From contig JAHDHW010000002.1 of assembly GCA_020631105.1 (NCBI GenBank), positions 96,308 through 160,307 of the forward strand: DNA of 64,000 bases, in the 5' to 3' direction. Below, in pieces: positions 1 to 64,000 of the stretch. The notes beneath the pieces are model-generated. The model did not search any database. It saw only the letters and a program-made list of their open reading frames with translations, and was not told the origin of the DNA. The first letter of the stretch is position 1, and every line of letters begins with the position of its first letter. Both the position numbers and the translations under genes were made by a program. Source of the DNA: Saprospiraceae bacterium. GTDB lineage: Bacteria; Bacteroidota; Bacteroidia; Chitinophagales; Saprospiraceae.

Positions 1-37
1 TGAGAAAAACAGCCTATACATAATTTCGAACGACAAC

Positions 38-2029
38 TTATTTACGAATAAGTCCTTCAAAGACTTCTTTATTTACCTCGATTTTATAAGCATTTTGCAA
101 TTCACCTATCCATTGTTTTTCAAGGAAATTTTGATAGTCAGCGATGACAAAACCACGGGCTTCATCCAATTCTTTATTTGCTACTGGCAGTATATCTTCG
201 ATTTTGTAAAAAGATACGGCCTTATTTCTTTTGTTAGTTGTGTTTTTAGAAATACTTCCTACTTCGAAGACTAAACCTTCCGGCATTTTAGATTTGCTCT
301 TTTCATAAGTTTTTTCCTCCCTTGTAACAATCTCTTTCTCTTTGTTAACATCCTTCATAAAGCTTTCAGGGTTTTGCTTCCTTGCCAGCTTCTTCAATGT
401 TTCTACCATTGCTGAATGTTCAGCCGGTACGGTATATCTTGATGCTAATGCCCGTTCGTTCCATTTGTAAACATTCTTACGCTTTGCAAAAAATGTTTTT
501 AAACCAGTAGTATCTTGTGAAGCTTTGTCCCAAACTAAAATTTTGGTCGCTTCAAATAACAAAATCCCTTCTTCATATTCTCGCATTAAGGATTTAAACT
601 CAGGGTATTTTTCTTCCAGCTGCATTTCTTCAAAACGAATACAGCTATCATCTACATATTCTTCCAAAAGCATGTCAACTAATTCAGCTTTTTCCATTCG
701 TTTGCCCATTCGCATTCGTTTAGAGTTTCTTTGACAAAAATCCTCAAACTCGTTTAGACTAACCTCTAGTTTTTCATCCGCATTACTTAATGAAAATAAT
801 ACTTCCTGGTTCCCTTCTTTTGGTGCTTTCCATTTATAAGTTGTAAAGCTGGAATCTAATGAAGAGATCCAATTGGTGTAAAGCACATCATTAACTTTGT
901 AATTGCCCTCTCGTTTAATCCGCTCAATCATAGTATTGCGAGCATTGGTTAAACGATTGAATCGAGGGTTTTTTGACCGGCGTTGATTTTCTTGCATTCT
1001 GGTCTGAATACGACGTTTTGCAATATCAAACTCTTCCGTTGGCTTCTTACTGATTCTTTTGACGATATGATATCCAACAGAAGATTTAAAAGGCTCTGTA
1101 TAAGTACCATCTTCTGACAGTGCAAACGCAGGAATTTCAAAAGGATGTCTTACTCCGATAAAACCAACGTAGCCTCCCTGGTTTGCAGAACGACTATCTT
1201 CCGAAACATCCTTAGCTACAGTTTCGAAGTCGGCACCACCTTTTAACTGCTGATAAATTTGATCAATCTTTTCTTTAGCCGCTGCTTCAGTAGTTGCGTC
1301 CTTTACTCTAATCAAAATATGAGCAACTTCCATCTGACCAATTGCTGGTCGTTTTTCATTTACTTTCACCAGGTGTAAGCCCGCAACAGTACGGATAGGA
1401 GCAGACACTTTTCCGACTGAAGTAGTATAGGCTGCTGTTTCTAAATTATAAAAGCCGTCAGGAAAAGTAGCGTTCAGAAAACCCATCGCGCCCTCTACTT
1501 TGGCAGTGTTTTTATCATCCGAGCTTTTCTTGGCTACCTCTTCGAAGCTAAGCCCGGTTTCTAATTGCTGTTGAATACTAGCAATTCGTTTATTTGCGGC
1601 GGTAACTTCCGCATCACTCGCCCCTGGCTTAAGGTTAATCATGATATGACTTATATCTACATCATACAAACTACGGTCGTAAGCCTCCTGGATTAATTTA
1701 TCGGTGACTTCCTTGTCGACCAGATAAGAGTTAGCCAATTGTTTGCGATACCCTGCAAGTTCTTTTTGTAAAGAAGGAATAGTGTCCAGCTTCATATCTT
1801 TCGCTCGCTTGACCTTCAGCTTGAAGTTTTTGTATAAATCCAAATACTCCTCCAGAGAAGCTCGGCTGTAGCTTGCCGTATCCATCTTTGACTTTGAATA
1901 GATGTAATCGAATTCTGAAACATGGACCGGTTCCCCCTCAACTGTGAATAACACGGGGTCTTGTTGCCCAATTGCCGTATTAAAGGCAATGGTGACAAAA
2001 GCGAAAACAAAAATTACGTATCGATACAT
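38..2029 (-). CDS. Periplasmic peptidylprolyl isomerase (SurA/PpiC-type, two parvulin domains)
   Basis: 663 aa with N-terminal signal-like segment; parvulin motifs such as 'DISHIMINLKPGASDAEVTAANKRIASIQQQLETGLSFEEVAKKSSDD' and 'VAHILIRVKDATTEAAAKEKIDQIYQQLKGGADFETVAKDVSEDSRSANQGGYVGF'. Confidence 0.92.
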   Translation of the reverse strand: MYRYVIFVFAFVTIAFNTAIGQQDPVLFTVEGEPVHVSEFDYIYSKSKMDTASYSRASLEEYLDLYKNFKLKVKRAKDMKLDTIPSLQKELAGYRKQLANSYLVDKEVTDKLIQEAYDRSLYDVDISHIMINLKPGASDAEVTAANKRIASIQQQLETGLSFEEVAKKSSDDKNTAKVEGAMGFLNATFPDGFYNLETAAYTTSVGKVSAPIRTVAGLHLVKVNEKRPAIGQMEVAHILIRVKDATTEAAAKEKIDQIYQQLKGGADFETVAKDVSEDSRSANQGGYVGFIGVRHPFEIPAFALSEDGTYTEPFKSSVGYHIVKRISKKPTEEFDIAKRRIQTRMQENQRRSKNPRFNRLTNARNTMIERIKREGNYKVNDVLYTNWISSLDSSFTTYKWKAPKEGNQEVLFSLSNADEKLEVSLNEFEDFCQRNSKRMRMGKRMEKAELVDMLLEEYVDDSCIRFEEMQLEEKYPEFKSLMREYEEGILLFEATKILVWDKASQDTTGLKTFFAKRKNVYKWNERALASRYTVPAEHSAMVETLKKLARKQNPESFMKDVNKEKEIVTREEKTYEKSKSKMPEGLVFEVGSISKNTTNKRNKAVSFYKIEDILPVANKELDEARGFVIADYQNFLEKQWIGELQNAYKIEVNKEVFEGLIRK

Positions 2030-2333
2030 TTTTACAATATTTAAAGTTTCATCAATTTCTTTAATGTAGACCGAAGAAGGATTAAGCTGAATGCTGCTTT
2101 TTTATGCTATTATCCTACCTTCCGTCAAAAGCATCGCAAAATTAGCAATTTATTGCCTTAAATGTTCATTTTGCGCATAAGTCCTTTGACATAGATTTAT
2201 CTAAACCAAGGGGATATTTTCTTATTCACAGGTCAACGTCTCTCATTTGACGAGACTTGCAAGATACGGCTACGCCGCCAATGGGTGATCCTTAGGTGGT
2301 GAAAATAGGCTTAGATCTAGAATTGCGACAATA

Positions 2334-4799
2334 TTAGTCCTGATAATAAACACGCTTTACCCGCTCAGATATCCCTGTAAACACCTCATAAACTAACGAA
2401 TCAAAGCATTCTGCTAGTACTTCTACTGGCTGATCTTTCCCAAAAATCAAGACTTCGTCCCCTTCCGAAGCTTCTGGAATACTACTAATGTCAATCATGC
2501 TCATATCCATACATATGTTACCAATGGTGGGCGCTGGTTTTCCATGGATTAAAACGGAGAAACGACCATTGCCAGCTTTTCTCAGTAGGCCATCTGCGTA
2601 TCCAATACTGATGGTCGCAATACTTATTTCTTTTGCTGCTTTGCCTTTACGACTATAGCCAATCGTTTCACCAGCAGCAATAGTTTTTATTTGCGAGATA
2701 GTAGCTTTTAAGCTTAGGACCGTTTCTAATGCTTGAGTCAATTCTTTATTACTACCAATACCATATAACCCAATACCCAAACGTACCATATCATATTGAT
2801 GCTGCGGGAATCTAAGAATTCCATTGGTGTTTAAAATATGCTTGATTGGCCGATATCCTATAGTTGCTGCGATCTTTTCGTAGTAAGTATTAAACTTTGT
2901 GATTTGATTTTGAGTGAAAGCATCTTGTCCTGGTTCGTCACTGGCAGCAAGATGTGAGAAAACAGATGCAACCTTTACGTAAGGATGAGCCAGTAATGTG
3001 GCCAAAAGTTGAGGCAAATCCTTTTCTTCAAAGCCTAAGCGATGCATTCCGGTGTCAATCTTTAAATGAATATTCAAAGATTGCTGATTTGGGAAAAATT
3101 GGAGTAGTTGATTTAGTAATTGCTGGCTGTAAATCTCCGGTTCCAGCTTATATTGCTGCAAGAGGTCAAATGTCGCTTGTTCGGGGTTTAGGACCATGAT
3201 AGGCAAGGTGACCCCGGCATTTCGAAGTTCAACACCTTCGTCGGCGTAGGCTACCGCTAAATAATCTACCTTTTGGAATTCTAAAAGCCGTGCGACCTCA
3301 TCACTGCCACTACCGTAAGCAGCAGCTTTTACCATGGCCATTAACTTAGTTTGCGGGTTTATAGCCTGGCGGAATGTGCGTAGATTGTGTACCAGAGCAT
3401 TTAGGTTTACCTCAAGAACCGTGTTGTGACTCTTTTTTGCAAGATATCCTGCGATTCGCTCAAACGTAAAATTTCTTGCGCCTTTCAGGAGGATAATCTC
3501 TTCCTGGCTTTGTTTCCAGTTCCCAGAAGAAATATAGGTTTCCGTGCTATCGAAATAATGCTGGTCTTGAATTGTACTAAATTGCTGAAGCATTTTTACT
3601 TCCTGACCAATTCCTACGAGCTTTTGGATTTTGTGTTCATCCAGAAGCTTCGCTACCTGTTGGTATAAATCCCGAGACTCAATACCGCTTTGGAAGATAT
3701 CTGAAAGAATTACAGTCGGACTCAATTGACCGGCCTGTTGTTTTAGGAAATTAAGTGCTACCGCAAGGGAAGTTAGGTCAGAATTGTAGCTATCATTGAT
3801 CAATGTACAATTATTGATGGCGGCTTTCAATTCAAGTCGCATGGGTAAAGCGTTGAGCTTTTGTATTCGTTGAGTGATAAGTTTATCCTCAAGGTCTAAA
3901 TGTAAAAGCAATAACCAGCAATGGATAGCATTTTCAACAGAAGCCTCATCTGAAAAAGGGATGGTTATTTGTACAATTTTCCCTTTGTAAAGTGCCTTAA
4001 TGTGGTACTGCCCACTTTTTGATTTTGCTTCTTTTGTAATGCATAGGTCTGCACTTTTCTTTCTGGACCAACTTAATAATTCTTTATCTGATAGGCTTTT
4101 GATCTCCGTATCGATTTCAGGATGATCTTTGCAATAGAGAATGGTATGGCAAGGCTCAAATAATTTTAACTTCTCCTGGATTTTTTGACTCGTTGACTTA
4201 AAGCCTTCGTTGTGAGCTTCACCAATATTAGTGAAAATACCTATGCTGCAATTGATAATAGGCGCAATCCTTTGCATTTCGCCAGCCCGCGAAATACCGG
4301 CTTCAAATATACCCAAATCATGCTTTTCGTTAATCTGCAAGATGGAGAGCGGAACACCAATTTGTGAATTATAGCTTCGAGGGCTTCGAACAATTTCATA
4401 ATCTGCGTGGAGTAACTGAAAAAGCCATTCTTTGATAATGGTTTTTCCATTACTTCCAGTGATACCAATAACGGGCAGATCGAATTGCTGACGATGGAAG
4501 CGAGCAAGCTTGTGTAGAGCATCTAGTGTGTCAGATACATAAAGGAAAGACGCATCTGGTTGAAAACGCGAATCAACTTTTTTTGAAACCACAAAGGCAC
4601 GGATACCTTTATTATAAGCATCATTTAAATAGTCGTGCCCGTCATTTGAATTATTTGAAAAAGCAAAGAAGATAGATTGTAAAGGGAAATCTACCCGTCT
4701 GCTATCAAATACTGCTTGAGTAATCAATAGCTCGTCGTCAATAGTGCCAAGCTGCTTCGCACCCAGGATATCCGCAATTTGAGAAAGACGGTACTGCAT
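2334..4799 (-). CDS. murF-alr: Bifunctional UDP-N-acetylmuramoyl-tripeptide:D-alanyl-D-alanine ligase / alanine racemase
   Basis: N-terminal Mur ligase P-loop 'GITGSNGKTIIKEWL'; C-terminal PLP alanine racemase 'LMAMVKAAAYGSGSDEVARLLE' and 'GNICMDMSMIDIS'. This fusion is typical of Bacteroidota. Confidence 0.95.
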   Translation of the reverse strand: MQYRLSQIADILGAKQLGTIDDELLITQAVFDSRRVDFPLQSIFFAFSNNSNDGHDYLNDAYNKGIRAFVVSKKVDSRFQPDASFLYVSDTLDALHKLARFHRQQFDLPVIGITGSNGKTIIKEWLFQLLHADYEIVRSPRSYNSQIGVPLSILQINEKHDLGIFEAGISRAGEMQRIAPIINCSIGIFTNIGEAHNEGFKSTSQKIQEKLKLFEPCHTILYCKDHPEIDTEIKSLSDKELLSWSRKKSADLCITKEAKSKSGQYHIKALYKGKIVQITIPFSDEASVENAIHCWLLLLHLDLEDKLITQRIQKLNALPMRLELKAAINNCTLINDSYNSDLTSLAVALNFLKQQAGQLSPTVILSDIFQSGIESRDLYQQVAKLLDEHKIQKLVGIGQEVKMLQQFSTIQDQHYFDSTETYISSGNWKQSQEEIILLKGARNFTFERIAGYLAKKSHNTVLEVNLNALVHNLRTFRQAINPQTKLMAMVKAAAYGSGSDEVARLLEFQKVDYLAVAYADEGVELRNAGVTLPIMVLNPEQATFDLLQQYKLEPEIYSQQLLNQLLQFFPNQQSLNIHLKIDTGMHRLGFEEKDLPQLLATLLAHPYVKVASVFSHLAASDEPGQDAFTQNQITKFNTYYEKIAATIGYRPIKHILNTNGILRFPQHQYDMVRLGIGLYGIGSNKELTQALETVLSLKATISQIKTIAAGETIGYSRKGKAAKEISIATISIGYADGLLRKAGNGRFSVLIHGKPAPTIGNICMDMSMIDISSIPEASEGDEVLIFGKDQPVEVLAECFDSLVYEVFTGISERVKRVYYQD

Positions 4800-4901
4800 A
4801 GCTTGCTTTATACGTAAAGAATGAATTGATGATTCATGGCCTGAGGTGGCGTAGCCACTTCCTGCTAGCCTTGGTTGAAAGGCATTGATCAGCGAATAAT
4901 C

Positions 4902-6170
4902 TTAAAGATCAAAGCCTATATCCCGACGATAATTTTTGCCTTCGAAGCTTATTTGTTCAGCATTCTTATTTGAAATGTCGAGTGCTGTTTTGATATCACT
5001 TCCAAAAGAGGTAATCGCCAGGACACGCCCTCCGTTCGTATGAACGGTTCCATCCACAGCTTTAGTGCCAGCATGGAAAACGATACTATCATTAATGTTG
5101 TCTATGCCGGTAATAAGCTTTCCTTTTTCGTAAGCTTCAGGATAACCGCCTGAAACTAACATGATTGTTGTAGCTGCCCGTTCATCTTTTTCGATCTTTA
5201 CAGAAGCTAAGCCACCATTGTCGGTCGCCTGGAATAATTGGACAAGGTCATTTTTAAGCCGAGGAAGTACTACTTCTGTCTCCGGGTCACCCAGTCGGCA
5301 ATTATATTCTATAACGTAAGGTTCTTCTCCTACTTTGATCAAACCAATAAACACAAAGCCTTGGTATTGAATGCCCTTTTGGTGAATCCCATTAATCGTT
5401 GGCTTAATAACCCGATCTTCTACTTTTTTCATGAGCACATCATCAACGAAAGGAACCGGAGAAACGGCACCCATACCACCAGTATTTAAGCCCGTGTCTC
5501 CTTCTCCGATTCGTTTATAATCTTTCGCTACCGGAAGAACCTGATAATCTTTGCCATCAGTCAATACGAATACGGAGAACTCGATGCCATCCAAAAACTG
5601 CTCGATCACGACCGTCTCGCTGGCTTGCCCAAACTTGCCGCCGAGCATTTCTGTTAAGGCCGTTTTGGCTTCTTCGATGTTATCTATGATTAAGACTCCT
5701 TTTCCTGCGGCCAGACCGTCTGCTTTTAGCACGATGGGAGGCGTCTGGGTCTCAATATAGCTTAAGCCAGCTGCTAATGTTTCAGCAGTGAACTCTTGAT
5801 ATGCTGCGGTCGGGATATTAAAATCAGCCATAAACTTTTTAGCATAGGCTTTACTACCTTCAAGCTGAGCACCTTCTTGGGAAGGACCAATTACGATAAT
5901 ATGAGCTAATGCTTCATCTCCTTTGAAGAAATCGTAAATGCCTTCAACCAATGGTGCTTCAGGGCCAATTACACAAAGACTGATCTTGTGCTCTAGCGCA
6001 AAAGTTTTTATAGACTCAAAGTCAGATTGATTTAAGGCTACATTAGTCCCACATTGTGCCGTACCGGCATTTCCTGGAAGGATGTATAGATTTTCGCAAA
6101 GTGGACTTTGACTCATTTTCCAGCTTAAGGCGTGCTCTCTGCCACCGCTACCAATAAGGAGAATATTCAT
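4902..6170 (-). CDS. purD: Phosphoribosylamine--glycine ligase
   Basis: 'MNILLIGSGGREHALSWKM', 'KADGLAAGKGV', 'EYNCRLGDPETEVVLPRL' are GARS signatures. Confidence 0.97.
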   Translation of the reverse strand: MNILLIGSGGREHALSWKMSQSPLCENLYILPGNAGTAQCGTNVALNQSDFESIKTFALEHKISLCVIGPEAPLVEGIYDFFKGDEALAHIIVIGPSQEGAQLEGSKAYAKKFMADFNIPTAAYQEFTAETLAAGLSYIETQTPPIVLKADGLAAGKGVLIIDNIEEAKTALTEMLGGKFGQASETVVIEQFLDGIEFSVFVLTDGKDYQVLPVAKDYKRIGEGDTGLNTGGMGAVSPVPFVDDVLMKKVEDRVIKPTINGIHQKGIQYQGFVFIGLIKVGEEPYVIEYNCRLGDPETEVVLPRLKNDLVQLFQATDNGGLASVKIEKDERAATTIMLVSGGYPEAYEKGKLITGIDNINDSIVFHAGTKAVDGTVHTNGGRVLAITSFGSDIKTALDISNKNAEQISFEGKNYRRDIGFDL

Positions 6171-6395
6171 AGTTTTGTTGTTTTGCCGCGAAGATAATGT
6201 AAGTAGGCTCTAATTCTAAATGAAATGGGAAGGTATATGTGATTAGAATGAGAAAACGAAGGCGTTACCAAAGCGTTTTGGAATAAATAGGAATGAAAAT
6301 TGAATTAATAATATTGGACATGTGTTCTTAGGAAAGGAATGCTATCCTTTTTCTTAATTTTTCCTACCTTCGCCAGACAATTTCGAAGCAAAAAG

Positions 6396-6986
6396 ATGAT
6401 TTCGTATATCAAAGGACCGATCACCTATAAAAGTCCAACCTATATAATCGTAGAAGCTGGGAGCATTGGATATCAAATCCATATTAGCCTTAATACCTAC
6501 GCCAAGATTGAAAAGCTTGATACGGTACAAATCCTTACCTATTTACATGTGAAGGAAGATAGTCATACATTATATGGCTTTGCGGAAGAGATGGAACGTG
6601 GTTTGTTCACCTTATTATTATCGGTGTCAGGGATTGGTCCAAATACAGCAAGAGTACTCTTGTCATCGATGGAACCAGAGGAAGCAAGAATGGCGATTAT
6701 TAGTGAAAATGTTGCTGCTTTTAAGAAAGTAAAAGGAATCGGTCCAAAGACTGCGAAACGTATAATTTTGGACCTGAAAGATAAATTATTGAAGGATTCT
6801 GGTGAAACACCAGTTATGATTAGCCCGGCAAACAATACTTTGAGAGATGAGGCGTTATCTGCTCTAGTTGCCTTAGGCTTCTCAAAAATCCATGTACAAA
6901 AAGCGCTCAATAAAATCCTTAGCGAGCAGCCCGGAACGTTGACAATCGAAGAGTTAATTAAGCTAGCCCTTAAACAACTCTCATAA
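6396..6986 (+). CDS. ruvA: Holliday junction branch migration protein RuvA
   Basis: ORF track starts at 6339, but homology starts at internal Met 6396 ('MISYIKGPITYKSPTYIIVEAGSIGYQIHIS'); HhH 'FKKVKGIGPKTAKRIILDLKDKL'. Confidence 0.95.
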   Translation: MISYIKGPITYKSPTYIIVEAGSIGYQIHISLNTYAKIEKLDTVQILTYLHVKEDSHTLYGFAEEMERGLFTLLLSVSGIGPNTARVLLSSMEPEEARMAIISENVAAFKKVKGIGPKTAKRIILDLKDKLLKDSGETPVMISPANNTLRDEALSALVALGFSKIHVQKALNKILSEQPGTLTIEELIKLALKQLS

Positions 6987-7385
6987 TCGGGTTACCAACA
7001 AATCCCTGAAAGTATTTGATGACCAGATATTGCTTTGTCCTTTTTGCAAAGGAAGGTGAAAACTTATTATTCCTTCTTGCGTAAAATCTGAATGCTATAA
7101 TGTAACCCGTCGTTATGTATTTGGTTCGGACAAATTTAAATATTAAGGATTGTTAAATTTTTTTGACGGGATAAAGGCTTTACGCTTTTCTCGTTATTGA
7201 TTTGTGTTTTACAAAAGTTGCTGAAATAATATATTGAAAATCAGTTATTTGTAAGATATGAATTATTGAAAGGTTTTGAGAACTAGGCTTTGCCATTCTT
7301 GTAAAGTCATTTTTGAAAAATAATTAAGCTATTTGACCACCTCAACGAAAGTGAAGATTGAGGGTACTTTTCCCATGTTTTAATT

Positions 7386-10300
7386 ATGAAGATAGGACAT
7401 TTTCTACTCTGTACAATGGTAATTTTGGGTGTATTTATAAGCACCGCGGCTAGTTTTGGTAACGGCCACGGTCTTGAAGACCCCTACGCACCAGAATATG
7501 TAATGGCACAGGATACTTTCCCCATCCAAGAGCGTTACGGCGATTTTATTAATGATGCTAGCAGTAATCCCTTTGATCTTAATGATCCCGGGATTATCCA
7601 GCAAAACGTCGAGTACGATCCCGCCACCGGTTATTATATTATCACCGAGACGATTGATGGTAATTATTATCGCCCGCCGACTTATTTAACATTTGAAGAA
7701 TATTCACAGTGGCAAGCTGATCAACAACAGCAACAATATTTTGATGAACTCAATAACGTCGCCGGTGGAGATGTCGGGGATAGTGGCCTGCGAGATCCGA
7801 TGGGCGAAATAGACGTCAAGAAAAGTCTGATTGACCGACTTTTTGGAGGCTCCGAGGTAGATATTCGCCCGCAGGGTAAGATCGGATTAACCTTTGGGGT
7901 TGATTTTCAGAAAGTAGAGAATCCAAGTTTGACGCTCCGTCAACAACGACAGGGTGGATTTGACTTCGATATGGATATCCAGTTAAATGTAACGGGTAAA
8001 ATTGGAGAAAAATTAAATCTTGCTACCAATTATAATACACAAGCTACCTTCGATTTTGATAATCAGTTGAAACTACAATACGATAGTGAAGCATTTAGTG
8101 ATGATGATATTGTAAAAAAGATTGAAGCGGGTAACGTAAGTTTCCCTTTAAAAAGCTCCTTGATTCAGGGGAGTAACTCCCTCTTCGGTATTCGTACTGA
8201 CCTCCAGTTTGGTCATTTAGGGCTTTCGCTGGTCGCTTCGCAGCAAAAATCGCGACGTCAGGAGCTACAAATTCAGGGAGGTAGTCAGCTACAGGAATTC
8301 GAAGTACGTGCAGATGAATATGATGAAAATCGTCACTTCTTCATTACGCATTATAATAGAAATACCTTTGAGGAAGCATTAGTCAACATGCCTCAGCTAA
8401 ACACACTATTTCGGATCAATCGAATCGAAGTATGGGTGACTAATGATCGGAACGACCCGGATAATGTACGGGATATTGTTGCCTTAGCGGATTTGGGAGA
8501 ATCCTTTGAGGTGACCAATACAAACCCTCAGTTTCAGATTCCACCCGCTGCCCGTAATCCTGATATCACAGGAACACGCGGACTACCGGGACGTCCAATT
8601 ACGGAGGGCGGATCATTTAATGTTCCCGGAGCTAACGATCTCTATAGCGCAATCTTAAATAATGACCGGGTAAGAAACTTAGATGATGCCGTAGCGATTC
8701 TGGAAAATGTATATGACTTACGTCAATCCAGAGATTTCGAAAAAGTAAGTGCACGTAAATTATCTTCTAATGAATTTACTTACCACCCGGAGTTAGGATT
8801 TATTTCCTTGAACGTAAACCTTCAGCCGGATCAGGTACTTGGGGTATCTATGGAGTATGATTATAATGGTAAAACTTACCGGGTAGGGGAGTTTGCAAAT
8901 GATACCTATTCACCGGATTCTCTGGGTGTTCTCTTTGTGAAGATGTTGAAAGCGACAACTCAGCGAGTTGACCTTGCGACCTGGGATCTTATGATGAAGA
9001 ACGTATACTCTGTTGGTGCATTTCAGGTAAGTCAGGAAGACTTTAAGTTAGATATCTTTTACGAAGATCCGGGGAAAGGAGAGAAACGTTTCCTTCCGGA
9101 TTCTGAGTTAGCAGGTGTACCACTTCTACAAGTATTTAATCTCGATAATCTTAATGTTCTGGGGGATCCCTGCCCCGATGGTATCTTCGACTTTGTGCCG
9201 GGGATTACGATCAATCCCCGGAATGGGCGTATTATGTTTCCGGTACTGGAACCTTTTAGTACTGCTATCGCAGATAACATAGTCAGCCCGGCTTTAAAAG
9301 AAAAATATGATTACTTCGTGCTCTATGATTCAACGGTCGTCAGGGCCCGCGAATATCAAGAATTAAATCGATTTACCATTGAAGGTAGTTATAAGTCTAG
9401 CGTGTCCTCTGAGATTTCATTAGGGTCGTTTAACTTACCTCCAGGGTCGGTAACCGTAAGAGCAGGTGGACAGATATTAATAGAAGGGGTAGATTATGAA
9501 GTTGATTATAATATCGGTCGGATTAAAATTTTGAATGATGCTTATCTAAACTCAGGTCTTCCTATTAATGTCTCCTTTGAGGATAACACTTTATTTGGCT
9601 TTCAGACGAAGACGATGCTTGGAGTGAGGGCCGATTATGAGGTTAATGAGAATTTTAACATTGGAGCAACTTATTTACATTTATTTGAACGACCATTTAC
9701 GCAAAAAGTAAATATTGGAGATGACCCAATTAATAACCGTATTTACGGACTTGATGTCAACTTCAGTTCAAAAGCCCCGTGGTTGACACGGGCCGTAGAT
9801 GCTATACCACTGATCAATACTAAAGAAGAATCCAATATTTCATTCTCTGCGGAAGCAGCAATCTTGAAGCCTGGTCATGCCCGGGCAATTAACCAGGGAC
9901 GGGACGAAGATGGAGACCGAGATCGGGGAGGTGTAGTATATGTTGATGACTTTGAAGGAAGTACTTCTAGTTTCGATCTACGTACACCAGCAAATAACTG
10001 GGTACTGGCATCTGTACCACAGAATGATGATCAGAATAATAATCCACTATTCCCAGAATCTGCTTTAATTGATACTACACTTAGTGGTGTAAATCGGGCA
10101 CTACTCAACTGGTACCGAATCGACCAAAGTATCCGTGGTGGGAATACCGGAGATCCTTATACTGCAGCGATTCCACAGACGGAGGTATTTCCGAATGTAA
10201 CGATTACTCCAGGACTGAGTAACATCATTCAAACCCTGGATTTAACCTATTATCCGGATCAAAGAGGACCTTATAATTTTGATTTGCCAAATGGTGGTAC

Positions 10301-13300
10301 ACCATACTCTGCCGGATTGAATAATAATGGTGGACTGAATCAACCAAATGAGCGCTGGGGAGGAATCATGAGGGCCCTTAATACCAATGACTTTCAGGCA
10401 GCAAATATTGAGTACATCGAGTTCTGGATGCTAGATCCTTTCTTGGATAATCCTAGTAACCCTGGAGATTTATACATTAACCTCGGTAATATCTCGGAGG
10501 ACATCTTGAGAGATTCCCGTAAGTTTTTTGAAAATGGATTGCCTACAACTTCCAGAGAAAATGTAAGAACGGATCAGACAGGTTGGAGTAGAATTCCAAG
10601 AGCTCCACAGATTACCAATGCCTTTGTGAATGATCCGGAGGAGCGTCGTCAACAGGATGTAGGTTTAGACGGATTAAACGATGAAGCAGAGGCAGATAAA
10701 TTTGGTTCTTACCTGAATGCTATCCAATCGTTGAACCCGGCAGCCGTGGCCGAAATAGAACAGGACCCCTCTAATGATAATTATATCTTCTTCCGGGATC
10801 AGAGTCGATTTGATGACGATACACCAGTACTAGAACGATACCTTCGCTTTAATATGCCGGAAGGGAATACCGGAGATCCAATGGATGGACGGCCAACATC
10901 TTCTACCAATTTACCAGATTCAGAGGATTTAAATAGGGATAATACCTTAAGTGAAACGGAAGCTTATTACCAATATAAAATTCCATTAAAAAATAACCCG
11001 GGTGCTGAAGGCCTTGATTATGAAAACAACCCTTTTATTACGGATGTACGTGATGTTGGAAATGGACGGGTATGGTACCGATTTAAATTGCCATTGGATC
11101 AATGGGATTCACGAGTAGGAAGTATCCAGGATTTCCGATCTATCCGATTTATTCGGATGTATATGCATGACTTCGAAGATCCGGTAACTTTACGTTTTGC
11201 TCGCTTTGAGTTAGTTCGTAACCAGTGGAGACGATACCTGAGAAATTTATCCATCTACAAAGATCCAAATACAGAAGTAGATACAGAAGATCCTGATGGA
11301 GAGACTTCAACAGTATTTGATGTGAATGCGGTAAATATTGAGGAAAACTCTGAAAAAATTCCTTTTGGATATATTCTACCTCCTGGTATCGATCGGGAGC
11401 AATCAACGAATACTACCTATGCGGATATCCTGCAAAATGAGCAGTCACTCTCCATCGAGCTTTGTGGTTTGCAGCCGGATGATGCCCGGGCAATCTATAA
11501 AAACATCCAGCTGGATATGAGGCTCTATGATCGGATTGAGATGTTCGTTCATGCGGAAGCTGCAAATACAGATGGTACCTTAGCTAATCTTGATGCGATC
11601 CCTGATGGTGATCTGTCAATGGTTATGCGACTCGGTAGTGATTTTGAGAATAACTATTATGAATATGAAATTCCTTTAGTAATGTCGAAAGACAATACCA
11701 TCGGATACCTGGATGATGGTTATGCAGAGGAAGTATGGAAACCGATTAATGAAATCGATATCCCAATTGAGCAGTTTAAGAACGCAAAAATTCTTAGAAA
11801 TAATTCTACCGATCCAAATGCTTTTAACTTCCCATTCGAAATTGAGGACGTTCAGCAGATTGATGGAGAAACCCGAATTGCTAAGTTAAGGGTAAAAGGA
11901 AATCCTAACCTCGGTAACATTAAAGGGGTGATGGTCGGAATCATAAACCGCAGTAAAGATGAACATTGTGCAGAGGTTTGGATCAATGAGCTACGTCTTA
12001 AAGGTCTGGATGAGCAGGGTGGTTTCGCAGCAATTGCAAAAGTCGATGCTCAGTTAGCTGATTTTGGTACAGCAACTCTGGCCGGTAGTTATAGTACGAT
12101 TGGCTGGGGTGGATTAGAGCAAAAATTGAATGATCGATCTCGGGAAGAAGTGCTACAGTTGGATGCAGCAGCAAGTGCAGAGTTAGGTAAGTTTTTTGGA
12201 GATAAATCAGGGATTAAAATTCCATTCTTTGCTCAGTTTTCACAAACGACTCGTACGCCTCAGTTTGACCCATATGATCTAGATATTCCGCTTGATGAAA
12301 AATTAGCGGCAGAATCTGACCCGGCAGTCAGGGATTCGTTAAAGGAACAAGCGATTGATTTTACGGAGATTAAGGGGTATAATTTCACCAATGTCCGGAA
12401 AGAAAGAACCAATCAAGGCGGAGGTAATCAACAGAGTACTCCGAAACCCTGGAATATAGAAAACTTTAGTCTTAACTATGCTTATACCAAGACCACTCAC
12501 ACTGATCCTATTATCTCAAAAGATGAAATTTCTCAGTATAATGGTGGAATAGATTATAAGTATAGCCGACAGGCGAAATACGTTACACCATTCAAGAAGC
12601 TGTTTAAGAACGATAAATACCTGAAGTTAATTTCTGAATTCAACTTCAATCCATTACCGAATTCCTTCACCTTTAATACGGTGATGAATCGACAACTACA
12701 AAAAACTTCTTATCGTTTTACAGACTTAGATCCGAAGTTTACTACTTTTTATAATAAGCAGTTTACCTGGGATCGTAATTACAACTTGCAATGGGATCTG
12801 GCCAAGTCTCTGAAGATTAATTTCAATGCATTGAATTATGCGGTAATCGACGAGTTAAAGACCACGCCGGAAACGACCGAAGAAGAATTAAAAGATAAAA
12901 TTTGGGACGGAATCAGGGACTTTGGACGAACCAAGAATTATAACCATTCTTTCAATGTCAACTATACTTTACCATTCAAGAATATTCCGCTGATGGATTG
13001 GGTTAGTGTAAAAGCCCAGTATCGTGGAGATTATACCTGGAGTGCTGCTGCACTGAATACAGAATACTTAGGAAACGTAATCCAAAACGGTCAGCGTCGA
13101 CAGGTAAATGCAGACTTAAACTTCGAGAATTTATATAATAAATCTAAGTTCCTGAAGAGCATCAATAGCAAAAAACGTAAACGACGTGGGTCCAGTGCGA
13201 AGCGAGGTAGTTCAAAAAATGAAACAGGTAAAGACGGACAAGAAGAGGATGCAAAAGGAAAGAAGAAGACCAAGAAGAAATCGGATGAACCCTCTAAAGC

Positions 13301-14762
13301 AGCCAGGGCGCTTATTCGTCCTTTGATGTTATTACGAAAAGCACGCTTGACCTATTCCGAAAACTTCTCGACCATCGTACCAGGGTATAGCCCTCAATCT
13401 GAATGGTTTGGACAAGCTCCGGGATTTGATTCTCCGGGCTGGGATTTCGTCGCCGGATTACAACCACGGATTGCGAACGATGATACTTCGAATGACTGGT
13501 TAAATCAAGGAGCTGCTAAAGGTTGGTTTGTGGATACAGTCTTACTGAATCAGCAGGTACTGCAAAATTACACGCAAACCTATGATGTAAGATTGTCTAT
13601 CGAACCCGTGGAAGATTTCCGACTGGACATAGAAGCCAATAAGAGTTTTACGGAGAATACCTCTTTGTACTTTAAAGATACATTAGTGGATGGTATCTCG
13701 AATTTGACACATGTTCTCCCTCGAGATATTGGATCTTATACGATCTCTTATTTTGCGATGAATACATTATTTGATAACGATATCATAGGCTTATTTGAAC
13801 GCTTCGAATCTAACCGTCCGATTATTTCGCAACGCTTAGCGCCAGGAGCCGCACCGCATGAGATTGATGGACCGGATGGATTTAAAGAAGGATATGGTAA
13901 AACTCAAATAGATGTTCTGATCCCGTCTTTCCTTGCTGCGTATACCAATAAGGATGCGAATAATATTGAGGTCAGTCAGGATTATACAGAGGTCCTGTTT
14001 AAAGAATTACCTCGACCAAATTGGAACCTGAGCTATGATGGATTATCGAAGATCGAAGCGATGAAAAACATCTTCTCTAAGTTTACGATTTCTCATGGAT
14101 ACAATTCGACCTTGACCGTAAACTCGTTTAATACGGATAGTGATTTCCGAAGTTTTTCTAATCGTACCTTTGATCTGAATCAAAATTATTTCTCTCGTTT
14201 TGAGATTCCGCAGATTGTAATTCAAGAACAATTTTCACCATTACTTGGGGTGCAAATGGAATTACAAAATGGAGTATCTATGAATGTTGATTTCCGAAAG
14301 TCCCGAAACCTGCAAATGAGTTTTATTACTTATCAACTTAGTGAAACCAAGACCTCTGAGTATACCTTTGGTCTAGGATATACACTTCGGGATGTCAATA
14401 TTGGATTCCTGACGGGTAATAAGAAACCAAAGAGTGGAAGTAATCGTGGCGGAGGAAGAGGAGATAAGAAAGATGAACCGGCAGCCGGACAAAGCCAGGA
14501 TCGTGGTCGAGATATGAACATTGAATTCAATTTCTCATTACGGGATGATATTACGATCAATCACTTATTGGATCAGGGAGTTGCGGAACCGACTCGTGGT
14601 TTGCGCCAGATTCAGTTTTCTCCTTCCATAGATTATGATGTGAACGATCGCCTGAATGTACGTTTCTTCTTTGATTTCAATAAAACGACACCGAAGACTT
14701 CCGCTTCTTTCCCGATTACAAATACGCGGGGAGGAATTACGGTGACTTTCCAATTAAATTAA
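7386..14762 (+). CDS. sprA: Cell surface protein SprA (T9SS outer-membrane translocon / gliding motility)
   Basis: 2458 aa giant protein; 'VDIRPQGKIGLTFGVDFQKVENPSLTLRQQRQGGFDFDMDIQLNVTGKIGEKL' and 'RGGVVYVDDFEGSTSSFDLRTPANNW' are characteristic SprA segments; located directly after ruvA. Confidence 0.95.
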   Translation: MKIGHFLLCTMVILGVFISTAASFGNGHGLEDPYAPEYVMAQDTFPIQERYGDFINDASSNPFDLNDPGIIQQNVEYDPATGYYIITETIDGNYYRPPTYLTFEEYSQWQADQQQQQYFDELNNVAGGDVGDSGLRDPMGEIDVKKSLIDRLFGGSEVDIRPQGKIGLTFGVDFQKVENPSLTLRQQRQGGFDFDMDIQLNVTGKIGEKLNLATNYNTQATFDFDNQLKLQYDSEAFSDDDIVKKIEAGNVSFPLKSSLIQGSNSLFGIRTDLQFGHLGLSLVASQQKSRRQELQIQGGSQLQEFEVRADEYDENRHFFITHYNRNTFEEALVNMPQLNTLFRINRIEVWVTNDRNDPDNVRDIVALADLGESFEVTNTNPQFQIPPAARNPDITGTRGLPGRPITEGGSFNVPGANDLYSAILNNDRVRNLDDAVAILENVYDLRQSRDFEKVSARKLSSNEFTYHPELGFISLNVNLQPDQVLGVSMEYDYNGKTYRVGEFANDTYSPDSLGVLFVKMLKATTQRVDLATWDLMMKNVYSVGAFQVSQEDFKLDIFYEDPGKGEKRFLPDSELAGVPLLQVFNLDNLNVLGDPCPDGIFDFVPGITINPRNGRIMFPVLEPFSTAIADNIVSPALKEKYDYFVLYDSTVVRAREYQELNRFTIEGSYKSSVSSEISLGSFNLPPGSVTVRAGGQILIEGVDYEVDYNIGRIKILNDAYLNSGLPINVSFEDNTLFGFQTKTMLGVRADYEVNENFNIGATYLHLFERPFTQKVNIGDDPINNRIYGLDVNFSSKAPWLTRAVDAIPLINTKEESNISFSAEAAILKPGHARAINQGRDEDGDRDRGGVVYVDDFEGSTSSFDLRTPANNWVLASVPQNDDQNNNPLFPESALIDTTLSGVNRALLNWYRIDQSIRGGNTGDPYTAAIPQTEVFPNVTITPGLSNIIQTLDLTYYPDQRGPYNFDLPNGGTPYSAGLNNNGGLNQPNERWGGIMRALNTNDFQAANIEYIEFWMLDPFLDNPSNPGDLYINLGNISEDILRDSRKFFENGLPTTSRENVRTDQTGWSRIPRAPQITNAFVNDPEERRQQDVGLDGLNDEAEADKFGSYLNAIQSLNPAAVAEIEQDPSNDNYIFFRDQSRFDDDTPVLERYLRFNMPEGNTGDPMDGRPTSSTNLPDSEDLNRDNTLSETEAYYQYKIPLKNNPGAEGLDYENNPFITDVRDVGNGRVWYRFKLPLDQWDSRVGSIQDFRSIRFIRMYMHDFEDPVTLRFARFELVRNQWRRYLRNLSIYKDPNTEVDTEDPDGETSTVFDVNAVNIEENSEKIPFGYILPPGIDREQSTNTTYADILQNEQSLSIELCGLQPDDARAIYKNIQLDMRLYDRIEMFVHAEAANTDGTLANLDAIPDGDLSMVMRLGSDFENNYYEYEIPLVMSKDNTIGYLDDGYAEEVWKPINEIDIPIEQFKNAKILRNNSTDPNAFNFPFEIEDVQQIDGETRIAKLRVKGNPNLGNIKGVMVGIINRSKDEHCAEVWINELRLKGLDEQGGFAAIAKVDAQLADFGTATLAGSYSTIGWGGLEQKLNDRSREEVLQLDAAASAELGKFFGDKSGIKIPFFAQFSQTTRTPQFDPYDLDIPLDEKLAAESDPAVRDSLKEQAIDFTEIKGYNFTNVRKERTNQGGGNQQSTPKPWNIENFSLNYAYTKTTHTDPIISKDEISQYNGGIDYKYSRQAKYVTPFKKLFKNDKYLKLISEFNFNPLPNSFTFNTVMNRQLQKTSYRFTDLDPKFTTFYNKQFTWDRNYNLQWDLAKSLKINFNALNYAVIDELKTTPETTEEELKDKIWDGIRDFGRTKNYNHSFNVNYTLPFKNIPLMDWVSVKAQYRGDYTWSAAALNTEYLGNVIQNGQRRQVNADLNFENLYNKSKFLKSINSKKRKRRGSSAKRGSSKNETGKDGQEEDAKGKKKTKKKSDEPSKAARALIRPLMLLRKARLTYSENFSTIVPGYSPQSEWFGQAPGFDSPGWDFVAGLQPRIANDDTSNDWLNQGAAKGWFVDTVLLNQQVLQNYTQTYDVRLSIEPVEDFRLDIEANKSFTENTSLYFKDTLVDGISNLTHVLPRDIGSYTISYFAMNTLFDNDIIGLFERFESNRPIISQRLAPGAAPHEIDGPDGFKEGYGKTQIDVLIPSFLAAYTNKDANNIEVSQDYTEVLFKELPRPNWNLSYDGLSKIEAMKNIFSKFTISHGYNSTLTVNSFNTDSDFRSFSNRTFDLNQNYFSRFEIPQIVIQEQFSPLLGVQMELQNGVSMNVDFRKSRNLQMSFITYQLSETKTSEYTFGLGYTLRDVNIGFLTGNKKPKSGSNRGGGRGDKKDEPAAGQSQDRGRDMNIEFNFSLRDDITINHLLDQGVAEPTRGLRQIQFSPSIDYDVNDRLNVRFFFDFNKTTPKTSASFPITNTRGGITVTFQLN

Positions 14763-14770
14763 GTTTAGAG

Positions 14771-14812
14771 ATCGCTAAGGAATCAGGTTGTATAAGCCAA
14801 TTCCTTAGCGAT
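14771..14812 (+). terminator. Hairpin after sprA (13-bp perfect stem)
   Basis: ATCGCTAAGGAAT ... ATTCCTTAGCGAT, 8 nt after the sprA stop codon, followed by TTATATTT. Confidence 0.7.
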
Positions 14813-15089
14813 TTATATTTACTGCACCGCGCAGTAAAATCACTTCAAGTTTGCTGAACTTCTATTTTAAATAACTTCAATAAGAAAGTACAAATCTATT
14901 TTGGACTCATAGATCAAAAACTACTCTTAGTCGAAAGATTTACGGGGTAAGTAGCACATTTCTTATTTTTTCACCTTTGTTATTTTTTATCATTCGCTGA
15001 GTACCGATCAATGATCGTAGGCGCTGAAAACTTTGATCGCCGAATATATTTCAGATCAAATTAATAGTTCTTTGAAATACGAATTAGCT

Positions 15090-15228
15090 AAGTGACGGAA
15101 CTAAATTATTTTGATATTATTCGGCTTTCTAAAATTTGCTAAGCGATTAACTATAAGGGAATAAGCGTGTAAAATTTAGAAAGCCCTAAAAGAAGAATAT
15201 TAAAATAATTCCGTCGAACTACTTAAGT
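15090..15228. repeat. Long imperfect inverted repeat in the sprA - histidine kinase intergenic region
   Basis: Left arm 'GACGGAACTAAATTATTTTGATATTATTCGGCTTTCTAAAATTT' against the reverse complement of the right arm 'GACGGAATTATTTTAATATTCTTCTTTTAGGGCTTTCTAAATTTT'. Confidence 0.65.
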
Positions 15229-15675
15229 ACAGGCCAAAAAATATAGATAAATTTTGGCTCACCAATTCTGCCTATGACTGGTTTAGTGAACCCATAAACA
15301 GATTGCAAAGTCAGGCAAGGATTATCGAGCTAGTTTAATGGTCACTTTTGCCCTGTACTCAGATGAATCCCTTGAAAAGCAATAAACTTATAGACGAATA
15401 CGTCAAAGTTTAGGACATATCATAAAATACCCTTTTTGAAAATGAATGCTTGTAACTAGCTGATTTTCAATGGAAAGGTTAAATGTCTGTTAAACCAAAA
15501 AAAAGCGAAGTTTGAATTAATATTTTTGTAGAGGGCCAAATGTTAACATATTCCTCCGTAAAACGTTAACAGATAAAAAAAATCCTTAATTTTAGGAAAT
15601 CCGAGCTCCGTTAAAAATTGATTTTAAGTATGGAATCAATTTAAATCTCAAAATCAAAAGCGCTAATCTCAAAAC

Positions 15676-17202
15676 ATGAATAAGCGAGCAATATGGGTGA
15701 TCATTGGGCTGATGAGTGCTGCACTTATTGGAATCATTATACTACAAGTATATTGGATCAATTGGTCATATCAGCTCGGAGAACAACAGTTTTCAAAAGA
15801 TGTGTTTGCTGCTTTGAATCGAGTATCGAATAAATTACAGCAGGCTGAGAATATTAAAGATGAATATACCATCTATAATACGACCGTTAATCAAAGTGGA
15901 TTGATCGCAGAAAATTACTCTAAGAATGGAGTGGTTGATCCTTCCTCTCCGGATTATGTAATTAATATTGATAGCCTTGAGAAATACCAGGAAGCGGTAG
16001 AAGATCTTTTTCGAAAACAACAAAACCTCTATCCGAACGATCCCAAAAAACAATTGGAGGTCTGGCAAAGACAAGAGGATTTGTTAGAACGCCACAAATA
16101 TAGCCGGCAGGTAAATCCTCAGCCAATTGCTGAGCGGATTGATCTCCAAACTTTAGATAAAACGATTCGTAAACAATTAAAGAATCGGAATATTACTTTG
16201 GAATATAATTATGGAGTCTATTCTTCAAAGGAAAGATCGTTTGTAATTACCGATGGTCACTTTGTTGTTTATGATTCTAACCCACAGGCTTTTGCTGGTG
16301 GTTCAATGAATTTATATAACTCTATTTATCGAGTTGATTTGTTCCCGGAAGACCTCAAATCACCCGGACAGTTAATTATGTATTTTCCGGGGAAAGTCGG
16401 ATTGTTCTGGGGCTCCTTGTGGAAAACACTTTTAAGTTCGATCCTCTTTACCGGGTTGATTTTATTCTGTTTCGCTTACACGATACAGGTGATCTTCTTC
16501 CAGAAGAAAGTAGGGGAGATGAAAACGGACTTCATCAATAATATGACGCATGAGTTTAAGACGCCTATTGCGACTATTTCTCTAGCAGCTGATTCGATTA
16601 CCAGTCCGATGATCCTGGGGAATTCCGAAAAAGTAAAACGTTTCGCGAATATTATCAAGCAGGAGAATAAACGAATGAATAAACAAGTCGAGAAAGTCCT
16701 GCAAATGGCAGTTATCGACAAACAGGAGTTTAGCCTGAAACTTACAGATATCAATCTGCATGATGTAATTAATAATGCAGTCAGTAATATAAGCCTGCAG
16801 GTAGAAAAGAAATCGGGCTCTGTTCAGGCGGTACTTAAAGCAACCAAACCAATGATTCAGGGAGATCTGACTCATATCACTAACATCATCCATAACCTTA
16901 TGGATAACGCTAATAAGTACTCTCCGGACGAACCAGAGATCACTGTACACACCAGAGACGTGTCAAATGGCGTTGAAGTAGTAGTAGAAGATAAAGGAAT
17001 GGGGATGACGAAGGAGGCAAAGAAGCATATTTTCGATAAATTTTACCGTGTACATACCGGTAACCGACATGATGTCAAAGGTTTTGGACTGGGATTAAGC
17101 TACGTAAAAGCAATGATTTCGGCTCATAATGGACAAATTGACGTCAAAAGTGAACTGGGAGAAGGCAGTAAATTTATCATTACTTTGCCTAGGAAACAGT
17201 AA
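15676..17202 (+). CDS. Membrane sensor histidine kinase
   Basis: N-terminal TM, second TM near residue 250, H-box 'FINNMTHEFKTPIATISLAADSI', N-box 'IHNLMDNANKYS', G-boxes 'VEDKGMGMTKEAKKHIFDKFYRV' and 'GFGLGLSYV'. Confidence 0.95.
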   Translation: MNKRAIWVIIGLMSAALIGIIILQVYWINWSYQLGEQQFSKDVFAALNRVSNKLQQAENIKDEYTIYNTTVNQSGLIAENYSKNGVVDPSSPDYVINIDSLEKYQEAVEDLFRKQQNLYPNDPKKQLEVWQRQEDLLERHKYSRQVNPQPIAERIDLQTLDKTIRKQLKNRNITLEYNYGVYSSKERSFVITDGHFVVYDSNPQAFAGGSMNLYNSIYRVDLFPEDLKSPGQLIMYFPGKVGLFWGSLWKTLLSSILFTGLILFCFAYTIQVIFFQKKVGEMKTDFINNMTHEFKTPIATISLAADSITSPMILGNSEKVKRFANIIKQENKRMNKQVEKVLQMAVIDKQEFSLKLTDINLHDVINNAVSNISLQVEKKSGSVQAVLKATKPMIQGDLTHITNIIHNLMDNANKYSPDEPEITVHTRDVSNGVEVVVEDKGMGMTKEAKKHIFDKFYRVHTGNRHDVKGFGLGLSYVKAMISAHNGQIDVKSELGEGSKFIITLPRKQ

Positions 17203-17315
17203 CTTGTATATGACTTATTAAGCGAGTATTACACTCGTGTAACCATAAATTAATTAACGCGAGTTTTTCTCGCCCCCAAAGAGAACATTCATTTTACAGC
17301 AAAACGTATACTAAT

Positions 17316-18041
17316 ATGACATCTAATAACCGAATCCTACTAGTCGAAGATGATCAAAATTTTGGCGATGTGCTACGCTCATACCTCGAAATGCATGAGT
17401 TTGATGTGACACTCGCTACGGATGGAGAAGCTGGTCTCGAAAGCTTCCGAAAGGGAGAATTCGACCTATGTATCTTTGATGTTATGATGCCAAAAAAGGA
17501 TGGATTCACCTTAGCGAAAGAAGTGCGGGAACGTAACGGAGAGATGCCGATTATTTTCCTTACGGCTAAGACTATGAAAGAAGATGTACTCCAAGGCTTC
17601 AAAATTGGTGCGGATGATTATATCACCAAACCGTTTAACTCTGAAGAGTTACTCTATCGTATCCAGGCAATACTCAAGCGTAGTCAGGCGAAAGCTGACC
17701 CTCGTGAAGAAATTAAAGAATTCAACATCGGGAAGTATCACTTCAACTTTCCTTTGCGTATCTTAACTTATACAGACGAAAATGGAGAACAGGATAAAGA
17801 CAAGCTTTCTCCTAAAGAAGCACAGCTCCTGCGAATGTTCTGTATGTATATGAATGATATCTTACCTCGATCCGAAGCTTTGACTAAGATTTGGGGCGAA
17901 GACAATTACTTCACTGCTCGTAGCATGGATGTGTTCGTTACCAAGTTACGTAAGTACCTCAAGAGGGATTCCAATATTGAAATCGTGAATATTCATGGTA
18001 ATGGATTTCAATTATTAGTACGAAGCGGAGAGGAGGTATAG
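17316..18041 (+). CDS. OmpR-family response regulator (RprY-like)
   Basis: Receiver 'RILLVEDDQNFGDVL...FDLCIFDVMMPKKDGFTLAKEV...KPF' plus C-terminal winged helix 'LSPKEAQLLRMFCMYMNDILPRSEALTKIWGEDNYFTARSMDVFVTKLRKYL'; follows the histidine kinase. Confidence 0.95.
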   Translation: MTSNNRILLVEDDQNFGDVLRSYLEMHEFDVTLATDGEAGLESFRKGEFDLCIFDVMMPKKDGFTLAKEVRERNGEMPIIFLTAKTMKEDVLQGFKIGADDYITKPFNSEELLYRIQAILKRSQAKADPREEIKEFNIGKYHFNFPLRILTYTDENGEQDKDKLSPKEAQLLRMFCMYMNDILPRSEALTKIWGEDNYFTARSMDVFVTKLRKYLKRDSNIEIVNIHGNGFQLLVRSGEEV

Positions 18042-18086
18042 ACAATTTTGAGCAAAGAGATTTCAGTACTGAAATCGTATAAATAT

Positions 18087-18123
18087 AAAAGCCCGAGTTT
18101 CATCAGAGACTCGGGCTTTTTAT
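18087..18123. terminator. Bidirectional Rho-independent terminator between the response regulator and ftsH
   Basis: AAAAGCCCGAGT-TTCATCAGAG-ACTCGGGCTTTTT, perfect GC-rich stem with flanking A/T runs between convergent genes. Confidence 0.92.
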
Positions 18124-18147
18124 ATTCCGTAATGCTTTTCTAAAGCA

Positions 18148-20175
18148 CTATTCTTCGTTGCTTCCGGTACTAGTATCTTCTTTTACGTCTAACTCTTCGT
18201 CAGAAGAAGACATTCCCTGGTCTTTTGCTTCTTTCTCTGCAGCAGCTTTCTCTTCTCGAGCTTTTACATCACTAGGTCTTGGACCTATCAAACGCTCTAC
18301 GTCAGATTTTAATAGTACCTCATTTTCTAATAAGGCATTTGCCAGGATCTCCAGTTCGTTACGCTTTTCTTTTAGCAATTTTTGCGCACGCGCATACTGC
18401 GATTCTACCAGGTTACGAACCTCGTCATCAATCAGCGTTGCGGTATCATCAGAATAAGGCTTATTGAATTGATCTTGTTGCATTCCATAAAAGGATACAT
18501 TTCCAACCTTTTCATTCATTCCAAATACTGCAATCATACTATAAGCCATTTTGGTGGCTTGGTCCAGATCCGACTGTGCTCCGGTTGATATTTTGTCAAA
18601 TACAATCCGCTCCGCAGCCCGTCCACCAAAAGTCATACACATACGATCCAGTAATGCTTCAGTTCTGGTGATATACTCTTCCTTTGGAAGATATTGCGCA
18701 TAACCCAGCGTACCGATTCCTCTTGGTACAATAGTAACCTTTACTAGTGGAGATGCATTTTCAAGAAACCAACCACAAATTGCATGTCCTGCTTCGTGGA
18801 ATGCAATAATTTTTTTCTCTTGAGGAGCAATGATTTTATTCTTTTTCTCAAGTCCACCAATGACTCTATCCAAGGCATGATTGAAATCATCCATGGTGAT
18901 TTCTTTTTTATTTCGCCGAGCTGCGACTAAGGCAGCCTCGTTACAAACATTCGCAATTTCTGCTCCCGCAAATCCTGGTGTCATTTCCGCCAGTTCATAA
19001 GGGTTGATTTCACTACTTGTTTTAATATTCTTCAAGTGAACTTTGAAGATCGCTTCACGCCCTTTAAGGTCAGGACGATCAATTCCGATCTGCCGATCAA
19101 AACGCCCCGGTCTCAATAATGCAGAGTCTAATACATCAGGTCGGTTGGTAGCAGCCATTAGGATAACCCCTTTGTCTGTACTGAAACCATCCATCTCTAC
19201 TAGGAGCTGATTCAAAGTGTTTTCTCGTTCGTCATTACCGCCCTGAAAGTTTCCACGACCACGTGCGCGACCGATGGCATCAATCTCATCGATGAATACT
19301 ATACAAGGCGCTTTTTCACGCGCTTGCTTGAAGAGGTCACGGACACGTGATGCACCTACCCCTACAAACATCTCTACGAAATCAGAACCAGAGATAGAGA
19401 AGAAAGGTACTCCTGCCTCACCAGCTACTGCTTTTGCAAGTAGGGTTTTACCTGTACCTGGAGGGCCAACTAATAGGACACCCTTAGGGATTTTACCTCC
19501 AAGAGAAGTATACTTCTTTGGATGTTTAAGGAAGTCAACGACTTCCATTACCTCTTCTTTCGCTTCGTCTAGTCCAGCGACATCCTTGAAGGTAACGTTG
19601 ACCTTAGCATTATTATCAAATAGCGTTGCCTTTGATTTACCGATGTTGAATATCTGTGCACCCGGGCCTCCAGCACCACCGCTCACTCTTCGCATGATAA
19701 ATACCCAGATAGCAACTATAATCGCTATCGGAAGTACCCAGCTTAGAATTGGCGCAAGCCAGTTTTGACGAGTAATAGCGACTGGGTAAATCCATTCGCC
19801 CCGTGGTAAGCCCTGGTCTTCCTGAATCTCTTCGATACGTTTTTGAAAGCCTTCCGTATCGATTGGCTCAAAAGCAAAATTAGGTCTTGGACCGAATTTG
19901 CTGGTAGCAGGTTTTAAGTCCGTGTATTTATCTAAAGCGCTTTCTTTTAGATATACCTGAGCCTCTGCTTTATTAATCAACTCTAGTTTACGGATATCTC
20001 CTTCACGAACCATTCGCTCGAAGTCTACCCAGCTCAAAGGCTCTTGAGTTGTTCCGGTTAAGCCATATACGTTGAGGGCCAATAAAAACACAGCCAACAA
20101 ACCGTATATCCAATAAGAATTAAACTTATTGGTATTATTCGGCTTTTTATCATTATTGTTTTCCATTGAATGCAA
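18148..20175 (-). CDS. ftsH: ATP-dependent zinc metalloprotease FtsH
   Basis: Walker A '[18 protein letters not shown]', SRH '[22 protein letters not shown]', zinc motif 'HEAGH'. Confidence 0.98.
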
Positions 20176-20321
20176 ATTGAAAATTTAAAAAATCCCCTTA
20201 GGGATTATAGAATCAAAACATGATGATTCTAGGATATATTTTATTTATTACATCTTCGTAACGCACAAACGCCGTAAACGTTTGTGATTTGATAAAGATT
20301 TGTTGAATTATGAAATGAAAA

Positions 20322-20708
20322 TTACATATTCTCGTACTTCGTAAAGATCGCATCACTCCATAAGTCCTCTAATTCATAGAATTCTCTTGTTTCTTTATAG
20401 AATATGTGTACTACAGTATCGAAGTAATCCATGCAGATCCATAAAGAGTTTTGCTGCCCTTCGTAGTGACTGGGTAATTCTCCGGCTTCATCTTTTATTC
20501 GTTTATAAATATTGTCAGAAATGGCCTTAACTTGTGTGTTAGAATCACCTTCGCAAATGATGAAGTGGCTTGCAGGAGCGTCATCTAATTGTCTGAGGTC
20601 GAGCTTTACGAGGTTTTTTCCTTTAATGTCTTGGATGCTGTCGATGATCAATGTGATCAGCTCTTCTGAGGAATAAGGTTGAGGTTTAGCTTGATGTTGT
20701 GAATTCAA
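20322..20708 (-). CDS. rsfS: Ribosome silencing factor RsfS
   Basis: 128 aa; 'HFIICEGDSNTQVKAISDNI...PSHYEGQQNSLWICMDYFDTVVHIFYKETREFYELEDLWSDA'; adjacent to ftsH. Confidence 0.94.
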   Translation of the reverse strand: MNSQHQAKPQPYSSEELITLIIDSIQDIKGKNLVKLDLRQLDDAPASHFIICEGDSNTQVKAISDNIYKRIKDEAGELPSHYEGQQNSLWICMDYFDTVVHIFYKETREFYELEDLWSDAIFTKYENM

Positions 20709-20921
20709 ATGTACTTTTTAATATTTTTATGAATAAATCTTGAGAAAACCGGTAGGCAGCTAATATTGTCTACCCAAGTACTTAGATATCGTTATACTGT
20801 TTTTTGAAAGTGTTTATTTAACATCGAAGGCTTATTTTTGTTTGCTAGCTTTTAATAGCAGAAAATAAGAGAGGTTCGATCAAAAAGTGAGCACACTAAC
20901 AAGATAGCCGTTTTCTGGTAC

Positions 20922-21716
20922 TTGAAGCTTGTAAAGCTACAAAATCCTACGCTTTTGAGTAATTTAACTAACACCCTTTTCGTCGGAAAAGTTTTATTGC
21001 GCTTTGAAGCCTTAGAATCTACTAATGAGTACGCAGTAAATCTTGTATCAAAAAATAAACCAAGCGAAGGAACGGTCATTACGGCATTTGATCAGACTAA
21101 AGGTAGAGGACAGATTGGCAGGTCATGGTCAAGTGAACCTGGAAAAAACCTCACTTTTAGTTTGATTTTATATCCTAAGATGTTACCCGTTCGCCATCAA
21201 TTCTTGTTGAATCAGGCTATTGCTCTAGGTTTAAGTGATTATTTGAGGCAATATTTCAAAGATGTAAGAATCAAATGGCCAAACGATATATATATCGGAG
21301 ATCGTAAAATATGTGGCATTCTTATTCAGAATTTACTTTCTGGTTCTAATATTCAGGCCTCTATTATTGGTATTGGTCTAAATGTAAATCAATGTGAGTT
21401 TGATCCGAGTTTGCCAAATCCGACATCTTTGGCAAAAGAAATGGGTAAAACCCTCGACCTGGATGAAGTGCTCGCAAAACTTTGCGAGTCTTTAGAGTTA
21501 CGGTATTTGCAGCTCCGGGCGGATAAGCCGTCGATTTTGAAAAAAGATTACTTAGAACAACTTTATCGATTTCAGGAGTCAGCACTTTTTCAATATCCGG
21601 ATGGTAAACTATTTAGTGGACAGATCGTTGGTGTTACGGAGGCTGGTAAGCTTCGAATCCATCATCAAAATGGAGAGGAACATTTTGATGTACGGGAGGT
21701 TTCTTTTGTTATTTAA
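20922..21716 (+). CDS. birA: Biotin--[acetyl-CoA-carboxylase] ligase
   Basis: 'FDQTKGRGQIGRSWSSEPGKNLTFSLILYP', 'IKWPNDIYIGDRKICGILIQN'. The N-terminal ~17 residues may be over-extended. Confidence 0.92.
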   Translation: MKLVKLQNPTLLSNLTNTLFVGKVLLRFEALESTNEYAVNLVSKNKPSEGTVITAFDQTKGRGQIGRSWSSEPGKNLTFSLILYPKMLPVRHQFLLNQAIALGLSDYLRQYFKDVRIKWPNDIYIGDRKICGILIQNLLSGSNIQASIIGIGLNVNQCEFDPSLPNPTSLAKEMGKTLDLDEVLAKLCESLELRYLQLRADKPSILKKDYLEQLYRFQESALFQYPDGKLFSGQIVGVTEAGKLRIHHQNGEEHFDVREVSFVI

Positions 21717-21757
21717 ACCTGCTCTTAAATTGTTTTAACTCAATAATTGATCTTCAG

Positions 21758-23044
21758 ATGAATGCAACTCTAATCACGGTTGGCGATGAAATATTAATTG
21801 GTCAAATAGTGGATACGAACTCGGCCTGGATGGGGCAAGAACTTAACTTGCGAGGAATAAAAATTCAGGAAATCAGAAGTATCAGTGATGAGCATGATGA
21901 TATTATTAGAGCTATTCAGGCAAGTTTTGAAACCTCAGATTTGATCTTAATGACCGGAGGATTAGGTCCGACCAAAGATGATATTACCAAGAAGGCAATT
22001 TCAGATTATTATGGAGTTGGAATGACGTTTCATACTCCAACCTTTGAACGGATTGAACGATTCTTTGAAAAGTTGGGACGTAGTACTACACCGGCACACC
22101 GTGAGCAATGTTATATGCCGACCAATGCCACTTTGCTTCAAAACAAAATGGGATCTGCCCCCGGAATGTGGTTTGATGAAGGAGGGAAAGTATTAATCTC
22201 TATGCCTGGAGTACCTTACGAAATGAAAAGTATCATGACAGATGAGGTTTTTCCAAGGCTGAAAGAAAGATTTGTAACTAAACCAATAGCACACCGAACG
22301 ATCCTTACCATTGGAGAGGGGGAATCCAGGATTGCTGCAAAAATTGAAGCCTTCGAAGAGCAGTTACCAGATGGTATGAAACTAGCCTACCTTCCTGGTT
22401 TAGGTATGGTGCGCTTACGTTTGTCCGCAACAGGGGAAGACAAAGTTGTGTTACATGAGTTACTGGACGAAAAAGTAAAGGAAATCCATGCCATTATCCC
22501 ACATCTTATATTTGGTTACGAGACCCAGACTATTGAAGAGGTTGTCGGGGAATTGCTAAAGCAAAATGGCAAAACTCTTGGGACCGCAGAAAGCTGTACA
22601 GGGGGTTATTTGGCTCACCGGATTACTAGTATAGCAGGGTCTTCTGCCTACTTCAGCGGAAGCATTGTGGCCTACGCCAATCAGATAAAAGAATCGCATC
22701 TAAACGTCTCTGCAGATACCCTTAAAACTCATGGTGCGGTAAGTAAAGAAACAGTGGTTGAAATGGTGCAAGGAGCACTGACTGCTTTGGGAACGGATAT
22801 AGCGATATCAGTTTCTGGTATTGCCGGACCTGGAGGAGGTACACCAGATAAACCGGTAGGAACTATCTGGTTGGCAGTAGGAGATCAACAAAGGATTAAT
22901 ACCTATAAATTGAATTTAGGGAAAGATCGCCTTAAGAATATCCAATATACTGCAAATGTGGCGTTTAATATGATTCGAAAATTTATTTTGACGGAAAATT
23001 CTTCAAAAACAGTAGCTGAAATATCAGGTGATTTGACAGAATAA
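21758..23044 (+). CDS. cinA: CinA-family protein (MoCF-like domain plus C-terminal amidase domain)
   Basis: 'MNATLITVGDEILIGQIVDTNSAWMGQEL', 'LMTGGLGPTKDDITKKAI', C-terminal 'LGTAESCTGGYLAHRITSIAGSSAYF'. Confidence 0.95.
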   Translation: MNATLITVGDEILIGQIVDTNSAWMGQELNLRGIKIQEIRSISDEHDDIIRAIQASFETSDLILMTGGLGPTKDDITKKAISDYYGVGMTFHTPTFERIERFFEKLGRSTTPAHREQCYMPTNATLLQNKMGSAPGMWFDEGGKVLISMPGVPYEMKSIMTDEVFPRLKERFVTKPIAHRTILTIGEGESRIAAKIEAFEEQLPDGMKLAYLPGLGMVRLRLSATGEDKVVLHELLDEKVKEIHAIIPHLIFGYETQTIEEVVGELLKQNGKTLGTAESCTGGYLAHRITSIAGSSAYFSGSIVAYANQIKESHLNVSADTLKTHGAVSKETVVEMVQGALTALGTDIAISVSGIAGPGGGTPDKPVGTIWLAVGDQQRINTYKLNLGKDRLKNIQYTANVAFNMIRKFILTENSSKTVAEISGDLTE

Positions 23045-23279
23045 ATGCTTGCTATTTAAAGGTTTATGCCAAATAAACGATTTGGTATAAGTGTAATCTT
23101 CAAAACACTTCATCGTCGGTTACCGTAAAACAGACTTTGAAGAAGGAAAGCAAGATTACATTTGATGGTCAGGGACAAACAAAAATGTCTTCCACTCCTA
23201 CATTTTGAACATAAAACCCGTAATTTTGTGGGCGTAAAACCTAACCAAATTAATTTTAAACCAAATTTAAAAGAACTAA

Positions 23280-24638
23280 ATGGCACAAGTTGAACTCATT
23301 ATGCCCAAAATGGGCGAAAGTATCATGGAAGCCACTATCCTTAAATGGGTCAAGCAGGTTGGCGACCAAGTAGAGGTAGATGAAACTATCCTTGAAATTG
23401 CTACTGATAAGGTTGATAGCGAAGTGCCTTCGCCTATAAGTGGTACAATCGCTAAAATACTTTTTGAGGAAAATGATGTTGTTGAGATCGGTAAGGTGAT
23501 TGCGATAATTGCAACGGAGGGAGAAGAGGTTGCAGCACCGACGGAGTCCTCTTCAGCGGACGTTTCTGACAGTAGCAAAAGCGAATCGTCAGGAGCATCA
23601 GCGAATAAAAATGGAAAACACTCGGTTCCAAGCTCAAGCCCACAACCACAAGTGGCAATGACGACAACAGTGCCGCCGGTAAGCACCTCTAATGGATCTG
23701 GGAATCGCTTTTATTCTCCACTTGTTAAAAATATAGCTAAAGAGGAAAATATAAGTGTTGCAGAGTTGGAAACTGTTCCAGGTAGTGGAAAAGATGGCAG
23801 AGTGACAAAGAATGATATTTTAGCCTATTTGTCTAATCGGACAGCTACACCAAACGTCCAAAATATAAGTACTAATCCAGTAGCTACAAAAGCTTCTTCT
23901 AGCCCAAGCGCTTCAGTAAGTGTAAGCGGTTCTACAGAAATCGTAGAGATGGATCGTATGCGTAAGCTGATTGCGGATCATATGGTAATGTCAAAGCATA
24001 CCTCGCCTCATGTTACTTCTTTTATAGAGGTTGATGTAACTAACATTGTCAACTGGCGTAATAGGGTAAAGGCTTCTTTCCAACAATCAAATGGAGAGAA
24101 AATAACCTTTACTCCAATATTCATAGAAGCGGTCGCAAAGGCGATCAAAGATTTTCCAATGATTAATGTTTCTGTTGATGGAACCAAAATCATTGTTAAA
24201 AAAGACATAAATATTGGGATGGCTGCGGCTTTACCATCAGGAAATCTGATTGTTCCCGTTATTAAAGGGGCTGATCAGATGAATTTACTCGGCTTAACGA
24301 AGTCCGTAAATGATCTGGCTAAAAGAGCCAGAGAAAATAAATTGAAACCGGAAGAGATCCAAGGAGGAACTTTCACTTTGACGAATGTTGGAACTTTCGG
24401 TAATGTTATGGGGACACCCATCATTAATCAACCACAAGTTGCTATCCTTGCAGTAGGAGCAATTCGAAAGAAACCTGCTGTCGTTGAGACAGAGTATGGG
24501 GACTTAATTGCGGTTCGACAAATGATGTTTATGTCCTTGTCTTATGACCACCGTGTAGTGGATGGATTCCTGGGAGGATCATTCTTACGTAGAGTAGGAG
24601 ATTACCTGGAAGCATTCGATCACAAGCAGACTATCTGA
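23280..24638 (+). CDS. Dihydrolipoamide acyltransferase (2-oxo acid dehydrogenase E2)
   Basis: Lipoyl domain 'LEIATDKVDSEVPSP', peripheral-subunit-binding domain, catalytic 'SYDHRVVDGFLGGSFL'. Confidence 0.95.
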   Translation: MAQVELIMPKMGESIMEATILKWVKQVGDQVEVDETILEIATDKVDSEVPSPISGTIAKILFEENDVVEIGKVIAIIATEGEEVAAPTESSSADVSDSSKSESSGASANKNGKHSVPSSSPQPQVAMTTTVPPVSTSNGSGNRFYSPLVKNIAKEENISVAELETVPGSGKDGRVTKNDILAYLSNRTATPNVQNISTNPVATKASSSPSASVSVSGSTEIVEMDRMRKLIADHMVMSKHTSPHVTSFIEVDVTNIVNWRNRVKASFQQSNGEKITFTPIFIEAVAKAIKDFPMINVSVDGTKIIVKKDINIGMAAALPSGNLIVPVIKGADQMNLLGLTKSVNDLAKRARENKLKPEEIQGGTFTLTNVGTFGNVMGTPIINQPQVAILAVGAIRKKPAVVETEYGDLIAVRQMMFMSLSYDHRVVDGFLGGSFLRRVGDYLEAFDHKQTI

Positions 24639-24798
24639 GAAACAGCCATTAATTCGAGTACTAGGCAAATAAACTGAAAACTAAAAAGCATTTCATTTGC
24701 CTTCAGTAATCGGTATTTTCGTTTGACTCCGTCTATTCGCAATGAATAACGCGTTCAATCGTTTTATAACTGTTGTTTAGCGATTCAAAGGCTTAATT

Positions 24799-27006
24799 AT
24801 GTTTCTACGTTTAGGTGTTCTTTTAGTCTTGTTTTTAGGGTGTAGCTTGTCTGTCAACGGCCAATCTATCAAAAAACTCAAATCTGAGGCGGATGCTTTT
24901 TTCAAGCATGAGAAGTACAGTCGTGCACTGGCTAAGTATTATAGCGTGCAATACCGTAAACCTGATGATATGGGTGTGCGCACCCGAATAGGAGCGTGCA
25001 GTTACTATACAAATAAACCAGAGCAGGCTAAAAAGTATCTTCATTACGTATTGGAGAATGATAAAAGCCCAAGCGCCGAAACCTATCTTTATTTGGCTAA
25101 AACTTATCAGGGAGAGCTAAACTTCTCTGAAGCCATAAAGTTCTATAAATTCTACCTTCGAAATATTAAAGAAAATCATAAAGATCGAAACTGGGTGAAG
25201 GCCGAAATTCGTCGATGCGCCAGTGGGCTGAGATTAGTGGCTAAAGATCAGTTAGCTATTGTGGAAAACCTGGGAGAAACGGTGAATGGGCCAGGGGATG
25301 ATTTTGCACCGATGCTTAGCCCTAATTTTGGAGATAAAATTTATTTCAGTTCGGCAAGACCCGGAAATCGTGGCGGATTAAGAGATGAGAAAGGTTTGCG
25401 CGATGAGCAATTTGGTAATTATAAAGCAGATATGTTTTCTACTCAGGTAGTAAACGGAGCATGGACAGCTACCTCACCACTAAATCCTATGTTGAATAGT
25501 GCACGACATGAAGTTATTCTTGGATTTGGGGAAGGCGGTAAACTGCTGCATTACTTCAAAGGGCCAACTCTTTTTAGTGGAGAGCTTCTGGTAGATACCT
25601 TTAAAGTTGATGCGACTGGTCCAAATAGTGGTTATTTAAATAGCCCTATGAATGGAGAAATGGGTGATGGAGCACCTTTCTTTGTTAATGATTCTACGAT
25701 TATTTTTTCCAGCTTCAGAGAAGGTGGCTTCGGAGGGCGTGACCTTTATATAACGGAGTATTCTTATACTGGACAATGGTCAAGACCTTTGAATCTTGGT
25801 CCGATAATCAATTCGCCTTATGACGAAACCACACCGTTTCTGAGTCAGGATGGCCGAACGCTATACTTTAGCTCCAATGGTATCAATAGCATGGGGGGGC
25901 TTGATGTATTTAAATCTACCTTTGATGATTTTAAAGAGCAATGGTCGACGCCTGAAAATGTGGGAATTCCAATTAACTCAGCGGCTGACGATGCTTACTT
26001 TAAGTTGACCCATGATGGATATAAAGGGTTCTTCTCCAGCGATAGAATAGATGGGGAGGGAATGCGAGATATTTACGTAGCGTATTTCAGATCGCCTAAC
26101 CGGGAGCAATTAGTGGCAATGACACCTGCGCTTTTTTCTGAGGTGCGGGATTATAAATCGCAAAAACAGAGCGGAGTATCTGTTGCGATGGAGACTCCGA
26201 AATCAGAGATTGGGACGGTTTCAACCATTACCTCCCGGACCTATACAGAGGATGAGATTACGGAGTATAAGTTTAAGCCTTTGTTTTATAATAAGGACGA
26301 GCAGGTTTTGACGATTACAAATACTCAGGAATTAAATAAGATAGCACGTCTACTTATTCAGTATCCACAATTACGACTCGTAATTACAAGTAATTCTGAT
26401 GGAGGTACGCCAAAGAATTTTGATCTATATTTTTCATTAAAGCGTGGAGAAGAGGTTGCAACATATTTGACGGGACATGGAGTTAAGCCCAGCAGTATTA
26501 CGATAAAAGGTTGTGGGATTAATTATCCAATTGCAAAGATTGAGACGGAATCAGGCTTTAATGCACAAGCACTTCGCCTAAATCGACGGATAGACCTTGA
26601 TGTTTTGAATACAACAGGCCTGCCTATTCGGATTAAAAAAGAGGAACCTGTCGTTAATAAAAGAATTGAAAGTAAGTCTGATGACTATTATCGTACGGCC
26701 ATTCAAGGCCTCTCATATAAAGTACAAGTAGCAGCAATTAAGCAAATGTACAATGGCAACATCTTAAAGGATTATCCTGATCCTATGGTTGAAATGAGAG
26801 GAGAAGACGAATACTATAAATATACGGTCGGGCTTTACCAGACTTTTTCGTCAGCTAATGAGTTACGCAAAGATCTTATTCGCCAGGGGGTGACCGATGC
26901 ATTTATCGTACCTTATGTGAATGGAGTCCGTGTAAATAAGGACGACTCTAAAATCTATTCAGCAGCCTATCCTGATCTTCTCAATTTTTTGGAAAAGACA
27001 GAGTAA
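24799..27006 (+). CDS. TPR / PD40 beta-propeller / OmpA-like / SPOR-like outer-membrane protein
   Basis: N-terminal TPR-like repeats, WD40-like PD40 ('IIFSSFREGGFGGRDLYITEY', 'DGRTLYFSSNGINSMGGLDVF'), OmpA-like 'ARLLIQYPQLRLVITSNSDGGTPKNFDLYFSLKRGEEVATYL', C-terminal SPOR-like 'SYKVQVAAIKQMYNG...YYKYTVGLYQTFSSANELRKDL'. Confidence 0.85.
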   Translation: MFLRLGVLLVLFLGCSLSVNGQSIKKLKSEADAFFKHEKYSRALAKYYSVQYRKPDDMGVRTRIGACSYYTNKPEQAKKYLHYVLENDKSPSAETYLYLAKTYQGELNFSEAIKFYKFYLRNIKENHKDRNWVKAEIRRCASGLRLVAKDQLAIVENLGETVNGPGDDFAPMLSPNFGDKIYFSSARPGNRGGLRDEKGLRDEQFGNYKADMFSTQVVNGAWTATSPLNPMLNSARHEVILGFGEGGKLLHYFKGPTLFSGELLVDTFKVDATGPNSGYLNSPMNGEMGDGAPFFVNDSTIIFSSFREGGFGGRDLYITEYSYTGQWSRPLNLGPIINSPYDETTPFLSQDGRTLYFSSNGINSMGGLDVFKSTFDDFKEQWSTPENVGIPINSAADDAYFKLTHDGYKGFFSSDRIDGEGMRDIYVAYFRSPNREQLVAMTPALFSEVRDYKSQKQSGVSVAMETPKSEIGTVSTITSRTYTEDEITEYKFKPLFYNKDEQVLTITNTQELNKIARLLIQYPQLRLVITSNSDGGTPKNFDLYFSLKRGEEVATYLTGHGVKPSSITIKGCGINYPIAKIETESGFNAQALRLNRRIDLDVLNTTGLPIRIKKEEPVVNKRIESKSDDYYRTAIQGLSYKVQVAAIKQMYNGNILKDYPDPMVEMRGEDEYYKYTVGLYQTFSSANELRKDLIRQGVTDAFIVPYVNGVRVNKDDSKIYSAAYPDLLNFLEKTE

Positions 27007-27158
27007 TAGGACCATTTCTCTCTAATTTCATTCGCATTTAAGTTTGAATTAGTCTTAAAAAACCTCATCTTCGTTCGTGCTTAACACGAAGCAGACAGGG
27101 CACCTATACACCTTTTGGATAAATACATGTCCATCCTTCATACTATATCAACAGGCGA

Positions 27159-27725
27159 ATGGCAAACAATATGGGAACGATTGAGTTTTTTAAAGAAAGT
27201 ATCAAGAATCTTCGGACAGTAGGGACCCTTACTCGTAGTTCAAAATCTTTATGCAAGGCAATGATCAAGCATGTTGATTTTAAAACGGCTAATGTCATTG
27301 TTGAATTAGGTGCTGGTGATGGTGTAATTACAAAGCATATCCTTAAAAAAATGAAAAAGGATGCGAAGTTACTGAGCTTTGAAGTGAATGCTGAGTTCTG
27401 TAAACAACTTCGAGCGATTAATGACCCTAGATTAGTTGTGGTAGAGGATTCGGCAGAATACCTCGAACGTTATATGAAAGAAAATAACTGGAGTGAGATT
27501 GATGCAGTGATTTCTGCTATTCCATTCGTAGCTTTGCCGGACGAACTCGGCTTAATGATAATTGGAGAATGTAAACGCTTCTTAAAGAAAGGCGGCTTGT
27601 TTATCCAGGTACATTATTCATTATTGGCTAAAAAACTTTACCAAAAAGTCTTTGGTAATGTTGATGTTAACTTTGCCCCATTAAATATCCCCCCAGCCTT
27701 CGTTCTTGTAAGTGAAAAACGGTAA
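27159..27725 (+). CDS. SAM-dependent methyltransferase (phospholipid N-methyltransferase / KsgA-like fold)
   Basis: 'VIVELGAGDGVITKHILKKM', 'DAVISAIPFVALPDE'. Confidence 0.8.
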   Translation: MANNMGTIEFFKESIKNLRTVGTLTRSSKSLCKAMIKHVDFKTANVIVELGAGDGVITKHILKKMKKDAKLLSFEVNAEFCKQLRAINDPRLVVVEDSAEYLERYMKENNWSEIDAVISAIPFVALPDELGLMIIGECKRFLKKGGLFIQVHYSLLAKKLYQKVFGNVDVNFAPLNIPPAFVLVSEKR

Positions 27726-27741
27726 TTCCAATTTATTCCTT

Positions 27742-28638
27742 TTACTGGTCAATGATTAAACATTTAAGAGGGCTTAAGTCTTTTATGGTTTGTGTTATAT
27801 CACTACTGATGCCTAATAAAAAACCTCCTCCTCCTGCGCCACAAAGTTTAATTTTATAATGCTCCGCGTCTAAGCTTTGCTCCCAAATATTTTTTATATT
27901 CTCAGGTATCATGGCCTCGAAAAACTTCCATTGCAATCGGCTGATGGCCTCTATACAACCGAATAAATTTTCTCCGTCCTGCTCTATAGTTTGACGTATT
28001 GCACTACGATTCAATGGTGTCATTTGGTTATTAATCATCTGGCGGAATGCTGCGCTTGTTTCGTAGTTTTGGATGTAGTGTTTTACAAGCGGCGCCGTTT
28101 CCCGGGGGAAGCCGGTGTCCAGTAAGAAAAAAGAGAAGCCATCAATATACTTCGGAAATTGTACTTGCGTTACTGCTCCTTCATCAAGTTTAATGGCAGT
28201 GTTTGTATAACATACTAAAGGGTCAAAACCAGAGCTTTTACCATGGAAAAAGCTTTCAATGGAACCAAGAATCTGCTTGAGTTCATTTAGATTTAAATGA
28301 TCCGGCTTTATGTAATATTGATCAAAGACTGCAGCAGTGACTGCCCCTGAACTACCTACGCCATATCCAATTGGAAGGTTTGAGTTGAAATAAAGCCCTT
28401 TATCCAAATCCTTTTGAAATAGCGATGCTTGATATTCGATTCCATCAATGGATAAGCCCTTGCAATAAGCATGAAATGCGTTGAAGATCTGAGCTTGCAT
28501 TGCTGCCAGCGAATCATTATAATCCCAATGGCCACTGTATAGTTCTGTAGGCCGAGCTAGGGCAGGAGAGCCATGGATGAGCGCATGCTCGCCAAAGAGT
28601 AATACTTTTCCAAAATACTTTTTACCGGTGTCAGGCAT
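27742..28638 (-). CDS. GHMP kinase (mevalonate kinase-like)
   Basis: 'GKVLLFGEHALIHGSPALA', 'LPIGYGVGSSGAVTAAVF', 'IKLCGAGGGGFLLG'. Confidence 0.88.
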   Translation of the reverse strand: MPDTGKKYFGKVLLFGEHALIHGSPALARPTELYSGHWDYNDSLAAMQAQIFNAFHAYCKGLSIDGIEYQASLFQKDLDKGLYFNSNLPIGYGVGSSGAVTAAVFDQYYIKPDHLNLNELKQILGSIESFFHGKSSGFDPLVCYTNTAIKLDEGAVTQVQFPKYIDGFSFFLLDTGFPRETAPLVKHYIQNYETSAAFRQMINNQMTPLNRSAIRQTIEQDGENLFGCIEAISRLQWKFFEAMIPENIKNIWEQSLDAEHYKIKLCGAGGGGFLLGISSDITQTIKDLSPLKCLIIDQ

Positions 28639-28648
28639 CGATTAAAGT

Positions 28649-29164
28649 TTATAAGTTTTCTACCATATCGCTATAGGAGCAATCTAGTAAATCTTCTTCC
28701 TTAATTCCAAGTAGAGACATAAAATGTTCACATTGCTGTAGTAGTTTTTTCTTGCCAATACTTCCGTCTTTGTCAATCGCTTCAATTTCTACAAAGGAAC
28801 CTAAGGTCTGTACTTCGTCCACATGAAACTTAACATTATCAATAAAATAAATTGATCTTTGTTTATCTACAATTTTCCAGGTGTCTAATACTTTGCTCAA
28901 TACCTCTTTTAAAGCTGCACCTTCTTTTGAACGGTAAAGCGCAACTTCCGAGGCTTTTGGGCCACTTTGATTTGGACGATCATAATGAATCAAAGAATTT
29001 TCAATATTCCCTTCTCTTAATTTTAGCCGCCCTTTGTCAACTTTAAAATAAGTGTCGATCTGATGATCTGTTCCAATGAATCGGGCATTTTGCTGTTCAA
29101 GAATCTTCCGTACCTGATCGGGCGTATTGCATCTTGCTTTGATCTCAATATTTAGAATAGGCAT
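28649..29164 (-). CDS. CYTH-domain protein (class IV adenylate cyclase-like)
   Basis: 'NIEIKARCNTPDQVRKILEQQ', 'QIDTYFKVDKGRLKLREG', 'FVEIEAID'. Confidence 0.85.
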   Translation of the reverse strand: MPILNIEIKARCNTPDQVRKILEQQNARFIGTDHQIDTYFKVDKGRLKLREGNIENSLIHYDRPNQSGPKASEVALYRSKEGAALKEVLSKVLDTWKIVDKQRSIYFIDNVKFHVDEVQTLGSFVEIEAIDKDGSIGKKKLLQQCEHFMSLLGIKEEDLLDCSYSDMVENL

Positions 29165-29253
29165 AAAGTGATTTTTATCGCGGTAAGATCACAAAACCTT
29201 TTTACATTATTGAAAGCTTAAAGAATATAATTTCCTTTAAGAAGGATAGGGTT

Positions 29254-29297
29254 AAAAAAATAGCGTCTTATAAAACCTTATAAGACGCTATTTTTTT
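29254..29297. terminator. Strong bidirectional hairpin terminator
   Basis: AAAAAAATAGCGTCTTATAA-AACC-TTATAAGACGCTATTTTTTT, perfect stem, between 28649-29164(-) and 29326-30084(-). Confidence 0.9.
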
Positions 29298-29325
29298 AAG
29301 TTTAATTACAGCTAATTACAGCTAA

Positions 29326-30084
29326 TTACTTGATAATTAGTTTATGATTTGCAGTTAAGTTTCCTTGGGTAGTCTTAATCAAATAGGAGCCAGAAGAAAG
29401 ACTATTCAAATTAATTTGGATGTTATTGAAGCCAGTAACAACAGCGGAGTTAACGCGTAAAACTTCCTTACCCATCAAATCAAATATTTGTATCATTAGC
29501 TCGTCTTCACTAATTGATTGATAATCAAGATTTACAAAATCTTGTTTTGTTGGATTTGGATATATAGAACTACCAACCTGGCCGTTTTTGATTTCTACAA
29601 CAATCACTTCACTTAGGTTAGAATGACCATCAAAATCTACCTGGTTAAGACGGTAATAGTTTTTCCCATCTTTGGGTTGAACTAAAAGCTCGTAATTCTT
29701 TTGAGAAATGGAATTCCCATAACCTTCCACAAAGGAAATTGCTTCCCAATCGAGGCCATTAGTAGTGTGCTGAATTTCAAACCCTCTGTTATTAATTTCA
29801 GATGCTGTTGACCATATTAGCTTAATTCCGTTTCTTTCTTGCTTAAATTGAAAGTTAGAAAGTTCTACAGGTGCAGCTATTTGCCAAGTACAGTTGTTGG
29901 CGGCGTTACAATCAGCTTCTGTTGTTATATTCGCACAATTATTATTATTGCCATCGGCAACACAGATTCCTTGTGCGTTAACATTAACAGAAGACAGAGA
30001 TAGAATTAAAAATAGAGAAAAAAGAAAAGGTAAAGCTTTTTGGCTTTTGGGGAATAAGTTAAAAGAGGAGTAAACTTTTTTCAT
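29326..30084 (-). CDS. Small secreted protein with T9SS type A C-terminal sorting domain
   Basis: Signal peptide, four-Cys segment 'ICVADGNNNNCANITTEADCNAANNCTW', C-terminal 'SSIYPNPTKQDFVNL...IQIFDLMGKEVLRV...LSSGSYLIKTTQGNLTANHKLIIK'. Confidence 0.9.
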   Translation of the reverse strand: MKKVYSSFNLFPKSQKALPFLFSLFLILSLSSVNVNAQGICVADGNNNNCANITTEADCNAANNCTWQIAAPVELSNFQFKQERNGIKLIWSTASEINNRGFEIQHTTNGLDWEAISFVEGYGNSISQKNYELLVQPKDGKNYYRLNQVDFDGHSNLSEVIVVEIKNGQVGSSIYPNPTKQDFVNLDYQSISEDELMIQIFDLMGKEVLRVNSAVVTGFNNIQINLNSLSSGSYLIKTTQGNLTANHKLIIK

Positions 30085-30303
30085 GAGTGTTGTTTTAATG
30101 AATTAGAATAATGAGTGTAATAATTCTTATTAGATTCTCAATATTTCGAATTGAAGTTTAGAATTATTTGCAAAGTCACTATGAAGATAGGGAAATATTT
30201 ATAATTAATATAATTGTTTATAGTATGACATTGGGGCGATTGTTTCTAATTTAGATTATAGCTTTTCAATCATTGATAATAAGGAAAGCCATTTATTTTA
30301 ATT

Positions 30304-30311
30304 TATCTTTG
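30304..30311 (+). promoter_or_regulatory. Bacteroidota -7 promoter element (TAnnTTTG) immediately upstream of mfd
   Basis: TATCTTTG-CGCC-GTG; only 4 nt separate the element from the mfd start codon. Confidence 0.65.
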
Positions 30312-30315
30312 CGCC

Positions 30316-33300
30316 GTGGAAAATTTGCAGCGTGTTTTGGGTTTATACCGCGATAGTAAAAAGACCCAACAGATTGTAGAATACTTAAATCAGGACACTC
30401 CGGCTCGCTTATTATTGCGAGGAATGACCGGAGCGCAGGATTCCTTTGTCCTGGCGGGAGCGTATCTATCTAAACCTCAAACCCATCTTTTTATAGCTAG
30501 CGATAAAGAAGAGGCCGCCTACCTTCAAAATAATCTTACTAATCTTTTCGATAAAAAGCCCATAGGGTTCTTTCCTGATTCGTTTAAACGACCAATGCAT
30601 TTTGAGGAATTGAATTCTGGGAATGTATTGCAACGAACAGAGTTAATCAATCGAATTACTAGTGACGGTTTACTGGGAGAGATTATCGTCACTTATCCGG
30701 AAGCCCTTTTTGAAAAAGTAGTTGCTCCTAAAGTACTGGATGAGACAAGGATAAATATCGTTAAAGATGAATCCGTTGATGTGGATTTTTTGGTGGAGGT
30801 ACTCATTGAGTATGGCTTTCAGAGAGTTGACTTTGTATTTGAGCCAGGGCAGTTTTCTGTACGTGGAGGTATTTTAGACATTTTCTCGTACGGAAACGAG
30901 TGGCCTTATCGTATAGAGTTATTTGATGATGAAGTAGAGAGCATTCGGACTTTTGACCCGATCTCCCAGCTATCACAACGCAAAATAGCTAAGGTATCCA
31001 TTGTGCCGAATGTCAATACTCGGTTTACCCAGGACCAGAAAGTCTCAATCTTTAGTGTGTTACCTGAGAATACAGTTATCTGGATTAGCGAGTTTCAGAT
31101 CCTGGTGGATAAACTTCAAATGTGCTTTGAGAAAGTAGAAGCCTTTGCGAGCACCGTTCATTTGGATGAGCATGAAGATTTAGCGGAGGTACTCAAGGAA
31201 AGAGCATTTATATTGCCTAAAGATATCATGGGTGATATTGATCAATTTGACATTTTGGTGCTAAGAAATAGTGGTTTTCCCTTACCATTTCAGGAAGAGA
31301 TTACTTTTGAGTCTAAGCCACAACCTAGTTTTAATAAAAACTTCAAGTTACTAATTGAAGACCTCAGAGAAAACGGAAAAAATGGATTAACCAATTATCT
31401 GCTTACGGATAACCCAAAACAGATAGAACGCTTTTATGCAATCTTCTCTGACCTGGAAGCTAATGTGGAATTTCACCCGATTGTCAAGTCAATTCATCAA
31501 GGGTTTGTCGACCAGGAATTGAAAATTGCCTGTTATACCGACCATCAAATCTTTGAACGGTTTCACCGGTACAAACTCAGGCGAGGATTCACCAAAGACA
31601 TGGCGCTTAATCTACGCATGCTTCGGGAGTTGACACCAGGAGACTTTGTTACGCATATTGATCATGGAGTCGGACGATATTCTGGCTTAGAAAAAATAGA
31701 TATAAACGGACATGTTCAGGAGTCTGTTCGATTAATTTATAAGAATAATGATATACTTTATGTGAGTATTAACTCACTACATAAAATATCCAAATTCGTA
31801 GGCAAAGAAGGAACTGCACCGAAGTTGAATAAACTTGGGTCGGATGCCTGGAAAACGCTAAAACGTAAGACGAAGAAGAAAGTAAAGGATATCGCTCAGG
31901 AGTTAATTAAGCTCTATGCAAAACGAAAGGCTTCGGAAGGCTTCGCCTTTAATGAAGATGGCTATCTGCAAAATGAATTAGAAGCATCATTTATTTACGA
32001 AGATACGCCTGACCAATTAAAAGCAACTAATGATGTAAAAGAGGATATGCAAAAAACTTATCCTATGGATCGCCTGATTTGCGGAGATGTTGGTTTTGGT
32101 AAAACGGAGATTGCAGTGCGCGCAGCATTCAAGGCAGTCGTTAGTGGCAAACAAGTAGCGATACTTGTGCCTACTACAATACTCGCTTTGCAGCATCATA
32201 AAACCTTTGGTGAACGGCTAAAGGAATTTGGAGTGACTACTGATTATATCAATCGTTTCCGTACTGCAAAAGAGAAAAGAGAAATTTTCGAAAAGCTGAA
32301 AACTGGAAAAATAGATATTGTTATTGGAACGCATGGCCTGCTAAATAAAGATGTTGGGTTTAAAGACTTAGGCTTATTAATTATTGATGAAGAGCAGAAG
32401 TTTGGAGTAGCCGCCAAGGAGAAACTACGTAACCTAAAAGTAAATGTGGATACGCTGACCCTTACGGCGACGCCGATTCCGCGGACCTTACAGTTTTCGC
32501 TGATGGCTGCTCGTGACCTGTCAATCATTCGTACCCCTCCTCCTAACCGCCAACCGATACATACGGAGGTGAGAGTCTTTAATCCTGATCTGGTAAAAGA
32601 TTCCATCTATTATGAAATTAATCGTGGAGGTCAGGTTTTCTTTGTTCATAACCGAGTTAAAACATTGGCAGAGATAACTGCTATGATCAAAAGGCTTTGT
32701 CCTGATGTGGATATTGCTATGGCGCACGGTCAGATGGAAGCGAAGTCCCTTGAAAAAACGCTACTAGACTTCATTGATCGCAGATATGATGTTTTAGTCT
32801 GTACCAATATTATCGAAACAGGATTGGATATTCCAAATGCGAATACCATGATCATTAATAATGCGCATCAATTTGGGATGAGCGACCTCCACCAATTACG
32901 AGGAAGAGTAGGGCGTTCCAATAAAAGAGCCTTTTGTTATTTGTTCTGTCCGCCGCTTTCTGTATTGACGCCAGATGCCCGTAAACGCCTGCGAACACTC
33001 GAAGAGTTTTCTGACCTGGGCAGTGGATTTAATATTGCGATGCGGGATTTAGATATTCGAGGAGCCGGAAACTTACTGGGGGGTGAGCAGAGTGGATTTA
33101 TTTCTGATATCGGATATGAAACGTATCAGAAAATTCTTGAGGAAGCAATCCAGGAATTGAAAGAGACGGAGTTCAGAGAATTATTCAAAGAAGAACTGGA
33201 GAAAGAAGACCGGGACTATATTCGGGACGTACAGGTAGAAACGGATCGCGAAATGTTGATTCCTGATAATTATGTAAATGTCATTCAGGAAAGACTCAGT

Positions 33301-33708
33301 TTGTATACTGAATTAGATGCCATTCAAAAAGAAGAAGACCTGCAAGAGTTTATACAAAGAATGAGCGACCGTTTTGGTAAAATTCCTAAACCTACGAAAG
33401 AATTATTTGAAGCGCTGAGAGTACGTTGGGTTTGTAGAAAATTAGGCTTTGAGCGGCTGAGCCTAAAAAGTGGAAAACTTCGGTGTTATTTTGTTAGTGA
33501 TCCACAATCTCCTTTCTATGAGACGGAGTTATTTAAAGGATTACTTGCACATGTTGCAACACAAGGGCAGCAAGAAGGACTCACCTTTAAGAAGACCAGC
33601 AATCATTTTATTCTCATTAAAGAAAATGTTGCTTCTCTCAAGCATGCACGTGAAATTATTAACCACTTAAGAAAAGTGGTCCAGGGAAAAATGGAAGTAG
33701 TGGATTAA
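30316..33708 (+). CDS. mfd: Transcription-repair coupling factor (GTG start)
   Basis: 'LTPGDFVTHIDHGVGRYSGLEKI' (RNAP-interaction domain), 'DRLICGDVGFGKTEIAVRAAFKAV', 'DEEQKFGV', 'LTATPIPRTLQFSLMAARDLSIIRTPP'. Confidence 0.97.
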   Translation: MENLQRVLGLYRDSKKTQQIVEYLNQDTPARLLLRGMTGAQDSFVLAGAYLSKPQTHLFIASDKEEAAYLQNNLTNLFDKKPIGFFPDSFKRPMHFEELNSGNVLQRTELINRITSDGLLGEIIVTYPEALFEKVVAPKVLDETRINIVKDESVDVDFLVEVLIEYGFQRVDFVFEPGQFSVRGGILDIFSYGNEWPYRIELFDDEVESIRTFDPISQLSQRKIAKVSIVPNVNTRFTQDQKVSIFSVLPENTVIWISEFQILVDKLQMCFEKVEAFASTVHLDEHEDLAEVLKERAFILPKDIMGDIDQFDILVLRNSGFPLPFQEEITFESKPQPSFNKNFKLLIEDLRENGKNGLTNYLLTDNPKQIERFYAIFSDLEANVEFHPIVKSIHQGFVDQELKIACYTDHQIFERFHRYKLRRGFTKDMALNLRMLRELTPGDFVTHIDHGVGRYSGLEKIDINGHVQESVRLIYKNNDILYVSINSLHKISKFVGKEGTAPKLNKLGSDAWKTLKRKTKKKVKDIAQELIKLYAKRKASEGFAFNEDGYLQNELEASFIYEDTPDQLKATNDVKEDMQKTYPMDRLICGDVGFGKTEIAVRAAFKAVVSGKQVAILVPTTILALQHHKTFGERLKEFGVTTDYINRFRTAKEKREIFEKLKTGKIDIVIGTHGLLNKDVGFKDLGLLIIDEEQKFGVAAKEKLRNLKVNVDTLTLTATPIPRTLQFSLMAARDLSIIRTPPPNRQPIHTEVRVFNPDLVKDSIYYEINRGGQVFFVHNRVKTLAEITAMIKRLCPDVDIAMAHGQMEAKSLEKTLLDFIDRRYDVLVCTNIIETGLDIPNANTMIINNAHQFGMSDLHQLRGRVGRSNKRAFCYLFCPPLSVLTPDARKRLRTLEEFSDLGSGFNIAMRDLDIRGAGNLLGGEQSGFISDIGYETYQKILEEAIQELKETEFRELFKEELEKEDRDYIRDVQVETDREMLIPDNYVNVIQERLSLYTELDAIQKEEDLQEFIQRMSDRFGKIPKPTKELFEALRVRWVCRKLGFERLSLKSGKLRCYFVSDPQSPFYETELFKGLLAHVATQGQQEGLTFKKTSNHFILIKENVASLKHAREIINHLRKVVQGKMEVVD

Positions 33709-33726
33709 TCACTTGCCGGGTTTTAG

Positions 33727-33798
33727 TGGTAACGGAATGATTCGAACATTCGTCTCCTGGGCTTCAACCAGGTGCTAGGCCAACTCAGCTACGTCACC
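33727..33798 (-). tRNA. tRNA-Phe (GAA)
   Basis: Cloverleaf folded by eye: acceptor GGTGACG/CGTTACC, D-arm GCTG..TAGC, anticodon arm CCTGG-TTGAAGC-CCAGG, T-arm GAATG-TTCGAAT-CATTC; discriminator A; CCA not encoded. Confidence 0.93.
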
Positions 33799-33882
33799 AT
33801 TGATTATCTATGCGGGAGGATCCTCTTTTTTTTAATGCTTTCCAGTATTAGATTTATACCTCCACTTAACAATAGATCTTTG

Positions 33883-33954
33883 AAGATGCGAACAGTATCG
33901 AACTGTTTTCCCCGGAACCAAAATCCGGTGCATTACCATTTATGCTACGCATCT
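33883..33954 (-). tRNA. tRNA-Gln (TTG)
   Basis: Acceptor AGATGCG/CGCATCT, anticodon arm CCGGA-TTTTGGT-TCCGG, T-arm AACAG-TTCGATA-CTGTT; CCA not encoded. Confidence 0.9.
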
Positions 33955-33976
33955 GTAAATTAAATTAATCAACAAA

Positions 33977-34014
33977 AAAAGCTTCGTAGAGGATTGATCT
34001 CCTACGAAGCTTTT
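33977..34014. terminator. Bidirectional hairpin terminator
   Basis: AAAGCTTCGTAG-AGGATTGATCTC-CTACGAAGCTTT, 12-bp perfect stem flanked by A and T runs. Confidence 0.8.
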
Positions 34015-34238
34015 TCGATTATCTGTACAGCTTTATTGCTTACTCAATCTGTATCTCGTAAGAGGAGGATCGTGCCAAAGGCTTGCTGATCAAATAAGAA
34101 AATATAATTGTACTTTGTCATCATGGCAATATAACCGAGCGGCTTAAAGAAATAGTTCCAGAGCAGGGAAAAATATTTTTCTATGATTGTTATTTGTGGA
34201 GTATTTCGACTATTTTTTTGAAGCGCTAGGCTTAACTT

Positions 34239-35123
34239 GTGCATATGATCCTTATTCCACAACGACTCTTCGAAAGCAAACAGGTTTCTACGATCCTTCG
34301 AGACGGTAACGTTTGTATTCTCAGTAAAGCATTGACGGAACCGGTCATTGAACGGGAAGGCTATATCTCTAATCATGTGATCTCGATTTTGCTGGCAGGA
34401 GAGCAAAGGATAAAAACTTTTGATGGCGCACTGATCACCGTCCAACCTAAAGAAGTGCTCTTTATTCCGAGAGGGATGTATCACATCTCTGACTTGATTC
34501 CCAAAGAAGGGACTTTTAGGAGTTTGTTGTTTTATTTTGATGATCGAATTATTCAGGAATTTCTGTCCACCTCGAAAATTACGGAAGTGTCTAATACTAA
34601 AGTTCCTGATCACTTAAAGTTTGGTGTGGTACCAACGGTGGAATTATTTGCAAAGGCTTTGATAAATATTTACCAGGGCGATCAACTCCGAAATAAAAAT
34701 TTTCTGGATTTAAAAATTCTGGAACTACTGCATTTGCTTAATGGTTTGGCGAAGGAGCAAGCGTTCGCTAATTTCTTATTCCGCCTGACGCTTCCCAAAA
34801 AGAGGAATATCAAAACCTTTATGGAGCAAAATTTTGATAAACCACTAAAAGTTGAAGACTACGCTTATTTAACCGGCCGTAGTTTGAGTACCTTCAGGAG
34901 AGATTTTAAATCATTCTATGAGCTAACGCCTCAGAAATGGCTCAAGGAAAAACGACTCGAAAAAGCAATCGCCATCCTGGCTCAAAAAGAAATCAGTGTT
35001 ACAGAGCTGGCATACGAGGTTGGCTACGAAAATATCTCCTATTTTATTAAAGAATTTAAGACTAAAGTCGGCCAATCTCCCAAACAATACATCCTGTCTC
35101 TCAATCGGAATCAATTAAAATAA
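34239..35123 (+). CDS. AraC-family transcriptional regulator
   Basis: C-terminal double HTH 'KVEDYAYLTGRSLSTFRRDFKSFYELTPQKWLKEKRLEKAIAILAQKEISVTELAYEVGYENISYFIKEFKTKVGQSPKQY'. Confidence 0.93.
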   Translation: MHMILIPQRLFESKQVSTILRDGNVCILSKALTEPVIEREGYISNHVISILLAGEQRIKTFDGALITVQPKEVLFIPRGMYHISDLIPKEGTFRSLLFYFDDRIIQEFLSTSKITEVSNTKVPDHLKFGVVPTVELFAKALINIYQGDQLRNKNFLDLKILELLHLLNGLAKEQAFANFLFRLTLPKKRNIKTFMEQNFDKPLKVEDYAYLTGRSLSTFRRDFKSFYELTPQKWLKEKRLEKAIAILAQKEISVTELAYEVGYENISYFIKEFKTKVGQSPKQYILSLNRNQLK

Positions 35124-35264
35124 GTTTTTCTGAAAAAATGTAAAAAATAATTTAGTTGCTGATTATCAGTAACTTATGATTTGTTTTGTTACCTCGGACT
35201 TGCTGGTTCTGCTCTATTTTAGTGCCTTTCAAAGTATCTGTAACTCATTTGTAACTTCGGCCCA

Positions 35265-35272
35265 TATCTTTG
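35265..35272 (+). promoter_or_regulatory. Putative -7 element (TATCTTTG) upstream of the phasin-like gene cluster
   Basis: Exact match to TAnnTTTG, about 38 nt before the ATG at 35311. Confidence 0.5.
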
Positions 35273-35310
35273 CACCATAATTATTTGAAAAACATCTTAT
35301 ATCTAATAAA

Positions 35311-35931
35311 ATGGCAACAAAGAAAGTATCAAAATCAAAAGTGGAGCAAGTAGCAGATAACGTAAAATCAACTGCAGTAAACATCCACGATGAAGCATTA
35401 AAAGTATCTGACAACTTAGTAGAGGGTTCATTAGCAACCGGAGCGAAATGGCAAAAGATTATGGCTAAAGCGCTTACTGAAGGAACAGAACTTTTGGGCA
35501 AACAACAAGACTTCCTTTTTGACACTTTAGAAGAAGTTAAAGGTCAATACCTAAAAGGAAACAAACGCTTTATGAAGCTTATCGGTTTTGAATTACCAAA
35601 ACCACGTAAAGTAAGAAAAGCAATCAAAGCTAAAACTGAGGCAGTTGAAACTACTGTAAAAAAAGCAACGAAGAAAGTAAGCAGAAAGGCTAAAGCTGTT
35701 GCGCCTAAAGCTTCTGCAAAAACTGACATCAAAAAAGATAACCTGAAGCAGATCGATGGTGTAGGACCAAAAATCGAATCTTTATTACAAGTAGCAGGTA
35801 TCAATACTTTTGCAAAAGTAGCTAGTACAAGCGTAAAAGATTTACAAGCGATTTTGGATACTGCAGGACCTCGTTTCCGCGCTCAAGATCCTTCAACCTG
35901 GAGAGCTCAGGCTAAACGTTTAGCTAAGTAA
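35311..35931 (+). CDS. Phasin-like / Lys-Ala-rich helical protein fused to a C-terminal helix-hairpin-helix domain
   Basis: N-terminal amphipathic helices 'DNLVEGSLATGAKWQKIMAKALTEGTELLGKQQDFLFDTLEEVKGQYLKGNKRFMKLIG', basic linker, C-terminal HhH 'LKQIDGVGPKIESLLQVAGINTFAKVASTSVKDLQAILDTAGPRFRAQDPSTWRAQAKRLAK'. Confidence 0.75.
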   Translation: MATKKVSKSKVEQVADNVKSTAVNIHDEALKVSDNLVEGSLATGAKWQKIMAKALTEGTELLGKQQDFLFDTLEEVKGQYLKGNKRFMKLIGFELPKPRKVRKAIKAKTEAVETTVKKATKKVSRKAKAVAPKASAKTDIKKDNLKQIDGVGPKIESLLQVAGINTFAKVASTSVKDLQAILDTAGPRFRAQDPSTWRAQAKRLAK

Positions 35932-36002
35932 TCCAACTTTAGAATAAAAGTTAAATTTTAAAAACATTGTTTGCCTTCGGCAAATACCAAAAATAAAAAA
36001 TC

Positions 36003-36506
36003 ATGGCAACTAAGAAAGTAGCAAAAAAAGTAAACAAAAAAGACGTTAACAAATTTGATTTCTCTGATAGCATCAAAGCAATCAAAGGAACTGCAAAGAC
36101 AGTTAACAATCAAGTAAAAGACGCAGCAGAAGAAGTAATGGAAGATCTTCGTGAGAACGGAACTCAACTTCGTGAAGTAGCCGTTGCACGTGCTAAAAAG
36201 ACTTATAATAAAGCATACAAATCTGTAGCAGAGGTAGCTGAAAACGTTGCAGAAACTGTAAACGTTGAAAATATCTCAAAAGTGACTAAAGACGTAAATG
36301 ACTACACACTTAAAACTGCTGAAGAGTTAGTAGAAGGTGCAATCACCAATGGTGAAAAGTGGCAAGGCGTAGCTCAAAAAGCAGTTAAAGGTGGATTGAA
36401 ATTAGCGGCAAAACAACAAGACATTGTATTTGATACTTTGGAATCACTCAAAGGTCAACTTACAAACACTACAAAAAGATTCAGAAAATTAGTTTCTAAT
36501 AACTAA
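36003..36506 (+). CDS. Phasin-like helical protein, paralog of the upstream gene
   Basis: 'EELVEGAITNGEKWQGVAQKAVKGGLKLAAKQQDIVFDTLESLKGQLTNTTKRFRKLV' aligns with the 35311-35931 product; both begin MATKKV. Confidence 0.75.
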   Translation: MATKKVAKKVNKKDVNKFDFSDSIKAIKGTAKTVNNQVKDAAEEVMEDLRENGTQLREVAVARAKKTYNKAYKSVAEVAENVAETVNVENISKVTKDVNDYTLKTAEELVEGAITNGEKWQGVAQKAVKGGLKLAAKQQDIVFDTLESLKGQLTNTTKRFRKLVSNN

Positions 36507-36536
36507 TCAGAATCCGAAAATTATTTCCCAAGGTAT

Positions 36537-36562
36537 GATAGCGTCACTTTTAGTGGCGCTAT
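36537..36562 (+). terminator. Hairpin between the second and third phasin-like genes
   Basis: GATAGCGTCAC-TTTTA... GTGGCGCTATC; 11-bp stem with one G-U, but no strong T-run, so possibly a processing or attenuation site. Confidence 0.55.
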
Positions 36563-36604
36563 CCGCTACCTGAACTACGATTCAATTGTAATAAAAGAAT
36601 AATC

Positions 36605-36976
36605 ATGAGCGGAAGTATCAGTAAAGTTTTAAAAACAACAAAACAAGCAAATGCTATCCTAGGGAAAGCTGGAGGAATTATTTTTAAAACTTCTTTCAAC
36701 ACCGCGAAGCAACTTGCAACGCTTTATAAAGATGCCGGAGTAAAAGCATTTCAATTGAGCAAAGAGGTAGTAACGAAGACCGTGGAGTTGACTTTGGATA
36801 ACCAAAAGCAAGTCATCAAAACTTCCGGAAAAGCAATTAAAGATGCTGCAAAAAGCATCCGTGAGCAAGAGCCAGAATTACAAACGATGACTAAGGCGAA
36901 AGCTAAGCGTACAAGAAAGACAACACCTAAGCGTAAGAACGTAAAAAAAGAGATCACAATCGATGACTTAATTTAA
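36605..36976 (+). CDS. Small helical protein with histone-H1-like basic C-terminal tail (phasin-like)
   Basis: 'FNTAKQLATLYKDAGVKAFQLSKEVVTKTVELTLDNQKQVIKTSGKAIKDAAKSI' followed by 'KAKAKRTRKTTPKRKNVKKEITIDDLI'. Confidence 0.65.
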   Translation: MSGSISKVLKTTKQANAILGKAGGIIFKTSFNTAKQLATLYKDAGVKAFQLSKEVVTKTVELTLDNQKQVIKTSGKAIKDAAKSIREQEPELQTMTKAKAKRTRKTTPKRKNVKKEITIDDLI

Positions 36977-37054
36977 GTCCTCTCAAAGTGATACAACATA
37001 AATGATATACACTTCGCCTCATTGAGGTGATAATAGGGTTTGAATAGTTTTACT

Positions 37055-37100
37055 AAGTTCGGAGTTTATGTGTCCAAATACACAAACTTCGAACTTTTTT
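37055..37100 (+). terminator. Hairpin terminator after the phasin-like cluster
   Basis: AAGTTCGGAGTTTATGTGT-CCAAAT-ACACAAACTTCGAACTTTTTT; long near-perfect stem with terminal T-run. Confidence 0.75.
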
Positions 37101-37251
37101 GTTTGCTGAATTAACCAACGAATCTTCCACCTTTTGAACAAGCAGTGTAACTGCGTTCTATCAAAGACGCAGCTCTGAGAATAATTATTAAAAATATCGG
37201 CTTTGGTAAAAAAATGCTCTAGTCTTTTACCGAAGAACAAAACTATACATC

Positions 37252-38409
37252 ATGCGAATTATCCTTTTTACAGGAAAAGGGGGCGTAGGTAAAACTACCG
37301 TTGCAGCCTCAACTGCCCTTAAATGTGCGCAAGAAGGAAAGAAGACCTTGATTATTTCTACTGATCCTGCACATAGCTTATCCGATGCCTTAAGTTTGAA
37401 ATTAGGGCCGGAGCCCCAAGAGATTGCAGATAACCTTTTTGCACAGGAGTTTGATGTATACTACTCCATGCAAAAGCATTGGGATAATATGCGGAACCTG
37501 ATGAACACCATCTTCCGCTGGCGTGGGGTAAAAAACGTAGTGGCTGAAGAACTCTCTGTATTGCCAGGAATGGAAGAAGCATCTGCCTTTCTTTGGTTAG
37601 AAAAATATTACCAGGAGGGAGAATACGATGTGATCGTTATCGATAGCGCACCTACCGGAGAGACCTTAACTTTGCTTTCTCTACCGCAAGTTGCGAAATC
37701 CTGGATGACGAAAGCATTCAATAGCAAAAACATTGCGGTCAAAACAGTAACCAAAGGAGTAAAGTTTTTTACGGGAGTGCCCTTGGATAAAGGACTGGAA
37801 GAACTGGATGAGCTTTTCAATAAACTAGAGAAAATTCAGGAGGTTTTCCTGAATCCTGAAATTGCCTCTATCCGTATCGTTACTAACCCAGAACGAATGG
37901 TCATCAAGGAAGCGCGTCGCGCATATACGTATCTACAGCTTTATGGTTATAATGTTGATGGAGTAGTGATCAACCGTATTCTTCCGGAAAAAAATGTGGG
38001 CTCTGCTTTTAAATATTATGTGGAGTCGCAAAAAGAATATATCGAAGAGATTGAAGAAACTTTCCAGCCTTTGCCAATCCTTAAAGTACAGCATCAGGGA
38101 CGAGAAGTATTCGGACTGGAGCAACTAAGTAAAATTGGAAACTCTGTATACGCTGATCATACCGCCTCTGAAGTGCTATACCTGGATAAGCCATTTGAGA
38201 TCTTCGAAAATAGTAAAGGATATTTTTTCAAAACGAAATTACCTTTTGCAAAAGAAGGAGATATCGAATTGAATAAGTTTGGAGATGAGTTGGTGATTAA
38301 TCTTGGTAACAGAAGACGTTCTTTAATCTTACCTCGGTTCGCTAACTTTTTGAAATTAGGAGAATATCGATTTAAAGATTCTTATCTGGTAGTCGCTTTA
38401 GAAAAGTAA
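37252..38409 (+). CDS. Get3/ArsA-family ATPase with C-terminal HSP20-like domain
   Basis: Deviant Walker A 'FTGKGGVGKTTVAASTAL', switch 'DPAHSLSDAL', 'VIDSAPTGETLTLLSLP'; C-terminal 'GYFFKTKLPFAKEGDIELNKFGDELVINLGNRRRSLILP'. Only one Cys in the whole protein. Confidence 0.9.
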   Translation: MRIILFTGKGGVGKTTVAASTALKCAQEGKKTLIISTDPAHSLSDALSLKLGPEPQEIADNLFAQEFDVYYSMQKHWDNMRNLMNTIFRWRGVKNVVAEELSVLPGMEEASAFLWLEKYYQEGEYDVIVIDSAPTGETLTLLSLPQVAKSWMTKAFNSKNIAVKTVTKGVKFFTGVPLDKGLEELDELFNKLEKIQEVFLNPEIASIRIVTNPERMVIKEARRAYTYLQLYGYNVDGVVINRILPEKNVGSAFKYYVESQKEYIEEIEETFQPLPILKVQHQGREVFGLEQLSKIGNSVYADHTASEVLYLDKPFEIFENSKGYFFKTKLPFAKEGDIELNKFGDELVINLGNRRRSLILPRFANFLKLGEYRFKDSYLVVALEK

Positions 38410-38512
38410 TTAATTAAATTGTGACCCTGAAAAATTCAGAAGGTCTAAATGATAGATAAAGCGTTATTCGCTTTCCAATGTTTTTTAGTTCCTAAAATAT
38501 ACTTAACCTAAC

Positions 38513-39265
38513 ATGGTGCAACAGTTGAAAACAGATACGCCAATTACACGCCCTTCTCTTTGGAAATATATCGGAGAACATATAAAGGTATGGTTTGAGG
38601 TATTTCGTTTTTTACGATTTAAGCGCCATTTTAAACCTAAGGCAGATGGTGATGGCCATCCGGTTTTGGTGATCCCTGGGTTTATGACTACAGACTGGTC
38701 GACACGAACTTATCGCAGTTATATTGATGAATTTGGTTACCAGTCTTACGGCTGGGGACTCGGGCGTAATTTAGGAGATATTAGCGAACTCAATATCCTG
38801 GAGGAAAAAATAGATGAACTTTATGATAAGCATCAGGAGCCGGTCAGCCTGGTTGGCTGGAGTCTTGGAGGGGTGTATGCTCGTCAGTTGGCAAAAGTAA
38901 AATCAGCTAAAGTTCGTCAGGTGATTACTGTTTGTTCCCCATTCGCCGGAATTGATCAGCCGAATAATGCTAAATGGCTTTTTAACCTGGTCAGTGTCGG
39001 GACTGAGGTCTCGGAGGCAGACAAACAGAAATGGACTCAGGATATTCCTTCACCTGCTCCTGTACCTACTACCGCCCTCTTTTCTAAGGATGATGGGATT
39101 GTTCCCTGGGCCGCTTGTATGGAGTGTGAAGAAGACAATCTTCATCAAAATGTTGAGATTAAAGGGACTCACTTTGGGCTGGGATTTAAACCTTCTGTCC
39201 TCCATATTACCCAAGATCGATTAAAATATACCAAAGAAAACTGGCCTCCTTATAAAGCTAAATAA
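38513..39265 (+). CDS. Alpha/beta hydrolase (lipase/esterase-like)
   Basis: 'HPVLVIPGFMTTDWSTRTYRSYID', nucleophile elbow 'LVGWSLGGVYAR', 'TALFSKDDGIVPWAACM', late His 'GTHFGLG'. Confidence 0.88.
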   Translation: MVQQLKTDTPITRPSLWKYIGEHIKVWFEVFRFLRFKRHFKPKADGDGHPVLVIPGFMTTDWSTRTYRSYIDEFGYQSYGWGLGRNLGDISELNILEEKIDELYDKHQEPVSLVGWSLGGVYARQLAKVKSAKVRQVITVCSPFAGIDQPNNAKWLFNLVSVGTEVSEADKQKWTQDIPSPAPVPTTALFSKDDGIVPWAACMECEEDNLHQNVEIKGTHFGLGFKPSVLHITQDRLKYTKENWPPYKAK

Positions 39266-39454
39266 GTCTTTTCCTTTTTCTTCTTTTAAGAACTCGTGCA
39301 ACCCTTCTGTAACATTTTCATCTTTATAATCGTCAAACTTGAAAATAACTTCATGTAGGGGTATCTTCATTCGAAATGCGTCTATGGTTTGAAGTATATA
39401 TTTCTTTGGAATACAACAACCAGACTTAATTTGACGGGTTAAAGAATTAGAAGA
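39221..39454 (-). pseudogene. Possible remnant coding fragment, not in the ORF track
   Basis: Open minus-strand frame of ~77 codons with protein-like composition: 'SSNSLTRQIKSGCCIPKKYILQTIDAFRMKIPLHEVIFKFDDYKDENVTEGLHEFLKEEKGKDLFSFI'; no good upstream start, 3' end overlaps the alpha/beta hydrolase. Confidence 0.35.
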
Positions 39455-39522
39455 TTAAACTAATCTTCCTTAATTAGAGTTTTTAATCTATATGCCCACA
39501 TTAAGTCTTCAAATGAAAGCTC

Positions 39523-41715
39523 ATGAAAAACAAACTTATTTTTGCCCTTCTCTTCTGTCTGTCCACACTAATTCAAGCTCAATATCCTGTCCTGGGAGAA
39601 TCCAAAAATCAAATAAAGGTTGCGGGCGTTCTTTACGATCAGGAAACTAAAGAACCGATCTCTTATGCACATATCGGGATTCCTAAGCAGGGGCTTGGTA
39701 CCACTAGTGGTCGTAATGGATACTTTGAACTTAAGGTCCCTGAAAGATTTGCTGAAGAGGTACTAACGATCTCTTTTATGGGCTACAAAACCTATCGCCG
39801 TAAAGTAAGTAGTATTAATAGCCCTGCAGATATTTACCTTGAAAAAGCAAGTTTAGAGTTATCGGAGATTATAGTGGCAGATGAAACCGCTGTCGAAAAT
39901 ATTATTCGTAAAGCAATTAAGGCGATCCCTAAAAATTATCCTACTTACCCAACTACAGTACTTGGTTTTTATCGTGAAGCTAAGACTAATGATAGCCTCG
40001 AATATATTTACCTCGCCGAAGGAGTACTCAATATTTATAAGCATAGTTACAAGAAAGATAAAGAGGGTTATGTTAGTCTGGTGCAAGGCCGCCGAATTAA
40101 CCTGTTGAACCCATTAGATACGATTGTTCGCGGAGGACTGACTTCGGGGCACATGGCGGCGCATCGATTTGATATTGTACAAAATCGAGAGGATTTCATT
40201 AATGAAAAATATTTCCCGGTATACAAATATTGGATAGAAAGTATCACATCTTATAATGATCGACCAGTGTATATTATTGGCTTTGGAGAAGATCCTGATG
40301 GCGGTACGATAGAAGTAGAAGATGATAGCGGGTTTAACAATGGTTCGCTTGGAGTTTTAGGCCGCCTGTTTAGTAAGAGAAAACGGATTCGAAAAGAAGG
40401 CGCACGTATGGCGGGACGGATTTATATTGATAAAGAATCCTATGCTTTTATCCGTTCTGAATTCCACATTTTGCCGGAAGGCCTCAAGAAAACAAATGAT
40501 TATCCTTTGTACGCGGGGAGCTGGAAAAAGAATACTTACCTGGTTAACTATCGCCAGATGGAAGGTAAATGGTTCTTTAGTGATGCTACTCGTGAGGGGA
40601 TTCTATCCGGAGGGAATCGCTATAGTAATGAAGTAAAAATTACAGACATTAATCCCAATAAATCAGGTCCGCTTCCTTATCTCGATCGAATTGGTCGAGG
40701 TGCGGCTTTTAGCAGGATAACGGGTTCTTATGACCCTAATTTTTGGGCAAATTATAACACCACGCCACTAAATAAAGACTTGGCAGAATCTGTTCAGCAG
40801 CTCGAAAATGCTATTACCGCTCAACAGGCATTTGATGCAGAGAATATGCTCCGCCTTCAACAACAAAGAGATTCTATCTACGTCGAAGAACTCAAGAAAA
40901 AAGAAATGGCCAATCGTATTGAGAGCGGTGAAGAGATTCCGGAAGATTTTGAATTGGATCGTGGTCAGGTACAAGAGATTATTCGTGCTCGAAACAATGC
41001 AAAGAAACAAGAACGAGGTTACGACCGTGCAAAGTTTCATCTCGGCTTAGGTTCTCATTTGATTAGTTCGCAGGCCATTGACAAGCTCGGAATCAGCATC
41101 CTTACAGATGACGACCCCGCCGCGACTATCGTCGCTTTGGAAAATGACCTTAAGTCACGGGACTTCGAGATCGTAGGTCACTGGGATTTAGATGTTTATT
41201 TTCAAAAAAACTTCTTCGTTCGATTCGGTAGTGGATTTGATTTTTATAATAGCATCCATAAGGAGCGTACGATCGGCTTTGGTACAGAACTGAACCTCTC
41301 CAAACAACGTCCCTTCTACATCAAACTCATAGGGCAGTATAGTAACCTTCGCTACGCACGTAAGCTTGGAGATACCGAAAATGACTTTGGTAAGTTTAAG
41401 GTTCGAGGGAAGAAAATTAATTCCAAATCCGTAAACTTATACTACGGGAATAAGAATCATAATCTAAAACTCTCTGCGGAAATTTCACTAGAGATTAATC
41501 CACGTAAAGAATATTACATCCGAGGTGCCTATACCTTACCTTTCGCCAGGAATCAGGAAATCTGGATCAAAGAACGCAGGCAGCTATTTAACAAAAAACG
41601 TAATATCTCAATCGATAAAGATTATATCCAGGTAACTCGTAATGGAGAGCCTTACCAACAACACTTGCTTGACGAGCCAACAATCGCCCTTACGTTTGGA
41701 GTGCTCTTTAAATAG
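39523..41715 (+). CDS. Outer-membrane protein with carboxypeptidase-like regulatory domain and DUF5686-type C-terminal region
   Basis: Signal peptide; 'VAGVLYDQETKEPISYAHIGIPKQGLGTTSGRNGYFELKVPE' is the CarboxypepD_reg-like domain; barrel-like C-terminus. Confidence 0.85.
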   Translation: MKNKLIFALLFCLSTLIQAQYPVLGESKNQIKVAGVLYDQETKEPISYAHIGIPKQGLGTTSGRNGYFELKVPERFAEEVLTISFMGYKTYRRKVSSINSPADIYLEKASLELSEIIVADETAVENIIRKAIKAIPKNYPTYPTTVLGFYREAKTNDSLEYIYLAEGVLNIYKHSYKKDKEGYVSLVQGRRINLLNPLDTIVRGGLTSGHMAAHRFDIVQNREDFINEKYFPVYKYWIESITSYNDRPVYIIGFGEDPDGGTIEVEDDSGFNNGSLGVLGRLFSKRKRIRKEGARMAGRIYIDKESYAFIRSEFHILPEGLKKTNDYPLYAGSWKKNTYLVNYRQMEGKWFFSDATREGILSGGNRYSNEVKITDINPNKSGPLPYLDRIGRGAAFSRITGSYDPNFWANYNTTPLNKDLAESVQQLENAITAQQAFDAENMLRLQQQRDSIYVEELKKKEMANRIESGEEIPEDFELDRGQVQEIIRARNNAKKQERGYDRAKFHLGLGSHLISSQAIDKLGISILTDDDPAATIVALENDLKSRDFEIVGHWDLDVYFQKNFFVRFGSGFDFYNSIHKERTIGFGTELNLSKQRPFYIKLIGQYSNLRYARKLGDTENDFGKFKVRGKKINSKSVNLYYGNKNHNLKLSAEISLEINPRKEYYIRGAYTLPFARNQEIWIKERRQLFNKKRNISIDKDYIQVTRNGEPYQQHLLDEPTIALTFGVLFK

Positions 41716-41721
41716 TCATCC

Positions 41722-41790
41722 TATCAAGTTTAGCGAAGTGTTACTTTGGAAGGTACAGTATACGTAAGTTTCTAACTTATGTGTACTGTA
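41722..41790. repeat. Dispersed palindromic repeat, copy 1
   Basis: TATCAAGTTTAGCGAAGTGTTACTTTGGAAG followed by hairpin TACAGTATACGTAAGTT-TCT-AACTTATGTGTACTGTA. Confidence 0.75.
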
Positions 41791-41834
41791 TGAATATTAT
41801 GAAAATGACAGTAGAGTGGCTACTGACATTTTAT

Positions 41835-42431
41835 TTAATTGCTTTGATACTTTAGGATGTTTTCAGCTTCTTTATAATAGGATATTAATTGTAATTCTCG
41901 CATAGAAATATCATCCAATCTATCTTTTATTAATACCAAATTTGTTCTCGCATGCGCTTTGGAGTTCAAATCTGGTGACAATAAAATTTCAACTAAATTA
42001 GGGAAAGACTCAAAAGCAGAGTTCTGTTGTTTATAAACTCTTGATAAGACAAATAATTCATCATAATCAAAATTTACAATTAAGGGATGAGATTTGGCGA
42101 TTTCCCATGCATCATTTGAAAGCCATTCTCCCATAATTGTATTTTTTGAGAATGCACTGTAAAGTATTGATTTGTCAGCTATAAAATCCGCTACAAAATT
42201 TTCATCCTTAGCAAGACTATCTAACTTTTTTACTATATCTCGGTGATAAGGAACCCACTCATCGAGTAGTTTTATATTATTATTTAATTCTGATTTTATT
42301 TTTGACATCAGCTTTTTAGCTTCCTTTTTGTTTTTATTATCCTCAATTCTTTCACTCAGGTATAAACCAAGAACCACACTAAAAACAATCAAGCAAATTT
42401 GGGTGATATTTTTCGTTATTGTCTCATTCAT
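41835..42431 (-). CDS. Uncharacterised single-TM protein (DUF6090-like architecture)
   Basis: N-terminal TM 'ITQICLIVFSVVLGLYLSERIEDNKNKKEAKKLMSKIKSELNNNIKLL' then helical soluble region. Confidence 0.65.
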   Translation of the reverse strand: MNETITKNITQICLIVFSVVLGLYLSERIEDNKNKKEAKKLMSKIKSELNNNIKLLDEWVPYHRDIVKKLDSLAKDENFVADFIADKSILYSAFSKNTIMGEWLSNDAWEIAKSHPLIVNFDYDELFVLSRVYKQQNSAFESFPNLVEILLSPDLNSKAHARTNLVLIKDRLDDISMRELQLISYYKEAENILKYQSN

Positions 42432-42518
42432 TCTATCAAGTTCTTTCTTTAAAAGATGAGTTTAAAGTTTTAGTTGTCTAGGTGCGTCCAGTAAAGTGTA
42501 GTTATTGTTGTACTTTTG

Positions 42519-42851
42519 TTATTCTACCTCTTCCAATATGAGCCTCTCGACCGCATCAATTTCATTAACTACCCCCCTTAGCTGTCTTATTGATTTTGAT
42601 TCAGAAAAGTGCATCCACTCTTGAATGGCTTCCAGCGCCAAGATGACATCATTGGCGTTTTCATCAATTCGTAATTCAGCTTTAAGTTCTTTTTGATTCT
42701 CTAATCTCTCTTCCAGATTTAGTGATCCGATGAGCATACTCAACCGCTCAGTAACACCCAAAATGATTTCCCCAAAAGCATATTTAAGATACTTCCCAGT
42801 TTTTCCTTCTGAAAGTAAGTTTTGCCTAATTTTTCTAAAGAATTTTATCAT
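42519..42851 (-). CDS. Small DUF6090-like N-terminal-motif protein with an altered TM segment
   Basis: 'MIKFFRKIRQNLLSEGKTGKYLKYAFGEIILGV' resembles the DUF6090 N-terminal signature, followed by charged helices. Confidence 0.6.
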   Translation of the reverse strand: MIKFFRKIRQNLLSEGKTGKYLKYAFGEIILGVTERLSMLIGSLNLEERLENQKELKAELRIDENANDVILALEAIQEWMHFSESKSIRQLRGVVNEIDAVERLILEEVE

Positions 42852-42930
42852 TGGTTATTCTGGTTTATCCAATGGAGTACAATTATAATTCGCATTTTGT
42901 GATAGACTGCATTTTCTATTCACTTCGGAT

Positions 42931-43890
42931 TTAGAAGAAAGCCAAATGTTCCGAAGAGAAATTTTCGATGGCCTTGATTTTTATATCCTTGAAAAATAAT
43001 TCGGCAGCTTCACTTTGTAATTGTATTTTACCTTTTGTCAAAGGAACAGCTTCCCCTTTTTCGTTAATATATCTTGAGTCCTTTAGGACCATAACTACTT
43101 CTCCGTTGACGATATGGAGACTTTTTCCATTCAGACAGATTAAGTCCAGTGTATTCCATTCATCTGGCTTATTCTCATAATTATTACTTCTTAAACAGTA
43201 CTTTCCAGCTTCTCCATTTTCACCAAAACTTAAAAAGTCTTGACTTTCATGAGCCATTGGATTTAAACCGGATTCGGATGCATAGGCACGGATGTCAATA
43301 GCAGAAGTAGCTTGACTCCAAAAATCACCAGTATGTGCTTCCATGATTTGAAATTCTTGTGACATCATCCATGATCGCCAATGTTCCACCCCAAAAGGAC
43401 CGATTGAATGGTATAAGATACCAGAATCCTTTAGGCGATCCAATCTAGGAATCCATTTTTTGTCTCCCCATTTAAACTGTAGTTGAAGGTGGTAATTTTC
43501 ATATTCATTTTTACTAGCTAAGCAACCATAATATTCACCACTTACCTTGATGATCGTTTCATCATCTTCAACCATTGTTGTAAAAACATTAAAGCCAGGT
43601 TTATTTAATCCAATAGGCTCTATCTTGTTTCCCGCTTCATCAAGAGGAGGAGTGCCATCATAATCAATTTGATGCTTAAAACTTAGGTACCTGTCCCAGT
43701 CTGAGAGGTTTTCATCAATTAGTGATATCCATTCAGAATCATCGGTCACCTGAACTTGATTGCCCTGGTCAGAACAGGAAAAGTATAGGGTGAGGAAGAA
43801 GAGTAGTATAATTTTTTTGTCAAGTTGGTTTGTTAATTCGTTTTGCATATTAAAGTGTAATTTATTCATTTGCCCGGTAAGGGTACGCAA
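42931..43890 (-). CDS. DUF1080 (3-keto-disaccharide hydrolase-like) lipoprotein
   Basis: Lipobox-like 'LFFLTLYFSCSDQ'; 'WISLIDENLSDWDRYL', 'ENYHLQLQFKWGDKKW', 'GILYHSIGPFGVEHWRSWMMSQEFQIMEAHTGDFW', 'GKIQLQSEAAELFFKDIKIKAI'. The true start may be an internal Met. Confidence 0.88.
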   Translation of the reverse strand: MRTLTGQMNKLHFNMQNELTNQLDKKIILLFFLTLYFSCSDQGNQVQVTDDSEWISLIDENLSDWDRYLSFKHQIDYDGTPPLDEAGNKIEPIGLNKPGFNVFTTMVEDDETIIKVSGEYYGCLASKNEYENYHLQLQFKWGDKKWIPRLDRLKDSGILYHSIGPFGVEHWRSWMMSQEFQIMEAHTGDFWSQATSAIDIRAYASESGLNPMAHESQDFLSFGENGEAGKYCLRSNNYENKPDEWNTLDLICLNGKSLHIVNGEVVMVLKDSRYINEKGEAVPLTKGKIQLQSEAAELFFKDIKIKAIENFSSEHLAFF

Positions 43891-44069
43891 TTTATATCGC
43901 GCTCAAAATCGTGAAATTTCATTGGAAAACTTCATTTTCATTGTAAGTCGGCTGACTTTAATACACACTATGCTGATTTTATTCAAAAGTCCCAGATGCG
44001 AGATAGATTTTCGTGATGGGTTAAAATAGTTTGAGTGAGCCCTTGGAGAATTGTTTAAATAATTCCCTG

Positions 44070-44132
44070 TCAAGTTTAGCGAAGCGTTAACTTGGAAGAA
44101 TAAGATCAAGACAAGTTTCTAACTTGTCTCCA
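44070..44132. repeat. Dispersed palindromic repeat, copy 2 (same orientation as copy 1)
   Basis: TGTCAAGTTTAGCGAAGCGTTAACTTGGAAG followed by hairpin GACAAGTT-TCT-AACTTGTC. Confidence 0.75.
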
Positions 44133-44272
44133 CGATATCTCAAAATTAAATCTCCGCTTACTTTTCTATGTAAGCTTTGATACATTCTGGTCTGTGTCAA
44201 TGTAAGTCGAAATTTATCAGAAAGTATTCACTTGTTATTTAATTCCCATTCCCATTCTCATTCTTAAATGCC

Positions 44273-44280
44273 TATCTTTG
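44273..44280 (+). promoter_or_regulatory. Bacteroidota -7 promoter element (TAnnTTTG) immediately upstream of the DEAD-box helicase
   Basis: TATCTTTG-CGGC-ATG; 4 nt between element and start codon. Confidence 0.65.
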
Positions 44281-44284
44281 CGGC

Positions 44285-45607
44285 ATGACATTTTACGACC
44301 TTAATCTTAATAAGCCCTTGTTAAATGCATTGGACGAAATGGGCATGGTAGAACCAACACCCATACAGGTCCAGTCTTTTTCACCAATCATGGCTGGGAA
44401 GGATATTATAGGTATTGCACAGACCGGAACAGGTAAAACTTACGCTTATTTACTACCGGTTTTGCGACAGCATAAGTTTTCTAAGGAATTACACCCGCGA
44501 ACGCTTATAATCGTTCCAACCAGAGAGCTTGTAGTACAGGTCGTTGATGAAATCAAAAAATTATCTTCTTATATCAGTATTCGAGCCGTTGGTGTATATG
44601 GTGGGACCAATATGAATACCCAGCGTCTGGTCGTAGAAGAGGGCTTAGATGTTCTTGTAGCTACTCCGGGACGATTATATGATCTGGCAATGTCTGGTTC
44701 ACTGAATCTGAAGTATATCAAAAAACTCATTATAGATGAGTGTGATGAAATGCTGAATCTTGGGTTCCGACCTCAATTAATGAATATTCTGGATCTAATT
44801 CCAGAGCGGCGGCAGAACCTTCTTTTTTCTGCTACGATTACCGAAGAAGTGGAATCAATTATCGAAACCTTCTTCAATGACCCGGAAAAAATTGAAGTAG
44901 ATATAACCGGTACACCAGTAGAGAAAATTGATCAGTCCGCTTATTGGGTACCAAATTTTAAAACCAAAACCAATCTGCTTCAACACTTACTGAATAAGCA
45001 AGATGAAATGATCAAGGTTCTGGTGTTTGTGAGTACAAAGCGCCTGGCAGATATTTTGTTCGAAGCGATTTCGCCTGTGTATCCTGATCAGGTAGGGATT
45101 ATTCACTCTAATAAAGCTCAGAATTTCCGGATTAATACAGTGAAATCTTTTCATGCTGGAGAGATAAGAGTACTTGTTGCTACTGAAATTATTGCTCGTG
45201 GTATTGATGTCTCCGAGGTGACGCACGTCATAAACTTCGATGCACCGGATGCTGCCATGAATTATATCCACCGTATCGGTCGAACAGGACGGGCGGAACA
45301 ACGCGGAAATGCAATCACTTTCTTCAAAGAAGACGAACTAGAGACAAAGCAGGCCATTGAAGAATTGATGAATATCAAAATTGAAGAATTAGCTTTCCCT
45401 GAGGAAGTTGAAGTAATCGATGAGTTGATCCCCGAAGAGATACCGCGATCAGCCGGAGATATTAATTACTTACCCAAAATCAACTTAGGCTCCAAGGGCG
45501 CTTTTCACGAGAAAAAAGAGAAAAATAAAAAGGTTAACCTCGCTCACCTAAAGCGTAGAGCAAGAGCAACTCAAAAGAAAAAAGCCCGCCGTAAAAAGAA
45601 ACGATAG
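44285..45607 (+). CDS. DEAD-box ATP-dependent RNA helicase
   Basis: 'AQTGTGKTYAYLLPVL', 'PTRELVVQV', 'DECDEML' (in place of DEAD), 'SATI', 'HRIGRTGR'; Lys/Arg-rich tail. Confidence 0.93.
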   Translation: MTFYDLNLNKPLLNALDEMGMVEPTPIQVQSFSPIMAGKDIIGIAQTGTGKTYAYLLPVLRQHKFSKELHPRTLIIVPTRELVVQVVDEIKKLSSYISIRAVGVYGGTNMNTQRLVVEEGLDVLVATPGRLYDLAMSGSLNLKYIKKLIIDECDEMLNLGFRPQLMNILDLIPERRQNLLFSATITEEVESIIETFFNDPEKIEVDITGTPVEKIDQSAYWVPNFKTKTNLLQHLLNKQDEMIKVLVFVSTKRLADILFEAISPVYPDQVGIIHSNKAQNFRINTVKSFHAGEIRVLVATEIIARGIDVSEVTHVINFDAPDAAMNYIHRIGRTGRAEQRGNAITFFKEDELETKQAIEELMNIKIEELAFPEEVEVIDELIPEEIPRSAGDINYLPKINLGSKGAFHEKKEKNKKVNLAHLKRRARATQKKKARRKKKR

Positions 45608-45636
45608 TCAACGCTAACTAATACTGCTTAATTTTC

Positions 45637-46830
45637 ATGCCTTCACGAATAGCTATTAAACTAAAACCCGCCGCCGAACGTCAAGTAAAAAAAGGCCATC
45701 CCTGGGTTTTTGAAGGAAGTATCATTAAGCAAAGTGGGGAAGCGGAAGCCGGAGATCTTGCCATCATCTTTGATCAAAAGAAAAATAAATTTTTGGCCTG
45801 TGGATTTTATGACCCGGATTCGCCGATCAGAGTAAAACTCCTCCAGTTTCATCAATCTGCAAAAATCGATAGCGATTGGTTTAAAACAAAGATCGAAGAA
45901 GCATTTGAACTTCGAAAACCATTACTGCAAACAGATACCAATAGTTACCGATTGCTTTATGGAGAGAATGATGGTATGCCGGGATTCATCGCCGATGTCT
46001 ATGCTGGAGTCTTGGTGATTAAATTATATTCTGCCATCTGGTTTCCTTATCTGGAAGAAATTATTCCTCACCTTACTGCGGTAAGTCAATGCGAAGTAAT
46101 TGTATTACGCCTGAGTCGTAACCTACAAGGATCAGCGCATTCACATGCTTTCTCCGATGGTCAAATATTGAAGGGTGCTTTAAAAGATGAAGTCATTGTT
46201 TTTCGAGAGCATGGGCTACGATTTTCTGCCAACGTTATCCATGGTCATAAAACCGGATACTTTTTGGACCATCGTCATAATCGTAAACGAATCGGAGAAC
46301 TAGCAAAAGATAAACGTGTGCTGGATGTATTTGCTTATGCGGGGGGATTTTCTGTACATGCTCTCGTCGGTGGTGCAAAGGAAGTGACCTCCGTAGATAT
46401 CAGCGCCAAAGCCCTTGAGGTTGCTCAGGCGAACGCTGCGCTTAACCCCAGTAAAGGTATTCATAAAACCTGGGCTGTCGATGCTTTTGCAGGGTTAGAA
46501 CAAATGATTCAGGAGGGAAAAGAGTTTGACCTGATTATTATCGACCCTCCATCTTTTGCAAAACGGGAAAGCGAAATCGCTACAGCCAAAAAGAAATACA
46601 TTGAACTCGCTCGCCTTGGAGCAAAACTTACTGCTTCGGGCGGAACATTATTGCTCGCATCCTGTTCCTCTAGGGTAGTCGCAGATGAATTCTTTATACT
46701 TTCAGAAGAAGGAATTGTATCTGCCGAAAGAGATTTTCAATTATTAGAAAAATCTTTTCATGATATTGATCATCCTATTCAAATCATGGAAGGGGCTTAC
46801 CTTAAAGCTGGGTATTATCGAATAGTATAA
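45637..46830 (+). CDS. Class I rRNA (cytosine-C5-)methyltransferase, RlmI-like (PUA plus Rossmann)
   Basis: N-terminal PUA 'KPAAERQVKKGHPWVFEGSI', 'GHKTGYFLDHRHNRKRIGELAKDKRVLDVFAYAGGFSVHAL', 'DLIIIDPPSFAKRES'. Confidence 0.92.
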   Translation: MPSRIAIKLKPAAERQVKKGHPWVFEGSIIKQSGEAEAGDLAIIFDQKKNKFLACGFYDPDSPIRVKLLQFHQSAKIDSDWFKTKIEEAFELRKPLLQTDTNSYRLLYGENDGMPGFIADVYAGVLVIKLYSAIWFPYLEEIIPHLTAVSQCEVIVLRLSRNLQGSAHSHAFSDGQILKGALKDEVIVFREHGLRFSANVIHGHKTGYFLDHRHNRKRIGELAKDKRVLDVFAYAGGFSVHALVGGAKEVTSVDISAKALEVAQANAALNPSKGIHKTWAVDAFAGLEQMIQEGKEFDLIIIDPPSFAKRESEIATAKKKYIELARLGAKLTASGGTLLLASCSSRVVADEFFILSEEGIVSAERDFQLLEKSFHDIDHPIQIMEGAYLKAGYYRIV

Positions 46831-46861
46831 GTTGTTTTAAGGTGAAAAACTACATTTAAAA

Positions 46862-47680
46862 TTGCAGCCACAAGATCAAGTCAAACCTGTTATTCATTTC
46901 GCACATGCCAATGGGTTTCCTCCCGGAGCGTATCAGCCTTTTCTTCATCATTTCGAAAAAGACTATCAAGTAATCACAAGCACCTTCCGACCTTTATGGG
47001 GAGATCAGGACCATAAATGGTTGAAGAGCTGGAGGCAATTCGGAGATGATCTAATCCAGTATCTGGACAACCAGGGTTTCAAAAACGGAATAGGGATGGG
47101 GCATTCCTTAGGAGGTGTTGCTACGATCCTGGCAGCGATGAAAAGACCTGATCTTTTTTCTAAAATAATACTGCTCGACCCGGTGATATTTGATGGGACA
47201 TTGTTTCATTTGGTAAATATGCTTCCGGAAAGTTTGCGTAAAAAGATTATTCCTGTCGCTAAGATTGCGCTGAAAAGAAAAGACGAATGGCCTTCCAAAG
47301 AAGTTGTTTATAATAGCTGGCGCGCCAAACGAATCTTTAAAAGAATACCAGATGAAGTTTTGAAAAACTTAATCGAACACGCTACCATACCTACCGATAG
47401 CAATAGCGTTAAACTTGCTTACTCCAAAGAATGGGAAACGCAGGTCTATATTACCGCGCCCTTGATTTTTCGTCAATTGAAAAAAATGAAAACACCAATG
47501 ATTGTCGTTCGGGGAGATAAGACAACTGTGATTACATCTGAAATTTGGGAATCCTGGAAAGCTGCCCAACCTGATAATGTTTTCATAAACTATGAAGGAG
47601 CTGGCCATCTGGTTCCGTTTGAATTTCCTCATGCTCTAGCAAAAAAAATCCTACCTTTAATACCCACCCTGGGTCAATAG
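46862..47680 (+). CDS. Alpha/beta hydrolase
   Basis: 'IHFAHANGFPPGAYQPFL', 'GMGHSLGGVATILAA', 'IVVRGDKTTVI', 'GAGHLVPFEFPH'; TTG start at 46862. Confidence 0.88.
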   Translation: MQPQDQVKPVIHFAHANGFPPGAYQPFLHHFEKDYQVITSTFRPLWGDQDHKWLKSWRQFGDDLIQYLDNQGFKNGIGMGHSLGGVATILAAMKRPDLFSKIILLDPVIFDGTLFHLVNMLPESLRKKIIPVAKIALKRKDEWPSKEVVYNSWRAKRIFKRIPDEVLKNLIEHATIPTDSNSVKLAYSKEWETQVYITAPLIFRQLKKMKTPMIVVRGDKTTVITSEIWESWKAAQPDNVFINYEGAGHLVPFEFPHALAKKILPLIPTLGQ

Positions 47681-47722
47681 AAAAAATCGACTTAGGAGTA
47701 TTGTAAAAATAAACTCTATAAA

Positions 47723-49255
47723 ATGCGATTAGCTAATATTGTTTCCACCATTTGTATTTTTTTATTATTCACGGGTTACTCCGCTGCTCAGAAAATTGAT
47801 TCCAAGGTAGTAGACCGCTGGGTAAATGACCAAATGTATGAGGCCATCACCGAACATCGAGACTTAGTAAGTATCCCTTGTGATGCTTTCTATCCCGAGG
47901 ATATGGATAAGAATATTGAATGGCTACATACTGCTTTTAAGAAAAGAGGGTTTGAGGTCAAGTCATTGTCTACTCCGACCATTCCTATCGTTTTGGCAGA
48001 GAAAAAAATTGACCCCAAATTGCCAACGGTTTTGTTTTATATCCATTTTGATGGTCAGCCTGTTGATGCTTCTAAATGGGATCAGGATGATCCGTTCACA
48101 CCTGTACTTAAAAGACAAAATGCTGAAGGAGTTTGGGAGATTGTTCCCTATGAACAGGCAAAAGACTGGGACAAAGAATGGCGGGCCTATGCTCGGGCAG
48201 CAGCAGATGATAAAGGGCCAATTATTATGTTTTTGCATGCACTGGATATCCTGGAACAGCAAAAAATAAGACCTGCTTATAATATCAAAGTATTATTAGA
48301 TGGAGAGGAGGAAAAAGGCTCTGCCGGCTTAAAGAAAACGGTCGAAAAATACCGGGATGAATACCAGGCCGACCGAATGATTATCATGGATGGCCCTGCA
48401 CACCCAACCAATCGTCCTACCTTGACTTTTGGTTGCCGGGGATCTACTTCAGCGACGCTGGTAGTCTATGGGCCTAAGCTCCCACAGCATAGCGGGCACT
48501 ACGGAAATTATGCACCGAACCCTGCCTTTCGAGCGGCCAAATTACTGGCAAGCATGAAGGATGAAGATGGTCGTGTTTTGATCGATGGCTTTTATGATGG
48601 AATAAAAATCGACGCAGCAACAAGAGCTATTTTAGAAGCGGTACCGGATGATCAAAAATCTATTCAAGCCCAGATTGGAATTGCCCTTCCTGATAAAGTT
48701 GGGAATACTTACCAGGAAGCTTTACAGTATCCTTCCTTAAATATTCGAGGGATGTCCTCTGCCTGGATTGGCGCTCAAACCAGGACAATCGTGCCGGATA
48801 AAGCCATTGTGCAACTGGGGATACGACTGGTCAAAGAGACAGAAGGAAAGCGAATGCTTGCCTTAGTAAAAAACCATATCGAAGCACAAGGCTATTATGT
48901 AATTGATCGCGAACCTACCGAAGAAGAGCGCTTAAAGTATCCTCGGATTGCAACCTTTAGACCTCGTGGTGTTACGAATGCATTTCGAACTGAAATTGAT
49001 TCGCCAACAGGACAATGGTTGACCAGTGCTATTCAAAGAATTTATAATGAAGAGCCGGTACGTTTACGGACAATGGGCGGAACGATCCCAATCACACCAA
49101 TCGTAGAAAGCCTGGGTATTCAGGCTGCTATTGTTCCAATGGTTAATATGGATAATAACCAGCATAGCCCTAACGAAAACCTTCGGCTGGGGAATTTATA
49201 TAATGGGATCAAAACCTGTATTGGGATATTTACAGAACCACTTCCAAAAGAATAG
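47723..49255 (+). CDS. Secreted/periplasmic M20-family metallopeptidase
   Basis: Signal peptide; 'VLFYIHFDGQPVDASKWDQDDPFTP', 'AYARAAADDKGPIIMFLHAL', 'LLDGEEEKGSAGL'. Confidence 0.9.
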   Translation: MRLANIVSTICIFLLFTGYSAAQKIDSKVVDRWVNDQMYEAITEHRDLVSIPCDAFYPEDMDKNIEWLHTAFKKRGFEVKSLSTPTIPIVLAEKKIDPKLPTVLFYIHFDGQPVDASKWDQDDPFTPVLKRQNAEGVWEIVPYEQAKDWDKEWRAYARAAADDKGPIIMFLHALDILEQQKIRPAYNIKVLLDGEEEKGSAGLKKTVEKYRDEYQADRMIIMDGPAHPTNRPTLTFGCRGSTSATLVVYGPKLPQHSGHYGNYAPNPAFRAAKLLASMKDEDGRVLIDGFYDGIKIDAATRAILEAVPDDQKSIQAQIGIALPDKVGNTYQEALQYPSLNIRGMSSAWIGAQTRTIVPDKAIVQLGIRLVKETEGKRMLALVKNHIEAQGYYVIDREPTEEERLKYPRIATFRPRGVTNAFRTEIDSPTGQWLTSAIQRIYNEEPVRLRTMGGTIPITPIVESLGIQAAIVPMVNMDNNQHSPNENLRLGNLYNGIKTCIGIFTEPLPKE

Positions 49256-49268
49256 AAAAGTAGAACCC

Positions 49269-50369
49269 TTGAAGATCAATAACCAACACTACCACACCAT
49301 TTGGACAACTAATGATGATGCAACGGTGCAAATCATTGACCAGCGTTGGCTACCACACGAATTGGTGATTGAGGACCTGAATACGGTAGAAGAGACCGCA
49401 ACTGCAATCCGGGATATGCATGTTCGGGGAGCCCCGTTGATCGGCGTTACGGCAGCCTTTGGAATGTATCTCGCCGCCAGATCAGCGAATAAAAATAATA
49501 TGACTTCTGTGTTGAATAGCGCAGCGACTTTGCTGAAAGCTACCCGGCCTACTGCTGTAAATCTTGCTTGGGCGGTTGATCAACAATTGGATTTGATGAA
49601 CAAGGCAGTGTCAATAAACCCGGATTTGTTCCTTGCGAAAGCGAAAAAACTAAAAGAAGAAAGTATAGAGCGCTGTCGCCAAATCGGAACATTTGGATTG
49701 CCCTTGATAGAAGCAATTTACGAGCGAAAAAAATCTACCGTAAACATTTTGACTCATTGTAATGCAGGTTGGATGGCTTGTATTGATTACGGAACTGCTA
49801 CTGCTCCAATTTATGCGGCGCATGATGCGGGAATTCCTGTTCATGTGTGGGTAGATGAAACCCGACCTCGCAATCAGGGCGCCCGAATTACTGCCTTTGA
49901 ATTACAGGAGCACGGTGTGCCACACACTGTAATTACTGATAATGCCGGAGGGCATTTGATGCAGCATGGTGAGGTGGATTTGGTGATAGTAGGTACTGAC
50001 CGAACAACTCGGACTGGCGATGTTTGTAATAAGATTGGAACCTATCTGAAAGCCTTAGCGGCTCATGATAATAAGGTACCTTTTTATGTTGGAGCGCCCT
50101 CTAGTAGTATTGATTATTCGCTGGGCGATGGCCTTCGAGAAATACCTATCGAACTACGTTCGCAGGACGAAGTCAAATTTATCCAGGGGCAACACGAAGG
50201 GACTACCAAGAAGGTTTTGCTGACGCCAGCGCAAAGCCCGGCAGCAAATTATGCTTTTGATGTCACACCAGCACGATTGGTCACTGGGTTGATTACAGAG
50301 TTTGGTGTTTATGAAGCAAATGAATCTGCGTTGCAGGAAATGAAAAAGAAACTAGACGCTGAAACATAA
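49269..50369 (+). CDS. mtnA: S-methyl-5-thioribose-1-phosphate isomerase
   Basis: 'MHVRGAPLIGVTAAFGMYLAA', 'CNAGWMACIDYGTATAPIYAA', 'VIVGTDRTTRTGDVCNKIGTYLKALAA'. ORF track starts at 49131 inside the upstream gene; the in-frame TTG at 49269 is the likelier start. Confidence 0.93.
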   Translation: MKINNQHYHTIWTTNDDATVQIIDQRWLPHELVIEDLNTVEETATAIRDMHVRGAPLIGVTAAFGMYLAARSANKNNMTSVLNSAATLLKATRPTAVNLAWAVDQQLDLMNKAVSINPDLFLAKAKKLKEESIERCRQIGTFGLPLIEAIYERKKSTVNILTHCNAGWMACIDYGTATAPIYAAHDAGIPVHVWVDETRPRNQGARITAFELQEHGVPHTVITDNAGGHLMQHGEVDLVIVGTDRTTRTGDVCNKIGTYLKALAAHDNKVPFYVGAPSSSIDYSLGDGLREIPIELRSQDEVKFIQGQHEGTTKKVLLTPAQSPAANYAFDVTPARLVTGLITEFGVYEANESALQEMKKKLDAET

Positions 50370-50372
50370 GTT

Positions 50373-50981
50373 ATGAATTTGGACGAAGGGTATATTAAGT
50401 TTAAAGCATATTGGGATAAGACTTCGCCTTATGAAAATGAGGTGATTCAAGAGTTGAATGCATGGCGGCAAAGGCTTTATGATGTGAATTTATTAGGCGC
50501 TTATCCTGACGGGATTGGATTTGGTAATGTGAGTCTTCGAAAAACCGGCAATCAATTTTACATTAGTGGTTCGACAACCGGTAATTTTAAAACATTGACC
50601 AATGAGCATTATGCCTTAGTGACGGATTTTGATCTTGACCAAAACGAAGTGCATTGTTCAGGACCAATCATCGCCTCTTCAGAAAGTCCCAGTCACGCTT
50701 CGCTATATCAATCTGTACCTGAAGTTAATGCAGTTTTCCACGTGCATCATTTTGAGCTCTGGAAAAAAACGTTGGATGAAATTCCAACTACAGATAAGTC
50801 TGCGCCCTATGGCTGTCCGGAGATGAGTCATGAGATTATGCGATTGATTAAAGAGTCTGATGTGCTGGAACATAAAGTCTTTGCAATGGGAGGGCATCGG
50901 GAAGGCTTGATTGCTTTTGGACGTACGCTTGACGAAGCAGGGGAAACCATTTTGTCCTTGCTAAAAAAGTATCTTGATTAG
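50373..50981 (+). CDS. Class II aldolase/adducin-family protein
   Basis: 'GFGNVSLRKTGNQFYISGSTTG', 'SPSHASLYQSVPEVNAVFHVHHFELW', 'MGGHREGLIAFGRTLDEAGETILSLL'; 3 nt after mtnA. Confidence 0.87.
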   Translation: MNLDEGYIKFKAYWDKTSPYENEVIQELNAWRQRLYDVNLLGAYPDGIGFGNVSLRKTGNQFYISGSTTGNFKTLTNEHYALVTDFDLDQNEVHCSGPIIASSESPSHASLYQSVPEVNAVFHVHHFELWKKTLDEIPTTDKSAPYGCPEMSHEIMRLIKESDVLEHKVFAMGGHREGLIAFGRTLDEAGETILSLLKKYLD

Positions 50982-51084
50982 GAAGAATATTTATTTCTTA
51001 ATCTGGAGATAGCCAGATTTCTTCAACTATTAATTAAATTAGTGTAATTGAAGACTTGATATTCTTAACTATAAACCAACTAAA

Positions 51085-51507
51085 ATGAACCCAATTCTAA
51101 AAAACGTCCTTGCCGTTGTTGGAGGTATCCTTGGCGGTGGCCTCCTTAATTCCTTACTGGTAAGTCTTGGCCCAAGTATCATTCCTTTACCCGAAGGTGC
51201 TGATGTTTCCAATATGGAAAACCTAGCAGATGCAATGTCTTTGTTTGGCCCGGAAAATTTCATCTTTCCTTTTTTAGGCCATGCACTGGGGACGCTGTTT
51301 GGCGCTTATGTTGCGGCGCGATTGGCAGCTAATAATCATATGAAATTTGCACTGGGAATTGGTGTGTTTTTCCTCTTGGGCGGAATTAGTGCGGTAATTA
51401 TGTTGGGCGGACCACTATGGTTTAAGGTAATGGATTTAGCATTAGCGTATATCCCAATGGGTTGGCTAGGAGGAAAGTTAGCGATGAATAGTATTAATGC
51501 AGATTAA
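51085..51507 (+). CDS. Small multi-pass membrane protein, unknown function
   Basis: 140 aa with Gly-rich hydrophobic segments 'VLAVVGGILGGGLLNSLLVSLG', 'FPFLGHALGTLFGAYVAARLAA', 'FALGIGVFFLLGGISAVIMLGG'. Confidence 0.7.
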   Translation: MNPILKNVLAVVGGILGGGLLNSLLVSLGPSIIPLPEGADVSNMENLADAMSLFGPENFIFPFLGHALGTLFGAYVAARLAANNHMKFALGIGVFFLLGGISAVIMLGGPLWFKVMDLALAYIPMGWLGGKLAMNSINAD

Positions 51508-51510
51508 TAA

Positions 51511-52044
51511 ATGAAAATAATTGTAGCGTCTAAAAATCCGGTTAAGGTAAATGCGGTAAAGATTGGCTTTGAACGGATATTTCCAGAGCTCAAAGCTGCT
51601 TTCGAAGGTGTCGCTGTTCCCTCTTTGGTTAGTGATCAACCGCTAAGTGATGAAGAAACCTTACGAGGTGCGGCTAATCGTGCAAAAAATGCGAAAGCTG
51701 ACTTTCCGAATGCAGACTATTGGGTGGGGATTGAAGGAGGAATCGAAATGCAAGGTGATGATATGACAGCTTTTGCCTGGATCGTTATACAATCGAATGA
51801 CAGCCTGGGTAAAGCCCGAACGGGAGCATTCTTTTTGCCACCTCCTGTGGTTGCATTGATAAAGCAGGGAAAAGAATTAGGAGAAGCTGATGATATCGTA
51901 TTTGGAGCCAGTAATTCAAAACAAAAAGGAGGAGCAGTGGGACTGCTTACGCAGCAAGTGATTGACCGAACGAGTTTATATGTCGAAGCGGTAATCATGG
52001 CTTTTATTCCCTTTAAAAATCCAGGCCTGTATCTTGAGTCGTAA
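51511..52044 (+). CDS. Inosine/xanthosine triphosphatase (YjjX/DUF84 family)
   Basis: 'KIIVASKNPVKVNAVKIGFERIFP', 'SDEETLRGAANRAKNA', 'ADYWVGIEGGIE'. Confidence 0.93.
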   Translation: MKIIVASKNPVKVNAVKIGFERIFPELKAAFEGVAVPSLVSDQPLSDEETLRGAANRAKNAKADFPNADYWVGIEGGIEMQGDDMTAFAWIVIQSNDSLGKARTGAFFLPPPVVALIKQGKELGEADDIVFGASNSKQKGGAVGLLTQQVIDRTSLYVEAVIMAFIPFKNPGLYLES

Positions 52045-52088
52045 GTTTGTCGAACAATACATTTATTCTGTAACGTAAATCAAGATTC

Positions 52089-52544
52089 ATGAAAAAGCTG
52101 CTATTGTGTTTTGTTTGTTTTACACTATTCACAATTACTATTTCTGCTCAACAGAATGTCAAATATTCAGAGGATTATAAAGGCGTACATGCTGCGATAT
52201 TTGATTATGTCGAAGGATTATACTTAGTGGATTCGACCAGGATTGCCCGGAGTGTTCATCCTGATTTGCGAAAGCGTGGATATTGGTATAATGCGGAGAA
52301 GGCCGCCTATGCTGATAATCTGGATATGACTTACCAACAATTAAAAAACTTGGCTGCTTCCTGGAATAAGGGTGGAGGAAATGCAAATAATGAATCTCCG
52401 AAGATTATTGAAATATACGATATCAATGATCGCACAGCTTCTGCTAAACTTACTGCGGAGTGGGGTATTGATTATTTTCATTTAGCCAAACTAGATGGGA
52501 AGTGGTACATTATGAATGTACTCTGGCAATCGATAAAAGATTAA
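52089..52544 (+). CDS. Secreted NTF2-like (putative lumazine-binding) protein
   Basis: Signal peptide; 'AIFDYVEGLYLVDSTRIARSVHPDLRKRGYW' and 'ASAKLTAEWGIDYFHLAKLDGKWYIMNVLW'. Confidence 0.83.
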   Translation: MKKLLLCFVCFTLFTITISAQQNVKYSEDYKGVHAAIFDYVEGLYLVDSTRIARSVHPDLRKRGYWYNAEKAAYADNLDMTYQQLKNLAASWNKGGGNANNESPKIIEIYDINDRTASAKLTAEWGIDYFHLAKLDGKWYIMNVLWQSIKD

Positions 52545-52560
52545 AAAGAGGGATAGGTTA

Positions 52561-53196
52561 ATGAGAAAAATTATTGATGTAAGTACCTGGGATCGAAAGG
52601 CTCAGTTTCAGTTTTTTAAAAACTTTGAAGAACCTTTCTGGGGAGCGACGGTGGAAGTTGATTGTACTAAAGGATACAACTGGGCAAAGGAAAATGGTGT
52701 ATCCTTTTATCTCTACTATTTATTCCAGTCAATGAAAGCGGTTAATGCTATTGAAAACTTCCGATATCGATATGAGGACGAAAAGGTTTATCTATATGAT
52801 GATGTAGGAGCCTCCGCAACCGTACTCCGGGAGAATGGTACATTCGGTTTTTCGCATGTGGGTTTTCAGGAGCATTTCAGCGATTTTGTGGTATCAGCGA
52901 ATAAAGAATTTTCCAGGGTTCGTGCTACAGAGGATTTGGTGCCAGGTTCCGCATCTGCAAATGTTGTCCATTATTCTTCTGTTCCCTGGTTGAAATTTAC
53001 GGGGCTTTCTCATGCAAGAACATTCTCTAGACAGGATAGTGCACCGAAGATTTCTTTTGGCAAAATGACAAAACAAAATAACCAATTATCAATGCCTGTA
53101 TCTATTCATGTACATCATGCTTTGGTGGATGGAATACATCTTGGACAACATGTTGATTACTTTCAGCAGTATATGGATGAAGGACTTGAACTTTAA
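52561..53196 (+). CDS. Chloramphenicol acetyltransferase-like protein (CAT fold)
   Basis: 'IDVSTWDRKAQFQFFKNFEEPFWGATVEVDCT' and catalytic motif 'PVSIHVHHALVDGIHLGQHVDYFQQYMD' (HxxxDG). Confidence 0.88.
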   Translation: MRKIIDVSTWDRKAQFQFFKNFEEPFWGATVEVDCTKGYNWAKENGVSFYLYYLFQSMKAVNAIENFRYRYEDEKVYLYDDVGASATVLRENGTFGFSHVGFQEHFSDFVVSANKEFSRVRATEDLVPGSASANVVHYSSVPWLKFTGLSHARTFSRQDSAPKISFGKMTKQNNQLSMPVSIHVHHALVDGIHLGQHVDYFQQYMDEGLEL

Positions 53197-53199
53197 AAG

Positions 53200-53775
53200 A
53201 TGCCTGCAAAGCTAGAAATTAATACCGATCGATTATTGATCAGGACTTATCAGTCTAAAGATGCTGCTGATCTTCATCAGTTTGTTCAGGATAATACATA
53301 TTATTTATACGAGACAGCCCCAATGACCTTGCGAAATAATGTGACACTGCTGCGTTCTCGGGCATTTCTCGAAATGGTAGAACGCGAGCGACAAGCGGGG
53401 AAGTGGATTTGGAATGCGATATTTTTAAAGTCATCAAATCAGTTTATTGGCCAGGTCTCTATTTACAATTTAGAGGAAGATTCAAAAACTTGCGAGTTGG
53501 GGTATTTTATTACCAAAGAACAAACAAGTAATGGATACGCTACCGAAACCTTACGGGCGATTGTAAAGTATTGCTTTGAAGAACTTAATCGAAATTCTAT
53601 TCGACTTAGAATCAAACCGGATAATATAGCCAGTAAACGGGTAGCGGAAAAAGTAGGTTTTCAGCAGACTGGATTTCAGGCAAAAGTATTTCGAACGTAT
53701 CAAGGCGGGATGATAGATCAGGAAGTATATGAAAAAAGCCTGAAAGAAATTACTTGCCTCGAGGGTGAAAGTTAA
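53200..53775 (+). CDS. GNAT-family N-acetyltransferase (RimJ/RimL-like)
   Basis: 'CELGYFITKEQTSNGYATETLRAIVKYCFEELNRNSIRLRIKPDNIASKRVAEKVGFQQTG'. Confidence 0.92.
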   Translation: MPAKLEINTDRLLIRTYQSKDAADLHQFVQDNTYYLYETAPMTLRNNVTLLRSRAFLEMVERERQAGKWIWNAIFLKSSNQFIGQVSIYNLEEDSKTCELGYFITKEQTSNGYATETLRAIVKYCFEELNRNSIRLRIKPDNIASKRVAEKVGFQQTGFQAKVFRTYQGGMIDQEVYEKSLKEITCLEGES

Positions 53776-54655
53776 GAATGGTCTCTCTTAAGAATTCACG
53801 ATCTAAATGAGTATAAATTTCAGTTGTTGTGATCGATTCATGACCAAGCATATCCTGCACCGCTTTAAGGTCCGCACCTCCTTCTACAAGGTGGGTTGCG
53901 AATGAATGTCGAAAAGTATGAGGGCTTACCGTCTTGTCTATACCGGCGGCGAGAGTGGCATCTTTAACGACCATGAAAAGCATGACTCGGGTAAGTTTTT
54001 TCCCACGTCTGTTCAAAAAAACAAAATTCTCATGATCTGGGTGTATATTCATCTGAGCACGACGGACGCCCTCCAGGTAAAAATTGATATGCTTAAGCGC
54101 ACTATCACCAATGGGGACGATTCGTTCTTTGTTGTTTTTTCCGATAACCTTTACAAAACCAATTTCCGGATATAAGTTAGTGAGTCGAAGATTAATGAGT
54201 TCGCTTACGCGGAGTCCGCAAGCATAGAGCGTTTCTAACATGGCCCGGTTTCGGGTACCGTGCGGAGTGCTAAGGTCAATGCTGTCTAATACAGCATTAA
54301 CTTCCTCGACACTTAATACTTCAGGTATTTTACGCTCAAGTCGGGGACCTTCCAATAAGTCGGTCGGAGCAGTGTCTAAAAGATCTTCAACAAGGAGAAA
54401 TTTATAAAATGCTTTTAGGCCACTAATTATTCTTGCCTGGGTTCGCTCTCCTAATCCCAGTTCATTGATCCAGAATATGAATTTTTCCAGATGTTTCATT
54501 TCTACTTGTAATGCGGTAATCTTCCAGCCTTTAATCTCTAAAAATTCTACAAATTTTCGGATATCTCGCAGGTAGGCATCTACCGAATTAGGCGATAGAG
54601 ACCGCTCTAATTGCAGGTAAGCTTTAAATCCTTTTATAAGAGAATTCCAATCCAA
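53750..54655 (-). CDS. xerD: Tyrosine recombinase XerD-like
   Basis: 'LETLYACGLRVSELINLRL', 'HTFRHSFATHLVEGGADLKAVQDMLGHESITTTEIYTHL'; converges with the GNAT gene with a 26-nt 3' overlap. Confidence 0.95.
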   Translation of the reverse strand: MDWNSLIKGFKAYLQLERSLSPNSVDAYLRDIRKFVEFLEIKGWKITALQVEMKHLEKFIFWINELGLGERTQARIISGLKAFYKFLLVEDLLDTAPTDLLEGPRLERKIPEVLSVEEVNAVLDSIDLSTPHGTRNRAMLETLYACGLRVSELINLRLTNLYPEIGFVKVIGKNNKERIVPIGDSALKHINFYLEGVRRAQMNIHPDHENFVFLNRRGKKLTRVMLFMVVKDATLAAGIDKTVSPHTFRHSFATHLVEGGADLKAVQDMLGHESITTTEIYTHLDREFLRETILNFHPRGK

Positions 54656-54802
54656 TGTTATCGAATTTAATTGAAAAGCTAAAGGTCGACATTCTTGGAA
54701 GGATTTTAAAAAACGGGAGGGGTTTTTATGAATATTGATTTTTTACGTACTTTTAGTTCCCAATGCCAGCCTTATTGGCATTATCGACAAAAACACTATC
54801 AT

Positions 54803-55684
54803 ATGAGATTACTATTAGGGATACTAGTTTTCACCGCTTGGGCCTTAGTATGCCGATTCGGATACGTATGTATGATCAAAGGCCATTGTAATCCAGAACC
54901 AACAATTGTTGAAGATACCAGGGCCAAGACACTTGACCTTGTTTTGGATGATTCTATTGTTTACCTACGCAATTATGACCAGTTTAAGTTTAGATCAGGT
55001 TTAATCCAACCCGACTTAAATGATAATAATAAAGCCTATCTCGATAGTCTTGCCAGCGTAATGCAACTGGATACCAATGTTTACTTGACGGTCACTGGTT
55101 TGTTTCGACCTAGTGAAGCCGGTAAAGGTTCTGGAATGTTCGAAGATTTAGGGACTGCCAGAGCTGCTGAAATTCGAAAGTTATTGGTGGCACGAGGGAT
55201 TTCCGAATCACGTATCACTGGCCTGGATACAAAGCTTGGAAGTGGCGAAGGTTTATTACAGCCTGTTGAATTTTCTTTATACACGGATGCTGACGATTCC
55301 CCTGATGAATATTCCAAGATCGTATATACTTTTACGAACATGACTTTCTCAGATGCTAACTTTGAGAAAAACTCTGCGGTGTTCTCCCCAGGGGAAGCAC
55401 TTATGAATTACGCAGACTCTGTCAAAACTTATCTGGACCTTTATCCGGAAAATACATTGACGATTATTGGTCACGCAGATAGCGATGGTACCGATCAACA
55501 TAATTTAAAACTCGGACTAGAACGAGCGGAAAACGCCAAGAAGTATTTTTTAGACCTTGGTGTTACTGCTGCTATTTCAACTGAATCAAAGGGAGAAAGT
55601 GAACCTGCCTTTCCTAATGACTCTGAACTGAACATGCAGAAAAATCGACGCGTGAATTTTGTGATAAGCGAAAAAACAGAATAA
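54803..55684 (+). CDS. Membrane protein with two OmpA-like domains
   Basis: Probable start at Met 54803 (ORF track 54728); N-terminal TM 'MRLLLGILVFTAWALVCRFGYVCM'; divergent OmpA-like copy then canonical 'LTIIGHADSDGTDQHNLKLGLERAENAKKYFLDLG...NRRVNFVI'. Confidence 0.85.
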   Translation: MRLLLGILVFTAWALVCRFGYVCMIKGHCNPEPTIVEDTRAKTLDLVLDDSIVYLRNYDQFKFRSGLIQPDLNDNNKAYLDSLASVMQLDTNVYLTVTGLFRPSEAGKGSGMFEDLGTARAAEIRKLLVARGISESRITGLDTKLGSGEGLLQPVEFSLYTDADDSPDEYSKIVYTFTNMTFSDANFEKNSAVFSPGEALMNYADSVKTYLDLYPENTLTIIGHADSDGTDQHNLKLGLERAENAKKYFLDLGVTAAISTESKGESEPAFPNDSELNMQKNRRVNFVISEKTE

Positions 55685-55741
55685 AATAATCACCTTAGTC
55701 AAACCAAGGTAAAACTCAAGAATAAGCAAAACCTACAAATA

Positions 55742-56734
55742 ATGGATTTAGAAAAATTCAATAGCTTTATTACTCAGTTATTTACTGAAATGTCCCATGA
55801 GGATAGTATTGTAGTGCTAACATTCCTGCTGGGATCTTTTTTGATCGGCCTTCTTTTTGGCTGGTGGTCCGGGCGTAGTGGAGTGCGTAAATTTAAGAAA
55901 GCACTAAAGAAAAAAGAAGACGAGCTAGTTGCTCTAAAAGCAGAACACCAGGCTGTACAAGAGCAACTTGGATTGAAAGAAGCGGATCTGACCAAGGCAC
56001 ATTTAGAAATCGAAGAACTTAAAACTAAGTTGTCTCAGATTGAAAATGAAAAAGCTCAGGTTAACGCACAGCTTTTCGAATCTTCATCTGCTTTAGAGAA
56101 TCTTAAAGCGGATCATTTAGCAAGTCTTTCACAAATAGAAGTGTTGAATAATCAAATTGCAGATTATGCGGATTCAACAGTCGAAGGTGTAAGACCTTCC
56201 TTAGGAGATGTGGATCTTACTTCCGTACAAAATAACTATGATAATGCGAGCATTCGACTTTCTGCTATTGAGGACAAACTGGCCAGACTGGAGCGAGAAA
56301 ATGTAAGCTTAAAATCTGAGATCAATAATATCAAGGGGAATGACACTCCGATTGCTTTCTTGGATGAAGAGCCTACTGTAGATGATAATGATGAAGAGTT
56401 AGAAATTGAAGATGTTGCGGATGATTACGAAGCAGACGCCTTGATAATGGATCCGGAAGAGCGGGCTGCTGTAGCTCGTCAAAGAATTCAGGCGGCATTT
56501 GGTGAGCGGATAATTGTAGCTAACATTGCGGACAAGGATGACCTAAAAAAGATCAATGGCATTGGACCTTTTATCGAACAAAAGCTAAATGATATTGGTA
56601 TTTATACCTATAATCAAATTAGCCAATTCGATGATGACTTGATTAATCAGGTGACAGATGCTATTCAGTTTTTTCCTGGTCGGATCAAACGAGACGATTG
56701 GGTCGGTCAAGCCAACCGTCTCAAAAAAGGCTAA
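55742..56734 (+). CDS. TM-anchored coiled-coil protein with C-terminal helix-hairpin-helix domain
   Basis: TM 'DSIVVLTFLLGSFLIGLLFGWWSG', long heptad-like region, C-terminal 'DDLKKINGIGPFIEQKLNDIGIYTYNQISQFDDDLINQVTDAIQFFPGRIKRDDWVGQANRLKKG'. Confidence 0.8.
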   Translation: MDLEKFNSFITQLFTEMSHEDSIVVLTFLLGSFLIGLLFGWWSGRSGVRKFKKALKKKEDELVALKAEHQAVQEQLGLKEADLTKAHLEIEELKTKLSQIENEKAQVNAQLFESSSALENLKADHLASLSQIEVLNNQIADYADSTVEGVRPSLGDVDLTSVQNNYDNASIRLSAIEDKLARLERENVSLKSEINNIKGNDTPIAFLDEEPTVDDNDEELEIEDVADDYEADALIMDPEERAAVARQRIQAAFGERIIVANIADKDDLKKINGIGPFIEQKLNDIGIYTYNQISQFDDDLINQVTDAIQFFPGRIKRDDWVGQANRLKKG

Positions 56735-56746
56735 CCTAAATCTGGT

Positions 56747-56783
56747 AAAAAACAAGTGTTGAGAAGTCGGCACTTGTTTTTTA
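56747..56783 (+). terminator. Hairpin terminator downstream of the coiled-coil/HHH gene
   Basis: AAAAACAAGTG-TTGAGAAGTCGG-CACTTGTTTTTT. Confidence 0.8.
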
Positions 56784-56924
56784 CAAAAAATAAATACACC
56801 TTTATACGGTAATAAAAAATACATCTTCTATATGAATACTCAGCACATTATTATTTCTATCGTCATTATTAACGTCATTAACACTTAATGCGAAGGAAAT
56901 GGTTGTGTAATATTATAACAAAAC

Positions 56925-56958
56925 AAAAAAGCCACTTTCCTTCGAAAGTGGCTTTTTT
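56925..56958. terminator. Second strong hairpin terminator upstream of ilvD
   Basis: AAAAAAGCCACTTTC-CTTC-GAAAGTGGCTTTTTT. Confidence 0.88.
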
Positions 56959-57423
56959 GTTTTTAGGAAGTGTATTAAAGCGGATAGTTGGTTTGCTGCC
57001 AACAAAATGGGCTCAAAGTGATTGTATTTGGTTAGTGGTACTGCCAGTGAAAATAATTAATGACAAAAGTGTTGTACCCCAGGTAGGATAATTAAACTGA
57101 TAATACCAATTAGTCATAAATGGTTTCGACTAAGTAAAATCATTTAACACTATAAAATGAAATCATACAGCATCATTTTGATTTAGCTAAGCGTAAAATC
57201 TAAAACCAGAGCAATGATAAGGCTACAATAAGGCGCTTAATGAAGTTCGTAAAGAAATATGATTTAAGTGTTTGTAAATCAATTAGTTAATGGTGATTTC
57301 ATCCTTTAGCAACTGTAAAATGAAGATTATTTGACTTTAATAACGGGGATTGAGCAGATATTTTTGACATTCTGCCTACCTAAACCAGATTTAACCTAGA
57401 TCAACGATAAACGATTAGAATAC

Positions 57424-59100
57424 ATGAGTGAACTTAACAAGTACTCCAAACACGTAACCCAAGACGAGACTCAACCTGCTGCGCAGGCTATGTTTCATGC
57501 TATTGGTATGACGGAGGAAGATTTAAAAAAAGCACAAGTTGGTATTGCAAGTACAGGCTGGGAAGGCAACCCTTGTAATATGCACCTGAATGATTTAGCT
57601 AAAGAGGTCAAGGTAGCAGTGAACCAAGAGGACCTAATGGGTTTAATTTTTAATACGATCGGAGTGAGTGATGGTATTAGCATGGGGACGACAGGGATGC
57701 GTTATTCACTACCTTCCCGAGATATAATTGCAGATTCAATTGAGACCGTTGCAGGAGCGCAATGGTATGATGCAATAATTGCCGTTGTCGGTTGCGACAA
57801 AAATATGCCTGGAGCAATGATGGCTTTAGGTCGACTTAATCGTCCGGCAATTCTGGTTTATGGAGGAACCATTAATCCAGGGTGTTATAAAGATCAAAAA
57901 CTAGATATCGTTTCGGCTTTCGAAGCATTAGGACAAAAGATTGCCGGAAATATTACCGAAGAAGATTTTCGTGGTGTAGTACGACATGCTTGTCCTGGGC
58001 CCGGAGCTTGCGGAGGAATGTATACCGCAAACACTATGGCTTCTGCAATCGAAGCAATGGGGATGAGTCTACCTTTTAACTCGTCTAATCCTGCCGTTAG
58101 CTCAGCGAAACAAGATGAATGTAAACGTTTGGGCGAAGCGATTAAGCAATTATTGGTAAAGGATATAAAGCCTAGAGATATTATGACTCGCAAAGCATTT
58201 GAAAATGCAATTACAGTCATTACCGTTCTTGGCGGCTCAACCAATGCAGTACTCCATATGATTGCCATGGCCAAATCCGTAGGAGTGCCATTGACGATCG
58301 ATGATATACAAATGATTGGAGATAAGACGCCTTTTTTGGCTGATCTTAAACCAAGTGGTAAATATGTAATGCGAGATCTTCATGCGGTTGGCGGTGTTCC
58401 GGCAGTAATGAAATTCTTACTGGATAATGGTTATCTACATGGGGACTGTCTAACGGTTACCGGAAAGACTATAGCAGAAAATCTCTCTGAGGTACCTACG
58501 CTCGCTGATGACCAAGACGTCATTCGGCCTTTATCCAATCCAATTAAACCAACCGGACACTTACAAATTCTCTATGGGAATATTGCTTCTGGTGGATCGG
58601 TTGCCAAAATCACAGGGAAAGAAGGAGAGGTGTTCACTGGGACAGCTCGAGTATTTGATAGCGAACAAGCAGCGAATGATGCCATCGGAGCAGGATCGAT
58701 AAAAGCGGGGGATGTTATTGTGATTAGATACTCTGGCCCTAAAGGTGCGCCGGGCATGCCAGAGATGTTAAAACCAACCTCAGCGATTATGGGGGCAGGC
58801 TTAGGAGATGATGTTGCTTTGATTACTGATGGGCGCTTTTCCGGAGGAACGCATGGATTCGTCGTTGGCCACATTACGCCTGAGGCACAAGTTGGCGGGT
58901 TAATTGCGCTATTACAAGATGGAGATAAGATTACTATTGATGCAATAAATAATAAACTAGATGCCCATTTGGAACAAGCCGAAATCGATCGGCGACGTGC
59001 TGAATGGAATGCACCTGAATTAGTAGCTAAAAGCGGGATGCTTCGCAAGTATGCGAAGTGTGTTTCTTCTGCTAGTGAAGGATGTGTAACTGACCAATAA
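57424..59100 (+). CDS. ilvD: Dihydroxy-acid dehydratase
   Basis: '[23 protein letters not shown]', '[28 protein letters not shown]', '[18 protein letters not shown]'. Confidence 0.98.
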
Positions 59101-59112
59101 AACTAAATTCTT

Positions 59113-60858
59113 ATGGAAAGAGCATTTCATACTGAAAAATCTTCGGGAGAACCGATCGCTACAAAAAAACGGACCGTTACAGGTGCGGAAGCAGTTCTGC
59201 TTTGTTTATTAGAAGAGGGAGTCGACACTATTTTTGGCTACCCAGGTGGAGCGATTATGCCGGTTTATGATGCATTGTATCATTACCAGGATAGATTGCA
59301 ACATATCTTACCAAGGCACGAGCAAGGCGCTATTCATGCTGCTCAGGGATACTCGCGAGTCACTCGTAAAACGGGAGTCTGTATGGCAACCTCAGGACCG
59401 GGGGCGACTAATCTGATTACAGGTATTGGTGATGCAACGATGGATTCTACGCCAGTTGTTTGTATTACCGGACAAGTATATAGTAAAGCATTAGGATCTG
59501 ATGCTTTTCAGGAAGTAGATGTAATTGGATGTACCACTGCGGTTACTAAATGGAATTACCAGATTACCCGTGCAGAAGAAATACCGGAGATATTTGCCAA
59601 GGCATTTTACATTGCGAACTCTGGACGACCAGGTGCAGTAGTAATTGATATTACTAAGGATGCTCAGTTTGGTGAATTGGATTTTAGCTATAACAAAAAG
59701 CCAATTATTAGAAGCTATCATCCAAACCCGAAGCCTAAGAAAAAAGACTTAGAAGCAGCGGCAGCATTAATCAATAATGCAAAAAAGCCGTTTATCCTGG
59801 CAGGGCATGGTATTCAGATTGCACATGCACAGGAAGCTTTTCAAAAGTTTATTGAAAAGACCGGAATTCCGGTAGGTTGTACAATCCATGGCTTGTCATC
59901 GATCCCTTCGGATCACCCATTACATATGGGAATGTTAGGAATGCATGGTAATTATGGCCCTAACATAAAGACGAATGAATGCGATGTCCTGATCGCTATC
60001 GGAATGCGTTTTGATGATCGGGTGACTGGAGACATTACCCGCTATGCCAAGCAAGCAAGGGTTATTCACATAGAGATAGACCCTTCTGAAATTAATAAAA
60101 ATGTAAAGGCAGAGGTTCCTTTACTCTCTGATGCTAAACTTGCCCTAGAAGCATTACTGCCATTAGTGAAAGAGAAAACTTATCCTGAGTGGTTAGCGGA
60201 GTTTGAAGCATGCCGGAAAGAGGAAGAAGAAAAAGTAGTGAAACGCGATTTACAAGCCAATGCGGAAGGGCAAATCCGAATGGGACAGGTAGTACACCGG
60301 GTTAGTGAGTTGACGAAAGGTGAAGCAATCGTCGTAACGGATGTTGGGCAACACCAGATGTCTGCTGCTCGCTACTATAACTATCAATCAACGAACCAAT
60401 GGGTTTCTTCTGGTGGAGCAGGGACCATGGGCTACGGCTTGCCAGCTGCCTTTGGAGCCAAGTTAGCGAAGCCGGAAACAGAAGTAATTGCATTCATCGG
60501 AGATGGTGGATTTCAGATGACGATACAAGAGTTGGGGATGTGTAGCCAGTGGAACGTAGGGGTGAAAATTGTGCTTCTGGACAATGAATATTTAGGTATG
60601 GTCCGTCAGTGGCAACAATTATTTTTTGATCGGCGCTATTCTTCCGTTGCACTACAAAATCCGGATTTTTTAAAGATCGCTGATGGTTTTGGAGTTGCGG
60701 GCCGGCAAGTTGCTGATCCAAACGAATTGGACGCCGCTATTCAGGAAATGTTGGATTTTGATGGCCCTTACTTACTACATGTGAAAGTCGAGAAAGAAGA
60801 AAATATTTTTCCTATGATCCCTTCGGGTAGCTCTGTTTCAGAGATTCGCCTGGAGTAG
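59113..60858 (+). CDS. ilvB: Acetolactate synthase large subunit
   Basis: '[16 protein letters not shown]', '[33 protein letters not shown]', '[39 protein letters not shown]'. Confidence 0.98.
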
Positions 60859-60872
60859 AAAATGAAAATAAA

Positions 60873-61397
60873 ATGAAAGAATTTACTATATCCGTATTTA
60901 CAGAACACAAGGCTGGTATCATGGCCAGAGTATTATCTGTATTTACTAAGCGACATATCAATATTGAAAGTTTGACGACTTCAAAGTCTTCTATAAAAGG
61001 AATTCACCGCTTTACAATTGTGGTAAAGCAAGAAGAAGAACAAGTTCGAAAATTAGTCGGACAAATTGATAAGCAAGTTGATGTGATTAAAGCATTCTAT
61101 TATTCTTCTGAGGAAATTGTACACCAAGAAGTCGCACTTTACAAAGTGCCGACTGCTGCTTTTTCGCAAGGAGATAAAGTAGAAGAGTTGATTCGGTCAT
61201 ATAATGCTCGAATATTATCAATTGAGCCGGAATACATTGTGGTTGAAAAAACCGGACATCCAACGGAGACGGAGGCATTACTCAAAGAGTTCGAGCAAAT
61301 TGGAATTTATGAATTTGTACGTTCCGGACGAGTTGCAATCATCAAGCAGATGGAACCATTAAATAATTATTTGAAATCACTTGAAGAAGTAAATTAA
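60873..61397 (+). CDS. ilvN: Acetolactate synthase small subunit
   Basis: ACT domain 'FTISVFTEHKAGIMARVLSVFTKRHINIESLTTSKS'; follows ilvB. Confidence 0.95.
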   Translation: MKEFTISVFTEHKAGIMARVLSVFTKRHINIESLTTSKSSIKGIHRFTIVVKQEEEQVRKLVGQIDKQVDVIKAFYYSSEEIVHQEVALYKVPTAAFSQGDKVEELIRSYNARILSIEPEYIVVEKTGHPTETEALLKEFEQIGIYEFVRSGRVAIIKQMEPLNNYLKSLEEVN

Positions 61398-61520
61398 TAC
61401 TGTTTTAGGTTTAAGCCTGGCTAGAACTTATAACAAACTAATAAAGACGAGTTTTGAACTCGGGCGAATAAAAATCATTCATCATTAAAAGATATCTCCG
61501 ATATCAAAAACTTTAAACTA

Positions 61521-62579
61521 ATGGCAAAAATAAATTTTGGGGGCACCGAAGAACAAGTAGCTACCCGCGACGAATTTCCACTAGCAAAAGCAAGAGAAAT
61601 ACTTAAAGACGAAACTATTGCAATTATTGGATATGGTGTACAAGGCCCAGGGCAGGCACTTAATTTACGTGACAATGGGTTTAATGTAATCGTTGGCCAA
61701 CGTCAGCCTTCCAAATCATGGGATAAAGCAGTTGCCGATGGCTTCGTTCCTGGCGAGACTTTATTCAGTATTGAAGAAGCAGCTAAACGTGGGACGGTTA
61801 TCCAATATCTTTTATCGGATGCTGCACAGATTTCTCAGTGGGAAACTATCAAAGAGCAACTTACTCCGGGTAAAGCTTTGTATTTCTCTCATGGATTTGC
61901 CGTTACGTATAAAGAACGAACAGGAATTATTCCTCCTGCAGATGTAGATGTGATTCTTGTTGCACCAAAGGGTAGCGGAACGAGCCTGCGTCGAATGTTC
62001 GTTGAAGGACGTGGATTGAATTCCAGTTATGCAATTTTCCAGGATGCTACAGGGCGTGCAGAAGAACGTGTGATTGCACTTGGTATCGGAATTGGTTCTG
62101 GTTACTTATTCAAAACAACTTTCCAAAAAGAAGTATATAGTGACTTGACGGGAGAGCGTGGATCTCTTATGGGAGCTATCCAGGGCTTATTTGCGGCACA
62201 GTATGATTTGCTTCGTTCAAAAGGACATTCTCCTTCGGAAGCGTTTAATGAAACTGTGGAAGAAGCAACGCAGTCTTTATATCCATTGGTTGCTGAAAAT
62301 GGAATGGATTGGATGTATGCGAATTGTTCAACAACTGCTCAGCGTGGAGCATTGGACTGGTGGAAGAAATTCCGTGATGCGGTCAAACCAGTATTTGAGG
62401 AGCTATACGAAAGTGTAGCGACCGGTGAAGAAGCTCAACGCTCTATTGACTCAAATAGTCAAGCAGATTATCGAGATAAACTTAGTGAAGAATTACGTGA
62501 ACTACGTGAATCTGAAATGTGGCAAGCTGGTCGTGCTGTTCGGAATTTACGCCCGGAAAATGAAAAAGTAGAAGCGTAA
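61521..62579 (+). CDS. ilvC: Ketol-acid reductoisomerase
   Basis: 'IAIIGYGVQGPGQALNLRDNGFNVIVGQRQ', 'SDLTGERGSLMGAIQGLFAAQYD'. Confidence 0.97.
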   Translation: MAKINFGGTEEQVATRDEFPLAKAREILKDETIAIIGYGVQGPGQALNLRDNGFNVIVGQRQPSKSWDKAVADGFVPGETLFSIEEAAKRGTVIQYLLSDAAQISQWETIKEQLTPGKALYFSHGFAVTYKERTGIIPPADVDVILVAPKGSGTSLRRMFVEGRGLNSSYAIFQDATGRAEERVIALGIGIGSGYLFKTTFQKEVYSDLTGERGSLMGAIQGLFAAQYDLLRSKGHSPSEAFNETVEEATQSLYPLVAENGMDWMYANCSTTAQRGALDWWKKFRDAVKPVFEELYESVATGEEAQRSIDSNSQADYRDKLSEELRELRESEMWQAGRAVRNLRPENEKVEA

Positions 62580-62658
62580 TCTATAAGCTTAAGTAAGTTG
62601 AGGAGGGAATGATCTCCTTAACTTACTTGAGTATTTAATTTTTTAATCATCATGTCAT

Positions 62659-63927
62659 ATGTCTTCCGCAGCGAATAAATCATCATCTCTTCTTTCTGTA
62701 GAAAGCGTCTATCAGGCGAGTGTTCGTTTAAAGGGAGTGGCACATCATACCCCTTTGATGTCCAATTATAATCTCTCTGAAGAATATGGCTGTAACCTCT
62801 TTTTGAAACGCGAGGATCTACAAATTGTCCGCTCGTATAAAATCCGGGGAGCTTATAACAAAATGGCTAGCATGCCTGCTGAAGAGCTGAAGGCAGGAAT
62901 CGTGTGTGCTAGTGCGGGTAATCATGCTCAGGGAGTGGCTTTTGCTTGTCAAAAAATGGGGATTGAAGGTACCATCTATATGCCTTCCACTACCCCAAAG
63001 CAAAAAGTGGACAAAGTTCGTCTGTTTGGAAAAGATAAGGTAAAAATTGTACTCGAAGGGGATACCTTTGATGTGTCGTACGACCTGGCAATGCAAGATG
63101 CTACGCAGCACAAAAAAGTGTTTGTCCATCCGTTTAATGATCCTAAAGTAATGGAAGGTCAGGCAACGGTAGGATTAGAAATACTTCAGGATTGTCCTGA
63201 GGAAATTGACATTGTTTTTGTAGCTATTGGAGGCGGAGGCCTAGCATCTGGGCTTGGAAGTTATTTTAAAAAGCTGAGTCCAAGGACCAGAATAATTGGT
63301 GTTGAACCTGCTGGTGCAGCAGCTATGAAAGCAGCCGTTGAAGCGGGACAAGTGGTGACCCTTGATCATATTGATCCGTTTGTGGATGGCGCAGCTGTTC
63401 GACGTGTAGGAGATCATTCTTTTGAGATTTGCCGGAATGTAGTTGATGAATTCATCACCGTCCCTGAAGGTAAAGTTTGCTCTACCATTCTTAAGTTATA
63501 TAATGAAGAAGCAATTGTGGTCGAACCCGCAGGAGCTTTAACCATCGCAGCTTTGGATCTTTTCAAAAAGCAAATTAAAGGTTTGAACGTTGTGTGTGTG
63601 GTTAGTGGTGGGAATAATGATATTACACGGACAGAAGAAATCAAAGAACGGTCTCTTCTTTTTGAAGGATTAAAACACTACTTCATCATCCGGTTTCCAC
63701 AGCGTGCCGGTGCGCTACGGGAATTCCTAAATGTCCTTGGTGAAGGAGACGATATTACGCACTTCGAGTATATCAAAAAAAACAATCGCGAAGCGGGCCC
63801 TGCACTCGTAGGGATAGAGTTAAAGCAGAAGTCTAATTACAATAGTTTGCTTCAGCGCATGCAAGATCAGCGAATCCAATTCCAAACTTTGAATGACAAT
63901 CCTATGTTGTTTGACCTGTTAGTTTAA
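62659..63927 (+). CDS. ilvA: Threonine ammonia-lyase
   Basis: PLP motif 'LFLKREDLQIVRSYKIRGAYNKM', 'SAGNHAQGVAFAC', 'FVAIGGGGLASGLG'; C-terminal ACT-like domain. Confidence 0.96.
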   Translation: MSSAANKSSSLLSVESVYQASVRLKGVAHHTPLMSNYNLSEEYGCNLFLKREDLQIVRSYKIRGAYNKMASMPAEELKAGIVCASAGNHAQGVAFACQKMGIEGTIYMPSTTPKQKVDKVRLFGKDKVKIVLEGDTFDVSYDLAMQDATQHKKVFVHPFNDPKVMEGQATVGLEILQDCPEEIDIVFVAIGGGGLASGLGSYFKKLSPRTRIIGVEPAGAAAMKAAVEAGQVVTLDHIDPFVDGAAVRRVGDHSFEICRNVVDEFITVPEGKVCSTILKLYNEEAIVVEPAGALTIAALDLFKKQIKGLNVVCVVSGGNNDITRTEEIKERSLLFEGLKHYFIIRFPQRAGALREFLNVLGEGDDITHFEYIKKNNREAGPALVGIELKQKSNYNSLLQRMQDQRIQFQTLNDNPMLFDLLV

Positions 63928-63931
63928 GATT

Positions 63932-63979
63932 AGTCATAAGTCATAAGTCATAAGTCATAAGTCATAAGTCATAAGTCAT
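63932..63979. repeat. Heptanucleotide tandem repeat (AGTCATA), nearly 7 copies
   Basis: agtcataagtcataagtcataagtcataagtcataagtcataagtcat, starting 5 nt after the ilvA stop codon. Confidence 0.95.
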
Positions 63980-64000
63980 TGAAACTTGGCTAAAGTTTTC

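Follow-up and report, generated by a model that had tools for sequence, protein, structure and literature searches.

What body, if any, does a small helical protein with a C-terminal helix-hairpin-helix (HhH) domain tie to nucleic acid in a Saprospiraceae bacterium? The question is raised by a gene at 35311-35931 on the + strand of a 64,000-nucleotide stretch of GenBank assembly GCA_020631105.1 (hereafter the window). The first-pass annotation described its product as a phasin-like helix bundle fused through a Lys-rich linker to an HhH domain, and proposed that it could tether granules or assemblies to nucleic acid. The gene is, as that annotation gave it, an intact ATG-initiated open reading frame encoding a 206-aa protein. 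The features discussed below are:

35265..35273, + strand: candidate Bacteroidota -7 promoter element upstream of the first gene, match TATCTTTGC, a reading of the sequence
35311..35595, + strand: amphipathic long-helix domain, residues 1-95, the predicted droplet-binding part, kept in relatives
35596..35727, + strand: Lys/Ala-rich basic linker, 30% Lys, pI 11, low pLDDT
35728..35931 (stop included), + strand: HhH domain, residues 140-206, with GVGPK hairpin, from profile matches and an AF2 model
36003..36506, + strand: HhH-less paralog with two copies of the helical domain (HMM), predicted to be a plain coat protein
36605..36976, + strand: PH3, another small helical protein with a Lys tail, the third in the row and conserved in a subset of the family
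37252..38409, + strand: Get3/ArsA-like ATPase with HSP20-like C-terminal domain (Pfam ArsA_ATPase, 1.1e-96)
38513..39265, + strand: alpha/beta-hydrolase with GWSLGG and Ser nucleophile, lipase/acyl-esterase-like, conserved within the WS/DGAT cluster
55742-56734: product of 330 aa whose C-terminus is an HhH of the same kind, preceded by a probable N-terminal membrane helix and a coiled coil

The -7 element of Bacteroidota promoters has the consensus TAnnTTTG; a scan for sigma-70-type promoters gave results at chance level. PH3, the ATPase and the hydrolase follow the paralog on the same strand, separated by gaps of 98, 275 and 103 bases.

The overall architecture proposed at the outset, a helical domain, a linker and a C-terminal HhH, is borne out by the reading frame, profile matches and the AF2 model, in which linker residues 98-138 are disordered. 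Several methods agree on the HhH itself. Pfam HHH_5 matches residues 140-206 (E 9.4e-5, under its curated cut-off); the NCBIfam L21, NuoE and PhaH models, whose own C-termini carry the same domain, match the C-terminal end of the protein at 1.7e-12 to 4.1e-9; and the HhH profile matches PDB chains 8yy9_O (9.9e-11) and 9wqv_a (5.8e-10). AF2 models a helix-GxG hairpin-helix fold confidently (pLDDT about 90, with about 89-94 across residues 141-206); with this model as query, Foldseek retrieves the HhH folds of RadA, pol iota and NusA-AR2. The hairpin GVG occupies residues 150-152, and K154 is invariant in 14 aligned orthologs.

The window's genome encodes several HhH proteins. The domain had been described as an appendage of several Bacteroidota proteins, ribosomal protein L21 among them; the ribosomal proteins so decorated in Saprospiraceae are L27, S1 and S16 rather than L21, the L21 matches being to NCBIfam models and not to proteins of this genome. 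Loci L002, L006 and L007 of the same genome and L031 of genome G102 place the HhH on L27, S1, S16 and an NrfD/alternative-complex-III-like membrane protein. The same HhH also follows a Lys-rich linker in small Saprospiraceae proteins whose other domain is a glycogen-recognition CBM (AMPK1_CBM, E 1e-6 to 7e-6; L004:1447-2079 in the window's genome, L025:1180-1833 and L037:1438-2118).

The N-terminal domain departs from its first description in two respects. Instead of a helix bundle, AF2 with 47 relatives predicts, with moderate confidence, one helix spanning residues 4-90, and mean hydrophobicity across 47 aligned copies varies coherently along 75 residues with a period of 98-100 degrees, a periodicity equaled by 0 of 1000 shuffles. 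Both results predict a long amphipathic helix, as expected for a protein that sits on a hydrophobic surface. Membership in a recognised phasin family was also dropped. None of the Pfam phasins PF09361, PF05597 and PF09602 scores above its curated cut-off for the window protein, and neither it nor the paralog reaches the cut-off of any Pfam or NCBIfam phasin model; "phasin" is therefore only a functional analogy for this domain. A Foldseek search with the N-terminal helix gave zero matches, and no homology between this domain and any known protein of droplets or granules could be demonstrated.

The neighbor at 36003-36506 lacks an HhH, as first reported, and carries the same helical domain. The suggested division between a tethering protein and a structural one would be plausible. 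Paralogs give weak, sub-threshold matches to apolipoprotein, rubber-elongation-factor, senescence-domain and phasin models, which are only consistent with a surface-coat reading; a PDB sequence search with the paralog profile returns mostly designed helical proteins and is therefore uninformative. PH3 has a weak match to Phasin_2 (16.1 bits, under the 24.9 cut-off).

The first-pass annotation had made its proposal hinge on conservation of the fusion in relatives, and the loci examined contain 31 distinct HhH-bearing orthologs. Fusion and HhH-less neighbor are conserved as a gene pair in Saprospiraceae and some marine Flavobacteriaceae. When 396 genomes were drawn from across the phylum, only the window's own genome and one weak match came up, so the family is rare outside these groups. 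Where contigs are long enough to show it, the pair is usually part of a single cluster, most often in the order U170, BTAD, phasin-HhH, phasin2, hydrolase, WS/DGAT-SCP2 and GPAT/HAD/AGPAT, the last being a GPAT-phosphatase-AGPAT fusion that lies on the opposite strand in the commonest arrangement. Searching with the paralog alone led to Flavobacteriaceae loci (Winogradskyella vincentii, W. alexanderae, Lacinutrix himadriensis, Aquimarina sp. and isolate LYZ1037) with the same WS/DGAT/TAG gene set. In the subgroup to which the window's genome belongs, PH3 and the Get3-like ATPase are inserted into the cluster and kept side by side, and WS/DGAT lies further off: three genomes have it at 8.7, 15 and 47 kb, and in others it is on a different contig. 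The ATPase is 72-85% identical between genera and might serve in the delivery of membrane or droplet proteins. Most loci encode, immediately upstream of the pair, a conserved protein of ~170 aa belonging to no recognised family (U170) and a BTAD-domain protein of ~270 aa (for example L066:4459-5775 and equivalents); no BTAD gene was found in the window's genome. By analogy with MLDSR, which regulates MLDS, the U170 and BTAD proteins are possibly a regulator.

Which granule the protein might serve had been left open, and here the evidence favors neutral-lipid droplets produced by wax ester synthase/diacylglycerol acyltransferase (WS/DGAT) over polyhydroxyalkanoate (PHA). Among 150 genomes of the same family, 30 encode the pair and WS/DGAT, 3 the pair only, 14 WS/DGAT only and 103 neither. 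WS/DGAT is present in 30/33 pair-bearing genomes versus 14/117 others (Fisher p 1.4e-17, and 1e-15 at genus level, both values including the contribution of shared ancestry). Physical linkage is a line of evidence separate from co-occurrence: pair and WS/DGAT share a contig in 21 of the 30 genomes and lie within 5 kb in 18. WS/DGAT went undetected in three pair-bearing genomes (G009, with a weak pair match, G068 and G149), and several of the 14 genomes with WS/DGAT and no pair have shorter enzymes, of about 490-510 aa. The window's genome encodes a WS/DGAT with a C-terminal SCP2 domain and an intact HHVAIDG motif, on a contig other than the pair's, and a GPAT-HAD phosphatase-AGPAT fusion. Because the pair co-occurs and clusters with WS/DGAT and TAG-synthesis genes, we read the protein as a droplet coat; context makes the case for this assignment, taken by itself, strong, and we consider it highly likely.

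The nature of the C-terminal binding partner is addressed by what takes the place of the HhH in other species. Ten orthologs lack the domain (an eleventh case, L091, is interrupted by a gap in the assembly and is not among the ten), and 9/10 end in a Lys/Ala-rich basic tail of 80-195 residues. The tail of the Aquimarina ortholog (L103) contains three exact PAKKA motifs plus ten less strict versions. Mapped onto the WS/DGAT tree, the HhH/tail state changes 4 times, with at least 2 changes forced by strongly supported branches. In Rhodococcus, PAKKA motifs of MLDS bind DNA without sequence specificity and draw it to TAG droplets (PMC5504291). Since an unrelated DNA-binding tail occupies the same position in orthologs, the job of the HhH would be nucleic-acid binding. 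Its replacement by a known DNA-binding device is, as judged from these sequences, the best evidence we have for that job, and the HhH probably does bind nucleic acid.

Taken together, these observations suggest a mechanism, and we infer all three of its elements: droplet binding, DNA binding and tethering. The protein would form a surface coat on cytoplasmic neutral-lipid droplets (triacylglycerol and/or wax ester), with its N-terminal amphipathic helix of ~85 residues laid along the surface of the droplet. Linker and HhH, the former flexible and Lys-rich, would grip the nucleic-acid phosphate backbone, nucleoid DNA being the most likely target and sequence playing no part in recognition, and the HhH-less paralog would be a plain coat protein. 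Droplets would in this way be spread along the chromosome and shared out with it. Tethering remains the best reading of the protein, as first proposed, with WS/DGAT context now specifying the granule as neutral-lipid droplets; we regard the mechanism as a whole as reasonably likely.

A protein of similar design is known from PHA granules. The HhH phasin PhaH of Caulobacter crescentus, a protein of PHB granules, is reported to bind DNA through its HhH (Salinas et al. 2023, as cited in PMC13052382, a review of organelle positioning). The window protein likewise combines a granule-type N-terminal helical domain with a C-terminal HhH of the same subfamily; this PhaH-like architecture, the match of its C-terminal part to NCBIfam PhasinPhaH (NF045508, 4e-9) and a class III PhaC in a few relatives would suit a PhaH-type phasin tying PHA granules to the nucleoid. 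However, the match scores 37 bits against a cut-off of 250 and spans only the linker and HhH (residues 103-205), leaving the N-terminal domain unmatched. The window's genome, 96.6% complete, has zero matches to PhaC_N or class III PhaC and instead encodes WS/DGAT and TAG genes, and the window protein, unlike PhaH, belongs to a two-gene pair. Class III PhaC exceeds the cut-off in 2/33 pair-bearing genomes versus 15/117 others, no more than expected and with no association with the pair. Given the unmatched N-terminal domain, the score far below cut-off and the missing PHA synthase, the tests made place the protein outside the PhaH family. The PHA reading was dropped because the genome gave no match to a PHA synthase, and we think it very improbable.

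Other alternatives accept part of the evidence and reinterpret the rest. The HhH may bind RNA, ribosomes or proteins as a general interaction module, and a droplet coat could use it to contact translating ribosomes or other HhH proteins instead of DNA. Such a role would fit the occurrence of the same HhH on L27, S1, S16 and an NrfD-like membrane protein within the family, and the best PDB sequence matches of the domain, which are reaction-centre and complex I subunits. It fits less well with the fact that all 14 aligned orthologs retain a GxG hairpin and an invariant Lys after it, with the exchange of the HhH for H1/PAKKA-like tails and with the reported use of such an HhH for DNA by PhaH (PMC13052382, which relays that finding); we consider it unlikely, if the most serious of the rivals. 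That the protein is mainly nucleoid-associated or histone-like, its genes merely riding with lipid genes, would account for the strongly basic linker and HhH and for the several HhH proteins in the genome. It would leave unexplained why conserved, adjoining HhH-less paralogs have the amphipathic helical domain in common, and so tight an association with WS/DGAT is unexpected for a general nucleoid protein; we give this little credence. A structural role in another assembly, such as polyphosphate or another compartment, unrelated to lipid, has a precedent in AlgP, which positions polyphosphate granules through an H1-like tail (PMC13052382). Yet the conserved neighborhood is one of acyl-lipid synthesis and contains nothing related to polyphosphate, so that this too seems very remote.

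We also considered whether one portable HhH module might, as a common adaptor, link several kinds of storage body in Saprospiraceae to the nucleoid (or ribosome), with coats and tethers freely recombined. The module would then sit on lipid-droplet coats, on the AMPK1_CBM protein for glycogen and on ribosomal proteins, and the AMPK1_CBM-HhH proteins are possible glycogen-granule counterparts of the predicted lipid-droplet protein. We hold this broader scheme to be doubtful.

Returning to the droplet tether, its closest functional parallel would be MLDS, the major lipid-droplet protein of Rhodococcus jostii RHA1 (PMC5504291). The predicted logic is the same, with an N-terminus on TAG droplets and a basic C-terminus on DNA, and PAKKA-like tails occur among the window protein's orthologs. 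The window's genome contains the neutral-lipid gene, WS/DGAT, expected of a host for an MLDS-type tether, as known from the gene alone. In contrast to MLDS, the window protein comes from another phylum and has an HhH in place of PAKKA repeats, of which it contains 0; homology between the N-terminal domains is not expected. PhaF, PhaM and AlgP, H1-like proteins that tether PHB and polyphosphate granules to the nucleoid (PMC13052382), resemble it in using a single protein for granule and nucleoid and in their Lys/Ala-rich region, but serve other granules, and the HhH accompanies or replaces the H1-like tail in the family studied here. A survey of WS/DGAT in sediments describes an SCP2-bearing Bacteroidota enzyme (~613 aa, SCP2 at the C-terminus) with an acylglycerol-phosphate acyltransferase/hydrolase nearby, as in our clusters; its passage on the Bacteroidota cluster does not mention helical coat proteins or an HhH (PMC10351704). 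By analogy, then, the window protein would work most like MLDS and appears built most like PhaH. HhH phasins and droplet-DNA tethers are each known, and their combination appears new. Our predicted assignment, held with moderate confidence, is a nucleoid-tethering granule protein for the neutral-lipid droplets of Bacteroidota.

To our knowledge, the dispersal and inheritance of lipid droplets in bacteria have been elucidated for very few species beyond Rhodococcus. If our reading is true, it would provide a defined droplet coat and tether system for Bacteroidota, including cultured species of Winogradskyella and Lacinutrix, and the evolutionary exchange between HhH and H1-like tails makes the binding target of the tether directly testable. 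The protein would also offer a droplet marker for oleaginous marine Bacteroidota.
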